Positions 1 through 64,000 of a stretch of DNA of 64,000 bases are shown in pieces (the stretch's first letter is position 1; the number at the start of each line of letters is the position of its first letter). The notes below the pieces were generated by a model, which worked only from the letters and a program-made list of their open reading frames with translations, did no database searches and was not told the DNA's origin. Origin of the DNA: Catenuloplanes atrovinosus (lineage in GTDB: Bacteria > Actinomycetota > Actinomycetes > Mycobacteriales > Micromonosporaceae); the NCBI RefSeq assembly GCF_031458235.1, contig NZ_JAVDYB010000001.1, positions 5,752,001-5,816,000 on the forward strand, given 5' to 3'. The position numbers were made by a program, and so were the translations under genes.

Positions 1-944
1 TCCAGCCGCGCGACGTCGACCTCAACGACGCGATCGAGGAGGTCCGGGCCATGCTGGACCGCACGATCGGCGAGGACATCACGCTGCTGGCGGTGCCGGC
101 GGAGCAGCCGCCGATCGTGCACCTCGACCCGGGCCAGCTGCACCAGGTGCTGCTGAACCTCGCGATCAACGCCCGGGACGCGATGCCCGGCGGCGGCACG
201 CTCGTGCTCGAGGCGGGCCTCGTCACGCTGGACGGCGACGAGTTCGACATGCAGCCGCCGCTGCCCGCGGGCACGTACGCGCGGCTGCTGGTCTCCGACA
301 CCGGCGAGGGGATGCCGCCGCACGTGGCGGAGCACATCTTCGAGCCGTTCTTCACCACCAAGCAGCGCGGCAAGGGCACCGGCCTGGGCCTGGCCACCGT
401 CTACGGCATCGTCACCGAGGCCGGCGGCAGCCTCAACGTCTACACCGAGCCGGGCATCGGCACCACGTTCCGGATCTACCTGCCGACGGTCACCGCGCCC
501 ACCGTGCACGACCCGGCGCGCGAGGCGGCGCCACCGCGCGGCGCGGGCCGTACCGTGCTGGTGGTCGAGGACGAGACGGCGCTGGCCCGGGTGATCGTGC
601 GAATCCTGTCCGGCCACGGCTACCGGGCGCTGGCGGCGGCCGGAGGCGCGGAGGCACTGGAGATCCTGGCCGGGCACGACTGCGACCTGCTGCTCACCGA
701 CGTGATCATGCCGGAGATGTCCGGCACCCGGCTCGCCGACCTCGTCCACCGGACGCATCCCGGCCTGCCGGTGGTGTTCATGTCCGGCTACAGCAACGGG
801 CTGCTCGGCTCCACGCACGTCATCGACGGCGACATCGTCCTGCTGGAGAAGCCGTTCACCGGCGCGGAGCTGCTGCGCAAGGTGGGCACCGCGCTCGCCG
901 GCCGGCGTCGCTCGGAGCCGCGGTCGACCGTCGATCTGGAGTAG
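1..944 (+). CDS. Hybrid histidine kinase, C-terminal part (ATPase + receiver), cut by window edge
   Basis: The reading frame is open from the first bases, so the N-terminal sensor and most of the dimerisation region lie outside the window. What remains begins just before the HATPase_c domain: the N-box ([16 protein letters not shown]), the G1 box (SDTGEGM) and the G2 box ([14 protein letters not shown]) are all visible. A receiver domain follows, with the acidic pair in VVEDE, the phospho-acceptor Asp in [13 protein letters not shown] and the conserved Lys in LLEKPF. The order kinase then receiver makes this a hybrid kinase that autophosphorylates and passes phosphate to its own receiver. No HPt or response-regulator gene is seen next to it. 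The signal it senses cannot be judged from this fragment. Confidence 0.93.
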
Positions 945-948
945 ACGG

Positions 949-1380
949 TCAGACGTCCAGAATCCTCGCGTCCGGCAGGTACGGCTCGCCGCGCCGGTAC
1001 GGCTTCTGCGGCTTGTGACAGGCCAGCAGGTCCAGCAGCCGGGGGTGCTCGCGCAGATCGACGCCGGCGGCGGTGGCGAACTCGGTCACGTCGGTGAACG
1101 GGCCGCCGAGGTCGCGCAGGTCGACCGCGCGGGAGGCGCCGGCGAGCGTGATGCCGGGCAGGACGGCGAGTTCCGCCGCGGTGGCGGCGTTGACGTCGAC
1201 GCGGTCGACGAACGTGGGCGGCCGGGTGCCGGGCGGCACCACCGGGCGGACCAACTGCTCCTCCGCGGCCGGCGAGCTGGGCGGCGGGAGCGGCGTGGGC
1301 CGGGGCACGGGCACCCCGGCGGCGAACCCGGACGCCCCGGACGGCTCGGACGGGGTGGTAAAGCGTTGCCACCAGCTCAC
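949..1380 (-). CDS. Helix-hairpin-helix (ComEA-like) protein
   Basis: Small protein of about 143 residues. A proline-rich linker is followed by a helix-hairpin-helix module: DVNAATAAELAVLPGI is the typical ComEA-type HhH start, and the second half reads LGGPFTDVTEFATAAGVD. HhH modules bind DNA non-specifically. No signal peptide or membrane segment is evident, so it is probably cytoplasmic rather than a competence receptor. The GTG at 1380 is preferred because a GGAGG (1391-1395, minus strand) lies 10 nt upstream; an ATG at 1407 would put that ribosome site inside the gene. It lies just downstream of the AAA+ ATPase gene on the same strand, so the two probably form an operon. Exact function unknown. 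Confidence 0.75.
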   Translation of the reverse strand: MSWWQRFTTPSEPSGASGFAAGVPVPRPTPLPPPSSPAAEEQLVRPVVPPGTRPPTFVDRVDVNAATAAELAVLPGITLAGASRAVDLRDLGGPFTDVTEFATAAGVDLREHPRLLDLLACHKPQKPYRRGEPYLPDARILDV

Positions 1381-1417
1381 CGGAACGCAACCTCCGCAGA
1401 TGTGCACGGGCCAGAGA

Positions 1418-3001
1418 TCAGAACTCTACGGGCCGCCCGTTGCCGGTGCCCATATCCCAGTCCTCCGGCGCGGTCGCGGCGACCGCGCGGTTGGCGGCCC
1501 AGGTGCGAATGGCCTCTATCCGTTCCGACTGGGTCACGCTGAGCGGCACCGTGTTGGAGACGGCGCGCACCAGGTCGTCACGCTGGAGCGGGCGGCGTTC
1601 CGCGAACGCGTCGTAGAGCGCGGAGACCACGGCCTGCTCGATCTCGGCGCCGGAGAACCCGAGCGTCAGCTTGGTCAGCTCGTGCAGCAGGTCGGGCGTG
1701 AGGTCGAGGCGGCCGGCCACGGCGGGACGGCTGAGGCGGCGGGCGAGGTGAACGGTCCAGATGGCGGTGCGCTCCGGGCCGGTGGGCAGGTCCACGAAGA
1801 AGATCTCGTCGAAACGTCCCTTGCGGAGCAGCTCGGCGGGGAGGCGGTCGATGTCGTTCGCGGTGGCGATGACGAAGACCGGGCGCGTCTTCTCCTGCAG
1901 CCAGGTGAGGAACGTGCCGAGCACGCGCGCGCCGGTGCCGGTGTTGTCGCCGGTCGAGGAGCCGGCGGCGGCCAGGCCCTTCTCGACCTCGTCGACCCAG
2001 AGCACGCACGGCGAGGTGGCCTCGGCGGCGCGGATCGCGGTGCGCATGTTCTGCTCGGACGAGCCGACCAGGCCACTGAAGACCCGGCCCAGGTCGAGGC
2101 GGAGCAGCGGCAGGCCCCAGCCGGCCGCGACGGCCTTGGCGGTGAGCGACTTGCCGCAGCCGGGCACGCCGGTGATCAGCACGCCGCGCGGCGCGGGCAG
2201 GCCCCAGGCGGCGGCCTCGTCGAGCCAGGTGCCGTCCCGGCGGAGCAGCCAGCGCTTCAGGTTCTCCAGGCCGCCGACGTCGGCCAGCCCGGTGTGCGGC
2301 TCGACGAACTCGAGCAGGCCGGACTTGCGTACCGCCTGGCGTTTCTCCTCGTGGACGACGGCCAGGTCGGCCGGGGCCAGCACCGCGTCGTCCACCATGG
2401 CCCGGGCGAACGCGTTCTCCGCCTCGTGCAGCGTGAGCCCGAGCGCGGCCTTGGCGAAGCGCTCCCGGTCGCCGGGCGTGAGCGTGACCGTGATCCGGCC
2501 GGTGGCCACGTTGTCGTCGATCATGCGGTCCAGCAGCGCCCGGATCTCGGTCTCGGCCGGGAGCGGGAAGTCCAGGATCGAGACCTCCTTCTCCAGGTCG
2601 TGCGGGATGTGCAGGCCGGGCGCCAGGATGATCAGCGTGCGCGGGACCGGGCCGGCGCGGAACGCGACCGCCACGTCGCGGAGCAGCCGGACGACCGCGG
2701 GGCCGAGCGTGCCGTGCAGGTCGCAGAAGACGAACACGCTGGGCTCGTCGGTGCGCAGCGCGGCGACGAGCGCGTCCTCCGGGTCGATCGCGCCGCGCAC
2801 GGCCGTGCCGTCCGGCTGGATCAGCCCGCTCGTCGGCGACCACGTGAGCAGCACCCGCGGGGTACGGACCAGTTCCGGATCGCGGGCGACCGCGGCGATT
2901 TCGGCGAGCGCGCGATGTTCCTCGTACGACTCGACGTAGAGGATCGGAATCCGCGCGCGGAATGCCTGCGAGAGGTCGCCCCTGAAACCGCCCGACGGCA
3001 T
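1418..3001 (-). CDS. Ycf46-like AAA+ ATPase
   Basis: 527-residue protein. The N-terminal third ([19 protein letters not shown]...) matches the non-ATPase region typical of Ycf46-type proteins, and the C-terminal half is a classical AAA+ module: Walker A GVPGCGKS, Walker [10 protein letters not shown], sensor-1 VIATAND, arginine-finger region [12 protein letters not shown]. Proteins of this layout occur in cyanobacteria, plastids and actinobacteria; the biochemical role is poorly defined. ATG at 3001 is preceded by GGGGAGG at good spacing. The HhH protein gene follows directly, so an ATPase/DNA-binding partnership is possible but is inference. Confidence 0.85.
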
Positions 3002-3134
3002 CGCATTTCCTCCCCGCAGACGTTCGACCGGCAGAAGAGTAGCAATGAGCCGAAGAGGTGTTGCCTATGCACACCCGGCCCCGTTATTGTGCATCGATTT
3101 TCCAGGGAACTTTCAGCTAGGAGATACTCGAATC

Positions 3135-3362
3135 ATGTCCACCACCCCCGTCGCCGTCGGTCAGAAGTCCTGGGTCGTCACGCTTCTGCTTGAGATCTTC
3201 CTCGGCACGCTCGGCATCCACCGCTTCTACGTCGGCAAGATCGGCACCGGCATCCTGATGCTGATCACCCTCGGTGGCTTCGGCCTCTGGTGGCTCATCG
3301 ACCTGATCCTGATCGTTACCGGCAACTTCAAGGACAAGCAGGGTCTCGCGCTCGCGCGCTGA
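3135..3362 (+). CDS. TM2 domain membrane protein
   Basis: 75-residue protein made almost entirely of a TM2 domain: a first membrane helix ([20 protein letters not shown]), the short conserved turn with G-x-H-R-F-Y-x-G-K, and a second helix ([23 protein letters not shown]). Such proteins sit in the cytoplasmic membrane and have no agreed function. The ATG at 3135 has an AGGAG-type site about 10 nt upstream; the frame is open further upstream, but those codons precede the ribosome site and do not resemble the family. A perfect hairpin follows the stop codon. Confidence 0.88.
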
Positions 3363-3374
3363 GCCGTGGCGTCC

Positions 3375-3407
3375 GGCCCCCGGGATCACCTCGCGATCCC
3401 GGGGGCC
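3375..3407 (+). terminator. Hairpin terminator after the TM2 gene
   Basis: Perfect inverted repeat with 13-nt arms (3375-3387 and 3395-3407) and a 7-nt loop, 12 nt after the TM2 stop codon. There is no U-tract, as is usual in high-GC actinobacteria. Its position also argues against starting the next gene at 3366. Confidence 0.8.
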
Positions 3408-3476
3408 GATCCGTCTCCGGCAGGGAAGATCGTCGGTACGATGCGGGCAGGGTTCCGGCGTACGGCGGAGGCGACG

Positions 3477-4508
3477 ATGGTCTTGGTCAAGGGTCCGGTG
3501 GTCGTCGGCATCGACAACGGCGGCACCGCCAACAACGCGACCGTCCTCACCGCGGCCGGCGAGTTCCTGGTCGACCGCATGGTCGAGATCCCCAGCCGGG
3601 TCAAGGAAGGCCCGGAGCAGGCCGTGACCGCGCTCTCCGACGCGCTCGACAACATCCTGACCGTCACCGGCGTGCCCCGCGACGCGGTCGTCGCCGTCGG
3701 CCTGGACACCCCCGGCCCCGCCACCGCGGACGGCGTGATCTCGCAGAAGGGCTCGACGAACTTCTCCGAGCCCGCCTGGCACGGCTTCGACATCCGCGGC
3801 GCGCTGGAGGCCCGGCTCGGCCTGCCCGTCGTCTACAACAACGACGGCAACGCGGCCGCGCTCTACGCCCACCACGTCTACTTCGGCGCCGCCGCCGCGG
3901 ACACCTCGTCCATCTCCGCGATCGTCGGCACCGGCCTCGGCGGCGGCGTCGTCGAGAACGGCCAGGTCGTCCGGGGCGCCGCGGGCATGGCCGGCGAGCT
4001 CGGCCACGTCACCATCCCGCTGCACGGCCTGATCGAGGACGACCAGCCGCTGCCGACCTGCAACTGCGGCTTCACCGGCGACTCGGAGAGCATCGCCTCC
4101 CTCACCGGCATCGCCAAGAACCTCCTGCCGTACTGGCTGGCCCGCTACCCCGACCACCCGCTGCACGACGAACCCTCCATCATGGCCGCCGCCAAGAAGC
4201 TGCGCGGCATGGCCGAGGCCGGCGACGAGATGGCCCTGCGCGTCTTCGAGCAGCAGGCCACCGCCATCGGCCGCCTCTTCACGGTCGCCGCCAACTTCAC
4301 CGACCCACACGCCTACTTCGTCGGCGGCGGCGTCGTCGAGACCCAGCCCCACTTCCGCGAGTGGTTCATCAAAACCGTCCGCGACCACACCCTGCTCCGC
4401 GCCGAACAATCCGCCGTGGCGACGTTCGCCCTGGTCCCGGACCTGGACATGGCCGGAGCACGGGGCGCGGCGATCGCGGCGCTGGAGCGCCACGTACCGG
4501 GCGAATAA
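3477..4508 (+). CDS. ROK-family sugar kinase (glucokinase-like)
   Basis: About 343 residues. The N-terminal ATP-binding phosphate loop (VVGIDNGGTANNATVL) is followed by the ROK core: the catalytic-region YNNDGNAAALYAHH, the second phosphate motif GTGLGGGVV, and the ELGHVTIP...CNCG segment in which the His and Cys residues are where ROK kinases bind zinc. It likely phosphorylates a hexose such as glucose in the cytoplasm; specificity cannot be read from sequence. I prefer the ATG at 3477, which has GGAGG 5 nt upstream. The longer frame from 3366 would include the terminator hairpin. The gene appears monocistronic. Confidence 0.87.
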   Translation: MVLVKGPVVVGIDNGGTANNATVLTAAGEFLVDRMVEIPSRVKEGPEQAVTALSDALDNILTVTGVPRDAVVAVGLDTPGPATADGVISQKGSTNFSEPAWHGFDIRGALEARLGLPVVYNNDGNAAALYAHHVYFGAAAADTSSISAIVGTGLGGGVVENGQVVRGAAGMAGELGHVTIPLHGLIEDDQPLPTCNCGFTGDSESIASLTGIAKNLLPYWLARYPDHPLHDEPSIMAAAKKLRGMAEAGDEMALRVFEQQATAIGRLFTVAANFTDPHAYFVGGGVVETQPHFREWFIKTVRDHTLLRAEQSAVATFALVPDLDMAGARGAAIAALERHVPGE

Positions 4509-4631
4509 CAGCCTTCATTTCATTCTCCCGCTTCCGGCGGGTCCGGTTCCGCTTGCTCGGAGCGGGCACCGGTCGTCGCTGGCGCTCCTCCCTGCCGGAT
4601 CCGTGGGCGGCCGGGGTCGCCCGCGAGCCGT

Positions 4632-7600
4632 TCAGGGATGACGGGGCGCCCCGGTCTTCGGGCGTCCCGCGACTCCGACACGTCGCGGCGATGGTCCGGC
4701 ACCGACCCCGACATCCTGGGTCCAGTTCGCACGGCCGCCCGGCCGCCACAGCGGGCACCGTTCCGAGTAGCAGCGCCAGTACCAGGCACCGTTCCGCCTC
4801 CGGCGCAGGGCGATCCGGCTCTGCCCGCAGGCGCCGCAGAGCGGTGGCCGGCTGAACTCCCTGGCGTGCTCGTGTTCGAGCAGCTTGCGTGCGAAGTACG
4901 CCCCGCGCATGGTCACCATGACCTCACGCGTCCACGACTGGGAGAGCACGTTGAGGCTTCCGAGCAGCACCAGTTGCTCGTCGATCACCACGATCTTCTG
5001 GTGCATCTCGTTGACCTCGACCACGGTGTCCAGCACGGATCGCAGATCGGCCAGGAACCGCTGATGCGCGGGCTTCTGCTGCAATTGGTCGCTCTCGTCG
5101 CGGACGAACAGCGTGACGCGCACGCCACGGCCCACCGCGTCGCGCAGGACCGGCAGGATCGTGCGGACCCGCGTGGCGGTCCACGGCGCCCACAGCCAGA
5201 TCGAGTGCCGTGCCGCCGCGAGGTGGTCGGCGAACGTGGTGTAGAACTCGCGCTCGTCCTGAATGTCGCAGACCCGGACGTGCTGGGCGAGCAGTTCCGC
5301 GAGCTCGCCGGTGAACGTCCCGGCGAGCTTGGTGAGTTCACCGCTGGGCGTGCTGGTGGGGCTGACCAACTGGTTCGCCCGGATGACGCGCGCGCGTCGC
5401 TGCGCGACGAGATCCGCGATGTAGTGGAACGGCGTACCCTCCGCCGCGGATGCGAGCCGCGTCCGGCTGCCGATCAGGTACAGCCGGTGCTGCGTGCGGG
5501 TGACGGCCACGTTGAAGAGCCGGATGCCGTCGCGCAGGTAGTGGTCCTCGCCCCGGGTCGCCTTGGCCATCCAGCGTTCACCGTAGCCGTCCTCGACCAT
5601 GTCGAAGATGACGATCGGGAACTCACGCCCCTGGAAGCGGTGCGCGGTGCCGACCTCCGTGACGGCCGAGGAATCGGCCTCGTGGTCGCGCAGCGCTTCC
5701 AGCGTCGCCTCGACCTGACGGCCGTACGGCGTGACGATGCCGGTCCGTTCGCCCCGGGCCCGGTGGTAGTCGGACAGCACCCGGGCTAGCAACGCGCCCG
5801 CCGGCCACCAGCCCTTGTGCCAGCCGTCCGGCCGGACGCGCGAGATGTCGCCCAGCTCGTCGACGTCGATGAAGAGGATCTCCGGATCGTTCGCGGGGTG
5901 CGGCCGGACGGACCCGCCCGCCTTGAGGCGGCCGTCGTAGGCGATCGCGTTGGCCAGCCCCATGATCTCGGGTCCGAATCGATGCTGGACGTCCAGCATG
6001 GTGCAGCCCGGGTGCCGTTCCGCGTCGTCCGGCGCCTTTATGCCGCAGTGCGCGAACACGTCGCGGAGGAGCCAGGTCCTCACCTCTTGCCGGTCGGACT
6101 CCTTGACCTGCTTCTCGTCTATGACGGCACCTAGCTGCATGAAGTCGCCGAAGAGCACCGCCGCCCCGGTGGCGCGGGAGACCGCGAGCAGAACCTCCGG
6201 AAGGTTGGCGGCACCGGCCTCGTCTACCAGCACGACGTCGTACGGTCCGTCCATCAGCGGCTTGCTCGTGCGGAGCCGGGCTAGCGTGGTCGCCACCAGC
6301 CGGGCACTCTTGATGATCTCGCCCTCGGCGTCCCGGCTCAGGCGGGCGTACTGCTCATGCACCGTGGTGAACGCCTGCTCCAGCCGGCTCCGCTCCTCCT
6401 CGGCGGCGCTCACACGCGTCCGGAGCACCCGGGCCTGGGCGTCGAGGGCGGGCAACTCGCGCGCGTCTGCGTCCGCGACGAGTGCGCGCTGCGCCTCGGT
6501 CGGCGCCGCCGCCTCCGCGGTGAGCAAGCGCTGCTGGGCCGCGTCGAGGGCGGTCTCCGCCGCCTCCGCGAGCCCGGTTCGGCGGGCCGCCTCCGCGCGC
6601 GCGTCCCGCAGCGCCGCCTCCAGACGGTCGAGGTCCTGACGGGTGTGGCCGGCCGCGTCGGCCGTCCTCCGGATGCGATCCGCCGTCTGCCGGCGATGCC
6701 GCTCGACGAGTTCCCTGGCCTCCTGTGCCCGCAGCCGCGCGTGCTCCGCCTCCGACCGGGCCTGCTCCAGTTCCTGGGCGAGCTTCCTCAGACGGCCCCG
6801 GTTCGTCAGTCGGGACAGCCGGTGGCCGGCGCTCAGCTCCCGGATCTCGGTGTCGATCAGGTCCGCGGCGTGCCGGGCGCGGAGCGCCTGAGCGGCCTGC
6901 CCGTCGGCGGCCTCCTCCAGCGTGGTCAGGTCCTGCCGCATCCGGTCGATGTCCCGGTACGCCTGCCGCGCGGGTTCCCCGGCGGCCCAGCTCTGTTCGG
7001 CGGCGGCACTCCGGCGGTTCGCCTCGTCGGCGCGCGACCGGGCCGACCGTGCCACGTCACGTGCCTCCGATGCCGCCTCGGCGAGCCCGGGCACCGCCGC
7101 TGCCGAGGTGATGGCGCGCCGTGCGAGGTGGTACGCGGCCACGTCGAAGCCGGCCAGCGCGCTGTCGAGCCGGGCCAGTTCGTCCCGCTCCGTACGGATC
7201 CGCACAAGCTGCCGTTCGATCCGGGCGCGCTCCCGGGCGACGGACTCCAGCCGACTCTCCACCAGGGCGGGAAGGCAGACGTCGGGATGCGCGAGCACCT
7301 CCGGGTGATGCGGCGGTCCGACCCGCAGCAGGGCCCCGGGGCGGTGCCGCTTGCTCTTGACGGCGCCGAGCAGGGCGTTGTCCACGGCGATATTGGTGGC
7401 GGAGACCAGCAGCACCCGCTTGCCGCTCCGTACCAGCGTGTCGATCGCCTCGGTGATCACCCTCGTCTTGCCGGTGCCGGGCGGCCCCCAGACCAGGTGC
7501 ACGCCGTGGCCGAGGCAGGCGGAGTAGGCCGCGTTCTGCGCCGGGGTGAAACCGCTGATCTCCCTGGTAGCGGCGGGAGACGGCGCGAGCCGTCCGGCCG

Positions 7601-8060
7601 CCAGCTCGTGCGCCAGTCCGGCGTCGCCGAGCCCGACGATCCCATCGCGCAGCGCGATCAGCAGGTGGATGGGGTCCTGTTTCTCCTGCCAGAGGTGCGG
7701 GTCTTCGATGTCCGCGAACTCCGGGGCCCGGAAGCGGACCGCCTCGCCCTCCTGCACGGCTTCCAGCACCGGATGGGCCGGACCGGACTCGGGGCCGCCG
7801 GGCCCGGCCAGCCGCAGCGACTCGATCTGATCGAGACCGGAGAACCTGGTCCCCCGGAGATCCACCGAGTACCACCCCGGCTCGACGAGCCGGGCCCGCC
7901 CGATCCTCGACGATGTGCCGGACCGCCTCGGGCTCTCCTTCGCGGCGATCCAGACGTCGAGTGCGATGCCCACGAATTCACGCCAGTCCGGCAAGACCGA
8001 CCCCCACCGCGTCTCAGCGAACAACCGCCACGACACTACCGTCAGCAACCGGCCAGGCAC
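4632..8060 (-). CDS. SF1 helicase-PLD nuclease fusion, Mokosh type II-like anti-phage protein
   Basis: About 1140 residues. A UPF1/SDE3-type superfamily 1 helicase carries Walker A GPPGTGKT near residue 192, DEAG (motif II) near 610, motif III GDFMQLGAV, motif V HRFQGREFPIVIFD and motif VI NVAVTRTQHRLYLI. Between motifs I and II lies a roughly 300-residue Ala/Arg/Glu-rich coiled coil. The C-terminal part has one phospholipase-D-type HKD motif (HQKIVVID...GSLN, near 1017) and a final four-cysteine zinc ribbon (CGACGQ...CYSERCPLW). Helicase plus PLD in one polypeptide is the published architecture of type II Mokosh defence proteins (MkoC). The start is uncertain: GTG at 8060 or 8036, neither with a strong ribosome site. 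Codons further upstream overlap the SgcJ-like gene and are not credible. It lies beside an IS element, consistent with an accessory locus. The defence role is inferred from architecture only. Confidence 0.82.
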   Translation of the reverse strand: MPGRLLTVVSWRLFAETRWGSVLPDWREFVGIALDVWIAAKESPRRSGTSSRIGRARLVEPGWYSVDLRGTRFSGLDQIESLRLAGPGGPESGPAHPVLEAVQEGEAVRFRAPEFADIEDPHLWQEKQDPIHLLIALRDGIVGLGDAGLAHELAAGRLAPSPAATREISGFTPAQNAAYSACLGHGVHLVWGPPGTGKTRVITEAIDTLVRSGKRVLLVSATNIAVDNALLGAVKSKRHRPGALLRVGPPHHPEVLAHPDVCLPALVESRLESVARERARIERQLVRIRTERDELARLDSALAGFDVAAYHLARRAITSAAAVPGLAEAASEARDVARSARSRADEANRRSAAAEQSWAAGEPARQAYRDIDRMRQDLTTLEEAADGQAAQALRARHAADLIDTEIRELSAGHRLSRLTNRGRLRKLAQELEQARSEAEHARLRAQEARELVERHRRQTADRIRRTADAAGHTRQDLDRLEAALRDARAEAARRTGLAEAAETALDAAQQRLLTAEAAAPTEAQRALVADADARELPALDAQARVLRTRVSAAEEERSRLEQAFTTVHEQYARLSRDAEGEIIKSARLVATTLARLRTSKPLMDGPYDVVLVDEAGAANLPEVLLAVSRATGAAVLFGDFMQLGAVIDEKQVKESDRQEVRTWLLRDVFAHCGIKAPDDAERHPGCTMLDVQHRFGPEIMGLANAIAYDGRLKAGGSVRPHPANDPEILFIDVDELGDISRVRPDGWHKGWWPAGALLARVLSDYHRARGERTGIVTPYGRQVEATLEALRDHEADSSAVTEVGTAHRFQGREFPIVIFDMVEDGYGERWMAKATRGEDHYLRDGIRLFNVAVTRTQHRLYLIGSRTRLASAAEGTPFHYIADLVAQRRARVIRANQLVSPTSTPSGELTKLAGTFTGELAELLAQHVRVCDIQDEREFYTTFADHLAAARHSIWLWAPWTATRVRTILPVLRDAVGRGVRVTLFVRDESDQLQQKPAHQRFLADLRSVLDTVVEVNEMHQKIVVIDEQLVLLGSLNVLSQSWTREVMVTMRGAYFARKLLEHEHAREFSRPPLCGACGQSRIALRRRRNGAWYWRCYSERCPLWRPGGRANWTQDVGVGAGPSPRRVGVAGRPKTGAPRHP

Positions 8061-8095
8061 TACTACATTTCGATCTACCAGGAGAGGTGCGTCAC

Positions 8096-8533
8096 TCAGT
8101 CGTCCACGAGTGCGGCGGTGTGGGCCTCGGCCAGGTCGGGGCGTTCGTGGTATTGGGCCGGGGTGTTCTGCAGGAGTGCGATGCGCCAGCCGGCCGGGGT
8201 GTGCACGGCGACCACGGACTGCACGGCGTTGAGCGCCGGATGCGGCACGTCCGCGCCCGGCGGCAGCATGCCGGCGATCGCGCGCAGCAGGGCCACGCCG
8301 TCGGCGAGCGGGCGGACCTCGCGGACGCGCCACACGTACGCGGCGGTGGCGTGGCCGGAGAAGACGGGGGTGAGGTGTGCCTCGATCTCCGCGGCCGGGA
8401 CCTGGCTGCCGTCGAAGCCGACGAGCTGGCCGCCGTCCGCGAACAGTGCGGCGAAGGCCGCGGCGTCACGCGTGTTCCAGGCGGTGAGCACGGCCGCGTG
8501 CAGCGCGGTCACCGCCTCCTCGAATGACTCCAT
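8096..8533 (-). CDS. SgcJ/EcaC-type SnoaL-like protein
   Basis: 145-residue protein of the NTF2-like superfamily. The N-terminus (FEEAVTALHAAVLTAWNTRDAAAFAALFADGGQLVGFDGSQ) is the hallmark of the SgcJ/EcaC group, and the C-terminal VQSVVAVHTPAGWRIALLQNTPA is the matching beta-strand end. Members form small cone-shaped barrels; some act in polyketide tailoring, most have no known substrate. It is 35 nt upstream of the helicase-PLD gene on the same strand and could be cotranscribed, though a link in function is not evident. No biosynthetic cluster surrounds it. Confidence 0.8.
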   Translation of the reverse strand: MESFEEAVTALHAAVLTAWNTRDAAAFAALFADGGQLVGFDGSQVPAAEIEAHLTPVFSGHATAAYVWRVREVRPLADGVALLRAIAGMLPPGADVPHPALNAVQSVVAVHTPAGWRIALLQNTPAQYHERPDLAEAHTAALVDD

Positions 8534-8550
8534 CCGCCGATGGTGACATC

Positions 8551-8660
8551 AGAGCCTGTGTCGGCGTCGGGAGTCGGAGCGCGGCGAGGTCCAGGTGTCG
8601 TCCGGGTGCGCGGCGCCCGGGTCGCGCCGCAGCCCGGCATCCCACGCCGACACAGGCTCT
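8551..8660. repeat. 110-bp palindromic element with 17-bp perfect terminal inverted repeats (MITE-like)
   Basis: Arms 8551-8567 and 8644-8660 are exact reverse complements (agagcctgtgtcggcgt), and pairing continues a further 4 bp across a one-base bulge. The interior is GC-rich with no coding potential. The element lies between two minus-strand genes and its right arm abuts the IS481 target site. It may be a miniature inverted-repeat element or an unusually long terminator; no clear flanking duplication is seen. Confidence 0.6.
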
Positions 8661-8663
8661 AGG

Positions 8664-9721
8664 TGTGCTGTCTCGGGACGTTGGTGACGGGTACGGGATC
8701 TTGATGAGGTGAGGACCTTCCGGATAGGTGTGGAGCTACCACAACAGCCGCACCGATCTCAGGAAGGTCCTCATGACGCACGCTAATGCATCCCTGACAC
8801 CGACCGGGCGGCTGCGCCTGGCGCGTTGCGTGGTCGATGACGGATGGCCGTTACGGGCCGCCGCGGCACGGTTCCAGGTCTCACCGACCACCGCACAGCG
8901 GTGGGCCCGCCGCTACCGCGAACACGGACCAGCCGGGATGACCGACCGTTCCAGCCGGCCGCACCACAGCCCCGCACGCACCCCCGCCCCGATCGAGGCA
9001 CACGTCCTCGCGATGCGCCGCGCGCACCGCATCGGCCCTGCCCGCCTGGCCACCCGCGCCGGTATCGCACCGTCGACCGCACACCGCATCCTCATCCGGC
9101 ACGGCGAACCAGTCCTGGCCTGCCTGGACCGAGCCACCGGCGAACCCGTACGCCGCTACGAACGCGACCAGCCCGGCGAACTCGTCCACATCGACGTCAA
9201 GAAACTCGCCCGTATCCCCGACGGCGGCGGACACAAAACCCTCGGCCGACCCACCGGCCGCACCAACCGCAACGGCGCAGGCTACGCCTACATCCACACC
9301 GCCCTCGACGACCACAGCCGCCTGGCCTACTCCGAAATCCTCCCCAACGAAACCGCCGCCACCTGCGCCGGATTCCTACGCCGCGCCACCGCATGGTTCA
9401 CCGCACACGGCGTGCGCGTCCACCGCGTCCTGACCGACAACGCCTGGGCCTACACCAAAAACACCTGGCACAACACCTGCGCAGACCTCGGCATCCAACC
9501 CCGCCACACCCGGCCCTGGCGACCCCAAACCAACGGCAAAGTCGAACGCTTCCACCGCACCCTCACCGAAGAATGGGCCTACCACCAGCCCTACACCACC
9601 GACACCGCCCGCAACAACGCCTACCCACACTGGCTCGACTGGTACAATTACCACCGACCCCACACCGCACTCGGCGGCCACCCACCCGCCCACCGCGTCA
9701 CCAACCTGTCGGGACAGCACA
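8664..9721 (+). mobile_element. Complete IS481-family insertion sequence, 1058 bp
   Basis: Both ends are defined: the left terminal repeat starts TGTGCTGTCTCGGGACGTTG at 8664 and the right one, read inward from 9721, starts TGTGCTGTCCCGACAGGTTG. They match at 22 of the first 26 positions. The 6-bp sequence TCTAGG occurs directly outside both ends (8658-8663 and 9722-9727) as a target duplication. It fits the NCTAGN preference reported for IS481. One intact transposase gene is present, so the copy looks recent and potentially active. Confidence 0.95.
8709..8774 (+). promoter_or_regulatory. Hairpin that would hide the transposase ribosome site
   Basis: GAGGACCTTCC (8711-8721) and GGAAGGTCCTC (8762-8772) form a perfect 11-bp stem, extended by one A-T pair and a G-U pair into the ATG at 8773. 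The right arm contains the only purine-rich ribosome-binding stretch. In a transcript entering from outside the element, this fold would block translation of the transposase. Confidence 0.65.
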
Positions 9722-9726
9722 TCTAG
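8773..9726 (+). CDS. IS481-family DDE transposase
   Basis: 317 residues. An N-terminal helix-turn-helix (RLRLARCVVDDGWPLRAAAARFQVSPTTAQRWARRY) that binds the terminal repeats is followed by an rve integrase core. The catalytic triad is visible as Asp in HIDVKKL, Asp in VLTDNAW and Glu in NGKVERFHRTL. The C-terminal WYNYHRPHTALGGHPP is typical of the family. It cuts and joins DNA at the terminal repeats. The ATG at 8773 is chosen because it directly follows the purine-rich AGGAAGG. The last codon (ATC) and the TAG stop straddle the right end of the element: only the A belongs to the IS, and the rest comes from the duplicated target. Confidence 0.95.
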   Translation: MTHANASLTPTGRLRLARCVVDDGWPLRAAAARFQVSPTTAQRWARRYREHGPAGMTDRSSRPHHSPARTPAPIEAHVLAMRRAHRIGPARLATRAGIAPSTAHRILIRHGEPVLACLDRATGEPVRRYERDQPGELVHIDVKKLARIPDGGGHKTLGRPTGRTNRNGAGYAYIHTALDDHSRLAYSEILPNETAATCAGFLRRATAWFTAHGVRVHRVLTDNAWAYTKNTWHNTCADLGIQPRHTRPWRPQTNGKVERFHRTLTEEWAYHQPYTTDTARNNAYPHWLDWYNYHRPHTALGGHPPAHRVTNLSGQHI

Positions 9727-11198
9727 GCGGCGGCGATTCGCCGCTCTTCGCGCAGGCGGCGTGCCAGCCGGAGGATGAACCAGACGGAGAACGCGACCAT
9801 CAGCGGCGCGCCGGGGATGCGGGTGAAGTAGGCGAGGCCGGTGCCGTCCGGCATGATCAGGAACGGGCCGGCGACCGTGACGACGGTCAGGCCGAGCAGG
9901 CCGCGACCGGACGCGGCGGCGATCGCCAGCAGCGCGATCGGCCAGGTCATGTACCAGATGTTCACGACCGGGGAGAGCGCGAGCGTGGCGGCCAGGGCCA
10001 GGCCGGCGTGGTGCAGCACCCGGGCGTCGGTCTGCTCGTGCCGGGCGTGCCACCAGATCGCCACCAGCACCGGTATCAGCAGCACCAGCGCGATGACCCG
10101 GAACGCGCCGAACGCGCGCAGCCGCACGCCGACCAGTTGCGCCAGCCACTCGATCGTCAGGCCGAACGAGGTCGGCGGCGACTGCCACACCACGGAGTCG
10201 CCGGTGCTGGAGAGCGCGGCCAGCCAGCCGAAGTCGAGCCCGGCGGCGAGCGTGGTGCCGGCCAGCGCGGCCACCGCCCCGCCGGTGAGCACCGCGGCGA
10301 CCGGCCAGAGCGCGCGCCAGCGGAACGGCGCGCCGAGCGCCAGCAGCGCCGCGAACGGCAGCACGACCAGCGCGGTGCCCTTGACGCCGACGGAGAGTCC
10401 GATGAGCGCGCCGGCCGCGGCGAGCCGCCACCACCAGGTGGGCGTACGGTCGTCGGACGGCCGCGGCGTGACCGCGAGCCCGGCCAGGAACAGGCCGATC
10501 ATCAGGGCGTCGTTGTGCGCGCCGGACAGCAGGTGGATCGCGACCAGCGGCGTGGTCAGGCCCAGCCAGAGCGTGCGGGCCGGGTCGGCGCCGGCGCGGC
10601 GGGCCAGCGCGGGCAGGCTCACCGCGGCGAGGAGCAGGCCGGCCACGGCGGCGACCCGGAAGCCGGCGATCGAGGCCCAGAGCGTGCCGGTGACGTGCGC
10701 GACCAGCCCGGCGACCGCCATGAAGACCGCGCCGTACGGTGCCGGGGTCTCCCGCCACATCGGAGTGACCAGGTCCAGCCATTCGCAGGGCAGCGCGGCG
10801 ACGCCGTTGCGGTACGGATCGATCCCGGCCGCGAACACCTCGCCCTGGCAGGAGTACGGGTAGACGTCGCGGCTGGCCAGCGGCGGCGCGACGATCAGCG
10901 GCAGCGACCACAGCGCGGCCGTCACCGCGACCCAGCGCACGGTCAGCGCGCCGGTCCGGGCCTGCCACCAGCCCAGGATCAGCAGGATCACGCCGGCGAA
11001 GTACAGCACGACGGAGGCCGGCCCGTTCTCCGTGTGCCAGATCGTGACCGGGGAGACCCAGGCGGGCTGCGGCACCGGCAGCGCGCCGCCCAGGTAGGCC
11101 GCGACGCCCAGCAGCACCGCGCCGGCGAATCCGGACCAGCGGGCCGTGGTCAGCGGTGCGAGCAGCGGCTTCTTCACAGCAGGCGGTGCGATGGTCAC
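9723..11198 (-). CDS. mptB: MptB-like polyprenyl-phosphomannose-dependent mannosyltransferase
   Basis: 491-residue integral membrane protein with about 11-13 hydrophobic helices. The extracytoplasmic loop SRDVYPYSCQGEVFAAGIDPYRNG, with its Asp, and the helix end LSGAHNDALMIG are characteristic of the GT-C family containing MptB. In mycobacteria and corynebacteria MptB adds alpha-1,6 mannose from polyprenyl phosphomannose to lipomannan on the outer face of the membrane. The TAG stop lies exactly in the CTAG palindrome used by the adjacent IS481 element, so the insertion left the reading frame intact. The precise acceptor here is unknown, since this lineage lacks mycolates. Confidence 0.82.
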   Translation of the reverse strand: MTIAPPAVKKPLLAPLTTARWSGFAGAVLLGVAAYLGGALPVPQPAWVSPVTIWHTENGPASVVLYFAGVILLILGWWQARTGALTVRWVAVTAALWSLPLIVAPPLASRDVYPYSCQGEVFAAGIDPYRNGVAALPCEWLDLVTPMWRETPAPYGAVFMAVAGLVAHVTGTLWASIAGFRVAAVAGLLLAAVSLPALARRAGADPARTLWLGLTTPLVAIHLLSGAHNDALMIGLFLAGLAVTPRPSDDRTPTWWWRLAAAGALIGLSVGVKGTALVVLPFAALLALGAPFRWRALWPVAAVLTGGAVAALAGTTLAAGLDFGWLAALSSTGDSVVWQSPPTSFGLTIEWLAQLVGVRLRAFGAFRVIALVLLIPVLVAIWWHARHEQTDARVLHHAGLALAATLALSPVVNIWYMTWPIALLAIAAASGRGLLGLTVVTVAGPFLIMPDGTGLAYFTRIPGAPLMVAFSVWFILRLARRLREERRIAAA

Positions 11199-11290
11199 GG
11201 TGAGATCTGCTTCCGGGTCGTCGGCGTTGCCGGAGAAAGGCTAAGCCACCGCGCTCCGGCTCACCCGCCCGCCATGAGGAAGGACACCCG

Positions 11291-14200
11291 TCACGAGTCG
11301 AGCACGCGTTCGGTCGCCGCGCGCGCCCGCCGGGTGGTCCGCAGGTACTCGTCCACGAACTCCTGCGGGTCGGCGGCGCCGAGCAACTGGACCACGCCGG
11401 CCAGCTCCGGGCCGTGCCGGGGCAACTGGTCGGTGGGCCGGCCGCGGACCAGCGTGAGCGCGTTGCGCACCTCGGCGGCGAGCGTCCAGCCGGCCCGCAG
11501 CGCGGCCGCGTCCGCCGCGTCGACCAGGCCGGCGTCCCGGGCGGCGTCGAGCGCGTCGAGCGTACGGGTGGAGCGCAGCCCCGGCACCGCGTGCGCGTGC
11601 CGCAACTGGACCAGCTGCACCGCCCACTCGACGTCGGCGAGCCCGCCTCGGCCGAGCTTGGTGTGGGTGGCCGGGTCGGCGCCGCGCGGCAGCCGCTCGT
11701 TCTCCACCCGCGCCTTGATCCGGCGGATCTCGGTGATCTGCTCGCGGCTGAGCCCGCCGTCCGGGTAGCGCAGCGTGTCCGCGAGCGCCAGGAACTCGGT
11801 GCCGAGCGCGGTGTCGCCGCAGACGTACCGGGCGCGCAGCAGCGCCTGCGCCTCCCAGATCTTGGACCAGCGGCCGTAGTACGACCGGAACGCGGCGAGG
11901 CTGCGCACCAACGGCCCCTGCCGGCCCTCCGGGCGCAGGTCCGCGTCGATGCCGAGCGGCGGGTCGTGCGCGGGCATGCCGAGCAGCCGGCGCAGCTCCT
12001 CCGCGACCGCGTGGGCGGCGGCGGCCTCTCCGCCGTCGAAGACGAACAGCACGTCCGCGTCCGAGGAGTAGCTCATCTCGTCGCCGCCGAGCCGGCCCAT
12101 GCCGATCACGGTGAACCGCAGGTCCGGGTCGACCCGGTGCACCTCGCGGGCCACCCGCACCGCGGCGGCGAGCGTGGCGTCGGTGACCGCGGAGAGCCCG
12201 CGCGCGACCTCCAGCATGCCGGCGGGCTTGGCCGGGGCCAGGTCGCCCGCGTTGACCAGGATGTCCGCGCAGGCCAGGCGCAGCAGCTCGCGGCGGCGCA
12301 GCGCGCGGACCGCGCCGATCGCCTGGTGCGGGTCCGCGGGTGCGAGGTGGCGCGCGGCCGCGGCGGCGAAGCCGGGTTCGAGCACGTCCCGGTCGCGCGG
12401 CGTGAGTTCCGCGTCGTCGGCCAGCAGGCGCAGCGCCTCCGGGTCGCGGGCGAGCAGGTCGGCCGCGTACCGGGAGAGGCCGAGCAGCCGGGCCAGCCGG
12501 CGCACGACCGGGCCCTCGTCGCGGAGCAGGCGCAGGTACCAGGGCGCGCTGCCGAGCTTGTCGGACAGTTGCCGGTAGCTGAGCAGGCCGCGGTCCGGCT
12601 CGGGCGCGTCGGCCAGTTCCTCCAGCAGCACCGGCAGCAGCGTGCGCTGGATCGCGGCGGTGCGGGACAGGCCGCCGGTGAGCGCCTCGATGTGCCGCAG
12701 CGCGCCGGCCGGGTCCGCGTAGCCGAGCACCTGGAGGCGGCGGCGGGCCGACTCCGGGTACATCCGGAGCTGCTCCGCGGGGACCCGGGCCACGGACTCC
12801 AGCAGCGGCCGGTAGAGCAGCTTGGCGTGCAGGCGGCGAACGCCGGCCGCGTGCGCGACCCAGTCCGCGCGGAACGCCTCGACCACGTCCCGGCCGGGCA
12901 GCGGCGCGTAGCCGAGCGACTGGGCGAGCCAGCGCTGCGCCTCCGCGTCGGCCGGCACGGTGTGCGTACGGCTGAGCTGTTGCAGTTGCAGCCGGTGCTC
13001 GACCGCGCGCAGGAACCGGTAGCCGCGCAGCAGCGTCTCGCCGTCCTGCCGGCCCACGTATCCGCCGTTGACCAGCGCGCGCAGCGCCGGCACCGTGCCG
13101 CCGACGCGCAGCGACTCGTCCACCCGCCCGTGCACGAGCTGGAGCAGCTGCACCGCGAACTCGATGTCGCGCAGTCCGCCGGGGCCGCGCTTGATCTCCC
13201 GGTCCTTCTGCTTCGGCGGGACCTGGTCGATGATCCGGCGGCGCATCTTGCGGATGTCGTCGACCGCCTCCGGCCGCTCGGCCGCGTGCCAGATCAGCGG
13301 ACCGAGCTGGGTGAGCCACTCCTCCCCCAGCGCCCGGTCGCCGACCGCGACCCGTGCCTTGAGCAGCGCCTGGAACTCCCAGGTGCGCGCCCACCGGTGG
13401 TAGTAGGCGAGGTGGCTGGCGAGCGTGCGGACGAGCGGGCCGCGCCCGCCCTCCGGCCGCAGCGCGGCGTCGACCTGCCAGGCGACCTGGCCGCAGATCT
13501 CGATCAGCCGGGCCGCGACCGTGGTGCCGGCCGCGAGATCCTCGTCGCCGCGGCACACGAAGATCACGTCCACGTCGGACACGTAGTTCAGCTCGGTCGC
13601 GCCGCACTTGCCCATCGCGATCACCGCGAGGCTCGGCTCGGCGGGCACCTCCGACACCGCCAGGTCGTACGCGGCGGCCAGCGTCGCGTCGGCCAGCGCG
13701 GTGATCGCGGCCATGGTCTGCTCCAGGCTGCGGCCCGCGGTCAGGTCCGCCGCGGCGATCCTCAGCAGTCCCACGCGGTACGCCCGGCGCAGCGCCGCCA
13801 CCGTCGGCGGCCCCTCCACGTCGAGCGTGCCGTCCGCGTCCGGCGCCACGCCGTTCTTCTCCGTGCACAGCACGCGCCACCGGTCCGGGTCCGCGACCAG
13901 GTCGTCGCCGAGCGGGCCGGACGCGCCGAGCACCGAGAGCAGGCGCCGGGCCAGCCCGCGGTCCCGGCGCAGCGTGCCGAGCAGACCGTCGTCGACCGGC
14001 TCCTCGTGGTGGCGGTGCAGGTGCAGCGCGCGGCGCAGGCGGCCCTCCGGCGGCGGGGGCGGCGTCTCGGCGGGCGGGTGCGCGCGGCGCTCGGCCTCCA
14101 CGACGCGGTGCAGCTGGCGCAGCGCCAAATTCGGATCGGCGACCCGGGACAGCACGGTGAGCAGCTCGCCGGCGACCTCGTCGGCCGGCTCCTGGGCGTC

Positions 14201-14305
14201 CGCGTTCCACAGGCCGAGGTCGCCGAGCAGGTCCGCGGCCTTCGGGCCGGTGCCGGCGAGCGTGAAGCCGTAGCGGGCCAGCCGCGCGCTGGTGGGCCGG
14301 GTCAT
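11291..14305 (-). CDS. glnE: Bifunctional glutamine synthetase adenylyltransferase/deadenylase
   Basis: About 1004 residues, the usual length for GlnE. It has two nucleotidyltransferase halves, each with a paired-aspartate metal site: ELNYVSDVDVIFV near residue 243 (deadenylylation) and EMSYSSDADVLFVFD near 745 (adenylylation), separated by helical GlnD_UR_UTase linkers. It attaches or removes AMP on a tyrosine of glutamine synthetase, tuning ammonium assimilation. ATG at 14305 shares its A with the TGA of the upstream amidotransferase gene (TGATG), implying translational coupling; frame upstream of this is open only because of high GC. glnA2 lies about 4.9 kb away on the same strand. Confidence 0.96.
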   Translation of the reverse strand: MTRPTSARLARYGFTLAGTGPKAADLLGDLGLWNADAQEPADEVAGELLTVLSRVADPNLALRQLHRVVEAERRAHPPAETPPPPPEGRLRRALHLHRHHEEPVDDGLLGTLRRDRGLARRLLSVLGASGPLGDDLVADPDRWRVLCTEKNGVAPDADGTLDVEGPPTVAALRRAYRVGLLRIAAADLTAGRSLEQTMAAITALADATLAAAYDLAVSEVPAEPSLAVIAMGKCGATELNYVSDVDVIFVCRGDEDLAAGTTVAARLIEICGQVAWQVDAALRPEGGRGPLVRTLASHLAYYHRWARTWEFQALLKARVAVGDRALGEEWLTQLGPLIWHAAERPEAVDDIRKMRRRIIDQVPPKQKDREIKRGPGGLRDIEFAVQLLQLVHGRVDESLRVGGTVPALRALVNGGYVGRQDGETLLRGYRFLRAVEHRLQLQQLSRTHTVPADAEAQRWLAQSLGYAPLPGRDVVEAFRADWVAHAAGVRRLHAKLLYRPLLESVARVPAEQLRMYPESARRRLQVLGYADPAGALRHIEALTGGLSRTAAIQRTLLPVLLEELADAPEPDRGLLSYRQLSDKLGSAPWYLRLLRDEGPVVRRLARLLGLSRYAADLLARDPEALRLLADDAELTPRDRDVLEPGFAAAAARHLAPADPHQAIGAVRALRRRELLRLACADILVNAGDLAPAKPAGMLEVARGLSAVTDATLAAAVRVAREVHRVDPDLRFTVIGMGRLGGDEMSYSSDADVLFVFDGGEAAAAHAVAEELRRLLGMPAHDPPLGIDADLRPEGRQGPLVRSLAAFRSYYGRWSKIWEAQALLRARYVCGDTALGTEFLALADTLRYPDGGLSREQITEIRRIKARVENERLPRGADPATHTKLGRGGLADVEWAVQLVQLRHAHAVPGLRSTRTLDALDAARDAGLVDAADAAALRAGWTLAAEVRNALTLVRGRPTDQLPRHGPELAGVVQLLGAADPQEFVDEYLRTTRRARAATERVLDS

Positions 14306-15069
14306 CACTGTCCCAGCAGCGGCAGGGAGCGGCCGGCGCCGCTGAGCGTGCCGAGCGCGAGCGCGGCGAACCGGGCCGCGAACGGCTGCCAGACCTCCTC
14401 CACGTCGGCGAGCGCGGCCGCGCAGGCGTCCACCACGTCCTGCGGCGCGTAGCCGAGGTCGGCCAGCAGCCCGTCGTCCTTGGCGGCCCAGCGGGCGATC
14501 ATGTCGGCGTCGCACTCGATGTGGAACTGCACGCCCCACGCGCGGTCGCCGAGCCGGAACGCCTGGTGCGGATATCGGGTGGAGGCGGCCAGCAGCACCG
14601 CGCCGGCCGGCAGCTCGGTGATCTCGTCCAGGTGCCACTGCAGCACGTCGGGCAGCAGCGGTACGTACCGGAACAGCGGATCGGTGTCCGCGGCGTCCCG
14701 CCGGCCGACCAGGCCCGGGCCGATCTCCGGCCCGGACGGGCTGCGGACCACCGTGCCGTTGTGCGCGGTGGCGAGCAGCTGCGCGCCGAGGCAGACCGCG
14801 AGCGTCGGCGTCCGGTGCCGGACCGCCTTGCGCAGCAGGCTCTCCAGCCGCGGGAACCAGGGCGCCCCGGGTGTGCCGGCCGCGTCCGGATAGGCGCTCT
14901 GCGCGCCGCCGAGCACCACCAGCGCGGCGTAGCCGTCCAGCGTCTCGGGCAGTTCGTCGCCCGCGTGCGGGCGCCGGATCTCCAGGGTCAGGCCCGCCTC
15001 GGTCAGCCACTCGCCGAGTCGCCGGACGTCGTCCGCGGGATCGTTCTCCACCACCAGCGCCGTACTCAC
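14305..15069 (-). CDS. Class I glutamine amidotransferase-like protein
   Basis: 254 residues with a complete GATase1 fold: nucleophile elbow AVCLGAQLLA containing the catalytic Cys, and the His-x-Glu pair in GVQFHIECD. Proteins like this hydrolyse glutamine and usually deliver ammonia to a partner, but free-standing versions next to glnE have no assigned partner. The N-terminus STALVVENDPADDVRRLGEWLTEAGL fits a type 1 GMP-synthase-like domain. Its TGA overlaps the ATG of glnE by one base, so the two are very likely cotranslated. A link to glutamine metabolism is plausible from context and inferred. Confidence 0.9.
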   Translation of the reverse strand: MSTALVVENDPADDVRRLGEWLTEAGLTLEIRRPHAGDELPETLDGYAALVVLGGAQSAYPDAAGTPGAPWFPRLESLLRKAVRHRTPTLAVCLGAQLLATAHNGTVVRSPSGPEIGPGLVGRRDAADTDPLFRYVPLLPDVLQWHLDEITELPAGAVLLAASTRYPHQAFRLGDRAWGVQFHIECDADMIARWAAKDDGLLADLGYAPQDVVDACAAALADVEEVWQPFAARFAALALGTLSGAGRSLPLLGQ

Positions 15070-15162
15070 GTACCGAGGCTATCTGTTTCGGCGCCGTTTC
15101 CCGCGTCTCGCGGCCCGCGCCGTTTCACCATCAAACCGGTCCGAAACAGCTTGAATGGAGTC

Positions 15163-16209
15163 ATGAGATCCACTCGCCGCCGGGTGCTCGCCGGGTTGGC
15201 GGCGCTGGCCGTGCTCGGCGCGTGCCGCGATCCCCGGCGCGACGGGACGCCGCGGATCGCGTACGTGGTGCCGGACACCGCGTCGAACTTCTCCGTGGAG
15301 CTCACCCTCGGCTACCAGGCCGGTGCCGCACGGGTCGGCGGGGTGGAGGCGTCGGTATCCGGCCCGGAGGTGGTCGACGGCACGCGCCAGGTGCGGCGGT
15401 TCGAGGAGATGGCGGACGACCGGATCGACGGCATCTCGGTCACCACGCTCTCGCCGGAGCTGTTCGCCCGCCCGATGGCGGCCGCGGTGAAGGCCGGCAT
15501 CCAGCTGATCGCGGTCGGCGTGCAGGCGATGCCCACGTCCGGCGTGCCGCTGCTGGTCAGCAACGACAACTACGAGCTGGGCCGGATGCTGGCGGACGCG
15601 ATCATCGAGCGGCTGCCGGCACGCGCGACCGGGACCGTGGTGCTCGGCACGATCGCGCCCGGCGTGCCGACGATGGACTACCGGACGCAGGGCATGCGGG
15701 AGCGGTTCGGCGAGCGGCTGCCCGGGGTGACCGTGACCGGCCCGTACGACACCGCGCAGGACGGGCCGGCGAACCGGGCGGCGTGGGTGCGGCTGGCGAC
15801 CGCGAATCCGAACGCGCTGGCCTTCCTCGGCAACGGCGACCCGGACGCGTACAACCTGGCCTCGGTCCGGACGGAACTGGGCGCGCGCTGGCTGGCCGGC
15901 GCGTTCGACCTGGACGCGCAGTCGCTGGCCGCGGTCCGCGACGGCACGCTGACCGCGGTGGTCTCGCCGGAGCACTACCTCAAGGCCGCGGTCGCCGGGT
16001 GGATCCAGGCCGAGCACGCCACGAGCGGCGACCCGCTGCCGGACGGCTGGATCTACGTCCCCGGCCTGCCGGTGACCGCGGAGAACGTAGAGTCGATCAT
16101 CGTTCGCCAGGCCTCCGCGGAGGCGCGGGCGGCCCAGCTCGGCGCGGGGGTCGAGCGGCTGCGGGCGGAGGCCGGGTCCCGGCTGCGGCCGATCACCGAC
16201 GCGCGCTAA
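15163..16209 (+). CDS. Sugar-type substrate-binding lipoprotein
   Basis: 348 residues. The N-terminus MRSTRRRVLAGLAALAVLGACRD is a lipoprotein signal with the lipobox LGAC, so the mature protein is anchored outside the membrane. The rest is a periplasmic-binding-protein-like domain of the ribose/galactose type (IAYVVPDTASNFSVELTLGYQAGA at the start, SNDNYELGRML and TIAPGVPTMDYRTQGMRERF in the middle). No ABC permease or ATPase gene is adjacent. Instead a GGDEF protein gene follows 73 nt downstream on the same strand, suggesting that it works as a sensor subunit rather than in uptake. Confidence 0.85.
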   Translation: MRSTRRRVLAGLAALAVLGACRDPRRDGTPRIAYVVPDTASNFSVELTLGYQAGAARVGGVEASVSGPEVVDGTRQVRRFEEMADDRIDGISVTTLSPELFARPMAAAVKAGIQLIAVGVQAMPTSGVPLLVSNDNYELGRMLADAIIERLPARATGTVVLGTIAPGVPTMDYRTQGMRERFGERLPGVTVTGPYDTAQDGPANRAAWVRLATANPNALAFLGNGDPDAYNLASVRTELGARWLAGAFDLDAQSLAAVRDGTLTAVVSPEHYLKAAVAGWIQAEHATSGDPLPDGWIYVPGLPVTAENVESIIVRQASAEARAAQLGAGVERLRAEAGSRLRPITDAR

Positions 16210-16282
16210 CCCTCAGGCCCCGGCACGCCGATCCGATCGGTAGCTCCACAGGGCCGCACGAATCGCACGGGAGGTGGGCCGC

Positions 16283-17464
16283 ATGCCGGCGCGGTTTCCC
16301 GGCGGGCGCGGCGCCGCCCGGACGGCCATCGTGGGCCTGGCGCTGAGCCTGCTCGCGCTGGCCGCGCTCGCCATGGCCTCGAACCTGGTGATGCAGCGGG
16401 CCACGTCCGGCGTCGGGCGCCTCAACCAGATCAGCGACGAGTGGGGACAGGTCTTCCAGAGCCTCAACGCCGAGCAGGACGCGATGCGCGACTACCTGCG
16501 GGCCGGCAGCGACGTCGGGCGCGAACCGCTCGCCTCGGCCATCGGTGGCGGCGAGCCGCACCTGCTCTGGCTGGCCGGGCACGCGGACGCGGACGACCGC
16601 CGGGCGGTGACCGTGGTGCTGCCCGCCTACCGGTCGTACGGCCGGACGCTGCGCCAGCTGATCGAGCTGAGCGACGGTGGCGCGGACGCGCAGGTGCGGC
16701 TGCAGGCCGGGCAGGCGGACCTGGCCGAGCAGGCGCTGCGCAAGCAGATCACCGCGCAGATGGATCGCACCCGGCTGGAGACCACCGCGTTCCTGGAGTC
16801 GGCGGAGCGGCAGAACGACCGGTTGCGTACCGCCTCGTTGATCATGATCGTGCTGGTGTTGCTGCCGCTCGGCCTGTCCGCCGCCGTGCTGGTCGGCTAC
16901 CAGCGCCGGATCGAGGGGCAGGCCGAGGCGAGCCGCCACCAGGCGTTGCACGATCCGCTCACCGGCCTGGCGAACCGGCTGCTGCTGCACGAGCAGACCG
17001 ACCGGGCGGTACGCGAAGCCGCGCGCCACCACGACCGGATCGCGCTGCTGCTGATCGACCTCAACCGGTTCAAGGAGGTCAACGACACGCTCGGCCACGC
17101 GGTCGGCGACCTGCTGCTGCAACGCGTCGCGGAACGGCTCAGGTCCGCGGTCCGCGACTCGGACACGCCCGCGCGGCTCGGCGGCGACGAGTTCGCGGTG
17201 CTGTTGCCGCGGCTGTCCGCGCCCGGCGACGCGCTGCTGGTGGCGCGCCGGATCGCGGACGCGTTCGGCGAGCCGATCGTGCTCGGCGACGGGCAGGTGC
17301 TGCGCACTCACGGCAGCATCGGCATCTCGATCTTCCCGACCGACGCGGCGGACGCCAGCCAGTTGCTGCAACACGCGGACATCGCGATGTACGCGGCGAA
17401 GCGCGCCGGCCTCGGCCCGACGATCTACACGGACGCGCTCGACGAGGAGCCCGTGGCGCTGTAA
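16283..17464 (+). CDS. Membrane-bound diguanylate cyclase (GGDEF)
   Basis: About 393 residues: a first membrane helix (residues about 10-35), an extracytoplasmic helical sensor region of about 150 residues, a second helix (IMIVLVLLPLGLSAAVLVGY), then a GGDEF domain. The catalytic signature RLGGDEFAVLL is intact, and an RxxD inhibitory site (RDSD) sits five residues before it, as in product-inhibited cyclases. No EAL domain follows. It should make cyclic di-GMP from GTP on the cytoplasmic side. ATG at 16283 has GGGAGG 8 nt upstream; a GTG at 16274 would overlap it. The upstream binding lipoprotein is the obvious candidate ligand partner. Confidence 0.92.
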   Translation: MPARFPGGRGAARTAIVGLALSLLALAALAMASNLVMQRATSGVGRLNQISDEWGQVFQSLNAEQDAMRDYLRAGSDVGREPLASAIGGGEPHLLWLAGHADADDRRAVTVVLPAYRSYGRTLRQLIELSDGGADAQVRLQAGQADLAEQALRKQITAQMDRTRLETTAFLESAERQNDRLRTASLIMIVLVLLPLGLSAAVLVGYQRRIEGQAEASRHQALHDPLTGLANRLLLHEQTDRAVREAARHHDRIALLLIDLNRFKEVNDTLGHAVGDLLLQRVAERLRSAVRDSDTPARLGGDEFAVLLPRLSAPGDALLVARRIADAFGEPIVLGDGQVLRTHGSIGISIFPTDAADASQLLQHADIAMYAAKRAGLGPTIYTDALDEEPVAL

Positions 17465-17549
17465 CACTTTCCCGCCGTCCGGCGCTGGGACGTGAGGGAC
17501 CTTCGGTCCTCGGCCGGCAGTCGGACATCACGGGCGTGGAGGTCGTCGC

Positions 17550-18158
17550 ATGCAGCAACCGGAGGACCTCGACGTCGCGCTGCGCGCCGCGCAGTCCGGC
17601 GACGAGGAGGCGTTCCGGCTGCTCTACCGCCTCCAGCAACCGGCACTGCTGCGCTACCTGCGCGTGCTGGTCGGCGACGACGCCGAGGACGTGGCCTCCG
17701 AGGCGTGGCTGCAGATCGCGCGCGACCTCGGCGGCTTCGCCGGCGACTGGGACGGCTTCCGCGGCTGGACCGCCACCATCGCCCGGCACCGCGCCATGGA
17801 CAGCCTGCGCGCGCAGCGCCGCCGCCCGGTCTCCGCGCTGCCGGTCGAGGCGCTGCCCGAGCCGCGGCTGACCACCGGCGAGGACGCGGCGGACCGGGCG
17901 ATGGAGCTGCTCGGCACGGAGGCGGCGGTCGCGATGATCGCCTCGCTCCCCCGCGACCAGGCCGAGGCGGTCATGCTGCGCGTGGTGATCGGGCTGGACG
18001 CGAAGGCCACCGGCCGAATCCTCGGCAAGCGCGCCGGCGCGGTGCGCACCGCGGCGTACCGGGGGCTCCGCACGCTGGCCGAACGCCTCACCCCGCCGCC
18101 GCGCCCGGCCCCGCGCGTGACACATTCGGCCACCCCGGCGCTGAGGGAGGTGAGATGA
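17550..18158 (+). CDS. ECF-type RNA polymerase sigma factor
   Basis: 202 residues with region 2 (DEEAFRLLYRLQQPALLRYLRVLVGDDAEDVASEAWLQIARDL) and region 4 (IASLPRDQAEAVMLRVVIGLDAKATGRILGKRAGAVRTAAYRGLRTLAERL). The spacing is that of a short extracytoplasmic-function sigma factor, with no region 3. The TGA overlaps the ATG of the next gene (ATGA), so it is made together with a membrane protein that probably restrains it. Target promoters cannot be read from this sequence. Confidence 0.92.
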   Translation: MQQPEDLDVALRAAQSGDEEAFRLLYRLQQPALLRYLRVLVGDDAEDVASEAWLQIARDLGGFAGDWDGFRGWTATIARHRAMDSLRAQRRRPVSALPVEALPEPRLTTGEDAADRAMELLGTEAAVAMIASLPRDQAEAVMLRVVIGLDAKATGRILGKRAGAVRTAAYRGLRTLAERLTPPPRPAPRVTHSATPALREVR

Positions 18159-18943
18159 GCGAGAGCGGGAAGATCGATCGGGCGGCGGCGGAGGACCTCC
18201 TGCGCGAGGGCCGGTTCCGCCGTTCCCGCGAGCCGCTGGCCGCGCTGCTCGCCGCCGCCTCCGCGCCCGCACCGGCCGACCGGGAGTTGCCCGGCGAGGC
18301 CGACGCGCTGGCCGCGTTCCGCGCCGCCCGCGCCGCCGCACCGCCACGCCGTCGCCGGTCCGCGCTGCGCGACGCGCTGTCCCGCGTGCTGACCGCGAAG
18401 ATCGCCACGTTCGGCCTGGTCGCGGTCGCCGGCGTGGGCGGCGTCGCGCTGGCCACCGTGGCCGCGCCGCTGCCGGGCGGCACCGAGGCCCGCGAACGGC
18501 CCGCGCCGGCCCGGTCACAGACCACCCGTCCGCTGCCCTCCACCACCGGCCCCGGCGTCACGGCCGGGCCGCCGGTCGCCCCGGCCACGGCCACCCCGTC
18601 GACGGCCGCCCCGTCGCGGTCCGCGCCGGCCACCGGCCGCCGCGCGCCGGACCGGGACGCGGCGGGCGACGGCCAGCTCTGCCGCGAGCTGACCGGCATG
18701 GACGACCGGCAGCGCGACCGCGCGCTGCGCGACGCCCGCTACCGCGACCTGGTCCGGGACGCGGGCGGCGCTGACCGGGTCGACCGGTTCTGCGACGGCC
18801 GGCGCGACGGGTGGACCCCGTCCTCGCCGTGGCCGTCGCACTCCGGCCGGCCGCGCGACGGCGGACAGGACAGCTACCCCGGCGGCGAGCCGAGCACGCC
18901 TCCCAGCGTCTCGCCGGCCCCCAAACCCCCGCCGCGGGGGTAG
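18155..18943 (+). CDS. Putative membrane anti-sigma factor
   Basis: About 262 residues. A cytoplasmic N-terminal part (IDRAAAEDLLREGRFRRSREPLAALLAAASAP) resembles anti-sigma interaction segments found beside actinobacterial ECF genes. It is followed by a single membrane helix (IATFGLVAVAGVGGVALATV, residues about 88-107). The outer part is a Pro/Thr/Ala-rich stalk and a short domain with two cysteines (QLCRELTGMDD...DRFCDGRRDG). The HxxxCxxC zinc motif of classical anti-sigma factors is absent. The start ATG at 18155 overlaps the sigma stop. Role is inferred from genetic coupling and topology. Confidence 0.7.
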   Translation: MSESGKIDRAAAEDLLREGRFRRSREPLAALLAAASAPAPADRELPGEADALAAFRAARAAAPPRRRRSALRDALSRVLTAKIATFGLVAVAGVGGVALATVAAPLPGGTEARERPAPARSQTTRPLPSTTGPGVTAGPPVAPATATPSTAAPSRSAPATGRRAPDRDAAGDGQLCRELTGMDDRQRDRALRDARYRDLVRDAGGADRVDRFCDGRRDGWTPSSPWPSHSGRPRDGGQDSYPGGEPSTPPSVSPAPKPPPRG

Positions 18944-18950
18944 CTCCGGC

Positions 18951-18991
18951 GCCGGCGGGGGTGATCCACGGCAGCGTTCACCCCCGCCGGC
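18951..18991. terminator. Strong hairpin between convergent genes
   Basis: Arms 18951-18964 and 18978-18991 are a perfect 14-bp inverted repeat (gccggcgggggtga) with a 13-nt loop. It lies just after the anti-sigma gene and before the 3' end of glnA2, so it can serve the former and possibly both. Confidence 0.75.
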
Positions 18992-19176
18992 CGCCACCCG
19001 GAACAGCCGTCCCGCGGGCGTCCCTAACCCCGCCCGCGGGACGGTGCCGGCATCCGAATCGCACGGTCCTGTATTGCCTGACGGTCGTGCCACGGGCGGG
19101 CACCGCGATGGACCGGGCCGAGACGGCGGGGAGGGGCCGCTTCAGCCTGGCGGAGGCGTTACGGCCCGGGACCCCG

Positions 19177-20529
19177 CTACAGCGCGCCGAGGTAGCGCTG
19201 GCGCTCGTACGGCGTGACCTCGCGCCGGTACTGCTCCCACTCGCTGCGCTTGTTGCGCAGGAAGAAGTCGAAGACGTGCTCGCCGAGGACCTCCGCGATC
19301 AGCTCGGAGCCGGCCATCGCCTCGACCGCCTCGGAGAGGTTCTCCGGGAGCGCCTCGTAGCCCATCGCCTTGCGCTCGGCGTTGGAGAGCGCCCACACGT
19401 CGTCCTCCGCGCCCGGGGGCAGCTCGTACCCCTCCTCGATGCCCTTGAGCCCGGCGCCGAGCATGACCGCGAAGCCCAGGTACGGGTTGACGGCCGAGTC
19501 CAGCGAGCGGATCTCCACGCGGGCGGAGTTGGGCTTGCCGTACGCCGGGACGCGCACCAGCGCAGAGCGGTTCAGGTGGCCCCAGCACACGTACGCCGGC
19601 GACTCGGTGATCTGGTTCGGCAGCTGCTGCGGGAAGAGCCGCTTGTACGAGTTCACCCACTGGTTGGTGACGGCCGTGTACTCCCGGGCGTGCACCAGCA
19701 GGCCGGCGATGAACGCCTTGGCCACCTTGGACAGCTTCATCGGGTCGCTGGCGTCGTGGAAGACGTTGCGCTCGCCCTCGAACAGCGACAGGTGCGTGTG
19801 CATGCCGCTGCCCGGCTGGTCGGTGAACGGCTTCGGCATGAACGTGGCGCGCACGCCGTGCGACAGCGCCACCTCCTTGACCACGTGCCGGAACGTCATG
19901 ATGTTGTCGGCCGTGGTGAGCGCGTCCGCGTACCGCAGGTCGATCTCCTGCTGGCCGGGCGCGACCTCGTGGTGGCTGAACTCGACGGAGATGCCGATCC
20001 GCTCCAGCGCGAGCACGGCCTGGCGGCGGAAGTCGCGCGCGACCGCGTGCGTGGTGTGCTCGAAGTAGCCGCCGTAGTCGACCGGCGTCGGGACCGAGCC
20101 GTCCAGCGGGCCGTTCTCCAGCAGGAAGAACTCGATCTCCGGGTGCGTGTAGAAGGTGAAGCCCTTCTCCGCGGCCTTGGAGAGCATGCGGCGCAGCACG
20201 TGGCGCGGGTCGGCCCAGGACGGGCTGCCGTCGGGGAGCAGGATGTCGCAGAACATCCGCGCGCTCTCGCCGCTGACGCCGCCCTCGAACGGGAACACCT
20301 GGAACGTGGTCGGGTCCGGCATGGCGACCATGTCGGACTCGAAGACCCGGGCGAAGCCCTCGATCGCCGAGCCGTCGAAGCCGATGCCCTCCTCGAAGGC
20401 GGACTCCAGCTCGGCCGGCGCGACCGAGACGCTCTTCAGCGTGCCCAGCACATCCGTGAACCAAAGCCGGACGAATCGGATGTCGCGCTCTTCCAGCGTG
20501 CGGAGCACGAACTCCTGCTGTCGGTCCAC
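19177..20529 (-). CDS. glnA2: Glutamine synthetase-type enzyme, GlnA2 group
   Basis: About 450 residues. The start MDRQQEFVLRTLEERDIRFVRLWFTDVLGTLKS is diagnostic for the actinobacterial GlnA2 group. It has the beta-grasp domain, the metal ligands in HPEIEFF and GQQEIDLRYADAL, the ATP/glutamate segment GSGMHTHLSLF, and NRSALVRVPAYGKPNSARVEIRSLDSAVNPYL. Classical GlnA makes glutamine from glutamate and ammonium; some streptomycete GlnA2 and GlnA3 proteins instead gamma-glutamylate polyamines, so the substrate should not be assumed. GTG at 20529 is the best start; longer versions add a non-homologous extension. Same neighbourhood as glnE, as in mycobacteria. Confidence 0.93.
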   Translation of the reverse strand: MDRQQEFVLRTLEERDIRFVRLWFTDVLGTLKSVSVAPAELESAFEEGIGFDGSAIEGFARVFESDMVAMPDPTTFQVFPFEGGVSGESARMFCDILLPDGSPSWADPRHVLRRMLSKAAEKGFTFYTHPEIEFFLLENGPLDGSVPTPVDYGGYFEHTTHAVARDFRRQAVLALERIGISVEFSHHEVAPGQQEIDLRYADALTTADNIMTFRHVVKEVALSHGVRATFMPKPFTDQPGSGMHTHLSLFEGERNVFHDASDPMKLSKVAKAFIAGLLVHAREYTAVTNQWVNSYKRLFPQQLPNQITESPAYVCWGHLNRSALVRVPAYGKPNSARVEIRSLDSAVNPYLGFAVMLGAGLKGIEEGYELPPGAEDDVWALSNAERKAMGYEALPENLSEAVEAMAGSELIAEVLGEHVFDFFLRNKRSEWEQYRREVTPYERQRYLGAL

Positions 20530-20793
20530 CTCTGTAACCCCTCGCAACGACGTGCCATGTCCCGGACGGCCGTCGGATACGGGGCGCCGACCGCCTGATG
20601 GAGACCTTACGCCCACCTAGGCCGGAGGGCCTGGCGCACGATGTAAACCCCCACCGGAGCGCTCAGCGGCGCAAGTGTCTCCCGGTCGGGTTTCGTACGT
20701 GTTACGCCGCATTCAAACCTGCCGATATTCACGCCCGGCGCGCAACCTGCCCGGTTTGTAGCCGTTGGTACTAATCGGACGGAGGGAGCGCAC

Positions 20794-21615
20794 ATGCGAC
20801 ACCTGAGCGGGCGGCCCCTGACGGTCGCCGGCGGCCTGCTGGCCGGGCTGCTGCTCGCCGCCCTCCTGCTCGCGCTGAACGTGATGGGCGTGCACGTCGA
20901 CGAGGGACCGCCGCCGCGTGCCGCCGCGCCCAGCTCGCCCGGCGCACCGCTCACCGGCAACCAGCCGGAGCTGTCCCGCGCGCTGCTGTCCCGCACGGAC
21001 CTGGGAGAACGCCGGACGCGCGGGCCGTCGGCACCGGTGCCGACCACGCGCGCACCCGAGCCCGCCGCACCACCCGCCGCGCCCACCCCGGCGCCGGCCG
21101 CGCGCGCCGAACGCTGCCGCCTGCTGTTCGACGCGCCGTGGGAGCTGGTCCCCAGCGGGCACGAGCTCACCGACCGGGCCGTGACCGACCTCGACCCCAC
21201 CGGCGGTACGGGGGGCGGCGCGCCGGCCCTGCCGCTGGCGCCCCGGCTGCGGCAGACGCTGTCGCTGTTCGCGGACGACGGCGCGGCCGCGGCGTACGAG
21301 GCGATCCGCACCTCGGTCACCGACTGCCGGACGTTCCAGACCACGCTGGAGGACGGCACGCTCGCCACCGTCTCGCTCCACGAGCTGGAGGTGACCGGCG
21401 ACGGCGCGGACGGCGCGTACGCCGTGCGGATCACCGCGCTCGGCGAGGACCGCACGCTGACCGGCTACCTCGCGGTCGGCCGCGTCGGCCCGATGCTCTC
21501 CGTGCTGCGCACGGTCGGGCCGGAGGGCACGGTCGAGTCCGGCGACGCCGACCTCACGCTGGACGTGGCCGTGGAGAAGATGGAGCTGCTCGAGGGCTTG
21601 ATTGACTCGGAATGA
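20794..21615 (+). CDS. Membrane-anchored secreted protein, unknown function
   Basis: 273 residues. One N-terminal membrane helix (LTVAGGLLAGLLLAALLLALNVMGV) without a clear cleavage site is followed by a long Pro/Ala linker (about residues 40-105). A compact outer domain has two cysteines (ERCRLLF and VTDCRTF). The domain shape (sensor-like, mixed alpha/beta, with VSLHELEVTGDGADGAYAVRITA) recalls extracytoplasmic lipoprotein or PknH-type sensor domains, but I do not recognise a specific family. It is divergent from glnA2 and 69 nt upstream of nadE on the same strand. Confidence 0.75.
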   Translation: MRHLSGRPLTVAGGLLAGLLLAALLLALNVMGVHVDEGPPPRAAAPSSPGAPLTGNQPELSRALLSRTDLGERRTRGPSAPVPTTRAPEPAAPPAAPTPAPAARAERCRLLFDAPWELVPSGHELTDRAVTDLDPTGGTGGGAPALPLAPRLRQTLSLFADDGAAAAYEAIRTSVTDCRTFQTTLEDGTLATVSLHELEVTGDGADGAYAVRITALGEDRTLTGYLAVGRVGPMLSVLRTVGPEGTVESGDADLTLDVAVEKMELLEGLIDSE

Positions 21616-21684
21616 GTCGAACGTGGCCGGGTTAACACCCTCCGAATGCGGCGTGACCGGGGTCCGGCAGGGAAAGATGAGCAC

Positions 21685-23439
21685 ATGGCCACGTTGCGAC
21701 TCGCGCTCGCCCAGGTGAACCCGACCGTCGGTGACATACCCGGAAACGCCGCCCTGGTGCGCCGGTGGACGCGCGCCGCCGCCGGCTCCGGCGCCCATCT
21801 GGTCGCGTTCCCCGAGATGATGCTGACCGGCTACCCGGTCGAGGACCTGATCTACCGCGAGTCGTTCGTGGCCGCGTCCCGCGCCGCGCTCGACGCGCTC
21901 GCCGCCGGACTGGCCGAGGACGGCCTCGGCGACCTGCCGGTGATCGTGGGCTACCTCGACTCCGACGGCCCGGCCCGGATTCGCGCGGACGCCACGCCCG
22001 GCCGCGGCCCGCGCAACGCGGCCGCGGTGCTGCACGGCGGCGCGGTCGTCGCCCGCTACTTCAAGCACCACCTGCCGAACTACGGCGTCTTCGACGAGGA
22101 CCGCTACTTCGTCCCCGGCGCCGACCTGACCGTGGTGCGCGTCGGCGGCGTGGACGTGGCGCTGACCATCTGCGAGGACATCTGGCAGGCCGGCGGCCCG
22201 TTCGCGGTGGCGCGGGAGGCCGGCGTCGGGCTGGTCGTCAACATCAACGGCTCGCCGTACGAACTGGACAAGGACGACGTGCGCCTGCCGCTGGTGCAGC
22301 GCCGGGCCGCGGAGGCGGGCGCGACCGTCGCCTACGTCAACATGATCGGCGGGCAGGACGAGCTGGTCTTCGACGGCGACTCGATGATCGTGGCCGCGGA
22401 CGGCACGCTGCTGGCCCGCGCGCCGCAGTTCACCGAGACCATGCTGATCCACGATCTGGACGTACCCACCGGTGAGGCCGATCCCCGTCCGGTGGAGGGC
22501 GCCATGGGCGTCGTCCGCGCGCACGTCTCGGACCGGCTCACGCCGCTGGACCCGGCCGGGCTTGCGGGCGGCGTGGTGGAGCGCTGCACCGCGGCGGAGG
22601 AGATCTGGCGCGCACTGGTCCTCGGCCTGCACGACTACGTGGAGAAGAACGGCTTCTCGTCCGTGGTGCTGGGCCTGTCCGGCGGCATCGACTCGGCCGT
22701 GGTCGCCACGATCGCGGTCGACGCGCTCGGCCCGCAGCGGGTGACCGGCGTCTCCATGCCCAGTGAGTACTCCTCGGAGCACTCCCGCGACGACGCCGCC
22801 GACCTGGCCAAGCGCCAGGGCCTGGACTACCGCGTGCAGCCGATCGCGCCGATGGTGGACGCGTTCCTGGCCAACCTCACGCTCTCCGGGCTCGCGGTGG
22901 AGAACCTCCAGGCACGGGTACGCGGCATCACGCTGATGGCGCTCTCCAACCAGGAGGGCCACCTGGTGCTCACCACCGGCAACAAGAGCGAGCTGGCGGT
23001 CGGCTACTCCACGCTCTACGGCGACTCGGTCGGCGGCTTCAACCCGATCAAGGACGTGCCGAAGACGCTGGTCTGGAAGCTGGCCCGGTGGCGCAACGAG
23101 GAGGCGCTGCGCCGCGGCGAGACGCCGCCGATCCCGGAGAACTCGATCTCCAAGCCGCCGAGCGCGGAGCTGCGCCCCGGCCAGCTGGACTCCGACTCGC
23201 TGCCGGACTACGACGTGCTGGACGCGATCCTGGCCGGCTACGTCGACGGCGACCTGGGCCGGGACGGCCTGGTCGCGGCCGGGCACGACCCCGCGGTCGT
23301 CGACCGCACGCTGCGCCTGGTGGACATCGCGGAGTACAAGCGCCGCCAGTCCGCGCCCGGCCCGAAGATCTCGATCAAGGCGTTCGGCCGGGACCGGCGC
23401 CTGCCGATCACGAACCGCTTCCGGGAGCGCGATTCGTAA
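21685..23439 (+). CDS. nadE: Glutamine-dependent NAD+ synthetase
   Basis: 584 residues with two fused domains. The N-terminal nitrilase-type amidase has the Glu-Lys-Cys triad in PEMMLTGYP, YFKHHLPNYGVFDE and LTICEDIW. The C-terminal synthetase has the ATP-binding loop LGLSGGIDSAVVATIA and TTGNKSELAVGYSTLYGD. It converts deamido-NAD to NAD using ammonia channelled from glutamine. The ATG at 21685 gives the conserved N-terminus MATLRLALAQVNPTVGDI; a frame opening at 21646 would precede it without a better ribosome site. Confidence 0.96.
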   Translation: MATLRLALAQVNPTVGDIPGNAALVRRWTRAAAGSGAHLVAFPEMMLTGYPVEDLIYRESFVAASRAALDALAAGLAEDGLGDLPVIVGYLDSDGPARIRADATPGRGPRNAAAVLHGGAVVARYFKHHLPNYGVFDEDRYFVPGADLTVVRVGGVDVALTICEDIWQAGGPFAVAREAGVGLVVNINGSPYELDKDDVRLPLVQRRAAEAGATVAYVNMIGGQDELVFDGDSMIVAADGTLLARAPQFTETMLIHDLDVPTGEADPRPVEGAMGVVRAHVSDRLTPLDPAGLAGGVVERCTAAEEIWRALVLGLHDYVEKNGFSSVVLGLSGGIDSAVVATIAVDALGPQRVTGVSMPSEYSSEHSRDDAADLAKRQGLDYRVQPIAPMVDAFLANLTLSGLAVENLQARVRGITLMALSNQEGHLVLTTGNKSELAVGYSTLYGDSVGGFNPIKDVPKTLVWKLARWRNEEALRRGETPPIPENSISKPPSAELRPGQLDSDSLPDYDVLDAILAGYVDGDLGRDGLVAAGHDPAVVDRTLRLVDIAEYKRRQSAPGPKISIKAFGRDRRLPITNRFRERDS

Positions 23440-23558
23440 CAAGGCATCAACGCGTGTGAAATCTTCCACTACCTCTCCGGCCCCGGCGCTCCCGGTGGGA
23501 CCATTCCGCTAGGAGCCCGGGGACCGCGAGCGCGGCCTCGAGGTGAGAGGAGACTCCC

Positions 23559-24395
23559 ATGTCCGAGGAAGTACCCACGCTGTACGGCATCGCCGCCAAC
23601 CGGCGCATCCGCACGCGGGACCTGATCGCCGCCAAGCAGCGCGGCGAGCGCTGGCCCATGCTGACCTCGTACGACCAGTACACCGCGTCGATCTTCGACC
23701 AGGCCGGCATCCCGGTCCTGCTGGTCGGCGACTCCGCCGCGAACAACGTCTTCGGGTACGAGACCACCGTCCCGGTCACGGTCGACGACCTCCTGCCGCT
23801 GGTCCGCGCCGTGGTGCGCGCCACCAGCAGCGCGCTGGTCGTCGCGGACCTGCCGTTCGGGTCGTACGAGGAGGGCCCCACGCAGGCGCTGCGCACCGCC
23901 GTCCGGTTCATGAAGGAGGGCGGCGCCCACGCGGTGAAGCTGGAGGGCGGCCGCCGCGCCGCCGCCCAGATCGCCGCGATCACCGACGCCGGCATCCCGG
24001 TCATGGCCCACATCGGCTTCACGCCGCAGAGCGAGCACGTCATCGGCGGCTACCGCGTGCAGGGCCGCGGCGACGACGCCGAGCGGGTGCTGGCGGACGC
24101 CCACGCGGTCGCCGAGGCGGGCGCGTTCGCCGTGGTGCTGGAGATGGTGCCGGGCGAGGTCGCCAAGCGCGTCACGCACGACCTGGAGATCCCGACCGTC
24201 GGCATCGGCGCCGGGCCGGACACGGACGCGCAGGTGCTGGTCTGGCAGGACATGGCCGGCCTGCGTACCGGCAAGGCCCCGCGCTTCGTCAAGCGCTACG
24301 CGGACCTGGCCGGCGAGCTCACCCGCGCCACCCGCGCGTTCGCGGACGAGGTCCGCGGCGGCGAGTTCCCGGCGGGCGAGCACACGTTCCACTGA
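23559..24395 (+). CDS. panB: 3-methyl-2-oxobutanoate hydroxymethyltransferase
   Basis: 278 residues, a TIM-barrel enzyme of pantothenate synthesis that adds a hydroxymethyl group from methylene-tetrahydrofolate to 3-methyl-2-oxobutanoate. Visible signatures are [26 protein letters not shown] (substrate and Mg site), [15 protein letters not shown]-type segment [11 protein letters not shown], and the catalytic Glu in [17 protein letters not shown] at 23559 has a GAGAGGAG site upstream. No panC or panD is adjacent. A strong hairpin follows the stop codon. Confidence 0.96.
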
Positions 24396-24409
24396 CCCGT
24401 TCTCGTCGA

Positions 24410-24437
24410 AAGGGGCCGCGCTCCGGCGCGGCCCCTT
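24410..24437 (+). terminator. Hairpin terminator after panB
   Basis: Arms 24410-24421 and 24426-24437 form a perfect 12-bp GC-rich stem with a 4-nt loop, 15 nt after the panB stop. It lies between panB and the convergent histone-like gene and can act on both transcripts. Confidence 0.8.
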
Positions 24438-24473
24438 CGCACTTCACGATCATCCGGCGGTACGCCGTGCGCG

Positions 24474-27400
24474 TCATCGCCTCGCGGCCGTGGCCTTCTT
24501 CGCCGCGTCGCGGCCGGTGGTGGCCCTGGTCGCGGAACGGGCGGCCGCGCTCTCGGCCGCGGCCACCTTCCCCGGCGTGACCTTGTCCGCCGGAGCCCGG
24601 CCGGCCGGGCTCCGGCGTGCCGCGGAGCCGGGGACCGCCTTCGCCGGCGTGCTCTTGGCCGTCGCCTTACCGCTGTGCGACGACTCGGCGACCACGGTTC
24701 CGGCCGTCTTGCGCGGCGTCCTGCTGGTTCCCGAGGAGCGGCCGGCGGCGGCCGCCTTCGCCGTGACCTTCTGCGCCCCGGCCCGGTTCCCCGTCGACGC
24801 GGCGACCGCGTCCTTGGCCGCGGCGGCCTTGGCGGCCGTCGTCTTGTTCGCCGTGGTCCTGGCCGCGGCCGGCGTGGCGGTCTTGCCGGCCGTGGTCTTC
24901 TTCGCCGTGTTCTTGGCCATGGTGGCGGTCCTGCTCGCCGATGCGGTCTTCTTCGCGGCCGTGCCGGTCTTCGCCGCCGTGGCCCGCCCGGCATTCGCGG
25001 CGGTCCTGCTCGCCGACGCCGTCTTCTTCGCGGCCGTGCCGGTCTTCGCCGCCGTGGCCCGCCCGGCATTCGCGGCGGTCCTGCTCGCCGCCGCGGTCTT
25101 CTTCGCGGCCGTGCCGGTCTTCGCGGCCGTGGCCTGCCCGGGATTCCCGGCGGTCCTGCTGGTCGCCGCGGTCTTGCCCGCCGCCGTGGCCGTCCCGGCG
25201 ATCTTGCGCGCCGGCGTGGTGTGCGCCACCATCGTCCTGGCCGCGGCCGTTCTGGCACCCACCTCGCGGACCGTCGCCGCTCTGGTGGCGGCCTTCGCAC
25301 CGGCGGCCCGCGCCCCCGGCACCGTCGCCGGAACGGTCGCCTTGCCCTTCGCGCCACCTCCGGCGTTGGCCGTGTTCCGCGCCAGCGACGCACGCGGCCT
25401 GCCGGACCCGGCCGCGTTGCCGCCGGCGTTGGCCGTGTTCCGCGCCGCGGAGGAACGCGTCCCCGACTCCCCGGAGGTGGCCCTGACCTTGACCGCCCGC
25501 GACGCCGGCGTGCTTCCCGACTCCGCCGCCAGCGCCTTCCGCGACCTCCCGCCGGCCGCGACCGGCTTCGCCACCCCGGTGGCCTTGCCCGCGGCCGTGG
25601 TCTTCGCCGCCCTGCTCCCCGCCGCGTTCGCCGCCGAGGCCGCCCGGCCCGCCGCGGTCGCGGCCTTGGCCGCCGTCGTACTCCTGGCCGCATTGGCCGT
25701 CGAGCCCACGCGTCCGGCGGCGGCGGTCTTGGTCGTCTTCGACACCCGCGCCCCACCCGCGTTAGCGGTGGACGCCGCCCTGGTACCGGCCGCGCCGGCG
25801 GTCGCCGCCGCCCGTCCGGCACCGGCGCTCTTGGCCGCCTTCGCGCCACCCGTCGCGGTCTTCGCGGCTCCGGCACCGGCCCTGCCGGCGGTCACCGTCG
25901 CACGGCCGACGCTCTTCGCCGCTTCAGCCGTTCCGACCGCCGCCCCGGTCCCGGCGACAGAACTCTTGACCGCCTTCGCGGTCCCGCTCCGGGCCGGCGC
26001 CGCCTTCCCGGCCGCGCCGGTGACACCTGCGGCCTTCACGGCCCCGGTGCCGGAACCCTTGGCGGTCTTCGTGGCCCTGGTCCCGGTGCCGGAACTCGTC
26101 GCGGTCCTCGTGGCCCTGGTCCCGGCCGCGTTGGCCGTCGAAGCCGACCGGCCCGTCGCCTTCACGGTCCGGGCGGCCCCGGCCGCGTTGGCGGCCGACG
26201 CCGACCGGCCGGCGGCCCGTGTGCCGGTGGTGGCGGTCTTCGCCGAGGTCGAACCGGACCCCGCTGCGGTGCGCCCGGCGGCGCTCTTGATCGCCGTCGC
26301 GCCCCCGGTGCCGGCAGCCGTGGCCTTCCTGCTCCTGGTCGCGCCCGTGTTGGCGGTCGACGCCGTACGCCCGGTGGCGGCGGTGTTGGCACTGTTCCGG
26401 GCCGCGGTGGTCCGGTTCCGCGCGGTGGACGCGGCCGGACTCCGCTCCGCGGACGCGGGGGTGGCGGTCGTCCGCGAGGCCTTTCCGGCGCCCGCCCGGG
26501 ACTTGGCCCTCTCCACGTCACCGGCGGTGAAGGCAGCGGCCTGGCGAGCGGTGGCAGCCGTCCGCCGCGACGTCGCGGTCTCCACGTCGCCGGCGGTGAA
26601 GGACGCGGCCTTCGCCGCCGAGCTCCGCGCCCCGGACCGCGACTTCGCCGCCGCGGCACCAGCGTTCCGTGTGGTGGAGCCGGCCCCGGCGGACTTCGCC
26701 CGCGATGGCCGAGCGGTGCTCGCCGGGTCGATGGTTCGGCCGGAGCCGTTGGCAGACCGCGAGGCCGCCGCGACGTCGTCCGCCGTGAAGGCCGCGGTCT
26801 TCGCCGTGCGGGACGACGGCTTGGCGGCCGACGTGCGCGCGGGACGCGACGCCAGGGCGTCGAGGCCGGCGGCGGCGTCCCCGGCCTTCGTCGCGGCCGA
26901 TCGCATCTTCGTGGCCGCGGTCCGGGCCTTGGCCGAGGCGGTCTTCGCGGTGTCCGCGGCAGTCTCGGCCGACCGTCGCGCGGTGGCGGTGGCCTTGACC
27001 GCGGTCCGCGCGGCCGCGGCGTCCCCCGCGGCCGCCGATCCGGAATAGCCCGTTCGCGAATCACCATTTCTACTGATATTTCGCCCAGCGGCCGAAGTAG
27101 CCGCGGGTGTCTCGGCGCCGGAGGAGCCGGACGATCCGGCGGATCGGCCGGCGCGCGCCGCGGTCCGCGGCACCCGCGCGGCCCGCCCGATCGCCGGCGC
27201 GGTCGGCTCCAGCACGCCCGCGGCCGGTTCCGTCCCGGCGCCGTCGTCGGCGTCCCGCGCGGAGATCATCGCCGCCTCCGCCATCGACGGCATCGGGGCC
27301 AGGCCGGTGGCCGGTGCCGTGTGGTCGGCCGCCGCGCGTGCCGCACCCGACTCCGCCGGATCCATCGGTGGCATCGGCGTCCCGGCCTGCTCCGGCGCCT

Positions 27401-27548
27401 CGCCCGAGATCGGCATCGCGGCCGCCCCGGCGCCCGGCCCCATGGAGATCGCGCTCTGGTCCGTACCGCCGGAGGGCTTCGCTTGTGCGCGGGCCGATCG
27501 CGAAGACGTGGTGGCCGAGGTCCTGGTGGACTTTCTCGCTACGGCCAT
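24474..27548 (-). CDS. Giant low-complexity Ala/Thr/Lys/Arg protein resembling histone H1 tails
   Basis: About 1024 residues, nearly all Ala, Thr, Ser, Gly, Lys and Arg. I see no Trp or Cys, and the only Phe residues are in three copies of an FTA(D/G)DV motif. The C-terminal 350 residues are rich in AAKKT, TAAKT and SRTAANAGRAT stretches, including a 25-residue tandem repeat. This resembles the DNA-neutralising tails of histone H1-like and Lsr2/HupS-type nucleoid proteins, so nonspecific binding to DNA or RNA is plausible but inferred. No globular DNA-binding domain is visible. The start ATG at 27548 has GGGAGGAC 6 nt upstream, which supports this strand over the long open frames on the other. 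Gene finders may split or misassign this region. Confidence 0.75.
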   Translation of the reverse strand: MAVARKSTRTSATTSSRSARAQAKPSGGTDQSAISMGPGAGAAAMPISGEAPEQAGTPMPPMDPAESGAARAAADHTAPATGLAPMPSMAEAAMISARDADDGAGTEPAAGVLEPTAPAIGRAARVPRTAARAGRSAGSSGSSGAETPAATSAAGRNISRNGDSRTGYSGSAAAGDAAAARTAVKATATARRSAETAADTAKTASAKARTAATKMRSAATKAGDAAAGLDALASRPARTSAAKPSSRTAKTAAFTADDVAAASRSANGSGRTIDPASTARPSRAKSAGAGSTTRNAGAAAAKSRSGARSSAAKAASFTAGDVETATSRRTAATARQAAAFTAGDVERAKSRAGAGKASRTTATPASAERSPAASTARNRTTAARNSANTAATGRTASTANTGATRSRKATAAGTGGATAIKSAAGRTAAGSGSTSAKTATTGTRAAGRSASAANAAGAARTVKATGRSASTANAAGTRATRTATSSGTGTRATKTAKGSGTGAVKAAGVTGAAGKAAPARSGTAKAVKSSVAGTGAAVGTAEAAKSVGRATVTAGRAGAGAAKTATGGAKAAKSAGAGRAAATAGAAGTRAASTANAGGARVSKTTKTAAAGRVGSTANAARSTTAAKAATAAGRAASAANAAGSRAAKTTAAGKATGVAKPVAAGGRSRKALAAESGSTPASRAVKVRATSGESGTRSSAARNTANAGGNAAGSGRPRASLARNTANAGGGAKGKATVPATVPGARAAGAKAATRAATVREVGARTAAARTMVAHTTPARKIAGTATAAGKTAATSRTAGNPGQATAAKTGTAAKKTAAASRTAANAGRATAAKTGTAAKKTASASRTAANAGRATAAKTGTAAKKTASASRTATMAKNTAKKTTAGKTATPAAARTTANKTTAAKAAAAKDAVAASTGNRAGAQKVTAKAAAAGRSSGTSRTPRKTAGTVVAESSHSGKATAKSTPAKAVPGSAARRSPAGRAPADKVTPGKVAAAESAAARSATRATTGRDAAKKATAARR
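24945..25167. repeat. 75-bp tandem repeat, three copies, inside the histone-like gene
   Basis: The segment beginning gtgccggtcttcgcc recurs at 24961, 25036 and 25111, exactly 75 bp apart; copies 1 and 2 are nearly identical and copy 3 diverges at its end. In protein terms it is a 25-residue unit (AGRATAAKTGTAAKKTASAS and RTAAN). Limits are approximate. Confidence 0.85.
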
Positions 27549-27646
27549 GGTCGGTCCTCCCTGGGACTCCTGTGCATGCGCCATCGCGCCCGGTACCCAC
27601 GTACCGGTGCGGTTGTGTTGCGGCACGTTCCGGATGCCGCTCCGGC

Positions 27647-27841
27647 CTAACGCTCCCCCGTCCAGCGTGCGTCCTCGGCCTCCCACGCCTCGTTGCGCTC
27701 CTGGACCTTCTCCAGGGCGTGCGAGGCGTCGTCCGCGGAGGCGAAGGGGCCGATCCGGTGTTTGGCCGGGCACAGCTCGGGCTCGGTTTCCACCCGGTTG
27801 TGCCGTATGCACCAGAAGAAGCGGCCGACACTGTCGCTCAT
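27647..27841 (-). CDS. Small conserved-looking actinobacterial protein, unknown function
   Basis: 64 residues from the ATG at 27841: starts MSDSVGRFFWCIRHNRVETE, then CPAKHRIGPFASADDASHALEKVQERNEAWEAEDARW. The FFWCxxHNRVE start and the GPF-x-S-x-x-x-A-x-x-ALE segment look like a small folded domain with two cysteines and two histidines that might bind a metal. It lies 98 nt upstream of the histone-like gene on the same strand. No function can be assigned. A longer start at 27889 is possible but less likely. Confidence 0.7.
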   Translation of the reverse strand: MSDSVGRFFWCIRHNRVETEPELCPAKHRIGPFASADDASHALEKVQERNEAWEAEDARWTGER

Positions 27842-28130
27842 GACATCACTGTGCACCGCAAAGCGGCCATGCGCTACCGATTCGCGCAAATAGCCGGTTC
27901 ACCTCCACGGTAGAGGCGGACGGGCCGTCTCGGGTCGAGTCCCGGCAACCGGCGACGAAGCCACCCCATCGGATGACAGAGTCGACAGGGGAGCCGGTAG
28001 ATCGCATGATGTGCAACCCGCTGGCCGAATCAGCATGATCTGCGACACAGTGGGGTAACGAGGCTCAACCATCCCGGCTCCGGCGCGTGTCGAGATGGTC
28101 GGGACGGCGCAACAGGGAAAGGCGGCCAGC

Positions 28131-28397
28131 ATGCTCAGTCAGGAGGACAACCGCCGGCTCAGTGAGATCGAGGAACACCTGGTCCTCACGGACCCGGCGT
28201 TCGTGGCGCGGATGCGTGCCGCGCGTGGCAACCGCCCGGGCATCGGCGCCCTGGCCGGCATCGCCGTCATGTGGGCGGTCGTGCCGATCATCGGAGTCGC
28301 CGGCGGGTTGGTGCCGGCGCTGATCGCGGGCCTGGCGTTCGTGGCCGGCACCGTGCTGGTGCTGCGCCGGCCGTTCCGCCGGGCGAAGACCGCTTGA
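28131..28397 (+). CDS. DUF3040 family membrane protein
   Basis: 88 residues. The N-terminus MLSQEDNRRLSEIEEHLVLTDPAFVARM is the DUF3040 signature, followed by two adjacent membrane helices (GIGALAGIAVMWAVVPIIGVAG and LVPALIAGLAFVAGTVLVL) and a basic tail. Such small actinobacterial membrane proteins have no established function. The ATG at 28131 is preferred because an AGGGAAAGG site lies upstream. Confidence 0.85.
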   Translation: MLSQEDNRRLSEIEEHLVLTDPAFVARMRAARGNRPGIGALAGIAVMWAVVPIIGVAGGLVPALIAGLAFVAGTVLVLRRPFRRAKTA

Positions 28398-28412
28398 GAC
28401 CCGGAAAGACCC

Positions 28413-28446
28413 ACGAGGGGGTACGGCGCGGGCCGTACCCCCTCGT
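28413..28446. terminator. Bidirectional hairpin between DUF3040 and hydrolase genes
   Basis: Arms 28413-28426 and 28433-28446 are a perfect 14-bp inverted repeat (acgagggggtacgg) with a 6-nt loop. It lies between two convergent genes, 15 nt from each stop codon. Confidence 0.85.
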
Positions 28447-28461
28447 CGTGTGCGCGTCCGG

Positions 28462-29337
<876 letters not shown>

Positions 29338-29352
29338 TCACCACGTACTCTA

Positions 29353-29368
29353 GAGAACGGACGTTCTC
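29353..29368. promoter_or_regulatory. Operator 2 for the adjacent TetR-type regulator
   Basis: GAGAACGGACGTTCTC has the same 7-bp arms as operator 1 with a different 2-bp centre. It is centred 34 bp from operator 1 and 50 bp before the regulator start, suited to control of both divergent promoters. Confidence 0.8.
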
Positions 29369-29417
29369 GATCGCCAGTGCCGATGCGGTGAGAGGCGTCA
29401 CGGACCATGGAGGGAAC

Positions 29418-29996
29418 ATGACCACGCCGACCGACGACGAGATCCGCACTCGGGTGCTGGACGCCGCGGACCGCCTCTACAACGCCCGCGGCATCCAGGC
29501 CGTGGGCATGGACGCGCTGCGGGCCGAGGCGGGCGTGCCGCTCAAGCGTATCTACCGGCTATTCCCGGCCAAGGACGCGATCGTCGAGGCGGTGCTGGAC
29601 CGCCGCCACCGGCTGTGGAACTCGCTGGTCGAGGAGGCGGTGGCGAGCACGCCGGCGCCGCGCGACCGGCTGCTGGCGATCTACGACATGCTGGCCCGCT
29701 GGTTCGACGAGGACGACTTCCGCGGCTGCGTCTTCATCAACACCTTCGGCGAGCTGGGTACGGCCTCGCCGCGGGTGGCGGAGATCGTCCGCGCGCACAA
29801 GGCGGAGTTCCAGGCGCGCGTGGCCCGGCTCTGCGCGGAGGCCGGCGCGCCGGAGTGGCTGGCGCCGCAGCTCGCCATCCTGGCGGAGGGCGCGCAGACC
29901 ACGGCCGCGATCGCCGGCACCAACGCGGCGGCCGGGCACGCCCGCGCCGCCGCGGAGATCCTGATCGGCACCGCCCTGAGTGAGGAGCGCACGTGA
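29418..29996 (+). CDS. TetR-family transcriptional regulator
   Basis: 192 residues. N-terminal helix-turn-helix: VLDAADRLYNARGIQAVGMDALRAEAGVPLKRIYRLFPAKDAIVEAVL. The C-terminal ligand domain (FRGCVFINTFGELG) is of the type seen in regulators of hydrolase and oxidoreductase genes. It probably represses itself and the divergent alpha/beta hydrolase through the paired GAGAACG-N2-CGTTCTC operators. Its TGA overlaps the GTG of the DUF2071 gene (GTGA), so that gene would be co-controlled. Confidence 0.92.
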   Translation: MTTPTDDEIRTRVLDAADRLYNARGIQAVGMDALRAEAGVPLKRIYRLFPAKDAIVEAVLDRRHRLWNSLVEEAVASTPAPRDRLLAIYDMLARWFDEDDFRGCVFINTFGELGTASPRVAEIVRAHKAEFQARVARLCAEAGAPEWLAPQLAILAEGAQTTAAIAGTNAAAGHARAAAEILIGTALSEERT

Positions 29997-30769
29997 CGCC
30001 CGAGGAGATCACCTACACCAGCCCGCGCGCGGTACGGCATTCGATCCTGGTGCAGCGCTGGCACGACCTGTCGTTCCTGCACTGGCCGGTGGATCCGGAC
30101 GAGGTCCGCCCGTTCCTGCCGCCGGGCACCGAGCCGGACACGTTCGACGGCGTCGCGTACGTCGGGCTGATCGGCTTCATGATGGTCGGGCTCGGCCCGC
30201 TGAGCGGCCCCGGCCTGCCCTACCTCGGCACGTTCTGCGAGACGAACGTGCGGCTCTACTCGGTGGACGGGCACGGCCGCCGCGCCGTGGTGTTCCGCTC
30301 GCTGGACGCGGCGCGGCTGCTGCCGGTGCTGGTCGCTCGGTCGGTGTTCCGGCTGCCGTACAAGTGGTCGCGGATGTCGCTGCGCCGCGACGGCGACGTG
30401 TTCACCTACACCAACCACCGCCGCTGGCCCGGCCCCGGCCGCCCGCGCAGCCGGATGGTGGTGCGGGCCGGGGCGCCGATCGCGGAGCCGACGCCGCTGG
30501 AGCACTTCCTCACCGCGCGCTGGGGCCTGCACGTGGACGCGTTCGGCCGCGGCGTGCACCTGCCCAACGTGCACCCGCGATGGCCGCTGCACCGCGCCGA
30601 GCTGCTCGACCTCGACGACGAGCTGGTCGCGGCCGCGGGCTTCCCGTCGGTCTCCGGCCCGCCGGCCAGCGTGCTGTACTCCCCCGGCGTGCCGGTGCGT
30701 TTCGGAACTCCGAACAGGGTGCCCGGGGGGACGTCGAACGGTGTCGACAGGACTCCGCGGGGTAACTAG
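29993..30769 (+). CDS. DUF2071 (YqjF-like) protein
   Basis: 258 residues, starting at a GTG that overlaps the regulator stop codon. The N-terminal RHSILVQRWHDLSFLHWPVDPDEVRPFLPPGTEPDTFDGVAYVGLIGF and the later FCETNVRLYS...VVFRSLDAARLLPVLVARSVFRLPY are hallmarks of the YqjF/DUF2071 family, whose beta-barrel fold resembles acetoacetate decarboxylase. No membrane helix. Function unknown; expression is probably governed by the coupled TetR protein. The last 30 residues are less conserved-looking. Confidence 0.85.
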   Translation: MTPEEITYTSPRAVRHSILVQRWHDLSFLHWPVDPDEVRPFLPPGTEPDTFDGVAYVGLIGFMMVGLGPLSGPGLPYLGTFCETNVRLYSVDGHGRRAVVFRSLDAARLLPVLVARSVFRLPYKWSRMSLRRDGDVFTYTNHRRWPGPGRPRSRMVVRAGAPIAEPTPLEHFLTARWGLHVDAFGRGVHLPNVHPRWPLHRAELLDLDDELVAAAGFPSVSGPPASVLYSPGVPVRFGTPNRVPGGTSNGVDRTPRGN

Positions 30770-30779
30770 TCTGCTCCCC

Positions 30780-31538
30780 ATGACTCCTTACACGTTCGAC
30801 GGCGCGGCCTGGCAGGAGAGTTGGGACCGGCAGCAAGAGGCCTACCTCCCGGACCGTGAGGAGCGGTTCGCCGCGATGCTGGACGCGGTGGAGGCGGTCA
30901 CCGAGTGGCCGGCGCCGCGCATCCTCGATCTGGCCGGCGGCACCGGCTCCATCTCGCTGCGCGCCCAGCGCCGCTTCCCCCAGGCGAACACCACGCTGCT
31001 CGACCTGGACCCGGTGACGCTCACCATCGCGCGCGCCACGCTGGACGAGCGGTCCACGGTGGTCTCGGCGAACCTGAACACGCCGGAGTGGACCGCCGCG
31101 CTGCCGCACCGCGACTACGACGCCGTGCTGGTCGCCACCGCGCTGCACTGGCTGACGCCGGAGCGGCTGGCCACGCTCTACACGGAGATCCGTACCGTGC
31201 TGCGCCAGGGCGGGCTGCTGGTCAACGCGGACCACATGCCGGACGACGGCCTGCCCGACCTGTCCAAGCGGCTCGGCGACCGGGCGCGGAACCGCCGCGA
31301 GGCCCGGTACGCGGCCGGCGCCGTGCTCTCCTGGGACGCCTGGTGGGAGCACGCGAAGTCGGACCCGACGCTCGGGCCGCTGGTCGCCCAGCGCGCCGAG
31401 CTGTTCGCGGCCGACCACGCCCAGGAGTGGCTGCCGCCGGCGTCCTGGCACGTCCGGGCGCTGCGCGACGCCGGCTTCACCGAGGTCGGCCTGATCTGGC
31501 GGGGCGCCCAGGACGCGGCGGTCGCCGCGGTCCGGTAA
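30780..31538 (+). CDS. SAM-dependent methyltransferase, class I
   Basis: 252 residues. The SAM-binding glycine motif ILDLAGGTGSISLRAQRRFP, the acidic residue after strand 2 (TLLDLDPVTL) and motif IV (YDAVLVATALHWLTPERLATLYTEI) are clear. The acceptor substrate cannot be predicted. The ATG at 30780 has no obvious ribosome site: the sequence before it (ggtaactagtctgctcccc) looks more like a promoter close to a leaderless start, and the codons upstream overlap the DUF2071 gene. Confidence 0.87.
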   Translation: MTPYTFDGAAWQESWDRQQEAYLPDREERFAAMLDAVEAVTEWPAPRILDLAGGTGSISLRAQRRFPQANTTLLDLDPVTLTIARATLDERSTVVSANLNTPEWTAALPHRDYDAVLVATALHWLTPERLATLYTEIRTVLRQGGLLVNADHMPDDGLPDLSKRLGDRARNRREARYAAGAVLSWDAWWEHAKSDPTLGPLVAQRAELFAADHAQEWLPPASWHVRALRDAGFTEVGLIWRGAQDAAVAAVR

Positions 31539-31565
31539 CGCGACGGCCCGCCTAAGATCAACCTC

Positions 31566-32354
31566 ATGTCCGCGATCGACACGCTGCTCCCGGCCGCCCA
31601 CGAGGCCGTCGACCTGGCCCGCGACCTGATGCGCACGATGCTGCCCGGCGTGCTCACCGCGAAGGGCGACCGGGACATGGCGTCCGAGGTCGATCTCGCC
31701 ATCGAGCAGCGGGTCCGCGCGTTCCTGGCCGAGCGCACCCCCGGCGTCGGCTTCCTCGGCGAGGAGGAGGGTGCGCGCGGCGCCCGGGGCGGGTTGACCT
31801 GGTCGCTGGACCCGGTCGACGGCACGGTCAACTTCGTGCACGGCTCGCCGATCTGCGCGGTGTCGCTGGGCCTGATCGAGGACGACCGGTCCGTGCTCGG
31901 CGTGATCGACCTGCCGTTCCTCGGCAACCGCTACTGGGCCTCGCCGGCCGGCGGCGCGTTCTGCGACGGCGCGCCGATCCGGGCCAGCGGGGTGTCCGAG
32001 CTGCCCGAGGCGCTGGTGGCGGTCGGTGACTTCGCGGTCGGCGAGGACGCGGACGCCAAGAACCGCGAGCGCTTCGCGATCCTGGAGGCGCTGGTGCCGC
32101 GCATCCAGCGAGTCCGCATGCTGGGCAGCGCCGCCACCGACCTGGCCTGGCTCGCCGCCGGGCGGCTGGACGCGCTGGTCATGCTCTCCAACAAGCCGTG
32201 GGACACCTCCGCCGGGACCGCGATCGCGTACGCGGCCGGCGCGCGCGTCGTCGACCGGGACGGCAGCGACCACACGTTCCGCTCGTCAGCGACGATCGCC
32301 TGCGCCCCCGGCCTGGCCGACGAGCTCCTCCCGCTGCTGGCCGGCGTGCTCTGA
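31566..32354 (+). CDS. Inositol monophosphatase-family phosphatase
   Basis: 262 residues with the Mg-dependent phosphatase signatures: LGEEEG, LDPVDGTVNFVHG (metal-binding Asp residues) and WDTSAGTAIAYAAGARV near the C-terminus. It will hydrolyse a phosphomonoester such as inositol 1-phosphate, histidinol phosphate or a related sugar phosphate; the family is not resolvable by motif alone. It follows the methyltransferase gene by 27 nt on the same strand. Its 3' end overlaps the convergent DUF2306 gene by 69 bp. Confidence 0.9.
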   Translation: MSAIDTLLPAAHEAVDLARDLMRTMLPGVLTAKGDRDMASEVDLAIEQRVRAFLAERTPGVGFLGEEEGARGARGGLTWSLDPVDGTVNFVHGSPICAVSLGLIEDDRSVLGVIDLPFLGNRYWASPAGGAFCDGAPIRASGVSELPEALVAVGDFAVGEDADAKNRERFAILEALVPRIQRVRMLGSAATDLAWLAAGRLDALVMLSNKPWDTSAGTAIAYAAGARVVDRDGSDHTFRSSATIACAPGLADELLPLLAGVL

Positions 32355-33020
32355 GCGTCCGCGGCGGCGGGCCAGCGGCGCCAGCGTGCGCTGGATGATG
32401 AAGTACTCCGCGATCACCGCGTTGCCGAACAGCGACGCCCACGCGCTGGCGATGTAGACCTGCTGGTACTCCAGCGCCGGCCACACCTCCATCAGCTGGA
32501 GCCCGGCCAATTGGTAGAGCCGCAGCGTCACGGCGGCGAACGTGAGCGCGTAGTTGCGGATCATCCAGATCCGGTGCAGTCGCACCTCGCCGCGCCGGAT
32601 CGTGCGGTACGCCATCGCGCCCGTGTACAGCCACGCCGCGATCAGCAGGTAGAACGCGACCTGCAGCGAGAACCCGCTCTCGGTGACCGCGGACGAGTAG
32701 GCGGCGGCCGCCGCCGCGATCACGACGGAGATCAGGTACACCCGGCCGGCGATCCGGTGCGCCCGCGGCCAGCGCAGCCGCAGCCGCGTCACGAACTGGA
32801 ACGGCCCGATCGCCAGCGCCAGCCCGGCCGGCACCGCGTGGATCACCAGGCTGACGTAGTAGCCCGGGATCGCCCGGTTCAGCCCCGGCACGGTCGTGCC
32901 GCCGACCAGGTAGGGCGGCACGAACACCGCCGTGATGCCGAGCGCCGACACGGTGAGCAGGCCCCAGAGGACCCACCACCAGCGCCGGCGGACGTCCCGT
33001 GACATGGCTGCAGCGGACAC
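32286..33020 (-). CDS. DUF2306 membrane protein
   Basis: 244 residues with seven or so hydrophobic helices. HAVPAGLALAIGPFQFVTRLRLRWPRAHRIAGRVYLISV and LHRIWMIRNYALTFAAVTLRLYQ are the two His-containing segments typical of DUF2306, a heme-type or redox-like membrane family without proven function. GTG at 33020 has GAGAGG at good spacing. The last roughly 25 residues are polar and lie over the convergent phosphatase gene, so an earlier functional end cannot be excluded. It is downstream of the LuxR regulator gene on the same strand. Confidence 0.82.
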   Translation of the reverse strand: MSAAAMSRDVRRRWWWVLWGLLTVSALGITAVFVPPYLVGGTTVPGLNRAIPGYYVSLVIHAVPAGLALAIGPFQFVTRLRLRWPRAHRIAGRVYLISVVIAAAAAAYSSAVTESGFSLQVAFYLLIAAWLYTGAMAYRTIRRGEVRLHRIWMIRNYALTFAAVTLRLYQLAGLQLMEVWPALEYQQVYIASAWASLFGNAVIAEYFIIQRTLAPLARRRGRSEHAGQQREELVGQAGGAGDRR

Positions 33021-33114
33021 GCGTGCACCTCTCGATCTTCCCGATGGATCATCGGGTCGATCCTGCGGTGCTCACGGGGCGGTACGCGTCGGCAAGCGCT
33101 GCCTAACCCGGTGC

Positions 33115-35766
33115 CTACAGCCTCCCGGCAAGCTGCGCGCGGGACGTGATGCCGAGCTTGCGGAAGATGTTGCGCAGGTGCGCGTCGACCGTGCGCTTGC
33201 TGATGAACAGCTGACCCGCGACCTCCTTCGAGGTGGCGCCGGCCGACACCAGCCGCGCGACCGCGATCTCCTGCATGGTCAGGGTCTCGTGCGCCGGCGC
33301 GGACGGCCGGTCCGCGACCCGCTCCCCGGCGGCGCGCAGCTGCGCGGCGGCCCGGGCGGCGAAGGCGTCGGCCCCGGCCGCGGCCAGCGTCTCGTGCGCG
33401 GCGCGCAGCTGCGCCACCGCGTCCCCGCGCCGGCCGGCCTCCCGCAGCCACTCGCCGTAGAGCAGGTGGGCGCGCCCCCGGTACGGCACCAGCGGGCTCT
33501 CCGCCAGCCGCTCCACCGCCTCCCGGAAGTGCTCCTCCTCGCCGGTCACCAGCCCGCGGACGTAGGCGACGACGCCCGCGACCGGCCCGCCGCCGGCCGC
33601 CCGGGTGTGCTCGGCCAGCGCGTCCAGCGCCTGGGCGGCGAGGCCCGGCTCGTCGCCGCGGACCGCGGCCTCGACCAGCTCGGGCAGCACCGCGCCGGTG
33701 AGGAACAGCGCGCCGGGCGCGGTGGCCCGCCGGGCGGCGGCGAGCGCGGCCGGGTGGTCGCCGAGCCCGTTGTGCAGCAGCGCCGTGGCCCAGTGCAGGT
33801 TCGTGACGTACGCGGAGCCCTCGGCCGCCGCCCCGGCCAGCGCGCTCACCTCGCCGGCGCGGCCTCGGTGCGCGGCGAGCAGCAGCCGGTGGTACAGCAC
33901 CGGGGAGCCGCCGGCGTCCGGGATCGCCTCCTCCTCCGCGGCCGCGGCGAGCGCCTGCCCGATGTCGCCGGTGAGCGTGGCGTTGTGGGCGCGCTGCGCG
34001 AGCCCGAGCCGGAGCATCGACGGCGAGCCGGACTCGCGGCCGGCGCGCACCAGCCACGCGGCGATCGTGTCCAGCGTGTCCAGGTCGAACAGCTCACTGG
34101 CGATCATGATGGCCAGCGCGGGACGGTGCGTCCACAGCGGGCGGCCGGCGTCGTGCAGGACGTCGTGCAGCACCGGGGCGGCGGCGCGGTGACCCTTGGC
34201 GGCCAGCAGGATCAGCGCGTCCAGCACGTCCGGCGTGCTCGGCGGCGGGGCCTCGGTCCGTACCGTGGCCATGATCTCCTCGACGACGCCACCGGCGCGC
34301 CCGACCAGCAGGCCCATCTCGACCGCGTCCAGGAAGCACTCGCGTGCCGCGTCCGGGTCGCGGGCGGACAGCCGCCGCGCCGCGCGCACCATCAGCGCCG
34401 GGCCGGAGTCGTCGCCGGGGCGGGTGAACGCGAGCCGGCCGTGCAGCATCTCCACGCGGGCCCGCTGCGTCTCGTCCAGCACCGCGGGGTCGACGCTGGT
34501 GAGCAGTTCCGCCGCGGTACGGAGGCCACCCGCGTCCAGGTGCGCGCGGGCCGCGTCCAGCGTGCGCTCGATCCGCCGGCCGGGGTCCAGGGACAGCGCG
34601 GCGGCGCGTTCGAGGAACGCGGCAGCGGCCGCGACCCCGCCGCGGGCCCGGGCGCGGACGGCACCGCGCTCCAACTCGGCCGCGACGTCGTCGTCCGGCG
34701 CGCCACCGGCCAGCGCACGGTGCCAGGCGCGCCGGTCCGGCGCCGTGACCGGGTCGGTCACCTCGGCCAGCGCGCCGTGCGCCGCGTGCAGCGTCTCCGG
34801 GTCCGCAGCCCGGTAGACCGCGGACCGCGCCAGCGGATGGCAGAAGCGCACGCGCGCGCCGAACTCGGCCAGCCCGGTGCCGGCCGCGTCCGGAGCCGCG
34901 GCGGAGACGTCCAGGCCGAGCGCGCCGGCCGCGGCCCAGAGCAGGGCCGGGTCGCCGGTCGGGTCCGCGCCGGCCAGGACGAGCAGCATGCGGGCGTCCG
35001 CGGACAGGCCGGTCAGCCGCGCGGCGAACTCGCGCTCCACCCGGGAGGGCGCCGAGGCGGCGCCGGGCGGCGCGAAGCCGCCGGCCCGGGGCAGGTGCAG
35101 CAGCGCCAGCGGGTTGCCGCGAGCCTCCGCGACCAGCCGGTCCCGGACGCGCTCGTCCAGCGGGAACGGGCTGCGCTCGGCCAGCAGGCCGCGGGCGTGC
35201 TCGTCGCTGAGCCCGCCGACGGTCAGCTCCGGCAACTCGTCCAGCTCGCCCGGCGCGGCGGACGGCCGCGCCGCGAACAGCACGACGACCGGGTCCGCGC
35301 CGAGCCGCCGGGCCAGGAACAGCATCGCCCGCGACGACGCCGCGTCCAGCCACTGGGCGTCGTCGACCCGGCACAGCAGCGGCCGCTCGCGGGCCGCCGC
35401 CGTCACCAGGTCCAGGATCGCCAGCCCGACGCGCAGCGCGTCCGGCTGGCCCGCGACCAGCCCGAACGCGACCTCCAGCGCCTCGCGGTGCCGCGCGGGC
35501 AGCTCGCCGAGGTGGCCCAGGATCGGCCGGCAGAGCTGGTGGAGCGCGGCGAACGGCAGCTCCTGCTCGAACTCGGACCCGGACGCGCGCAGCACGCCGA
35601 AGCCGTCCGCGATCTCCTCCGCGCGGTCCAGCAGCGCGGTCTTGCCGATGCCGGCCTCGCCGCGCAGCACCAGCGTGCCGCCCCGGCCCGCGCGGGCGCC
35701 GGTGATCAGCTCACCGACGCTCCGCAGCTCCTCTGATCTGCCGATGAGCAGACCCGATATCCGCAT
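33115..35766 (-). CDS. LAL-type LuxR-family regulator with ATPase domain
   Basis: 883 residues. The N-terminal AAA/NACHT-like ATPase begins SGLLIGRSEELRSVGELI with Walker A LRGEAGIGKTALL near residue 40 and Walker B-like PLLCRVDDAQWLD. A long helical-repeat middle region follows, and a C-terminal LuxR-type helix-turn-helix ends the protein (LTMQEIAVARLVSAGATSKEVAGQLFISKRTVDAHLRNIFRKLGI). LAL proteins are large ATP-dependent activators, often of metabolite or sugar pathways. No obvious target cluster is adjacent; PI-PLC on the same strand lies just upstream. Confidence 0.92.
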   Translation of the reverse strand: MRISGLLIGRSEELRSVGELITGARAGRGGTLVLRGEAGIGKTALLDRAEEIADGFGVLRASGSEFEQELPFAALHQLCRPILGHLGELPARHREALEVAFGLVAGQPDALRVGLAILDLVTAAARERPLLCRVDDAQWLDAASSRAMLFLARRLGADPVVVLFAARPSAAPGELDELPELTVGGLSDEHARGLLAERSPFPLDERVRDRLVAEARGNPLALLHLPRAGGFAPPGAASAPSRVEREFAARLTGLSADARMLLVLAGADPTGDPALLWAAAGALGLDVSAAAPDAAGTGLAEFGARVRFCHPLARSAVYRAADPETLHAAHGALAEVTDPVTAPDRRAWHRALAGGAPDDDVAAELERGAVRARARGGVAAAAAFLERAAALSLDPGRRIERTLDAARAHLDAGGLRTAAELLTSVDPAVLDETQRARVEMLHGRLAFTRPGDDSGPALMVRAARRLSARDPDAARECFLDAVEMGLLVGRAGGVVEEIMATVRTEAPPPSTPDVLDALILLAAKGHRAAAPVLHDVLHDAGRPLWTHRPALAIMIASELFDLDTLDTIAAWLVRAGRESGSPSMLRLGLAQRAHNATLTGDIGQALAAAAEEEAIPDAGGSPVLYHRLLLAAHRGRAGEVSALAGAAAEGSAYVTNLHWATALLHNGLGDHPAALAAARRATAPGALFLTGAVLPELVEAAVRGDEPGLAAQALDALAEHTRAAGGGPVAGVVAYVRGLVTGEEEHFREAVERLAESPLVPYRGRAHLLYGEWLREAGRRGDAVAQLRAAHETLAAAGADAFAARAAAQLRAAGERVADRPSAPAHETLTMQEIAVARLVSAGATSKEVAGQLFISKRTVDAHLRNIFRKLGITSRAQLAGRL

Positions 35767-35775
35767 GCCCCGACG

Positions 35776-36804
35776 TTACACACCCGGGTTCAGCGCGATG
35801 ATCCGCGAGATCAGGCCGCCGCCGGGGAAGTCCATCAGCACCATGCCCGCGCGCACCACCGGCGGGTGCACCTCCGGGCCCTCGTTCAGGTAGACCAGCA
35901 GGAACGGGTTCACGCCCTGGACGCCGAGCGCGCCGCCGGCGACCGCCTCCGGGGTGGCGAAGACGCTGGCCCCACTGGTGAAGTTCACGTACATCTTCGC
36001 CGGGTCGCCGGCACTGGTTCGGTCCAGGTGCCGGCGGACCTGGTCGCGCTTGGTGGCGATGGCGCCCACGTTCGGCACGGTGTACTCGTCCTGGACGTAC
36101 GTGGACGAGCCGTCCCCCCACTCCGCCGTGAACTGGGACAGGCCGTACTGCCCGTACCGCCCGCCGAACGGGCCGTGCATGACGGCCAGCACCACCTTGC
36201 CGCGCACCGCGCCGAGCGTGGGCGTGGCCGCGGCGGCGGACCGGGTCACGGACGGCGCCCAGAACAGGCCGGGCCGCGCGTCCCGGTACCGGTCGAAGAT
36301 GTCCGGGAACGCCAGCTGCCCGCTCGCGTCCGTGCACGAGCCGGTCTGGGCGGTGCACTCGTGCTTGAACCGCATGATCACGGTCTCGGTCGGGTGCGCG
36401 CTCAGGAAGGCGGACAGCACGGTCAGCACGTCGTCGAAGTTCGCGTTCTGGTACGTGGCGCCGTGGTGGATCGTGAACGTGTTGCCGCTGTTGATCCGCG
36501 CGCGCACGTCGATCACCCGGATGCCGGCGTCGAGCTGCGCGGTCAGCGTGGCGCCGCTGTTCCCGTGGTTCTCCTGCGTCTGCGTCCAGGTGCCGCCGTG
36601 GATGGAGAGCGTCTCGTGCGTACCCGGGATGGACATCGCGGCGATGCTGGTGGCGCCCGGCACGCGCGCCATCCAGTCCGGGTTGCTGGTGCTGCGCAAC
36701 GTCCGGTAGGACGCGTCCGCGGCGGACGCGGCGCCCGGCGAGAGCAGCACGCCCGCGGCGGCGAGCACCGCCGCGGCACCGATGGTCAAGATCCGTCGCC
36801 TCAT
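35776..36804 (-). CDS. Secreted phosphatidylinositol-specific phospholipase C
   Basis: 342 residues. A Sec signal peptide (MRRRILTIGAAAVLAAAGVLLSPGAASAA) precedes a PI-PLC X domain: the two catalytic histidines sit in AAMSIPGTHETLS and FTIHHGATY, with the conserved Arg/Asp in IRVIDVRARI. The enzyme cleaves phosphatidylinositol or GPI-type lipids outside the cell to inositol phosphate and diacylglycerol. ATG at 36804 has GGAGG 11 nt upstream and gives a proper signal peptide; the longer frame from 36861 would bury it. Confidence 0.92.
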   Translation of the reverse strand: MRRRILTIGAAAVLAAAGVLLSPGAASAADASYRTLRSTSNPDWMARVPGATSIAAMSIPGTHETLSIHGGTWTQTQENHGNSGATLTAQLDAGIRVIDVRARINSGNTFTIHHGATYQNANFDDVLTVLSAFLSAHPTETVIMRFKHECTAQTGSCTDASGQLAFPDIFDRYRDARPGLFWAPSVTRSAAAATPTLGAVRGKVVLAVMHGPFGGRYGQYGLSQFTAEWGDGSSTYVQDEYTVPNVGAIATKRDQVRRHLDRTSAGDPAKMYVNFTSGASVFATPEAVAGGALGVQGVNPFLLVYLNEGPEVHPPVVRAGMVLMDFPGGGLISRIIALNPGV

Positions 36805-36899
36805 CTGCCGCCTCCGGGGGTGTGGGCGCGAGTACGGGTACACCGTGGACCGCCGGGGCACCGGGCACCAGATGCCGCATCAACGCAGAGGAATATCCC

Positions 36900-37127
36900 T
36901 CATGAACTCTTCCGGACCGTGAACAGGTCGCCCGGCTGGCAGTCGAGCGCCTGACAGAGCGCGGTCAGTGTGCTGAACCGGACGGCGCGGGCCCGCCCGT
37001 TCTTCAGGATCGACAGGTTCGCCAGCGTGATCCCGACCCGGTCGGCCAGTTCGGTGAGCGTCATGCCGCGCGCCGCGAGCAGCTCGTCGAGGTGCACGTC
37101 GATCCGGTGTTCCTCCTCCGGCGGCAC
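36900..37127 (-). CDS. Short XRE/Cro-CI helix-turn-helix regulator
   Basis: 75 residues, almost only a helix-turn-helix: HLDELLAARGMTLTELADRVGITLANLSILKNGRARAVRFSTLTALCQALDCQPGDLF. This is the YozG-like type usually encoded next to DUF2975 membrane proteins, as here: the GTG at 37127 is 3 nt after the stop codon of that gene. It probably binds the AT-rich repeated TATCG sites upstream of the pair and controls its own operon. Confidence 0.92.
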   Translation of the reverse strand: MPPEEEHRIDVHLDELLAARGMTLTELADRVGITLANLSILKNGRARAVRFSTLTALCQALDCQPGDLFTVRKSS

Positions 37128-37130
37128 CGC

Positions 37131-37712
37131 TCAGACCACCTCCTCGAGCTCGGCCCGCATCGCCGCGCCCCGGCGGAGCACCTCGCCGACCGCGACCAGA
37201 CCGAAACCGAGCAGGAGCCACCACCAGCTGTACGACGCGGAGAGCGCCCAGCCGTCGTCGTAGACCAGCGTGGAGCCGAGCGCGCCCGCGACCGTCCTCA
37301 GCACGTCCGCGACCAGGCCGCCCACCAGCGTGCCGATGCCCAGCCGCCGCAGGCCGCGCGCCGGCCCGGCCGCGAACGGATCGGTACGCAGCGCCGTGCG
37401 CACGATCCGCCAGAGCGCCACGATGATCACCATGCCCAGCAGGTACGAGGGCACGCCCACCGCCACCGACGCGAACCGCTCGGCCCAGGTCGGATCCGCC
37501 ACGGTCACGTCCATGGCGCCACCGTCGGACAGCGAGACCCGGGGCGGCAGCCCGGGATACGGCGGCGCGCCCGCGGTCTGGATCGTCAGCTCCACGGCGT
37601 CCGCGGTCACGGCCTGCGCCACCGTGCCGATGCCCGCGACGGCGCCCAGCACGGTGGCGACGGTGAGCGCGGTCCGCAGCTCACCCAGCCAGTCCCGATA
37701 CCCGTCGATCAT
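37131..37712 (-). CDS. DUF2975 membrane protein
   Basis: 193 residues with four membrane helices (ALTVATVLGAVAGIGTVAQAV, VPSYLLGMVIIVALWRIV, IGTLVGGLVADVLRTVAGA, WWWLLLGFGLVAVGEVL). The layout and the segment LRTDPFAAGPARGLRRLGIG match DUF2975. ATG at 37712 has GGGGAGG 8 nt upstream. It is the first gene of a two-gene unit with the XRE regulator. Function is unknown; such pairs are thought to respond to envelope or growth state. Confidence 0.88.
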   Translation of the reverse strand: MIDGYRDWLGELRTALTVATVLGAVAGIGTVAQAVTADAVELTIQTAGAPPYPGLPPRVSLSDGGAMDVTVADPTWAERFASVAVGVPSYLLGMVIIVALWRIVRTALRTDPFAAGPARGLRRLGIGTLVGGLVADVLRTVAGALGSTLVYDDGWALSASYSWWWLLLGFGLVAVGEVLRRGAAMRAELEEVV

Positions 37713-37725
37713 GTCCAGCCTCCCC

Positions 37726-37763
37726 GTCTTATCGAAAAACGATATCTCGATAATCGATAAGAC
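37726..37763. promoter_or_regulatory. Multi-half-site operator for the DUF2975/XRE unit
   Basis: AT-rich block in a very GC-rich setting. The outer inverted repeat is GTCTTATCGA (37726-37735) and TCGATAAGAC (37754-37763). Inside, TATCG at 37730 and CGATA at 37740, 37748 and 37755 give four half sites at 7-10 bp spacing. It lies 14 bp upstream of the first gene of the pair, the natural place for autoregulation. Confidence 0.75.
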
Positions 37764-38176
37764 AGCGACGCTTGTCAAGGCCCCGGGCACTTGGCCTCTG
37801 GCACCACCGAAGCCCGCCGGCCGATCACGCATCCAGACCCGGCCGCACCCGTCGTGCGGCCGGCACCCACCTCACGCATCGCCGCGACACGCCCGCCGGT
37901 CGTGCATCGCGGGCCGGCGATCCCGGTCGTGGATCGTCCCCGCAGCGGTCAGGTGACCAGCCACGGGGGCCGCGTGGTTCTCTGGTGCGCACACGGACAC
38001 CGGCTCCGACCGGCGGACCGGAGCGGAGCGCCAGCGGAGTCGGAGGGGAGCCGGAGGTTTGCCCGCGGGAGCATGCGGGCCGAGCCGGGCCGGGAGCGGG
38101 AAAATCGGGGTCCGGGGTTGGCCCTCCCCGGGCCGGGCGCCGTACCCGCGGGCCGGACAACGGCGGAAGCGGGCTC
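37764..38176. other. Intergenic region, 413 bp, no convincing gene
   Basis: Open frames here are Arg/Pro-rich products of GC bias without ribosome sites. The only notable content is the dispersed repeat at 38053-38106. Confidence 0.6.
38053..38106 (+). repeat. Dispersed intergenic repeat, copy 1
   Basis: About 54 bp containing AGGTTTGCCCGCGGGAGCAT and, 15 bp on, CGGGAGCGGGAAAATC. A second copy in reverse orientation lies at 51314-51366. Both lie between genes. Confidence 0.7.
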
Positions 38177-39076
38177 TCAGTCCTGGCTGTTGACGCGGGC
38201 GCGGCCGACCGCGGGGCGGTTGACCGTGGCGCGGCCGGCGGGACGGCCGGCGGACCGGGGCGTGGTGCCGGCCGGGCGACGACTGAGCGGGGTGCCACCG
38301 GTAACCGCCGTAGCCGGAACGCGGGTGTCGGGCTCGGGCCGCGCCGCCGCGCTCCTCGGCGGGACCGGCGCGGCGGCCACGGTCTCCGGGGACTCGTCGG
38401 CGGAGTCGTCGAACTCGGGCTGGAGCTCCTCCGGCGACTCGCGGAACGGGCGGATCTCGCCGGTGAGCAGGCCGGCGTCGCGGGCGGCGGCGTGCCAGCG
38501 CAGGCTTTTCATGCCGGTGGTGGCGGCGGTGGCGGTCTCGACGATGCCGACCGCGAGCGCCGCCACCGCGACCGTGGCGGCGGGCAGGTGGCCGGAGAGC
38601 GCGCCGGCGCCGGCCGCCAGCGCGGCCGGGAGGTACACGGCCGCGCGCGCACCCACGCGGCTGCGCAGGCCCCGGCGGGTCGCGGTGGACACGTCCGCGG
38701 CCGCGATCAGCGCCAGCACGAGCGTGACCGCGATCGCGAGCGGCCGGTCCACGCCTACCAGACCGCGCAGCACCACCAGCGCGGTGGTCAGCGCGGTCGC
38801 GGTGGCGATCCGGGCGGGCAGCCGCCGGCCGCGGGTGGCCGCCCGCGGATCGGTGAGCAGGTCGGACACGCGGCAGAAGGCGACGCCGAGCAGCCACATG
38901 CCGACGAAGACGCCACCCCACAGGTGTACGGTCGCCGGCCAGAGCGCGATCACCAGCCCCAGCGTCGCGGACAGCCCGCCGAAACTGATCCCCAGCCACC
39001 AGGCGAGGAGTTCGCGGACCTGGCCCCCCAGGTAGGCGGCCTCGTGACGGGCGTGCGTGACCAGTTCGTGCGGCAT
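38177..39076 (-). CDS. Multi-helix membrane protein, unknown function
   Basis: 299 residues. An N-terminal amphipathic part (MPHELVTHARHEAAYLGGQVRELLAWW) is followed by about six membrane helices up to residue 195, and then a roughly 100-residue Pro/Ala/Arg-rich cytoplasmic tail (PATAVTGGTPLSRRPAGTTPRS...). I do not recognise a family. It is divergent from the MarR-type regulator at 39253 and might be controlled by it. The low-complexity tail may be partly an artefact of late stop placement. Confidence 0.65.
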   Translation of the reverse strand: MPHELVTHARHEAAYLGGQVRELLAWWLGISFGGLSATLGLVIALWPATVHLWGGVFVGMWLLGVAFCRVSDLLTDPRAATRGRRLPARIATATALTTALVVLRGLVGVDRPLAIAVTLVLALIAAADVSTATRRGLRSRVGARAAVYLPAALAAGAGALSGHLPAATVAVAALAVGIVETATAATTGMKSLRWHAAARDAGLLTGEIRPFRESPEELQPEFDDSADESPETVAAAPVPPRSAAARPEPDTRVPATAVTGGTPLSRRPAGTTPRSAGRPAGRATVNRPAVGRARVNSQD

Positions 39077-39252
39077 ATTCGGACCAACCTCCGTTTCGGT
39101 ACGCGGGATACTGCTTCACCCGGGAGACCGGGCACACATCCGAGGCACGCATCAACCCTTCGACTGATCGCGGCACTCACTGTGCGGCTCACGGGCACAC
39201 CGACCGTCGATTTACCATGGGTTGCCGGATTCCATGCAGGCGGGACGATGTG

Positions 39253-39717
39253 ATGAACGACAGCAGTGACGAGGTTCTCGGCGCCATCGAGACCGAGATC
39301 GCGCTGCTCATGCGCATGGGCGAGGCCACCCGGCGGGCCACCCCGGTGGAGCCGCACCGTGCGCTCGACCGCGCCGCCTACGTGATCCTCCGGCAGCTCG
39401 ACGAGGCCGGCCCCACGAACGTGTCCACGCTCGCCGCCCGCCTCAACCTGGACGGCTCCACCATCACCCGCCAGGTCACCGCCATGCAGCGCGACGGCCT
39501 GGTCACCCGCGCCCCCGACCCCGCCGACGGCCGCGGCACGCTCATCTCCCCCACCGCACACGGCCTGCACTGCGTGTCCGTGGTCCGCGCCGCCCGCCGC
39601 GAGATCTACGGCAAGATCCTCGCCGACTGGAACGCCGCCGACCGCGCCACGCTCGCCACGCTCATGCACCGCCTGAACGTGTCACTCTCCGCACACAAAC
39701 CGACCGCGCGCAACTGA
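39253..39717 (+). CDS. MarR-family transcriptional regulator
   Basis: 154 residues. The winged helix-turn-helix is clear: RAAYVILRQLDEAGPTNVSTLAARLNLDGSTITRQVTAMQRDGLVTRAPDPADGRGTLISPTAHG, with the DxR wing motif (DPADGR). Flanking helices form the dimer interface. Its effector is unknown. The ATG at 39253 is preferred over a start at 39217, which would add a non-homologous extension. It ends 31 nt before rnpB. Confidence 0.9.
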   Translation: MNDSSDEVLGAIETEIALLMRMGEATRRATPVEPHRALDRAAYVILRQLDEAGPTNVSTLAARLNLDGSTITRQVTAMQRDGLVTRAPDPADGRGTLISPTAHGLHCVSVVRAARREIYGKILADWNAADRATLATLMHRLNVSLSAHKPTARN

Positions 39718-39748
39718 GCCCCGCCGCCCGTTTGTAGGATGCTGCTTG

Positions 39749-40167
<419 letters not shown>

Positions 40168-40966
40168 CCTTCCTGACCGCGTCGCCGCATCGGACCGCCG
40201 ACGGAATCGGGGGTTTTCGCGCCATGATGTGAGAGCGAATCCGCATATCACGATGAGGAGATAATCGAGGAGAGAAGAGAATCGCGCCACGCGTTATCGG
40301 TGAATAACATGATTTCGCAATCGGCCCTCATACTCCATGCCGACTCTATTCGCAATCGCGAGAGATCCCATGCTCACGGGACCGGTCGCAGCCGTGATTA
40401 CACGCGGGTTGAGCTGATTGAATGCAAGGGCGACGAGGATGCGAGCCGCATCGGCAGCATAGCTCTTGCCCCACTGGTCCGCTCGTATGGCATAACCGGA
40501 GTTTGGCCGCCTTCACACCGCCGGGCGCGAGGCGCACGAAGCCGATAACCCTATCTTCAGGCGCATCGCCGCGGTGAAATAGGAAGCGCCCGGGAAAGTC
40601 GGTCGCAAGGCCGCCTCCCTGTACGAGGAACACCGTCCGGGACGGACTCACGCCGCTGCCGGGGGAGATCCCAGGTTGACGTCTCCGTCGTTCCCACCCC
40701 CGGCGACGTCCCCGGGCCGCGTCGTGGACTGCCGGCCGGGCCGGATGCGAGCTGGATCACTGGTCAGAACCTACGACTCACCAGTGGTCTGCTGGTCTGA
40801 CCGTCATCAAGACGAACTGAGCTGGCAAAACGGACTCCGGCGGACATCGCCGACACGGCCGGCCGGCAGCCCAAGACTGGTTGAACGGTCAAACTTATCG
40901 TTGACAAGTAAATCTGTCGGAGGAAGGCTCTGATCGAAGCGGATCACTCGGACGCTTGAAGGGACA
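40168..40966. other. Degenerate lower-GC region between rnpB and a secreted-protein gene
   Basis: Visibly less GC-rich than its surroundings (for example 40210-40330). Apart from the acetyltransferase remnant at 40294-40651 I see no intact gene. A TTGACA hexamer at 40901 could be part of a promoter for the gene at 40967, but no convincing -10 box follows at the right distance. Confidence 0.6.
40294..40651 (-). pseudogene. Frameshifted GNAT acetyltransferase remnant
   Basis: Two minus-strand frames together read as a RimJ/RimL-type acetyltransferase. The upstream part (RFLFHRGDAPEDRVIGFVRLAPGG) ends near 40505. After a one-base shift the other frame continues as NSGYAIRADQWGKSYAADAA, then RILVALAFNQLNPRVITAAT and GSLAIANRVGMEYEGRLRNH, ending at a TAA (40296-40294). 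GYAIxxDxWGKxYAxxAA is the acetyl-CoA-binding motif A of this family. The N-terminal roughly 60 residues are not recognisable upstream. The gene is therefore broken by a frameshift and probably truncated as well. Confidence 0.75.
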
Positions 40967-41323
40967 ATGATGCGCACCAACATCAAGAAGGTCGCCGCCG
41001 GTCTTGCCGCGGTCCTGACCACGACGCTGGCCGTGATGCTGCCGGGGTCACCCGCACAGGCCGGCGAGCCGTTCAAGAACCCCGACGTGGGCCTCGTCTT
41101 CTACTCGTCCAACCCGCTCGAGGTGGTCGGCCGCCAGGCAGCCCCGGACGACCTGTGCCGCCCGATCCCGGCCAAGGCGACGTGGACGATCGACTGGAAC
41201 AACGCGTTCCCGAACGGCGTCGTCGGCTACACCAACGCCGACTGCAGCGGCGAGTCTCGGTACTACATCGACACGTTCCACAGCTGGCCGGAGAACTACC
41301 TGCTGTCCTACAAGTCGCTCTGA
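40967..41323 (+). CDS. Small secreted protein, unknown function
   Basis: 118 residues: signal peptide MMRTNIKKVAAGLAAVLTTTLAVMLPGSPAQAG, then a mature domain of about 85 residues with two cysteines (DDLCRPIPAKATWTIDWNNAF and GYTNADCSGESRYYIDTF) that could form one disulfide. It is Tyr/Trp/Asn-rich and looks like a compact beta protein of the type seen in small secreted inhibitors, but I do not recognise the family. ATG at 40967 or 40970; a GAAGGGA ribosome site lies just upstream. A strong hairpin follows. Confidence 0.82.
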   Translation: MMRTNIKKVAAGLAAVLTTTLAVMLPGSPAQAGEPFKNPDVGLVFYSSNPLEVVGRQAAPDDLCRPIPAKATWTIDWNNAFPNGVVGYTNADCSGESRYYIDTFHSWPENYLLSYKSL

Positions 41324-41329
41324 CCGCGA

Positions 41330-41363
41330 ACGCCGGTGGTCGCCCGCGGACGACCACCGGCGT
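41330..41363 (+). terminator. Hairpin after the small secreted protein gene
   Basis: Arms 41330-41342 and 41351-41363 are a perfect 13-bp inverted repeat (acgccggtggtcg) with an 8-nt loop, 6 nt after the stop codon. Confidence 0.85.
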
Positions 41364-41724
41364 CGCAGCGGGATCGCTGGCCTGCTGCCCAGCGCCGACC
41401 GAGGTCTCGCACCGGTTTCCGGGGGACGTCGAGTGTGGCGGGATGGGCGGTCACGCAGAGCCGCTCGGCGGCTCCGCGCCCGCCAGAGCCTGGACCGAAG
41501 TGGGAGGCCGGGCTGCGGCGCGGCCCAGGCGCCGCCGGGCCGCACGTCGCGGAAGCCCACATACAACACCGGTATGCGGCGGTGCCAGCCGATCCAGAAA
41601 CGGCCTGCGAAGTTGGTCGAGGCGCTTCCGGGCCGGCGACGACCGTTCGGGTACTCGGAGCGCCAAGCGCCGTCGTTCGTGAGAAGAGGGCCGCGGCTGC
41701 GGGACCAGGAGCGGGACGAGCGCC
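41364..41724. other. Intergenic region between convergent genes, no convincing gene
   Basis: About 360 bp after the terminator. Several frames are open, but they are Arg/Pro-rich with no ribosome site or recognisable domain. Possibly decayed coding DNA. Confidence 0.5.
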
Positions 41725-42216
41725 TCACGTTCTGCTTCTCGGGCGGGCCGGAAGAGAGCCGGTGAGGGCGAGCGGGGCGAGGCCCGCGCCGATGGCGAGA
41801 GCGGCCACCGGGAGCAGCGCGGGAACCGCGGTGAGGCCGAGGCAGCCGGCGAGGACCGCGTATGGGGACCAGGTGGGCAGGTGCGAAGGGCGGGCGGCGG
41901 CGAGCAGCGCGACCAGCGTCACCAGGCCGAGCTGGAACAGCAACGCGGCGAGCAGCGGCCACGGCTCGGGAATCGCCGGGCCGGTGGCGGTGGTCAGGCC
42001 GAGGGAGGCGGCGCCGAGCACGGTGGCCGCGGTCGCCGTCGTGGCGAGGGTGTGGCGGGGTGGGTGCGGGGAGTCGGCCAGCGGGCGGAGGAGCGTCGCC
42101 AGCAGCGCGAACAGCAGCATGGAGAGCAGGAACGCCGCGCGGGCGCCGTCGAGCCGGTGGAGGAGGCCGTACGTGAGGAGCAACAGCGGGGCTCCGACGG
42201 CGCAGAGACGCGTCAT
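41725..42216 (-). CDS. Small multi-helix membrane protein, unknown function
   Basis: 163 residues, Leu/Ala-rich, with about five predicted membrane helices (CAVGAPLLLLTYGLL, AAFLLSMLLFALLATLL, LATTATAATVLGAASLGL, PLLAALLFQLGLVTLVALLAA, YAVLAGCLGLTAVPALLPVAALAIGAG). No conserved polar motif. It is divergent from the Vgb gene with about 100 bp between. I do not recognise a family. Confidence 0.65.
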   Translation of the reverse strand: MTRLCAVGAPLLLLTYGLLHRLDGARAAFLLSMLLFALLATLLRPLADSPHPPRHTLATTATAATVLGAASLGLTTATGPAIPEPWPLLAALLFQLGLVTLVALLAAARPSHLPTWSPYAVLAGCLGLTAVPALLPVAALAIGAGLAPLALTGSLPARPRSRT

Positions 42217-42312
42217 GGGAGGAAGCGTGCGCCCGGGGCGGGCCGATGCTCATCGGGGTTCTTCCCCTAGAGGACCCGTAAATCGGTGGCCACGGGTGCG
42301 AGGATGGTGACG

Positions 42313-43179
42313 ATGATTGATCAGATCGCGGTCACGGGCGGCCCCTACGGCATCACGGTCGATGTGGACGGATACGTGTGGACCACGTTGATCCACAGTG
42401 GTCAGGTGGCGCGCGTGTCGCCGGCGGACGGCGCCGTGACGGTGCACGATCTCGGCGCGCCGGAGAGCGGCCCGGCGGTGATCGTGCCGGGCGTGGACGG
42501 CGGCGTCTGGTTCACCCGCTCACGCGATCACCGGATCGGGCGGATCACGAGGGACGGGGAGATCTCGGCGACCGAGCTGAGCGGCGAGACCGGCCCCTTC
42601 GGCATCACGACCGCGCCCGGCGGAGCGCTCTGGTTCACCGAGATGACCGGCAACTCCGTCGCGCGACGAGACCCCGACGGCAATGTCACCCGCTTTCCCC
42701 TCCCGGAGGCCGGCGCCTTCCCCTCGATGATCGCCACCGGCGCCGACGACACTCTCTGGTGCACGCTGAACAGCGCCAACGCGCTGGCTCGCGTGACCCT
42801 CGACGGCACCGTCACCGTGCATCCCCTCCCCTCCCCGAACGCCGGCCCGGTCGGCATCGCCTGCGACTCCGAGGGCGCGGTCTGGTTCGCCGAGCTCTTG
42901 GCGGGCCGGATCGGCCGGCGTGCCGCGGACGGCACGATCACCGAGTTTCCCCTCCCCGACCCCCGGGCCAAGCCGCACGCGATCGTGGCCGATCCGGCGG
43001 GCGGGGTCTGGTTCACCGCGTGGGCCGCGAACCGCATCGGTCACGTCACGCCGGCCGGCGACGTCCGCCACTGGGACCTGCCGACGCCGGACTCCGAGCC
43101 GCACGGCATCGCGCTCGCCCCGGACGGCACCGTGTGGGCCGCCCTGGAGAAGGACGCGGTGGCACGCCTGAGACCGTGA
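42313..43179 (+). CDS. vgb: Virginiamycin B lyase-like beta-propeller
   Basis: About 289 residues forming a seven-bladed propeller from repeated blades of the pattern PxGI(A/T)xxxxGxVWFTxxxxxRIGRI. Residues matching the reported Vgb catalytic set are present: His in KPHAIVADP and the Glu-x-His pair in PDSEPHGIAL. Vgb linearises streptogramin B antibiotics by a Mg-dependent elimination. Many actinobacterial homologues are untested and some may act on other cyclic esters, so resistance is a hypothesis. ATG at 42313 has GAGG about 10 nt upstream; ATG 42304 is an alternative. Confidence 0.82.
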   Translation: MIDQIAVTGGPYGITVDVDGYVWTTLIHSGQVARVSPADGAVTVHDLGAPESGPAVIVPGVDGGVWFTRSRDHRIGRITRDGEISATELSGETGPFGITTAPGGALWFTEMTGNSVARRDPDGNVTRFPLPEAGAFPSMIATGADDTLWCTLNSANALARVTLDGTVTVHPLPSPNAGPVGIACDSEGAVWFAELLAGRIGRRAADGTITEFPLPDPRAKPHAIVADPAGGVWFTAWAANRIGHVTPAGDVRHWDLPTPDSEPHGIALAPDGTVWAALEKDAVARLRP

Positions 43180-43460
43180 AACCGCCGCAGGCGACCCGCA
43201 GGGCGAAACCGGCGCGCTGAGGAGCTTGAGCGCTCACGCCGACGATGGGGCCGCGGCATCGAGGAATAACGGTGGCGGCGCTTTCCCACCGCCGCAACCG
43301 CCTTGCAACTTCCGCGCGACGCGACGATTTCGTAACCGCTTGTCGGTCTTTCGGGGGTCGCCCGCTTAATGCTCACCCGCTACGTTGACACCTACTAGTC
43401 CCGGTTTGCCGCGCCGGGAAGCGCCGTTCGTGAGATCGGAAAGGCGGTCGGATGGGGCGT

Positions 43461-44168
43461 TCAGGCCGCGTACCTCGTACCCGTGGACTGGCGGGGCAGC
43501 AGCGGCCGGAGGCCGGTCTGCCGGCCGTAGAGCCCGAGCGCGTCCACCAGCATCGCCTGTACGGCGTAGGAGTCCGGCAGGCGCCACTGCACCTCCTCGG
43601 GCGCGACGGCCCAGCGCACCGCTCCCTCCGGCAGCCGGGTCGGCGGCGCGGGGATCCACGAGCCCGGGCCGTGCCGCACCACGTCCAGCGACTCGTCCAG
43701 CTCGGGCCGCAGCGGATCGCCGGGCGCGACCAGCAGCATCCATCGCGCGGTGGGCGTGACCGCGATCGGGCCGCGCACCTGACCGCGCCCCGGGCCGACC
43801 ACGCCGGCCAGCAGCCGGGCCGCGCCCAGCACCCGCAGGCCCAGGTGCGCGGGCACCTCCAGCACGTCGAACGCGTGGCCGGTGGCGAGCAGCACGGAGT
43901 GCGGCCGGGACCGCCACCACGCCGCCACCCGGTCCGTGTCGGCGGTGGCCGCGCGCTCCCAGGATTCCTCGGCCGGGTGACACGCGATCGTGGGACATCC
44001 CGGCCGACCGCAGGCGAACCGCCCGCCGGTCAGGCACGCGCCGGGCAGCACCGGCCAGTCGTGGTCGGCGTACCGCAACGCGGCCCGGCGCAGGCGCGGG
44101 CGGCGCAGCACGCCGGCCATGTCGGACAGGCTCGTCGGAACGAATGGTGGTCGGGCGCTCCACCGCAT
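43461..44168 (-). CDS. Bifunctional primase/polymerase-like protein
   Basis: 235 residues. The N-terminal region (ALRYADHDWPVLPGACLTGGRFACGRPGCPTIACHPAEESWERAATADTDRVAAWWRSRPHSVLLATG) has the pattern of the archaeo-eukaryotic primase-type Prim-Pol domain common in streptomycetes, with Cys/His residues that might bind zinc. The usual catalytic DxD is not obvious here (FDVLEVP stands in its place). The family is chromosomal, widespread in actinobacteria and of unknown biological role. ATG at 44168 lacks a good ribosome site; 44120 is possible. It is divergent from the XRE regulator at 44489. Confidence 0.7.
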   Translation of the reverse strand: MRWSARPPFVPTSLSDMAGVLRRPRLRRAALRYADHDWPVLPGACLTGGRFACGRPGCPTIACHPAEESWERAATADTDRVAAWWRSRPHSVLLATGHAFDVLEVPAHLGLRVLGAARLLAGVVGPGRGQVRGPIAVTPTARWMLLVAPGDPLRPELDESLDVVRHGPGSWIPAPPTRLPEGAVRWAVAPEEVQWRLPDSYAVQAMLVDALGLYGRQTGLRPLLPRQSTGTRYAA

Positions 44169-44488
44169 GGCTAGAAACCCCCCAGGTCAGCGACTCTTCC
44201 GGATTCCAGGGTGATCAAGCCGTCACCCCGCGCACTCGACTTCGTTATCGAGTGTCGTACCGGTTGCAACTTGCATCTGAAGTTACGAACCGCCGTAGCT
44301 CGGCGAGCACACTCGCTGTGCGACCGGCACCGAACAAGTGACCCACCGGCACCGGAAATTCAAAGACGTTTTTCTCCGCTCGGGGTGCCGCCATATCGAG
44401 CACGCACGAACGTTCCTCCATCCGCGTATCGGGGGCGCCCGAATCGGAGCGCTGGTGGAGAAGCGTTCAGGAGCAATGGGGAGGGCCA
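44169..44488. promoter_or_regulatory. Divergent promoter region, 320 bp
   Basis: Comparatively AT-rich spacer between the primase-like gene and the XRE regulator. It contains short palindromes (ctcga/tcgag at 44237-44255 and cggtt/aaccg around 44264-44294), which are candidate operators for the XRE protein, but none is strong enough to assign. Confidence 0.4.
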
Positions 44489-45718
44489 GTGGACGAGCTG
44501 CCGATCGGACGCCGGGTGGCGTACTGGAGGGGCCGACGCAAGATGTCCCAGCAGGTCTTCGCGGACCGGCTGGGCAAGTCCAAGAGCTGGGTGGACAAGG
44601 TCGAGCGCGGGGTGCGCCGCCTCGACAAGTTCTCCGTCATCTACGAGATCGCCGACGTGCTGCAGGTCGACGTGCAGTTGCTGCTCGGCAAGGACCCGGA
44701 GCGCCGGCCGGACACGGTGAACTGCATCGACCAGGTCGAGGTCGAGGAGATCCGCTCCGCGCTGGAACGGTACAACCAGATCAGCGCGTTCTTCACGGCC
44801 ACGCCGCAGGCGCCGCCGCTGCCGGAGATGCGCAAGGCGGTCAGCCACGCGTGGCTGACGTTCCAGCACGCGAAGTACGGCGTGCTGGCCCGCGCGCTGC
44901 CCAAGCTGCTCCGCGACGGGCAGGCGCTGGACACGTCCACGCCGGACCCGGACCGCCCGGAGGCCGCCCACCTGCTCGGGCAGGTCTACCAGATCGCCTC
45001 CTCCACGCTGCGCAAGCTGGGCGAGCACGAGCTGTCCTGGCTCGCGGCCGACCGGTCCATCGCGGTCTGCCAGCGCGCCGACGATCAACTGCTGGCCGGC
45101 GTCGCGACGTACCGGGTGGGCAGCTCGCTGCTGGCGCTCGGCCGCGCCCGGCCGGCGCTGGAGATCCACGTCAACGTCGCCAACCAGATCGCGCCGGCCG
45201 GCGACACCGACAGCACGCCGGAGCGACTCAGCGTGTACGGCATGCTGCTGCTCCAGGGCGGCATGGCCGCGGCCCGGCTGGGTGACACCGCCACCGTCCA
45301 CGATCTGATGAACGAGGCCACCCGCGTCGCCGAGCACGTCGGCGGCGACGCGAACCACTACTGGACCTCGTTCGGCCCCACCAACGTGCAATTGCACCGC
45401 GCAGCCGCCCTGGTCGAGCTGGGTGACGGCCGGATGGCGGTCGAGACCCACGACCGGATCAACCAGACCGGCGGGTTCGACGCACTGTTGCCGGAACGCA
45501 GGGCGCATCATTACCTTGACCTCGCGCGCGGGTATTCGCAGATGGGCGAGATGGACAAGGCGGGAGAGATGCTGCTCGAGGGTGACCGGCTCGCACCGTC
45601 GGAGATCCGCTGCCGGCCGATCGCGCACGCGGTCATCTCGGATGTGCTCCGTCGCACCCGCGGTACGCCGTCTCCGGCCATCGCCGAGTTGGCTGAGCAC
45701 ATGGGAGTTGGCGTATGA
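44489..45718 (+). CDS. XRE-type regulator with TPR-like sensor domain
   Basis: 409 residues. The N-terminal helix-turn-helix is RVAYWRGRRKMSQQVFADRLGKSKSWVDKVERGVRRLDKFSVIYEIADVLQVD. The remaining 330 residues are helical-repeat (TPR-like) pairs such as ALARALPKLLRDGQ, HLLGQVYQIASSTLRKLGEHELSWLAADRSIAVCQRADD and YLDLARGYSQMGEMDKAGEMLLEGDRLAP. Regulators of this layout are abundant in actinomycetes. GTG at 44489 has GGGGAGGG about 5 nt upstream. The flavoprotein gene follows within 13 nt, so they form a unit. Confidence 0.9.
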   Translation: MDELPIGRRVAYWRGRRKMSQQVFADRLGKSKSWVDKVERGVRRLDKFSVIYEIADVLQVDVQLLLGKDPERRPDTVNCIDQVEVEEIRSALERYNQISAFFTATPQAPPLPEMRKAVSHAWLTFQHAKYGVLARALPKLLRDGQALDTSTPDPDRPEAAHLLGQVYQIASSTLRKLGEHELSWLAADRSIAVCQRADDQLLAGVATYRVGSSLLALGRARPALEIHVNVANQIAPAGDTDSTPERLSVYGMLLLQGGMAAARLGDTATVHDLMNEATRVAEHVGGDANHYWTSFGPTNVQLHRAAALVELGDGRMAVETHDRINQTGGFDALLPERRAHHYLDLARGYSQMGEMDKAGEMLLEGDRLAPSEIRCRPIAHAVISDVLRRTRGTPSPAIAELAEHMGVGV

Positions 45719-45731
45719 AGGTGTACCGACC

Positions 45732-46301
45732 ATGATCGGCGGCGGCGCATCGCGCGTGCTCTACGTCGTGGCCTGCGGTTCTCCGGTCGCCCGCAAGGTG
45801 GACGTGCTGGTGGACCTGGCGCGGGCCGACGGCTGGGACGTCTGCGTGATCACGACGCCGGACGGGCGCAAGTTCGTCGACGTGCCGGCGCTGACCACCC
45901 GGACCGGGCACCCGGTGCGCACCACCTACAAGAACCCGGGCGACGCGGACGTGCTGCCGGCCCCGGACGCGATCATCGTCGCGCCGGCCACGGTCAACAC
46001 GATCAACAAGTGGGCGGCCGGCATCGCCGACACGCTCGCGCTCGGGCTGCTGGTGGAGGCGTACGGCAAGGGACTGCCGATCGTCGCCATGCCGTACACG
46101 AACGAGGCCATGGCGGCGCATCCCGCGTTCCGGGAGAACATCGAGCGGCTGCGGTCCTGGGGGGTGAGCGTGCTGTTCGGCGACGACGTCGTGGAGCTGC
46201 ACCCGCCGGGCACCGGCGACCGCTACGTCGACCGGTTCCCGTGGGCGCTGACGCTGGACGTGCTGCGCGTCCGACTCCCCACGGACGGCAGCCTGGCCTG
46301 A
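45732..46301 (+). CDS. Flavoprotein (PF02441-type, HFCD-like)
   Basis: 189 residues. RVLYVVACGSPVARKVDVLVDLARADGWDVCVITTPDGRKFVD and the motif IIVAPATVNTINKWAAGIADTLALGLL match the FMN-binding fold shared by phosphopantothenoylcysteine decarboxylase, epidermin decarboxylase EpiD and the UbiX group. PxMNxxMW of true decarboxylases is replaced by MPYTNEAMAAHPAF. Likely an FMN-dependent cytosolic enzyme of unknown substrate. The start at ATG 45732 lies 13 nt after the XRE regulator gene; together they make the common actinobacterial XRE-flavoprotein pair. Confidence 0.88.
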   Translation: MIGGGASRVLYVVACGSPVARKVDVLVDLARADGWDVCVITTPDGRKFVDVPALTTRTGHPVRTTYKNPGDADVLPAPDAIIVAPATVNTINKWAAGIADTLALGLLVEAYGKGLPIVAMPYTNEAMAAHPAFRENIERLRSWGVSVLFGDDVVELHPPGTGDRYVDRFPWALTLDVLRVRLPTDGSLA

Positions 46302-46323
46302 CCCGGCCGATAGAGTTCTGGCC

Positions 46324-47178
46324 GTGACCCCCAGCGAGCAGACGACCGTCGGCCGGTTGGTGGACGCGCTCGAGGCGCGCTACCAGCCGGCCTGGGCGGA
46401 GCAGTGGGACCGCGTCGGCCTGGTGCTCGGCGAGCCGGACGCGGTCGTGCGCCGCGTGCTGTGCGTGGTCGACGTGGTGGACGAGACCGTCGACGAGGCC
46501 TTCGAGGCCGGCGCGGACCTGATCGTGGCGCACCATCCGCTGCTGCTCAAGGGCGTGTCGTCGGTGGCGCCGACCACGTCCAAGGGCCGGATCGTGCACC
46601 GCCTGATCAGGGGCGGCATCGCGCTGTTCACCGCGCACACCAACGCCGACGCGGCCAGCCCCGGCGTCTCCGACGCGCTCGCCGCCCGGCTGGACCTGCG
46701 CGACCTCCGCCCGCTCGCCCCGCACCCGGCCGGCCCGGAGCTCGGCATCGGCCGGGTGGGCACGCTGCCGTCGCCGCGCACGCTGCGCGAGTTCGCCGCG
46801 TTCGCCGCGGCCCGGCTGCCCGCCACCACCTGGGGGGTACGCGCGGCCGGCGACCCGGATCGGATGATCCGCACGGTCGCGGTCTGCGGCGGTGCGGGAG
46901 ACTCGTTCCTGCCGCAGGCGGCCGCCGCCGGGGCCGATGCATACTTGACCTCCGATCTACGGCACCACACGGCCGGTGAGCACCTGGCGAGCGGCGGGCC
47001 CGCGTTGCTGGACGCCGCGCACTGGGCCACCGAGCGCCCCTGGTGCGACGACGTGGCGGCCTGGCTGCGCGCCGGGCACCCGGTCGAGGTGATCGTCTCG
47101 GACCTGGACACCGATCCCTGGACGCTGCACGCGGCGTCCCCGCTCTCGTCAGAACTGAAGAAGGAGTCCTCGTCGTGA
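46324..47178 (+). CDS. Nif3-like dinuclear metal centre protein
   Basis: 284 residues. The metal ligands of the Nif3/YbgI family are present in LIVAHHPLLLKG, FTAHTNADAA and SDLRHHTAGEHLASG. Members form toroidal hexamers with two metal ions per active site; a GTP cyclohydrolase-like activity has been reported for some, but the role is unclear. The start is GTG at 46324. Its TGA overlaps the GTG of the next gene (GTGA). The order Nif3, CdsZ, RNase H/phosphatase is conserved with Mycobacterium (Rv2230c-Rv2228c). Confidence 0.93.
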   Translation: MTPSEQTTVGRLVDALEARYQPAWAEQWDRVGLVLGEPDAVVRRVLCVVDVVDETVDEAFEAGADLIVAHHPLLLKGVSSVAPTTSKGRIVHRLIRGGIALFTAHTNADAASPGVSDALAARLDLRDLRPLAPHPAGPELGIGRVGTLPSPRTLREFAAFAAARLPATTWGVRAAGDPDRMIRTVAVCGGAGDSFLPQAAAAGADAYLTSDLRHHTAGEHLASGGPALLDAAHWATERPWCDDVAAWLRAGHPVEVIVSDLDTDPWTLHAASPLSSELKKESSS

Positions 47179-47915
47179 AGGCCGCGCCGCAAGCCCAACG
47201 CCGTCTGCTGGATCTGCAGGCGATCGACACGTCCCTGGCCCAGCTCGCGCACCGGCGCAAGACGCTCCCGGAGTACGCGGAGCTGGACACGCTGGCCCGC
47301 AACCTCTCCGCGCTGGAGGATGAGCGGGTGCGCGCCCAGGTCACGGTGGACGACCTGGACCGCGACATCGCCCGGCTGGAGCGGGACGTCGAGCAGGTCC
47401 GCGCGCGCCGGGAGAAGGACGACAACCGGCTGGCCGCCGGCACCGGCCCGGCCCGCGAGCTGGAGGCGCTGCAGCACGAGGTGGCCAGCCTGACCCGCCG
47501 GCAGAGCGAGCTGGAGGACCAGGAGCTCGAGCTGATGGAGCAGCGGGAGACCGCGCAGGCCACGCTGGACGAGATCGCCGGCCGGCAGCAGGCCGCGCGC
47601 GATGCCCGCGCCGCCGCCGAGGCCCGCCGTGACGCCGCACTGGCCGAGATCGCCAAGGAGGAGGAGTTCAAGGCGAAGTCGCGGACCCCGCTGGCCGCGG
47701 ACCTCCCCGGCGACCTGGTCGCGCTCTACGACCGGCTGCGCGAGGCGAACGCCGGGCTCGGCGCCGCGCTGTTCCGGGCCGGTCGCTGCGGCGGCTGCCG
47801 CCTGGAGCTGTACGGACAGGAGCTGCACCGGGTCAAGGCCGCGCCGGCCGACGAGGTGGTGCGCTGCGAGGAGTGCGGGCGGATCATGGTCCGTACCGCG
47901 GAGTCCGGCCTGTGA
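47175..47915 (+). CDS. cdsZ: C4-type zinc ribbon protein CdsZ
   Basis: 246 residues. A long antiparallel coiled coil (residues about 10-180, e.g. LARNLSALEDERVRAQVTVDDLDRDIARLERDVEQVRARREKDD) is followed by a zinc ribbon with two CxxC pairs (RCGGCRLELYG...VRCEECGRIM). Proteins of this family are conserved throughout actinobacteria and many other bacteria. GTG at 47175 has AAGGAG 8 nt upstream and overlaps the Nif3 stop; its own stop overlaps the next GTG. Triple coupling suggests a common function with its neighbours. Confidence 0.92.
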   Translation: MKAAPQAQRRLLDLQAIDTSLAQLAHRRKTLPEYAELDTLARNLSALEDERVRAQVTVDDLDRDIARLERDVEQVRARREKDDNRLAAGTGPARELEALQHEVASLTRRQSELEDQELELMEQRETAQATLDEIAGRQQAARDARAAAEARRDAALAEIAKEEEFKAKSRTPLAADLPGDLVALYDRLREANAGLGAALFRAGRCGGCRLELYGQELHRVKAAPADEVVRCEECGRIMVRTAESGL

Positions 47916-49081
47916 GCCTGCGCGTCATCGTCGAGGCGGACGGCGGCTCGCGCGGCAACCCCGGCCCGGCCGGGTACGGCGCCGTGGTCATCGAGGCCGC
48001 CACCGGCCAGGTGCTGGCCGAGCGCTTCGACTCGGTCGGCGTCACCACGAACAACGTGGCCGAGTACTCGGGCCTGATCGCGGGCCTGGAGGCGGCGGCC
48101 GAGCTGGGCGCGTCCGCGGTGGACGTGCGGATGGACTCCAAGCTGGTGGTCGAGCAGATGTCCGGCCGCTGGCAGATCAAGAACCCGGGGCTGCGCCCAC
48201 TCGCCGCCACCGCGGCCCAGCTGATCAAGAAGTTCGACGAGGTGGGCTTCACCTGGATCCCGCGCGAGCGGAACAAGGCCGCGGACGCGCTGGCGAACAA
48301 GGCGATGGACGGCGGCCGCAGCGTCTCGCCGCAGCCGGTCGCCGACGTGGCCACCGCCGCCCCCTCGGCCAAGGACCTGGCCCGGCGGATCGCGGCCGAC
48401 GCGGCCGGGCCGGCCCGGGTGACGGTCACGCCGCCGGCGTCCTGGGCGCCGCCGGCGATGACCGCGGCGACCCGGATGATCCTGGTCCGGCACGGCGAGA
48501 CCGGGATGACCGCGGAGAAGCGCTACTCCGGGCGCGGTGACGTGCCGCTCTCCGCGCACGGGCTGACGCAGGCGGAGGCGGCCGCGCGCCGGGTGGCCGC
48601 GCTCGCGCCGGACCTGGCCGCGGTGGTCACCTCGCCGCTGTCCCGCTGCGCCGCCACGGCCGCGGAGATCGCGCGCGCGGCCGGGGGCGTACCGGTGGAG
48701 ACCGAGGCCGGCCTGATCGAGTGCGACTTCGGCGAGTGGGAGGGCCGCACGTTCGCGGAGGTACGCGAGCGCTGGCCGGCCGAGATGCAGCGCTGGCTAG
48801 AGTCGACCGCGGTGGCGCCGCCCGGGGGCGAGTCGTTCAAGGCGGTCGCGAAGCGGATCCGGGGCGCGCGGGCCGCGATCACGGCCGCGCACGAGGGCAC
48901 CACGATCGCGGTGGTCAGCCACGTGTCGCCGATCAAGCTGCTGCTCCAGGACGCGCTGGCCGCGTCCGACGCGTTCCTGCACCGGCTCTTCCTGGAACCG
49001 GCCGGCATCTCCATCGTGGACACCTGGCCGGACGGCAACGTCGCGGTCCGCACGGTCAACGACACCGCGCACCTGGCGTAG
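47912..49081 (+). CDS. Bifunctional RNase H / acid phosphatase
   Basis: 389 residues. The N-terminal RNase HI domain (IVEADGGSRGNPGPAGYGAVV, EYSGLIAGLEAA, MDSKLVVEQMSG with the acidic active-site residues) is joined by an Ala-rich linker to a histidine-phosphatase domain starting MILVRHGETGMTAEKRYSG, with the second catalytic His in VVSHVSPIKLLLQ. This is the architecture of mycobacterial Rv2228c, in which the phosphatase half has CobC-like alpha-ribazole phosphatase activity and the other half removes RNA from hybrids. GTG at 47912 overlaps the CdsZ stop (GTGA). Confidence 0.95.
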   Translation: MSLRVIVEADGGSRGNPGPAGYGAVVIEAATGQVLAERFDSVGVTTNNVAEYSGLIAGLEAAAELGASAVDVRMDSKLVVEQMSGRWQIKNPGLRPLAATAAQLIKKFDEVGFTWIPRERNKAADALANKAMDGGRSVSPQPVADVATAAPSAKDLARRIAADAAGPARVTVTPPASWAPPAMTAATRMILVRHGETGMTAEKRYSGRGDVPLSAHGLTQAEAAARRVAALAPDLAAVVTSPLSRCAATAAEIARAAGGVPVETEAGLIECDFGEWEGRTFAEVRERWPAEMQRWLESTAVAPPGGESFKAVAKRIRGARAAITAAHEGTTIAVVSHVSPIKLLLQDALAASDAFLHRLFLEPAGISIVDTWPDGNVAVRTVNDTAHLA

Positions 49082-49328
49082 CGCCGCCGATTGACGCGCC
49101 CCGGGAATCCCACGGGGCGCGATTCGGCGCACCGTTGAACGGTTTCGACCGCGGTCGATAGCCGCCCGGCGCACGATCACGACCGCTCGCCGATCTGTGA
49201 GGTGAGTCACTCCCAAGCCGTAATCTTCCCGTGGGTAGTCTCCCCGCGCCCGAGCGTGATCGTTGCACCGGGAGGCGGCGCGCTCCCGTCGCCTCCTGAC
49301 GTACGCCATCTCCAGGAGGTAGCTATCC

Positions 49329-49619
49329 ATGGCCGAGCCACCGAGCACCACGCCGCCGCCCGACCCGGAGACCGCGGACATCTCGGACACCGAGGCCGCG
49401 GCGTCCGCGCCGGCGCAGGCCCGCAGCGACCGCAGCCCGTGGAACTGGCTGCTGATCGTGCCGATCGTGGTGCCGCTGACCACGCCACTGTTCAACCACG
49501 ACAATCCGCGCCTGCTGGGATTCCCGACGTTCTACTGGTTGCAGCTGGCGTTCATCATCCTCGGCGTCACCACCACCACGGTGGTCTACCGGATGACCGG
49601 GCGGGGTGAGCGTCGATGA
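49329..49619 (+). CDS. DUF3311 small membrane subunit
   Basis: 96 residues. After a disordered N-terminus of about 35 residues, two membrane helices follow (WNWLLIVPIVVPLTTPLFNHDNP and FPTFYWLQLAFIILGVTTTTVVYRM). This is the DUF3311 pattern, nearly always encoded just before a sodium:solute symporter; it probably forms an accessory subunit of that carrier. Its TGA overlaps the symporter ATG (ATGA). AGGAGG lies about 6 nt before the start. Confidence 0.9.
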   Translation: MAEPPSTTPPPDPETADISDTEAAASAPAQARSDRSPWNWLLIVPIVVPLTTPLFNHDNPRLLGFPTFYWLQLAFIILGVTTTTVVYRMTGRGERR

Positions 49620-51265
49620 GCGACCACATCGTCGAGATCGTCGTCTTCACCGCACTGTTCCTGCTGGTCAGCGTGATGGGATTCGTCGCGGCCCGGTGGC
49701 GGGCGCCGCAGGACCTCAACCACCTGGACGAGTGGGGCCTCGGCGGCCGCAACTTCGGCGGATGGATCACCTGGTTCCTGGTCGGCGGCGACCTCTACAC
49801 CGCGTACACGTTCGTGGCGGTGCCGGCGCTGCTGTTCGGCGCGGGCGCGGCCGGGTTCTTCGCGGTGCCGTACACGATCATCGTGTACCCGATGGTGTTC
49901 CTGGTCCTGGTCCGGCTCTGGTCGGTGTCGCACCGGCACGGCTTCGTCACGCCGGCCGACTTCGTGCGCGCCCGGTTCGGCTCGCCGACGCTCGCGCTGC
50001 TGGTCGCGATCACCGGCATCGCGGCGACCATGCCCTACATCGCGCTCCAGTTGGTCGGCATCGAGGCGGTGCTGAAGACCATGGGCGTGACCGGTGACTC
50101 CGCGCTGGCCCGGCACGCGCCGATCATAGTGGCGTTCGCGATCCTGGCCGCCTACACCTATCAGTCCGGCCTGCGCGCGCCCGCGCTGATCGCGTTCGTC
50201 AAGGACACCCTGATCTACATCGTGATCCTGGTGGCCGTGATCTACCTGCCCGCCAAGCTCGGCGGCTGGAACTCCATCTTCGACGCGGCCGAGGCGAAAT
50301 TCGCCGCGTCCCCCGCACCGAACGACGGGATCACGCTCAACGTCAACAACCAGCTGCAGTACATCACGCTGGCGCTCGGCTCGGCGATGGCGCTGTTCCT
50401 CTACCCGCACTCGATCACCGGCGTGCTGGCCAGCCGCGACCGCGGCGTGATCAAGCGGAACATGTCCGCGCTCCCCGCGTACAGCCTGCTGCTCGGCCTG
50501 ATAGCGCTGCTGGGTTTCATGGCGATCGCGGCCGGCGTGAAACCGCTGCCCGGCGCGCGCGAGGGCACGGTGGACAGCAACACGGTCGTGCCGCTGCTGT
50601 TCGACCAGCAGTTCCCGGCCTGGTTCGCCGGCGTCGCGTTCGCCGCCGTCGGCATCGGCGCGCTGGTCCCCGCGGCCATCATGTCGATCGCCGCGGCGAA
50701 CCTGTTCACCCGCAACATCTACAAGGAGTACCTGCGCAAGGACGCGACGCCCGCGCAGGAGGCGAACGTCTCGAAGATCACCTCGCTGGTGGTCAAGGTC
50801 GGCGCCGTCGCCTGCATCGTCTTCCTGGACCCGCAGTTCTCCATCGACCTGCAGCTGATCGGCGGCGTGATCATCCTGCAGACGCTGCCCGCGGTCGCGC
50901 TCGGCCTCTACACGCGCTGGCTGCACCGCGGCGCGCTGGTCGCGGGCTGGGTCGCCGGCATGGGCCTCGGCATGTGGATGCTCTACCAGATCCCCAACGC
51001 CGCCACCGGCCGCGCCCACTTCGGGGGCTCCGCGTTCCCGCTGTCCAAGTTCGGCTTCGACACCACCATGACGATCTACGTCGGCCTGGTCGCGGTCGCG
51101 CTCAACGTCCTGGTCGCGGTGATCGCCACGCTCATCCTCCGCTCCATGAACGTGGCCGAGGGCGAGGACGGCACCACCCGCGAGGACTACTTCGCGGACG
51201 CCACCACCGCCGCTCCCACCACCCCGGCCGGCTCCACCCCCGCGGCCCCGACCACCACCACGTAG
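49616..51265 (+). CDS. Sodium:solute symporter (monocarboxylate-type)
   Basis: 549 residues with about 13 membrane helices of the SSS family. Typical segments are WGLGGRNFGGWITWFLVGGDLYTAYTFV (helix 2, substrate/sodium region), HRHGFVTPADFVRARFGS, and AVGIGALVPAAIMSIAAANLFTRNIYKEYLRKDAT. With a preceding DUF3311 protein it resembles the MctC/MctP-type uptake systems for acetate, propionate or pyruvate. The C-terminal tail is Thr/Pro-rich. Substrate is inferred from family only. Confidence 0.92.
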   Translation: MSDHIVEIVVFTALFLLVSVMGFVAARWRAPQDLNHLDEWGLGGRNFGGWITWFLVGGDLYTAYTFVAVPALLFGAGAAGFFAVPYTIIVYPMVFLVLVRLWSVSHRHGFVTPADFVRARFGSPTLALLVAITGIAATMPYIALQLVGIEAVLKTMGVTGDSALARHAPIIVAFAILAAYTYQSGLRAPALIAFVKDTLIYIVILVAVIYLPAKLGGWNSIFDAAEAKFAASPAPNDGITLNVNNQLQYITLALGSAMALFLYPHSITGVLASRDRGVIKRNMSALPAYSLLLGLIALLGFMAIAAGVKPLPGAREGTVDSNTVVPLLFDQQFPAWFAGVAFAAVGIGALVPAAIMSIAAANLFTRNIYKEYLRKDATPAQEANVSKITSLVVKVGAVACIVFLDPQFSIDLQLIGGVIILQTLPAVALGLYTRWLHRGALVAGWVAGMGLGMWMLYQIPNAATGRAHFGGSAFPLSKFGFDTTMTIYVGLVAVALNVLVAVIATLILRSMNVAEGEDGTTREDYFADATTAAPTTPAGSTPAAPTTTT

Positions 51266-51313
51266 CACTGTCCCCCGCCGCCGCCGGAACAACGGCGGCG
51301 GCGGGACGATCCG

Positions 51314-51366
51314 GATTTTCCCGCTCCCGGCGACCCCGGCCCCGCATGCTCCCGCGGGCAAACCTC
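51314..51366 (-). repeat. Dispersed intergenic repeat, copy 2 (inverted relative to copy 1)
   Basis: Read on the minus strand this shares GAGGTTTGCCCGCGGGAGCA and the block CGGGAGCGGGAAAATC with 38053-38106. It sits in the spacer between the symporter and the convergent esterase-like gene. Confidence 0.7.
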
Positions 51367-51432
51367 GCGGCGCCTCCGCCGCCGCTCCGGCGCCGCATCG
51401 GAGCCGGTCCCGCCGCTGCTCACCCCAACCCC

Positions 51433-51464
51433 GCGGCGCCCGCCGCACTCGCGGCGGGTGCCGC
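51433..51464. terminator. Hairpin between convergent symporter and esterase genes
   Basis: 14-bp stem (51433-51446 with 51451-51464) with a single G-U pair and a 4-nt loop, 10 nt beyond the 3' end of the esterase-like gene. It probably acts mainly on that minus-strand transcript. Confidence 0.65.
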
Positions 51465-51474
51465 GCGCCGGGGG

Positions 51475-52650
51475 TCAGCGGGTGGTCGGGGTGATGGTGG
51501 GGAGGCAGGCGACGAGGTCGTAGGCGGTGGCGACCGGGAGGTCCTGATAGGTGTCGAGGACGCGGCTGCGGTCGGCGGGCAGGGAGCGGACGTCCGCCAG
51601 CACCGGGGCGTCCGCGGCGAGCAGGGCCTCGATGCTGCCCTCCGCCGGGGGTTCCAGGTCCACCGGGACGACCTCGACACCCTCCGGGGCGGTGGCGGAG
51701 CGGCGGCGGGCCGGGACGCGGCCGGCGGCGGTGGTCAGCGCGATCACCACCAGGTCGTCGCCCAGGTCGGCGGCGAGGTGGCTGCCGAGGGTGGGCAGTT
51801 CGAGACCGGCGGTGGGCAGCGGCACGCGGGTCAGGTGCGAGTTCGCGGCACCGATGACCAGGCGTTCGCCCCGGGCGAGCAGCATGCGGGCGGTCTCGGC
51901 CATGGCGGTGTCGCGCGCGTTCACGGCCAGCTCCGCCGTGGCGCCGGCGGCGGCCCGGGCCTGTGCCCGCACCTGCGCGTCGAGCAGCACGGCGAGGCGC
52001 AGCTCGTGCCGGGCGGTCTCGCACGCGTCGCGGCCGGCCGCGCGCACGTGCAGCGGGCGCAGCGCGTCCAGGCGCGCGGCCAGGTCCGCCAGCCGGACGG
52101 TCAGCGCGTCCCGGTCCGCCGCGGGCAGCGCCAGGTAGGCGGCGAACGCCGGCATCGTGTGCGGCCCGGCCCAGCGCGCGGCGAGCTCGCGCACCGAGTC
52201 CACCGCGTCCCGGGTTCCCGCGTCCGCCACGGCCGCGGCGAACCGGGCGAGGCCGTCCAGCGCGGGCAGCATCGAGGCGAGGTCGCCGGGCAGGTCCAGC
52301 CCGGTGTAGCGGACCGTGCCGTGCGCGCGCAGCCAGGCGAACATCCGCCGGGTCTCCGGCGCGGTGCCGAACCGGTACGTCAGCCCGCCCGCCGGGAACT
52401 CCCCCGCCCCGCCCGCGACCCAGGCCGCCAGCGCCAGGCCCTCGCTGAAGCCGGACTCCTGTGCGTACCCGGTGAAGCCCATCCGCTCGACCAGGAACCG
52501 CAGCAGCCGGTGCCGCAGGAGTTGGTACTCCCGCACGTAGTGCGCGGACTCGCCGATCCCGACCACGCGCGCGCCGCCGATCAGCCCGCGCAGCGGTTCC
52601 AGGTCGTCGAGCGGGGCGTCCGGGTCCACTGTGCGCAGTGTGAGTCTCAC
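51475..52650 (-). CDS. Erythromycin esterase-like protein
   Basis: 391 residues. ARVVGIGESAHYVREYQLLRHRLLRFLVERMGFTGYAQESGFSEGL carries the His and Glu of the Ere active site, and later segments (MLLARGERLVIGAANSHLTRV) supply the second conserved His/Asn region. Ere enzymes open the macrolide lactone ring; relatives such as succinoglycan-associated proteins may act on other substrates. GTG at 52650 overlaps the stop codon of the FAD monooxygenase (GTGA), so both are made together. Confidence 0.85.
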   Translation of the reverse strand: MRLTLRTVDPDAPLDDLEPLRGLIGGARVVGIGESAHYVREYQLLRHRLLRFLVERMGFTGYAQESGFSEGLALAAWVAGGAGEFPAGGLTYRFGTAPETRRMFAWLRAHGTVRYTGLDLPGDLASMLPALDGLARFAAAVADAGTRDAVDSVRELAARWAGPHTMPAFAAYLALPAADRDALTVRLADLAARLDALRPLHVRAAGRDACETARHELRLAVLLDAQVRAQARAAAGATAELAVNARDTAMAETARMLLARGERLVIGAANSHLTRVPLPTAGLELPTLGSHLAADLGDDLVVIALTTAAGRVPARRRSATAPEGVEVVPVDLEPPAEGSIEALLAADAPVLADVRSLPADRSRVLDTYQDLPVATAYDLVACLPTITPTTR

Positions 52651-53900
52651 GACCGCGCAGGATACCGCTCGGTCGCGGGCAGCACGGGCGCGCGCTCCGG
52701 GCGGATGCCGACGCCGACCACGCGCGCCGGGATGCCGCGCAGCACCGGGAAACGGTCCAGCAGGCGGAACGGCAGCGGCGCGTCGACCGGCCGCTCCGTG
52801 CGCAGCAGCGGTGCCAGCACGCCACGCTGCATGATCCGCTGCGCGCGCTGGGTCACCCGGGTCGGCAGCATGCGGCGGCGCTGCACCGCGGCCAGGTCCG
52901 CCTCGGTCAGCCGGCCCGCGCGCAGCGCCGGGGTGAGCAGCCGGGCCGCCGCCACCGCGTCCTGGATCGCCAGGTTGATGCCGACGCCGCCGATCGGGGA
53001 CATGGCGTGCGCGGCGTCGCCGATCAGCAGCGCGCCCGGCACGTGCCAGCGGCGCAACCGGTCGACCTGGACGGTCAGCATGCGCACGTCGTCGAACGAG
53101 GTGATCTCCCCGACCCGGTCGGCGAGCCGCGGGAAGAGCGAGACCACCCGGGCGCGGAACGCGTCCAGCCCCTGCGCGACCACGGCGTCGTAGCCGCCCT
53201 TGGGGATCAGGTACGCGATCTGCCAGTAGCTGCCCCGGTCCAGCGAGATCAGCGCGCCGCCCGCGCCGACCAGGCCCTGAATGCCCTCCGGGTCCTGCTC
53301 GGTGCGCGACAGGCGGAACCACAGCACGTCCATCGGCGCGCCGAACTCCACCGGGGTCAGGCCGAGCTCCCACCGCACCCGCGATGATCGCCCGTCGCAG
53401 GCCACGGTCAGTGCGGCGCGGACGGTGAGCGACCGCCCGTCCGGGCCGTGCGCCCGCACGCCGCGCACGGTGCCGTCCGGGTCGCGGAGCAGCGCGGTCA
53501 TCTCGGTCTCGCGCAGCAGCGTGAACGTGTCGTGGCGGGCCGCCTCCGTGGCCAGCATCTCCAGGAAGTCCCACTGCGGCACGAACATCAGGTACGGCGG
53601 CCAGCCGCGCAGCCGGCTGAAGTCGCCGATCCGGCGGGTGCCGTCCGCGAACGTGAGCGTGACGTAGCGGACCTTGCGGTGCGGCAGCTCCTCGGCGCGG
53701 CGCGCGAGGCCCAGCTCGCCGATCAGCGCCAGCGTGGACGGGTGGACGGTGTCGCCGCGGAAGTCGCGCAGGAAGTCGGCGTGCTTCTCCAGCACCACCG
53801 TGCGCACCCCGGCGCGGGCGAGCAGCAGGCCCAGCATCAGGCCCGCGGGCCCGCCGCCGACGACGCAGACCTCAGTGTTGATCTCATCGGTGCGGTTCAT
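52647..53900 (-). CDS. FAD-dependent aromatic-ring-hydroxylase-type monooxygenase
   Basis: 417 residues of the UbiH/PHBH group: the dinucleotide motif VCVVGGGPAGLMLGLLLARAGVRTVVLEKH, the middle DG motif VACDGRSSRVR and the FAD pyrophosphate motif GALLIGDAAHAMSPIGGVGINLAIQDA. It uses NAD(P)H and oxygen to hydroxylate an aromatic or polyketide substrate. TetX and rifampicin monooxygenase belong to the same wider family. Its stop is coupled to an Ere-type gene. ATG at 53900 has GGAGG 6 nt upstream. A 9-bp-arm palindrome lies 54 bp before the start codon. Confidence 0.9.
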   Translation of the reverse strand: MNRTDEINTEVCVVGGGPAGLMLGLLLARAGVRTVVLEKHADFLRDFRGDTVHPSTLALIGELGLARRAEELPHRKVRYVTLTFADGTRRIGDFSRLRGWPPYLMFVPQWDFLEMLATEAARHDTFTLLRETEMTALLRDPDGTVRGVRAHGPDGRSLTVRAALTVACDGRSSRVRWELGLTPVEFGAPMDVLWFRLSRTEQDPEGIQGLVGAGGALISLDRGSYWQIAYLIPKGGYDAVVAQGLDAFRARVVSLFPRLADRVGEITSFDDVRMLTVQVDRLRRWHVPGALLIGDAAHAMSPIGGVGINLAIQDAVAAARLLTPALRAGRLTEADLAAVQRRRMLPTRVTQRAQRIMQRGVLAPLLRTERPVDAPLPFRLLDRFPVLRGIPARVVGVGIRPERAPVLPATERYPARS

Positions 53901-54283
53901 AGCGCACCTCCAATCTCATCGACTGTTGAATTATGGCACACGGCGACCGCCCGCGGATGTCGAACGCACGACATCCGAAACCAGCATGAAATCAAGGTTT
54001 ATCGATCATCTGGGCGGATAACCCGAGGTCCTGGCGCCTCGACCGCCACCGGGGTGAACATTCCTTAAGGGTTTTCCCTTGCCGGGGCCGCCGACGACCG
54101 GCCCACGGACCTCCCGAGCGATGTTTTCCCTGCTCAGAGCCCTCATATCGTCCAGTACCTCATGCGGGAAATAGGCCTTGTGACGGACATTGACCGATGG
54201 GAGTCTTTCCGCATCTGGGGCATTGAACTCTGCTGATTCGAGTGGAATGTCCGCTGCCGATCCGTACCCCCACGGAGGACCAC
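53901..54283. promoter_or_regulatory. Divergent promoter region, 383 bp
   Basis: Separates the monooxygenase/esterase operon from the secreted protease gene. It is less GC-rich than coding DNA. It contains the palindrome at 53954-53977; no coding frame with a ribosome site is convincing. Confidence 0.55.
53954..53977. promoter_or_regulatory. Palindromic operator candidate upstream of the monooxygenase
   Basis: CGGATGTCG (53954-53962) and CGACATCCG (53969-53977) are exact 9-bp inverted arms with a 6-bp spacer, placed for repression of the monooxygenase/esterase pair. No regulator gene is adjacent. Confidence 0.6.
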
Positions 54284-55327
54284 GTGAGATCCACAAGCTC
54301 CTCGATCCGGCGCTCCGCGACCATCATCGCGGCGCCCGCCATCCTCGTCGGCGCTCTCATCGCCCCCACCAACGCCCAGGCCGCCCCCACGCTCATGACC
54401 GAGGCCCACGCGGGCGCGGCCATGGCGCTCAGCACCGAACTCGGCGCCACCCGCACCGCGGGCGCCTACTTCGACGCGGACACCAACCGCATGGTCGTCA
54501 CCGTCACCGACGCGACCGCCGCCCGCGCGGTGCGCGCCGAGGGCGCGGTCGCCGAGACCGTGACCTTCAGCAACGCGCAGCTCGACGCCGTGATCGCGGA
54601 CCTCAACACCACCCCGATCGCCGGTACGGCGTGGGGCACCGACGTCATGGCGAACCAGGTCGTGGTCTCCGTCGACAACACGGTCAGCGACGCCGACGTG
54701 GCGATCATCAAGGCCAAGGTGGAGAAGGCCGGCGCCGCGGCCCGCCTCGAGTTCACCGGCAAGCTCTCCACCACGATCACCGGTGGCGACGCGATCTACG
54801 CCGGCGGCAGCCGCTGCTCGCTCGGCTTCAACGCGCGGTCCGGCTCCACGTACTACTTCGTGACCGCCGGCCACTGCACCAACATCGCGTCGACGTGGAC
54901 CAACGGCTCCACGACGCTCGGCACCCGTACCGTGAGCAGCTTCCCGGGCAACGACTACGGCATCGTCCGGTACACGAACACCAGCATCGCGCACCCGAGC
55001 GCGGTCGGCAGCCAGACGATCTCCTCCGCGGCCACCCCGGCCGTCGGCACCCAGGTCACCCGCCGCGGCAGCACCACCGGCACCCGCTCCGGCCAGGTGA
55101 CCGCGCTCAACACCACGGTCAACTACGCCGAGGGCTCGGTCTCCGGCATGATCCGGACCACGGTCTGCGCCCAGCCGGGTGACTCCGGCGGCCCGCTGTA
55201 CCGCGGCTCGGTCGCCTACGGCATCACCTCCGGCGGCTCCGGCAACTGCACCAGCGGCGGCGTCACCTACTTCCAGCCGGTCACCGAGGCGCTCTCGCGT
55301 GGCGGCCTGACGGTGGGCGGCTTCTAG
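54284..55327 (+). CDS. Secreted S1-family serine protease (streptogrisin/alpha-lytic type)
   Basis: 347 residues. A signal peptide ([33 protein letters not shown]) is followed by a prodomain of about 130 residues, then a chymotrypsin-fold protease beginning near [20 protein letters not shown]. The catalytic triad is visible: His in VTAGHCTN, Asp in GNDYGIVRY and Ser in QPGDSGGPL. Cysteine pairs sit where alpha-lytic-type enzymes form disulfides. GTG at 54284 has GGAGG 5 nt upstream. The prodomain should act as folding aid and be cleaved off outside the cell. Confidence 0.94.
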
Positions 55328-55348
55328 CCCCGATCCATCGCACCCCGG

Positions 55349-55386
55349 CCGAGCCGCTGGATCCCCGCACGGGTCCAGCGGCTCGG
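55349..55386. terminator. Bidirectional hairpin between protease and glycosyltransferase genes
   Basis: Arms 55349-55361 and 55374-55386 are a perfect 13-bp inverted repeat (ccgagccgctgga) with a 12-nt loop, between convergent stop codons. Confidence 0.82.
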
Positions 55387-55418
55387 TGTTCCGGTCGTGC
55401 TCCCCGGGCGTGCGCGGA

Positions 55419-56690
55419 TCAGGCCGCGACGATCGAGGGCTTGGCCGGGAAGAGGTCGTCGAAGACCTGGCCGCGGTCGAACGTCATCGCGTGCGCCCGC
55501 GCCCGGACCTCGAGATCACGGCGCTCCTCGGCGGACATCCGGAGCACCACGCGGTCGACGGCCGCCGCGATCCCGGGCACGTCGCCGGCCTCGATGATCA
55601 CCGCGGCGTCGCCGACCGCCTCACCCGTACCGCCGGTGAGTGCCGTGATTATCGGCCCGCCACCGGCCAGCCCCTTCTCCGCCAGCGCGATGCCGAACGT
55701 CTCCACGAAGTCCGGCTCCGGCTTGGTCGGCAGCACGTACGCCGCGCAGCCGTTCATCAGCAGCGGCTTCTCGTCGTCGTCCACGTCGGTCAGGAAGACG
55801 ATGTTCTCGTCCTCCTTGGCCATCGCCCGCACGTGCTCCAGCGCCGGCCCGGTGCCCGCGACGACCAGCTTGACCCGGTCCCGGCAGGCCATCTGGCCGT
55901 ACGCCATGACCAGGTCGTAGATGCCCTTGGCGCGCGCCACGCGGGACAGGAACAGCACGTAGCCGTCGCGCTCCAGGCCGCGGCGGGCCAGCGCGGCGTC
56001 CACCGCGGCCGGGTCCAGATCCAGGTAGGCGGACGAGTCGATCGGCGGGTAGCTGACCGTGACGCGGCGGCGGCACTCCTCCGCGAAACGCGTGCCGACG
56101 GCCGCGTCCACCTCCTCGGCCGAGGCGATGATCTCGTCCCGCGTGTAGTCGGAGACGGCGACCACCTCGTCGCTGGCCAGGAACTGGGTGAGCAGCACGG
56201 TGGCGGCGCCGAACCGGCCCTCGCGCAGGCAGTTGCGGATCACGTTGGTGACGTCCGAGCCGACCGCCTTCGCCACCGTGTAGACGTCCGGCGTGAACCC
56301 GGCCGCCCGCACCGCGGTGACCGCGTCGTTGACCACCTGCGTGTGCGGCACCAGGTACATGGACAGCACCGTGGTCGGCACCGGCTCGGTGAGCAGCTCG
56401 ACCAGCCGGCCGGTGAGCCCGGCCAGGTGGCGGCCGTCCGGCACGCGGTAGTCGCCGACCGGCTCCGGGCGCTCGACCGTGATGCCCTCGCTGTACGGCA
56501 GCAGCCGGTCCAGCGGCTTCAGCGGCAGGCCGGCCGCCTGCAACGTCGGGATGGGCCAGGTCAGCAGGCGCACGTCGTCGTACCCGCGGGTCAGCGCGAC
56601 CTCGGCCAGGTTGCGCGCCTCACCCGAATGGCCGCAGATGACCGGATCGGCCCGGACCACGATCACGAGACGGCGACGGGGGTATTTCAT
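55419..56690 (-). CDS. Glycosyltransferase, GT-B fold (GT4-like)
   Basis: 423 residues. The N-terminal domain begins RLVIVVRADPVICGHSGEARNLAEVAL, and the C-terminal donor-binding domain has YVLFLSRVARAKGIYDLVMAYGQ and the E-x7-E motif in DFVETFGIALAEKGLAGG that contacts the nucleotide sugar. A cytosolic retaining transferase is likely; the donor is unknown. ATG at 56690 has AAGGAAAG just upstream. It lies 11 nt downstream of the GH92 gene on the same strand, so a joint role in mannose-containing glycans is plausible. Confidence 0.85.
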   Translation of the reverse strand: MKYPRRRLVIVVRADPVICGHSGEARNLAEVALTRGYDDVRLLTWPIPTLQAAGLPLKPLDRLLPYSEGITVERPEPVGDYRVPDGRHLAGLTGRLVELLTEPVPTTVLSMYLVPHTQVVNDAVTAVRAAGFTPDVYTVAKAVGSDVTNVIRNCLREGRFGAATVLLTQFLASDEVVAVSDYTRDEIIASAEEVDAAVGTRFAEECRRRVTVSYPPIDSSAYLDLDPAAVDAALARRGLERDGYVLFLSRVARAKGIYDLVMAYGQMACRDRVKLVVAGTGPALEHVRAMAKEDENIVFLTDVDDDEKPLLMNGCAAYVLPTKPEPDFVETFGIALAEKGLAGGGPIITALTGGTGEAVGDAAVIIEAGDVPGIAAAVDRVVLRMSAEERRDLEVRARAHAMTFDRGQVFDDLFPAKPSIVAA

Positions 56691-56701
56691 GGTCTTTCCT
56701 T

Positions 56702-58930
56702 TTAAGGTGCTGCCGCCGAGTCTGACAGGGACGGCGGGCGGATCCCGCGCCCCCACGAGGACGGCTCCGGACCCAGCGTGAGCTGCAATCTTCCGCCGCG
56801 ATGAATGTCCGCGGCACTCAGATGCGTGCCTTCCAGGGGCCTGCCGTTGAGGGTGGCGGCCTGAACGTACTGGACCGGCGGGGTCCGATCAATACCGTCG
56901 ACCCCTATCGGCGAGTCGCGGTGTCCGGTGGTCTCGATAACGAACTCACCGTCCCCGGTCCGGATTGTCGCACTCCGAAACGCGGGCGAATTAATCAGGA
57001 AAAGATTCTGACCCGCGACCGGGAAAAGGCCGAGTGACGCCCAGACGTACCAGGCGCTCAGTCCACCCGAGTCGTCGTTGCCCGGCAGACCACCGCGCCC
57101 GGTGCCGAACTGCCAGGTCAGAGCCGCATGCACGACCTCGGCGGTACGGTCCGGACGGCCCGCGTAGTGGTACGCCCAGGGCGCCTCCATGTCCGGTTCG
57201 TTGTTCAGTCCCTCGAACCGGTTGAGCGCGTATCCGGCGGCCATCTCGGACGGTTTCGGCGCACGGCCGGGCTGGGTGACCGGGTCCGCGCCGTACCCGA
57301 AGAATTGGTCCAGAATTCGGGTGAAGGACTCGTCGCCGCCGGCCAGCGCGATTCGCGCGCGCATGTCGTGCAGCAGCCGGAACGAATAGTTCCACTTACC
57401 GCCCTCGTAGAACTCCGAGTCGCGCAGCAGCCCGGTCCCCGGGTCGAACGCGTTGCGCCAGCCGCGGCTGCGCTCCTCCAGGTCGTCGGCGAGCCGGCGG
57501 TCGTTGAGCGCGCGGGCCACCTTCGCGGTCACGTGGTGCGCGTACGCCAGGTCCAGCGTGTGACTGATCGGGTGCACCACGCCGTGCTCCCAGAAGTCCT
57601 CGCCGTACATCCGGCGCAGGTCGTCGACCATGTGCACCAGCGCCCAGTTCCAGTCGATGCCCTCGCGGCCGAGCGCGTGCGCGTCCGCGAGCGCGGTGTG
57701 CGCGAGCGCGCTGCCCTGCCGGAAGAACCGGTCCGCGCCGCGCGCCATCCGGTAGCCGATCGGGAAGTTGCCCTCCTCCTCGCACACCCGGATCAGCGAC
57801 TCCAGCAGGTCGGTGGCCCGGTCCGGGGCTATCGCGGAGAGCAGTGGCAGCTGGGTCTTGTAGATGTCCCACATGGTGCAGACGTCGAACGCGTACGGCC
57901 CGGAGTCCGGCCAGAACGGGGACTCGTCGTCGCCGAAGCACGGCTTGATCAGCGAGTGGTAGAGCGAGGTGGCCAGCACCGTGCGGCGGGCCGGCGTGCC
58001 GCCCTCCACCTGCACCCGGTCCAGGTGGTCGCCCCAGCGCGCCCGGGTGCGGGAGCGCACCGCGTCGAACGCCGCCGCCTCCGTGCCGCACTCCTTCTCC
58101 AGGTTGCGCCGGGCCTGCTCGTGGCCGCGCAGCGAGAAGCCCATCCGGATCTCGACGGTCTGGCCGGCCGCGGTCGGGCCCATGAAGAGCATGCCGAACG
58201 GGCGCAGCGTGGTGTGCCGGATGCTGTCGAAGTCCAGCCGGGTGCCGCCGTTGATCAGGCGGCGGTCGTACCAGAGCATCTGCCGCCAGCGCGGCGCGTC
58301 GAACTGCATGAAGACCGAGAGCGGTACGCCCTCCATCCACACCGTGCCCTGCGCGAAGCCCTGGCCCATGCTCTCCACCTGGGCGCGCAGCGGGACCGTG
58401 CGGCCCAGCTCGATCGCGAGGCCGCCGCAGGACATGTCGATCACGACGCGCGAGCTGGTCGACCGCGGGAACGTGTAGCGGTGCACCGCCACCTTGTCGC
58501 CGACCGTGATCTCGCTGCGAATGCCGGTCTCCAGCGTGGCCGCGTAGTAACCGGGCTCGGCCGTCTCGTCGTGCAACGGCCAGGACTGGCCCAGGTCGTC
58601 CAGCGGCTGCACCATCGGCGTGACCCGCACGTAGTTGTAGTACTTGCGGATCGCGCCGGTGCCGGACTGCTGGAAGTGCGTGAAGCCGGACGCCTGCATC
58701 CGGTCGAACATCTCCTCCGGCACGCCCTCGGTGTTCTTGGCGTACCGGCCGTACCCGGTCGGGTAGGCACCGGAGTAGGCGCAGGCGGAGACCATGCCGA
58801 GCGGGGAGGTGGCGCCGGGGTGGGTGTTGCCGACCTGCGGCTTCGGCCACCACCAGGTGGCGGCCAGACCCTCAGCCCGAGGCAGGTCCGTGGCCGCTGT
58901 GCCGATGAACGGATCAACGTCGTCTAGGAT
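56702..58930 (-). CDS. GH92-family alpha-mannosidase
   Basis: About 740 residues. The GH92 N-terminus (VDPFIGTAATDLPRAE, then VGNTHPGATSPLGMVSACAYSGAYPTGYG) and catalytic-domain segments (TMWDIYKTQLPLLSAI, GGLPGNDDSGGLSAWYVWASLGLFPV, GADRFFRQGSALAH) are clear. GH92 enzymes are calcium-dependent exo-mannosidases. The first ATG is at 58795, but the homologous N-terminus extends upstream to at least 58915. An in-frame TAA at 58942 leaves no ATG, GTG or TTG in between. I extend the gene to an ATC codon at 58930 as the most upstream possibility. No signal peptide is seen, so the protein may be cytoplasmic. Confidence 0.85.
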   Translation of the reverse strand: MLDDVDPFIGTAATDLPRAEGLAATWWWPKPQVGNTHPGATSPLGMVSACAYSGAYPTGYGRYAKNTEGVPEEMFDRMQASGFTHFQQSGTGAIRKYYNYVRVTPMVQPLDDLGQSWPLHDETAEPGYYAATLETGIRSEITVGDKVAVHRYTFPRSTSSRVVIDMSCGGLAIELGRTVPLRAQVESMGQGFAQGTVWMEGVPLSVFMQFDAPRWRQMLWYDRRLINGGTRLDFDSIRHTTLRPFGMLFMGPTAAGQTVEIRMGFSLRGHEQARRNLEKECGTEAAAFDAVRSRTRARWGDHLDRVQVEGGTPARRTVLATSLYHSLIKPCFGDDESPFWPDSGPYAFDVCTMWDIYKTQLPLLSAIAPDRATDLLESLIRVCEEEGNFPIGYRMARGADRFFRQGSALAHTALADAHALGREGIDWNWALVHMVDDLRRMYGEDFWEHGVVHPISHTLDLAYAHHVTAKVARALNDRRLADDLEERSRGWRNAFDPGTGLLRDSEFYEGGKWNYSFRLLHDMRARIALAGGDESFTRILDQFFGYGADPVTQPGRAPKPSEMAAGYALNRFEGLNNEPDMEAPWAYHYAGRPDRTAEVVHAALTWQFGTGRGGLPGNDDSGGLSAWYVWASLGLFPVAGQNLFLINSPAFRSATIRTGDGEFVIETTGHRDSPIGVDGIDRTPPVQYVQAATLNGRPLEGTHLSAADIHRGGRLQLTLGPEPSSWGRGIRPPSLSDSAAAP

Positions 58931-59074
58931 GCCGAAACTTTACCCGCCGTACGATCTTCGGTCGGTTCCGGGGCTGTTTCGCGCGCCCGTTTTTCGATTG
59001 CCGCCGGTGTCCGCCCTTGTCATCCTTACCGAACGCCGTGATCTTGCGGCCCGATCCATCGAGGAGGGATCGAC

Positions 59075-59851
59075 ATGAGCTTCGACGTTCGCGCCACCGA
59101 CCTGCGGGCGCTCAACTCCATGACCAAGTACCCGTCGATCCCGACCTACCACGCGCTCGACCCGCGCAACGGCGGGCTGCTGGACGAGACGGTCCCGTTC
59201 ACCGGCACGGTGCTGGCCACCGAGAAGGTGGACGGGACGAACGCGCGGATCGTGCAGCTCCCGGACGGCGGCTACCTGCTCGGCTCGCGCGAGGAACTGC
59301 TCTACGCGAAGGGCGACCTGATCGGCAACCCGTCGCAGGGCATCGTGGAGAACCTCAAGCCACTGGCCGAGCGCCTCCCCGCGGTGACCGGCGACCTCAT
59401 CCGCGTGCTCTACCTGGAGCTGTACGGCGGCAAGATCGGTGGCCAGGCCAAGCAGTACAGCACGCGCGGCACGGTCGGCCGGCGGCTCTTCGACACCGCG
59501 CTGATCGACGGCTACGTGCCGCTGCTCGCGGCGGCGCCGCAGGAGATCTCGGCGTGGCGGGAGGGTGGCGGCCAGCCGTGGGCGGACGAGGACGCGCTGC
59601 GCGCGATCGCGGCCGAGGCCGGCGTCGACCTGGCGCCGCGGCTGTTCACGCTGGACGCGGCGGAGCTCCCGGCCGGCCTGGAGGAGACGCAGGAGCTGCT
59701 GGCCACGCGGCTGCCGGCCACGCTGGTCCGACTGGACGACTCGGGCGAGGGCGCGGCCGAGGGCATCGTCTTCCGCACCCTCGACCGCTCCGCGATCGCC
59801 AAGGCCCGTTTCCAGGACTACGCCCGCACGCTGCGCCGCCGCACCCGCTAG
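59075..59851 (+). CDS. RNA ligase family protein (Rnl2/DRB0094-type nucleotidyltransferase)
   Basis: 258 residues. Motif I, with the lysine that becomes adenylylated, is ATEKVDGTNARIV. Downstream are LYLELYGGKIGG (motif III-like), EGIVFRTLD (motif IV) and AKARFQDYAR (motif V), in the order and spacing of ATP-dependent RNA ligases. It should seal RNA or modify nucleic acid ends with ATP. Nothing that suggests a partner (kinase, phosphatase, nuclease) is adjacent. It is a single gene with a divergent promoter region shared with GH92. ATG at 59075 has GAGGAGGGA upstream. Confidence 0.85.
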   Translation: MSFDVRATDLRALNSMTKYPSIPTYHALDPRNGGLLDETVPFTGTVLATEKVDGTNARIVQLPDGGYLLGSREELLYAKGDLIGNPSQGIVENLKPLAERLPAVTGDLIRVLYLELYGGKIGGQAKQYSTRGTVGRRLFDTALIDGYVPLLAAAPQEISAWREGGGQPWADEDALRAIAAEAGVDLAPRLFTLDAAELPAGLEETQELLATRLPATLVRLDDSGEGAAEGIVFRTLDRSAIAKARFQDYARTLRRRTR

Positions 59852-59885
59852 TCACGCGCGAGGCCGACCGCGTCCCGGACGGTGC

Positions 59886-60125
59886 GTGGCGAGGTTCTCC
59901 ACCGGGCTCGTCCGCTGTCCGCTCGGCGGGTACCCGCTCTTCGTCGCGTTCGCCACCACAGCCTGGAGCGCCTACACAGCGCTCACCGGACATCTCGGCG
60001 GGGTGATGTTCCAGGACGACACGCTGCTCGCGATCGCGGTCGGCCTGGGTCTCGCGCTGCGGGTGACCGGCGCCGTCGAAGCCGTCCGCCACCTCCGTGC
60101 CCGCCGGAGCGCCGCGGCCGGGTAG
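59886..60125 (+). CDS. Small membrane protein, unknown function
   Basis: 79 residues from GTG 59886. Two hydrophobic stretches (YPLFVAFATTAWSAYTALTG and DTLLAIAVGLGLALRVTGAV) suggest two membrane helices; the tail is basic. It follows the RNA ligase gene closely and ends 12 nt before the 3' end of the convergent P450 gene. The hydrophobic pattern supports a real gene, but no ribosome site is strong and other frames are open. Confidence 0.4.
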   Translation: MARFSTGLVRCPLGGYPLFVAFATTAWSAYTALTGHLGGVMFQDDTLLAIAVGLGLALRVTGAVEAVRHLRARRSAAAG

Positions 60126-60137
60126 GCGCGGCGGCCA

Positions 60138-61301
60138 CTACCACCGCACCGGCAGGGATGACAGCCGCCGCGTCGACGGGTCGGGCACCCAGGGCAGCTC
60201 GGCCGGGTCCACCGCGAGGCGCATGCGGGGGAACCGGTCGAGCAGCGCGGCCAGCGCCATCTCGGTCTGCACCCGGGCCAGCGGCGCGCCGAGGCAGAAG
60301 TGCGGGCCGTGCCCGTACCCCAGATGTGCTCCCTCGGCCCGGCGGAGATCCAGCCGCGCGGGGTCGGTGAAGGCGCGCGGGTCCCGGCTCGCCGCCGGCA
60401 GCACGACCGTGACCGGCTCGCCCTTCGGGATGCGGACGCCGCCGACCTCGATCTCCTCGCTCGCGAAGCGCGGGATGGTGAACATCTGCGGGGGCTGCCA
60501 GCGGGTCAGTTCCTCCACCGCGCCGGGCAGCAGGGCCGGCTCCGCGCGCAGCGTGGCGACCAGCTCCGGCTCGGCCAGCAGCGTGGCCATCGAGTTGGCG
60601 ATCAGGTTGGCCGGCACCTGACCGGCCAGGATCAGGTGCCAGACCAGCGTGACCAGTTCGTCCTCGGACAGCCGGTCGCCCTGCGCGACGGCCAGCATCC
60701 CGATCAGGTCGTCGCCGGGGCGGCCGTCCCCGACCGCGCGGATCGCGTCGTCGATCATCTCGGGCACCGCGGCCATCAGCGCGCGCCCGTCGCCGGACAG
60801 GATCACCGCGCCGTGCGCACGCCACCGATCACGATCCTCCGCCGGTACGCCGGCCAGCTCGCAGATCACGTCCATCGGCAGCGGCTGCGCGAAGAACCTG
60901 CGCAGGTCGACCACGCCGTCCTCGGCGTGACCGGGCAGTTCGTCGAGCAGCCGGTCGATCAGCGGCGCGATGCGCGGCCGAAGGTCCTCCGCGCGGCGCG
61001 GCGTGAACGCCGGGCGGGCCAGGCCGCGCAGCCGCCGGTGCTCCGGGCCGTCCTGCTCCTGCATGGTGCGCAGGTATTTCCGGCAGTGCTCGGGCACGGC
61101 CATCCGCATGAAGCTCTCCGAGGACGGCGCGAGACGCGGGTCGGTGAGCGCGGCGCGGGCGTCCGCGTGGCGGGTGATGCCCCACATCGCCCCGAACCCG
61201 GGCGTGACCAGCCGCACCACCGGTGACGTCTCGCGCGCCCGGTCGTACCCGCTGATCGGGTCTTTCAGCAGTTCAGGGTCGGTCAGGTTCAGCTCGGTCA
61301 C
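60138..61301 (-). CDS. Cytochrome P450
   Basis: 387 residues. The haem-binding Cys loop is GYGHGPHFCLGAPLAR (near residue 335), the ExxR motif is EELTRW and the C-helix is DGPEHRRLRGLARPAF, so this is a bacterial class P450. The I-helix reads LILAGQVPANLIANS: the acid-alcohol pair (D/E-T) that normally activates oxygen is missing. Either the mechanism is unusual or the protein acts with another oxidant. It is divergent from the NIPSNAP gene. No ferredoxin gene is adjacent. Confidence 0.93.
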   Translation of the reverse strand: MTELNLTDPELLKDPISGYDRARETSPVVRLVTPGFGAMWGITRHADARAALTDPRLAPSSESFMRMAVPEHCRKYLRTMQEQDGPEHRRLRGLARPAFTPRRAEDLRPRIAPLIDRLLDELPGHAEDGVVDLRRFFAQPLPMDVICELAGVPAEDRDRWRAHGAVILSGDGRALMAAVPEMIDDAIRAVGDGRPGDDLIGMLAVAQGDRLSEDELVTLVWHLILAGQVPANLIANSMATLLAEPELVATLRAEPALLPGAVEELTRWQPPQMFTIPRFASEEIEVGGVRIPKGEPVTVVLPAASRDPRAFTDPARLDLRRAEGAHLGYGHGPHFCLGAPLARVQTEMALAALLDRFPRMRLAVDPAELPWVPDPSTRRLSSLPVRW

Positions 61302-61314
61302 GATACCCCTTCAC

Positions 61315-61347
61315 ATGTCGTCGACATTCAGATGCCAACAGTATCTG
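61315..61347. promoter_or_regulatory. Two small palindromes between P450 and NIPSNAP genes
   Basis: ATGTCG-T-CGACAT (61315-61327) and CAGAT...ATCTG (61329-61333 with 61343-61347) lie 14-46 bp upstream of the P450 start and close to the NIPSNAP start. Both could bind a regulator of the two divergent genes; none is encoded nearby. Confidence 0.5.
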
Positions 61348-61374
61348 AATCGCGCGACCGTCTACAGTGCGGGC

Positions 61375-61974
61375 ATGGCAGAGATGGGCGTGATGGTGGT
61401 CGAGCTGCGCCGATACCGCACCCACCCGGGCGCGCGGGACGACCTGATCGAGCTGTTCGAACGAGAGTTCATCGAGCCGCAGGAGGCGGCCGGCGCCGCG
61501 ATCCTGGGCCAGTTCCGCGACCTCGACGACCCGGACCGCTTCGTCTGGCTGCGCGGCTTCCGGGACATGCGGAGCCGGCGGGCCGCGCTGGAGACCTTTT
61601 ACAGCGGCCCGGTCTGGCGGGAGCACCGCGACGCGGCGAACCGCACGATGGTCGCCTGGGACGACGTGCTGCTGCTCCGGATGCCCGAACCGGCCGTGTT
61701 CGACACCGGCGCACGGGCGCCGCTGGGCTCCCCGGTGCCGGCAACCACGATCAACATGCTCATCCAGTACTCGGACGCGCCTCCCCCCACCCCGACGACG
61801 CCCAGCGCGCTGGTCACGGAGTACGCGGAGAACGACTATCCGGCGCTCCCGGTGCGTACCGGCGTGCACGCGATCGTCGCGTGGTCCGACGGGCCGATCG
61901 ACGACAGCACGCTGCCGCCCGGCCGCACCGAGCGCATGCGGCTCGCCCCGACCGCGCGGTCCTGGCTGAGGTGA
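61375..61974 (+). CDS. NIPSNAP family protein
   Basis: 199 residues. A NIPSNAP-type ferredoxin-like domain covers the first 100 residues (VVELRRYRTHPGARDDLIELFEREFIEPQEAAGAAILGQFRDLDDPDRFVWLRGFRDM...REHRDAANRTMV), followed by a similar but divergent second half. These dimeric alpha+beta barrel proteins may bind small hydrophobic molecules; function is not settled. Divergent from the P450 gene across about 70 bp containing palindromes, so co-regulation is likely. Confidence 0.88.
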   Translation: MAEMGVMVVELRRYRTHPGARDDLIELFEREFIEPQEAAGAAILGQFRDLDDPDRFVWLRGFRDMRSRRAALETFYSGPVWREHRDAANRTMVAWDDVLLLRMPEPAVFDTGARAPLGSPVPATTINMLIQYSDAPPPTPTTPSALVTEYAENDYPALPVRTGVHAIVAWSDGPIDDSTLPPGRTERMRLAPTARSWLR

Positions 61975-62490
61975 CCTCTTTCGGGGTCGGCCGGGTCGCC
62001 GCCCTGAAAGTCCGTTAAGCACCCTTAAGCGGTCTACGTACCCGATGTCGCATCGGCGACCGGCCGGGCAGAGTGGATGCCGGTCGCCCGGCGCGGTCAC
62101 CGTCCCGCCGTCGGCGGCGTCGCCGTCGCCTCGGGCACCGTCCCGCCGAGGGTCACGGCGGGCGGCGGCCCGGGGCGACATCCAGACCACGACCAGGCTT
62201 TAGTGAAGTTCGTCCATGTATCGGGTTTCAGGCGGAGGCCTGGAATACCCCCAGACCGGACGAATACCGCTTTCCATCAACGGGCAGGTCAAGACGGGTT
62301 TGGACGTACCTAGATCACCCGAAAGGGTTGCCCGGACGCGCAATACTGCCATCGGATCAGCCCTGGTCAGGGGGATCAACGGCGGAAATCTCCCTTCCAG
62401 GGCATGCCGGAAACCTCACCCAGCACTACCGTCACTTGCGATTGGGCATATCCACGGTCATGTCAAGACGTCGAGAAGGAGGTGCAGCTG
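61975..62490. other. Intergenic region, 516 bp, no convincing gene
   Basis: Short frames are open but none has both a ribosome site and a recognisable domain. A run of paired TTAAG segments near 62015 is too short to assign. Confidence 0.5.
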
Positions 62491-63429
62491 GTGGCGCGCA
62501 ATCCCAACCCGACCCGGATCACTGACGAGATCTGGTCACTGTGGGAACGGTTCGACAGGTTGGAATCGTCCGCACTGCTCGGCGGCATCTACGCGGCCAA
62601 ACCGGGCTACCACAACTACCGCAACGCGGTAGCGACCAGTGACTACTCCCGCGCGGACGTCGCCGCCGACCGGCAGGGGCCGGGCGACAAGGCGGCGGCG
62701 CTCGACCTGACGATGTCCGCGGCCGCCATGCGTGCGTACACGTCGCGCCTGGACGTGGCGGCGCGGGCGCGGGACGAACGCCTCTACATCGGCGGCGTAC
62801 CGATCATCCGCGAGTTCATCGGCACCAAGGACAACCGGTCCGTCTACTGCTACGTCCTCACCGGCGGACGGCCGCTCGGCGTCGGTGCGGACGCCGGACC
62901 GGACCCGGGGCGTGACACCACGCACCTCTGGCACCTGCACATCTCGTTCATCCGGCGCTTCGTCAACAGCAGCGACGCGATGAACCGGATCTACTCCGTG
63001 CTCGCCGGCGAATCCCTCGCCGACTGGCGGGCGCACGGCTCTGAGGAGGGCGACATGGCTGCGGCCGAAGACATCTGGCGACTGCTCTTCAACGGCGGCT
63101 ACCCGCCGGGCGTCGCACCGACCCACACCGGCGGCATCGACCGGGCCGAGATCTTCCGCCGGCTCCAGGCCATCCAGCGCGACCTGACGGTCCTCGTCTC
63201 GGCCAACCAGAGCACCGTGGACGCCGAGCAGGTCGTCACGAGCACCATGGCCAACCTCTCCCCCGAGCAACTCAGCGAGGCGATCAAAGCCTCCAGCGTC
63301 TCCCCCGAAGCCCTGGCCGACGCCATCCCCGACGAAGACGCCCCCGCCGTCCTCAACGCCCTCGCCGCCCGCGTCGCCGCCATCACCGCCCCCGCCGCCA
63401 ACGCCGAACAATCCATCGACCGCCCCTGA
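62491..63429 (+). CDS. Protein with DD-peptidase-like motif, unknown function
   Basis: About 312 residues from GTG 62491 (GGAGG 8 nt upstream). The core residues 20-180 include YHNYRNAVATSDYSRAD, GPGDKAAALDLTMS, FIGTKDNRSVYCYV and THLWHLHISF. The D-L and W-H-L-H parts recall the zinc site of M15-type D-Ala-D-Ala peptidases and of phage endolysin-like proteins. The first metal His is not placed with confidence. The C-terminal 120 residues are helical and Ala/Glu-rich (IFRRLQAIQRDLTVLVSANQSTVDAEQVVTSTMANLSPEQL). No signal peptide. Could be a prophage or tail-associated gene, but no phage genes adjoin it. Confidence 0.7.
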   Translation: MARNPNPTRITDEIWSLWERFDRLESSALLGGIYAAKPGYHNYRNAVATSDYSRADVAADRQGPGDKAAALDLTMSAAAMRAYTSRLDVAARARDERLYIGGVPIIREFIGTKDNRSVYCYVLTGGRPLGVGADAGPDPGRDTTHLWHLHISFIRRFVNSSDAMNRIYSVLAGESLADWRAHGSEEGDMAAAEDIWRLLFNGGYPPGVAPTHTGGIDRAEIFRRLQAIQRDLTVLVSANQSTVDAEQVVTSTMANLSPEQLSEAIKASSVSPEALADAIPDEDAPAVLNALAARVAAITAPAANAEQSIDRP

Positions 63430-63447
63430 CCCCCTTCACCACCACCC

Positions 63448-63484
63448 GTCGAAGGGCCGGCTCCTCAGGAGCCGGCCCTTCGAC
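63448..63484. terminator. Very strong hairpin between convergent genes
   Basis: Arms 63448-63465 and 63467-63484 are exact 18-bp reverse complements with only one base between, directly after the DD-peptidase-like gene and before the 3' end of the phosphotransferase gene. Confidence 0.88.
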
Positions 63485-63519
63485 ATCTCCGGCAAACGCG
63501 GGGACAGCGACGACCCGCC

Positions 63520-64000
63520 TCACCGGCGCCGGTACGCCGCCCACGCCCCGTTCCAGGTGGCGAGGTCGTGCACCCATCCGGCGGTGCCCTGCTGGGCCCG
63601 GGCCGACCACTTCGCGGCGCTGTGCAAGGCGAAGTCGTCCAGGACGCCCCGGTCGATCGTCGCCCACGCGGGGAACCGCGCCAGCCAGTCCTCGGCCGCC
63701 GCGGGAGTGTGCCCGCTGCCGATCAGCCACTGGACGAGCATCGCCAGTTCCAGCCACGGCGCCGCCCTGGTCGCGTACGCCCAGTCGACGATCCGCAGCC
63801 CGGTCGCGGTGACGATCAGATTCGCCGGGTTGAGGTCGGAGTGCACGACGGTGCCGCCGTCCATCGTGGGATGCTCCCAGCCGAGCCGGCCCGCCGGGGT
63901 GAACCACGTCCCGTCCGGCGCGGCAATCTCCCCCAGGTCCTCCAGCGCCTCCGCGAGCAGATCGAGGTCCGGGCCGCCCGGGGACAGGTCGGGGTGCCGG
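63520..64000 (-). CDS. Aminoglycoside phosphotransferase-fold kinase, C-terminal part, cut by window edge
   Basis: The frame is open to the end of the window. The catalytic loop VVHSDLNPANLIV (His-x-Asp-x4-Asn) and the following metal-binding IVDWAYATR are those of the APH/choline kinase fold; the upstream DLLAEALEDLGEIAAPDGTWFTPAGRLGW belongs to the linker. It should phosphorylate a small alcohol or amine with ATP. Whether it acts on an antibiotic cannot be decided from this part; the nucleotide-binding N-terminus is outside the window. Confidence 0.9.
   Translation of the reverse strand, partial: RHPDLSPGGPDLDLLAEALEDLGEIAAPDGTWFTPAGRLGWEHPTMDGGTVVHSDLNPANLIVTATGLRIVDWAYATRAAPWLELAMLVQWLIGSGHTPAAAEDWLARFPAWATIDRGVLDDFALHSAAKWSARAQQGTAGWVHDLATWNGAWAAYRRR

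Follow-up and report, generated by a model that had tools for sequence, protein, structure and literature searches.

Mokosh is among the less explained defence families, and protection by MkoC reportedly requires both its Walker A and its HKD motif. According to the available portion of one report, type II Mokosh consists of a single gene encoding an N-terminal COG1112-like RNA helicase and a C-terminal PLD nuclease (PMC11672841). In CoCoNuT systems, as far as the accessible text describes them, the UPF1-like helicase CnuH carries a large coiled-coil insertion after Walker A (PMC11090510). Auxiliary nuclease effectors occur in BREX loci, and the available part of that account reports HKD nucleases chiefly for BrxL (type 1) and for type 2 BR helicases (PMC12839542).

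The window, by which we mean the whole stretch of 64,000 nucleotides analysed here, contains a gene whose product has the domain layout of type II Mokosh by its Pfam matches, motifs and fold (Table 1). Its 1120-aa protein matches AAA_11 (1.1e-32), AAA_12 (1.4e-20) and PLDc_2 (1.8e-10). The preliminary description had placed a helicase, a large insertion, a one-copy HKD and a four-cysteine zinc ribbon in one polypeptide, and Pfam, the aligned motifs and the structural model all agree with this; its equation of helicase plus PLD in one protein with the published type II Mokosh layout likewise stands, as far as the available portions of the two sources go (PMC11672841, PMC10013915).

Table 1. Features of the helicase-PLD gene, with positions in the window.
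Feature	Position	Strand	Basis
Coding sequence for the protein with SF1 helicase, coiled coil, PLD and zinc ribbon (probable start)	4632..7994	minus	open frame, translation, homologue starts, Pfam
N-terminal beta-barrel region (predicted), residues 28-104	7683..7913	minus	strands in AlphaFold2 model
Motif I / Walker A GPPGTGKT, residues 170-177	7464..7487	minus	invariant in 25/25 rows
Coiled-coil-like stretch of long helices inserted between motifs I and II (predicted), residues 231-563	6306..7304	minus	DSSP of model
Motif II / Walker B VDEA, residues 590-593	6216..6227	minus	D591 and E592 in 25/25
RecA2 motif GTAHRFQGREF, residues 782-792	5619..5651	minus	A3 alignment
PLD-like nuclease domain (predicted), residues 890-1045	4860..5327	minus	PLDc_2 1.8e-10; structure model
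Single HKD motif HQKIVVID, residues 998-1005	4980..5003	minus	H, K, D in 25/25
C-terminal four-cysteine zinc ribbon (predicted), residues 1053-1080	4755..4838	minus	CxxC-x18-C-x4-C

Conservation was read from an alignment (A3) of 25 rows, the window protein and 24 intact actinobacterial homologues. It holds intact copies only, and eight of the 32 clear loci are left out (L020 at a contig end; L023, L035, L038, L043, L046 and L047, broken or partial; L032, with a frame that continues). The copies of L002 and L003 stand outside the alignment although they are intact, and both also carry the HKD and the four cysteines. Every one of the 25 rows has the same Walker A, Walker B and HKD residues. QHRFG lies at residues 670-674, its Q kept in 22/25, and VTR at residues 831-833 is a further helicase motif. 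The nuclease motif occurs once per chain, as H998-x-K1000-x4-D1005 with G1012-S-x-N1015, and is identical in 25/25 rows. Four cysteines stand in the tail of 23/25 rows; position by position, C1053 and C1075 are found in 25/25, C1056 in 24/25 and C1080 in 21/25.

In the AlphaFold2 model, the N-terminal strands stand where, as we take it, UPF1-like helicases have their 1B domain, and the 333 residues of the insertion form long helices (pLDDT ~85) that are coiled-coil-like by modelled helices rather than by a predictor. Foldseek matched the modelled motor to SETX, IGHMBP2, UPF1 and Sen1, and by its SF1 motifs together with this UPF1/IGHMBP2/SETX-like predicted fold the motor is a UPF1-like (SF1B) helicase. 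The model of the PLD part (mb066060b8d77, pLDDT 83.8) matched NucT, Nuc, Zucchini and PLD3, the first three being single-HKD nucleases among its best matches. In motif (HxKx4D plus GSxN, one per chain) and modelled fold, this part resembles the PLD-superfamily nucleases, and a dimer like those of Nuc, NucT and Zucchini would be predicted.

Translation probably starts at TTG 7994 (protein start LPDWRE). The earliest possible start codon of the frame is the exact equivalent of this TTG in L002, L003, L016 and L017 (LPDWRD), and the first start codon falls exactly there in 14 of the 23 plus-strand loci checked; in nine loci, whose frames extend further upstream, the start was set by this N-terminal motif. 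Most other homologues begin with GWREE or GWQEE at the same place, although five divergent A3 rows differ. Two longer alternatives, GTG 8060 and GTG 8333, were rejected since the closest homologues begin at the TTG 7994 position, and the second would also overlap a SnoaL-like gene. A promoter and terminator scan found none, and nothing in the base composition at the gene was judged unusual. Measured against L002, the whole frame has dN 0.177 and dS 0.694 and the PLD part dN 0.077 and dS 0.526, while the helical insertion is the fastest-changing of the five parts measured (dN 0.284). The frame is under strong purifying selection.

The preliminary description had gone further and suggested that the protein may mark a subtype of type II Mokosh. 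Although its layout equals that of type II Mokosh, membership in the sense of descent from MkoC is unsupported: the profile match is partial, the helicase core groups apart from MkoC (with a long-branch caveat) and none of six MkoC has a CxxC pair. The PADLOC MkoC model does match the window protein, but at 109 bits over part of the length only (best stretch 850-1104 of 1136). A true MkoC reaches 1229.6 bits and is matched over 1-1134; the window protein has no such full-length match to this profile. MkoA is the best-scoring PADLOC model (144 bits), and MkoC ranks within the top three. Profile-profile comparison gives homology to MkoC (E 1.8e-35) in one stretch that begins at motif II and ends with the PLD, and the main BLASTP stretch, covering approximately motif II to PLD, has 24% identity.

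We compared PADLOC PDLC03924 and six plasmid MkoC (L060, L063-L067), sequences sought by similarity in a plasmid collection and IMG/VR. Like the window protein, MkoC is one chain with a UPF1-like SF1 helicase followed by a PLD, described as a one-gene system, of similar length (1127-1176 aa vs 1120) and with an insertion of ~400 residues between motifs I and II. The spacing from Walker A to motif II is 391-431 residues in the six MkoC vs 384-425 in 12 family members. The coiled coil of roughly 300 residues, offered earlier as a subtype mark, is therefore not distinctive, MkoC having an insertion of the same size; that of CnuH has been mentioned above. The zinc ribbon fares better as a distinguishing feature, as it belongs to the window family whereas none of the six MkoC has any CxxC pair. 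The window family also has a shorter N-terminus, with 168-205 residues before Walker A in 12 members vs 271-291 in the six MkoC, and was found in Actinomycetota, whereas the six MkoC come from plasmids of Pseudomonadota and Desulfovibrionia.

In a helicase-core tree of 23 rows, with only five other helicases and long branches, the family (99/97) and MkoC (100/99) form separate clades, and an AU test rejects their union as one clade (p 1.65e-4, with the same long-branch caveat). A second tree gave p 3.9e-5, but it contained a badly cut row and did not recover the family as a clade. Each tree was built with 12 of the 25 A3 rows, and the 23-row tree omits L052, L053 and an Hhe-like row. MkoC falls together with L054, a caspase-fused helicase, and with L009, a relative of L054; the window family is joined by two plasmid helicases and a PLD-DUF5710 protein. 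That the family is a genuine divergent type II Mokosh, an MkoC descendant that gained a zinc ribbon, seems to us rather unlikely: the domain order, length, insertion size, one-stretch homology and place of MkoC among the top models would fit such descent, but the higher MkoA score for the whole protein, the partial MkoC coverage, the differing N-termini, the tree and the AU test speak against it.

Type I Mokosh (MkoA and MkoB) resembles the family in that MkoA is the top PADLOC model and the PLD part of the L002 copy matches MkoB (1.4e-12), but no serine-threonine kinase domain is among the Pfam matches of the window protein, and neither a recurrent separate PLD gene nor any other conserved partner is found across 36 loci. 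CoCoNuT likewise couples a UPF1-like helicase bearing an insertion to nuclease effectors, with a PLD in type III-C, but in the accessible account CnuH goes with McrB-type CnuB and the PLD is on the separate CnuE (PMC11090510), whereas a comparison of gene families across 36 loci shows no conserved partner for the window family of the kind found in CoCoNuT types II/III. Another protein of similar layout is an SF1-PLD-DUF5710 protein of genome G020 (P0009, L006; profile match 1.4e-44), which joins an SF1 helicase and a single-HKD PLD in one chain and groups with the family in the trees alongside the two plasmid helicases, but it has a DUF5710 tail instead of the zinc ribbon and only 282 residues between Walker A and motif II. 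A degenerate PLD suspected from the tails of those plasmid helicases (L061/L062) was dismissed, the hhalign matches being short (E 0.022 and 0.11). In the portions of the literature available we recognised no description of the exact helicase-PLD-zinc ribbon layout.

The family comprises at least 32 clear loci, L048-L051 having been set aside as weak, and the actinobacterial character suggested earlier holds for all 32 clear relatives among the matches listed. Presence of the gene is patchy: a protein of this type occurs in two of the five genomes of the window's genus and in 5/61 genomes of a wider search, and a one-protein search of genome contigs found no relative. In two members of one genus, the gene occupies two different sites near glnA/glnE, and a single inversion does not explain its places in G000 and G001, where the gene orders do not fit one. 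Broken or partial copies make up 7/35 loci. UPF1/IGHMBP2-like helicases have housekeeping roles, and such relatives, the strong purifying selection and the metabolic genes around the window copy would suit a helicase-nuclease that processes RNA or DNA as a housekeeping enzyme and plays no part in defence. Given its sparse occurrence, shifting sites and broken copies, and the defence genes that flank some copies elsewhere, we consider this improbable.

The identified neighbours of the window copy are ROK, SnoaL, IS and glnE genes, none of them a defence gene. The IS481-like element (inverted ends 8659-8689 and 9696-9726) is indeed nearby, as the preliminary description had it, but it lies ~665 bp from the helicase-PLD gene with the SnoaL-like gene between, so that the two are not directly adjacent. 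At the matching place in G001 the element is absent, with <20 bp between the two sides, and the DNA that the window copy shares with the G001 copy extends roughly to the gene ends and no further; the element is not a carrier of the gene and its presence is incidental. This element, and a gene beside L003 that we take to be a transposase, might suggest that the gene serves a mobile element (IS or phage), as a weapon or for maintenance, rather than the host, but no match was found in 50,697 phage records (E 1e-10) or in IMG/VR, plasmids gave four weak partial matches, one of them a true MkoC, and a plasmid search with P0009 gave nothing useful. With the G001 comparison added, such an origin is very improbable.

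Some family copies are nested in BREX islands, and the window copy has no defence neighbour. Defence-free surroundings, which the preliminary description had named as an argument against its reading, are therefore the case for the window copy but not for the family. Among the 32 loci in the matches listed, defence neighbours were placed in nine and no strong one in 23. Type 2 BREX (Pgl) genes, namely PglX, PglY, PglZ, PglW or a probable BrxHI, adjoin in six (L016, L019, L024, L026, L042, L043; L024 and L026 are near copies): in L019 and L024 the gene is flanked by PglY and PglX, L026 has it next to PglY and L042 next to PglW, and in L016 and L043 it adjoins a gene taken for BrxHI, a name inferred from the neighbour-family tally. 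The other three of the nine are L027 with Wadjet JetC and DUF2398, L033 with an Hhe/PDC-S37 gene and L034 with an AbiU-like gene; L023 has a PglY remnant beside it and is not among the nine. A DrmD-like SNF2 gene beside L028 and L031 was rejected as DISARM and left uncounted, as it matches many SNF2 models partially.

The BREX, Wadjet, Hhe and AbiU proteins of the relatives have no match within the window, and tblastn with ten of these neighbour proteins found none in 12 control stretches. The contrast of 9/32 vs 0/12 gives p = 0.040, or p = 0.054 with the near copy counted once (8/31), and BREX alone (6/32 vs 0/12) gives p = 0.13; the control is small and not clean, since a control gene matches PDC-S01 strongly (2.5e-171) and mad3 is matched four times in the control vs once among neighbours. 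The neighbour tally, which leaves out 2/122, both known matches (L033 Hhe-like, L042 PglX), also gives SngC 2, DpdJ 2, DpdF 2 and PDC-S02 1 among the best 25 of 43 matching families; the control tally leaves out 1/116 ORFs. Flank genes were called with a rough GC3 script and contain errors, and the neighbour proteins scanned singly were hand-picked for size. No other gene family occurs in more than 6/36 loci compared.

These neighbours raise the reading that the protein is an auxiliary effector of type 2 BREX, recruited repeatedly, with stand-alone copies as remnants or relocated genes. The six adjoining loci and the PglY remnant speak for it, and auxiliary nuclease effectors in BREX loci have been described in the accessible text (PMC12839542), but the nucleases reported there are not this protein, and the family is usually without BREX, with no such genes in the examined flanks of 25/32 listed loci and none in the window. 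A core subunit always accompanied by PglW/X/Y/Z is argued against by these counts because it should not occur alone. We judge the auxiliary-effector reading unlikely.

Instead, we think that the window gene probably encodes a stand-alone Mokosh-like antiviral helicase-nuclease of a separate actinobacterial UPF1-like lineage that works like type II Mokosh. We favour an antiviral role because of the invariant motifs, the fold, the homology to MkoC, the patchiness, the broken copies, the shifting sites, the defence neighbours and the absence of an obligatory partner. Substrate, dimerisation, trigger and antiviral outcome we infer as follows. The UPF1-like motor would load on single-stranded RNA or DNA, between which the sequence does not discriminate, exposed in phage infection; the zinc ribbon may help this loading, and the helical arm, which stands where UPF1 has its 1C insertion, may gate loading or join subunits. 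Two chains would come together via their PLD domains, since a chain with a single HKD would supply half an active site, and ATP-driven movement would deliver the bound strand to the PLD site, where transcripts or replication intermediates of the phage would be cut.

As a second lineage of helicase-PLD proteins that appears to be separate and in which the zinc ribbon is fixed, the family would allow the essential parts to be tested independently. From its nested copies in several Pgl/BREX clusters, a further nuclease effector is predicted for some actinobacterial BREX islands; a Pgl system has reportedly been studied in Streptomyces, where this prediction is testable. More tentatively, the family might be a defence system of Actinomycetota that consists of one gene and has as yet no name. 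In it, a UPF1-like helicase and a PLD would have been joined independently of MkoC, with the zinc ribbon as third part, and it would have been recruited several times into type 2 BREX clusters as a second-line nuclease. Together with the caspase-fused helicase downstream of glnA in a sister genome, this possibility would suggest UPF1-like helicases as a general sensor scaffold for effectors (PLD, caspase, kinase). Within the window's genus, one relative has the helicase-PLD gene just after glnA, and another has the caspase-helicase gene there.

The window protein is a Mokosh-like actinobacterial helicase-PLD-zinc-ribbon protein that, across its family, lies several times inside BREX islands, and it probably has a role in defence; we recognised no description of such a protein in the portion of the literature searched. 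The preliminary description had seen helicase, PLD nuclease and zinc ribbon in one polypeptide, and Pfam (AAA_11, 1.1e-32; AAA_12, 1.4e-20; PLDc_2, 1.8e-10), the sequence motifs and an AlphaFold2 model bear this out. The structure prediction it had proposed, built from a 25-row alignment of the window protein and 24 intact actinobacterial homologues (mean pLDDT 82.5, pTM 0.63), gave a UPF1-group motor fold, the whole model matching SETX, IGHMBP2, Sen1, UPF1 and Dna2 in a Foldseek search of the PDB (best E 2.3e-23). For residues 888-1120, modelled separately (pLDDT 83.8), the matches included NucT (1.1e-7), Nuc (4.5e-7) and Zucchini (1.1e-6), all single-HKD nucleases, together with PLD3 (2.3e-7) and TrmBL2, a chromatin protein (3.8e-7). 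Among the intact copies in the alignment, K176, T177, D591, E592 and R833 are invariant (25/25), as are H998, K1000, D1005, G1012, S1013 and N1015 (25/25), and the zinc-ribbon cysteines are retained in 25/25 (C1053), 24/25 (C1056), 25/25 (C1075) and 21/25 rows (C1080).

Features of the window protein, with residues counted from TTG 7994
Feature	Residues	Remark
Beta-barrel	28-104	
Walker A, in RecA1	170-177	
Long-helix region (helical arm)	231-563	long helices seen in the AlphaFold2 model
Motif II	590-593	
RecA2, GTAHRFQGREF	782-792	
RecA2, VTR	831-833	
PLD domain	about 890-1045	
Zinc ribbon	1053-1080	

Type II Mokosh is a single gene (MkoC) joining an N-terminal RNA helicase to a C-terminal PLD nuclease, according to two reports (PMC11672841, PMC10013915), and the window protein has the same layout. 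The likeness to type II Mokosh holds for the layout, and the preliminary description was probably right on the way of working, but membership of MkoC itself is supported neither by profile scores nor by phylogeny. PADLOC scored the window protein at 109 bits on the MkoC model and at 144 bits on the type I model MkoA, compared with 1229.6 bits over the full length for a Yoonia plasmid protein that, with five relatives, served as our MkoC reference. BLASTP against this protein gave 24% identity in the main stretch (residues 583-1018), and a profile-profile alignment of family and MkoC (E 1.8e-35) began at motif II and spanned the rest of the PLD domain's reach, up to its end. In a 23-row helicase-core tree the family (12 rows, support 99/97) and MkoC (6 rows, 100/99) are separate: MkoC groups with a caspase-fused helicase (L054) and its relative L009, and the family with two plasmid helicases and a PLD-DUF5710 protein (P0009). 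The AU test rejected a tree constrained to unite family and MkoC (p = 1.65e-4); a full-length quick tree agrees with the separation, and an earlier tree with one badly cut row also rejects the union (p 3.9e-5), although the family was not a single clade in it. These sequence comparisons suggest that the helicase-PLD fusion likely arose independently of MkoC, a reading short of proof given the long branches and the sparse sampling of other helicases. As for distinguishing marks, the zinc ribbon holds up as the family's own, since none of the six MkoC proteins has a CxxC pair anywhere, whereas the proposed coiled coil does not, the Walker A to motif II spacing being 384-425 in 12 family members and 391-431 in MkoC (n=6). 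P0009, which lies near the family in the trees, is another single-chain SF1 helicase-PLD protein (genome G020, L006:1279-4248, minus strand), with a DUF5710 tail instead of a zinc ribbon.

By its parts, the protein couples a UPF1-like motor driven by ATP to a PLD phosphodiesterase in one chain. PLD folds generally require two HKD motifs and the protein has one, so that two chains probably come together. The zinc ribbon may bind nucleic acid, the helical arm, which occupies the 1C domain position, may control loading or assembly, and the dimer would cut the strand along which the motor moves, be it RNA or DNA. Mokosh is described as degrading viral transcripts in one source (PMC11291487).

Flanks were compared across 36 loci (32 clear relatives, the window and the homologue loci L002-L004) by calling genes roughly from GC3 and running BLASTP of every protein against all others. 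No other gene family occurs in more than 6 of the 36, and there is therefore no obligatory neighbour. Defence genes abound in part of the family's flanks. Six loci (L016, L019, L024, L026, L042 and L043) have type 2 BREX (Pgl) genes near the gene, and a PglY remnant adjoins the L023 copy. In L019 and L024 the gene is nested between PglY and PglX of a type 2 BREX cluster, divergent from PglY; in L026 it adjoins PglY, and the L042 copy and PglW are transcribed divergently. Other flanks carry JetC and DUF2398 (L027), an Hhe/PDC-S37 protein (L033) and an AbiU-like protein (L034). A PADLOC scan of the 120 nearest neighbours (E 1e-25; 25 of 43 matching families tallied) gave BrxHI 2, BrxC 1, PglX 1, PglW 1, PglZ 1, BrxD 1, JetB 1, SngC 2, DpdJ 2, DpdF 2, PDC-S02 1 and mad3 1, along with broad matches such as kinases; the genes abutting the L016 and L043 copies are presumably the BrxHI of this tally. 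A defence-free context, which the preliminary description held would count against it, is seen at the window copy and not across the family, defence neighbours being found in 9/32 loci (8/31 with the near-identical L024 and L026 counted once) and none placed in the other 23/32.

Searching 12 arbitrary 20-kb stretches of relatives by tblastn with 10 defence-neighbour proteins found nothing, and against this small control the enrichment has p = 0.040 for 9/32, p = 0.054 for 8/31 and p = 0.13 for BREX alone (6/32). PADLOC on 115 control genes found no BREX or Wadjet, though this control was not match-free (mad3 4, RTasHel 2, PDC-S01 1 at 2.5e-171, several UvrD-like GajB models, subtilase, IetA and mad8). 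A control-free bound, assuming one 20-kb BREX locus per 8 Mb host and 20 kb flanks (our own sizes), puts chance encounter at about 0.5% per locus, so that 0.16 encounters would be expected in 32 loci where 6 were observed (Poisson 2e-8; 6e-4 with only three independent recruitments). One Herbidospora homologue also lies close to an nSTAND1-WD40 protein of 1489 aa (L021:13899-18368, plus strand) without a PADLOC match; such proteins are frequent in conflict systems.

In the window, the gene stands between a ROK-family gene (3366-4508, plus strand) and a SnoaL-like gene (8096-8533, minus strand), 3 kb from glnE (11291-15010, minus strand). No recognised defence gene lies beside it (Pfam on the neighbours, PADLOC on glnE only), and BREX, Wadjet, Hhe and AbiU queries found no match in the whole 64 kb. 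Two congeners (G002 and G004) have instead a RidA-like and WYL-regulator pair, named from Pfam on G002, in the ROK-SnoaL slot (window 3366-8533 against L078:5922-7458 and L080:9881-11437); the window genome lacks the pair there, G003 has a similar one at an altered place, and G001 has a gap of 442 bp there. The G001 helicase-PLD gene immediately follows glnA and borders an inverted block reaching to window 19048, part of which (949-4575) is inverted in G003, and the DNA common to the window and G001 copies stops close to the gene boundaries (window 4699-8063). At that same position, just downstream of glnA, G004 carries a 1182-aa fusion of a caspase (Peptidase_C14) to a UPF1-like helicase (L080:2130-5678, minus strand), apparently the same helicase scaffold with a different kind of effector; its 135-aa neighbour (L080:5675-6082, minus strand) had no Pfam match. 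UPF1-like helicase genes of different type directly follow glnA in 2/5 genomes of the genus (G000-G004; L071, L078-L081), and the region is possibly an insertion hotspot. The IS481-like element (rve, LZ_Tnp_IS481; 8659-9726, with 31-nt inverted ends 8659-8689 and 9696-9726), noted earlier beside the gene, does not set it apart. The element is a separate insertion, absent from G001, where the matching sides are <20 bp apart; it probably inserted later. A 110-bp imperfect palindrome (8551-8660) adjoins it, both within the stretch missing from G001.

The frame, on the minus strand, ends at 4632 and is open up to GTG 8333, a start that would overlap the SnoaL-like ORF. GTG 8060, proposed earlier (1142 aa), was set aside, homologue starts matching TTG 7994 instead (1120 aa): the corresponding codon is the first possible start in L002, L003, L016 and L017, which open with LPDWRD (LPDWRE in the window), and most other homologues open there with GWREE or GWQEE. 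In 14/23 plus-strand loci checked, the frame's first start codon falls exactly there. The gene is maintained, as dN/dS between window and L002 indicates (0.177/0.694 for the whole gene, 0.077/0.526 for the PLD part and 0.284/0.83 for the helical arm).

The complete 8.9-Mb window genome holds a single copy, and 2/5 genomes of the genus have the gene. A search of the window's genome together with 60 relatives gave some match at E 0.001 in 32/61, and we judged a protein of the family type present in 5/61 (G000 100, G001 74, G005 67, G026 48 and G010 32% identity), the remainder being partial matches to other helicases, best the SF1-PLD-DUF5710 protein of G020. Phage records and an IMG/VR scan gave no match. 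A profile scan of GTDB contigs found at least 36 loci, at least 32 of them clear relatives (L016-L047; L042 and L005 are evidently one contig), all of these in Actinomycetota among the matches listed, in Actinoplanes, Streptomyces, Streptantibioticus, Kitasatospora, Nocardia, Herbidospora, Planotetraspora, Actinomadura and Actinorhabdospora. Broken or partial copies number 7/35 (L004, L023, L035, L038, L043, L046 and L047, among the 32 relatives plus L002, L003 and L004), and the two-frame splits may be assembly errors; the L020 copy is cut off by the contig end. The copy of G005 (L003), a genome outside the window's genus, differs from that of Actinoplanes sp. TBRC 11911 (L017) by a dS of only 0.161, which may reflect either gene transfer or closely related hosts, and is farther from the window copy than from L017.
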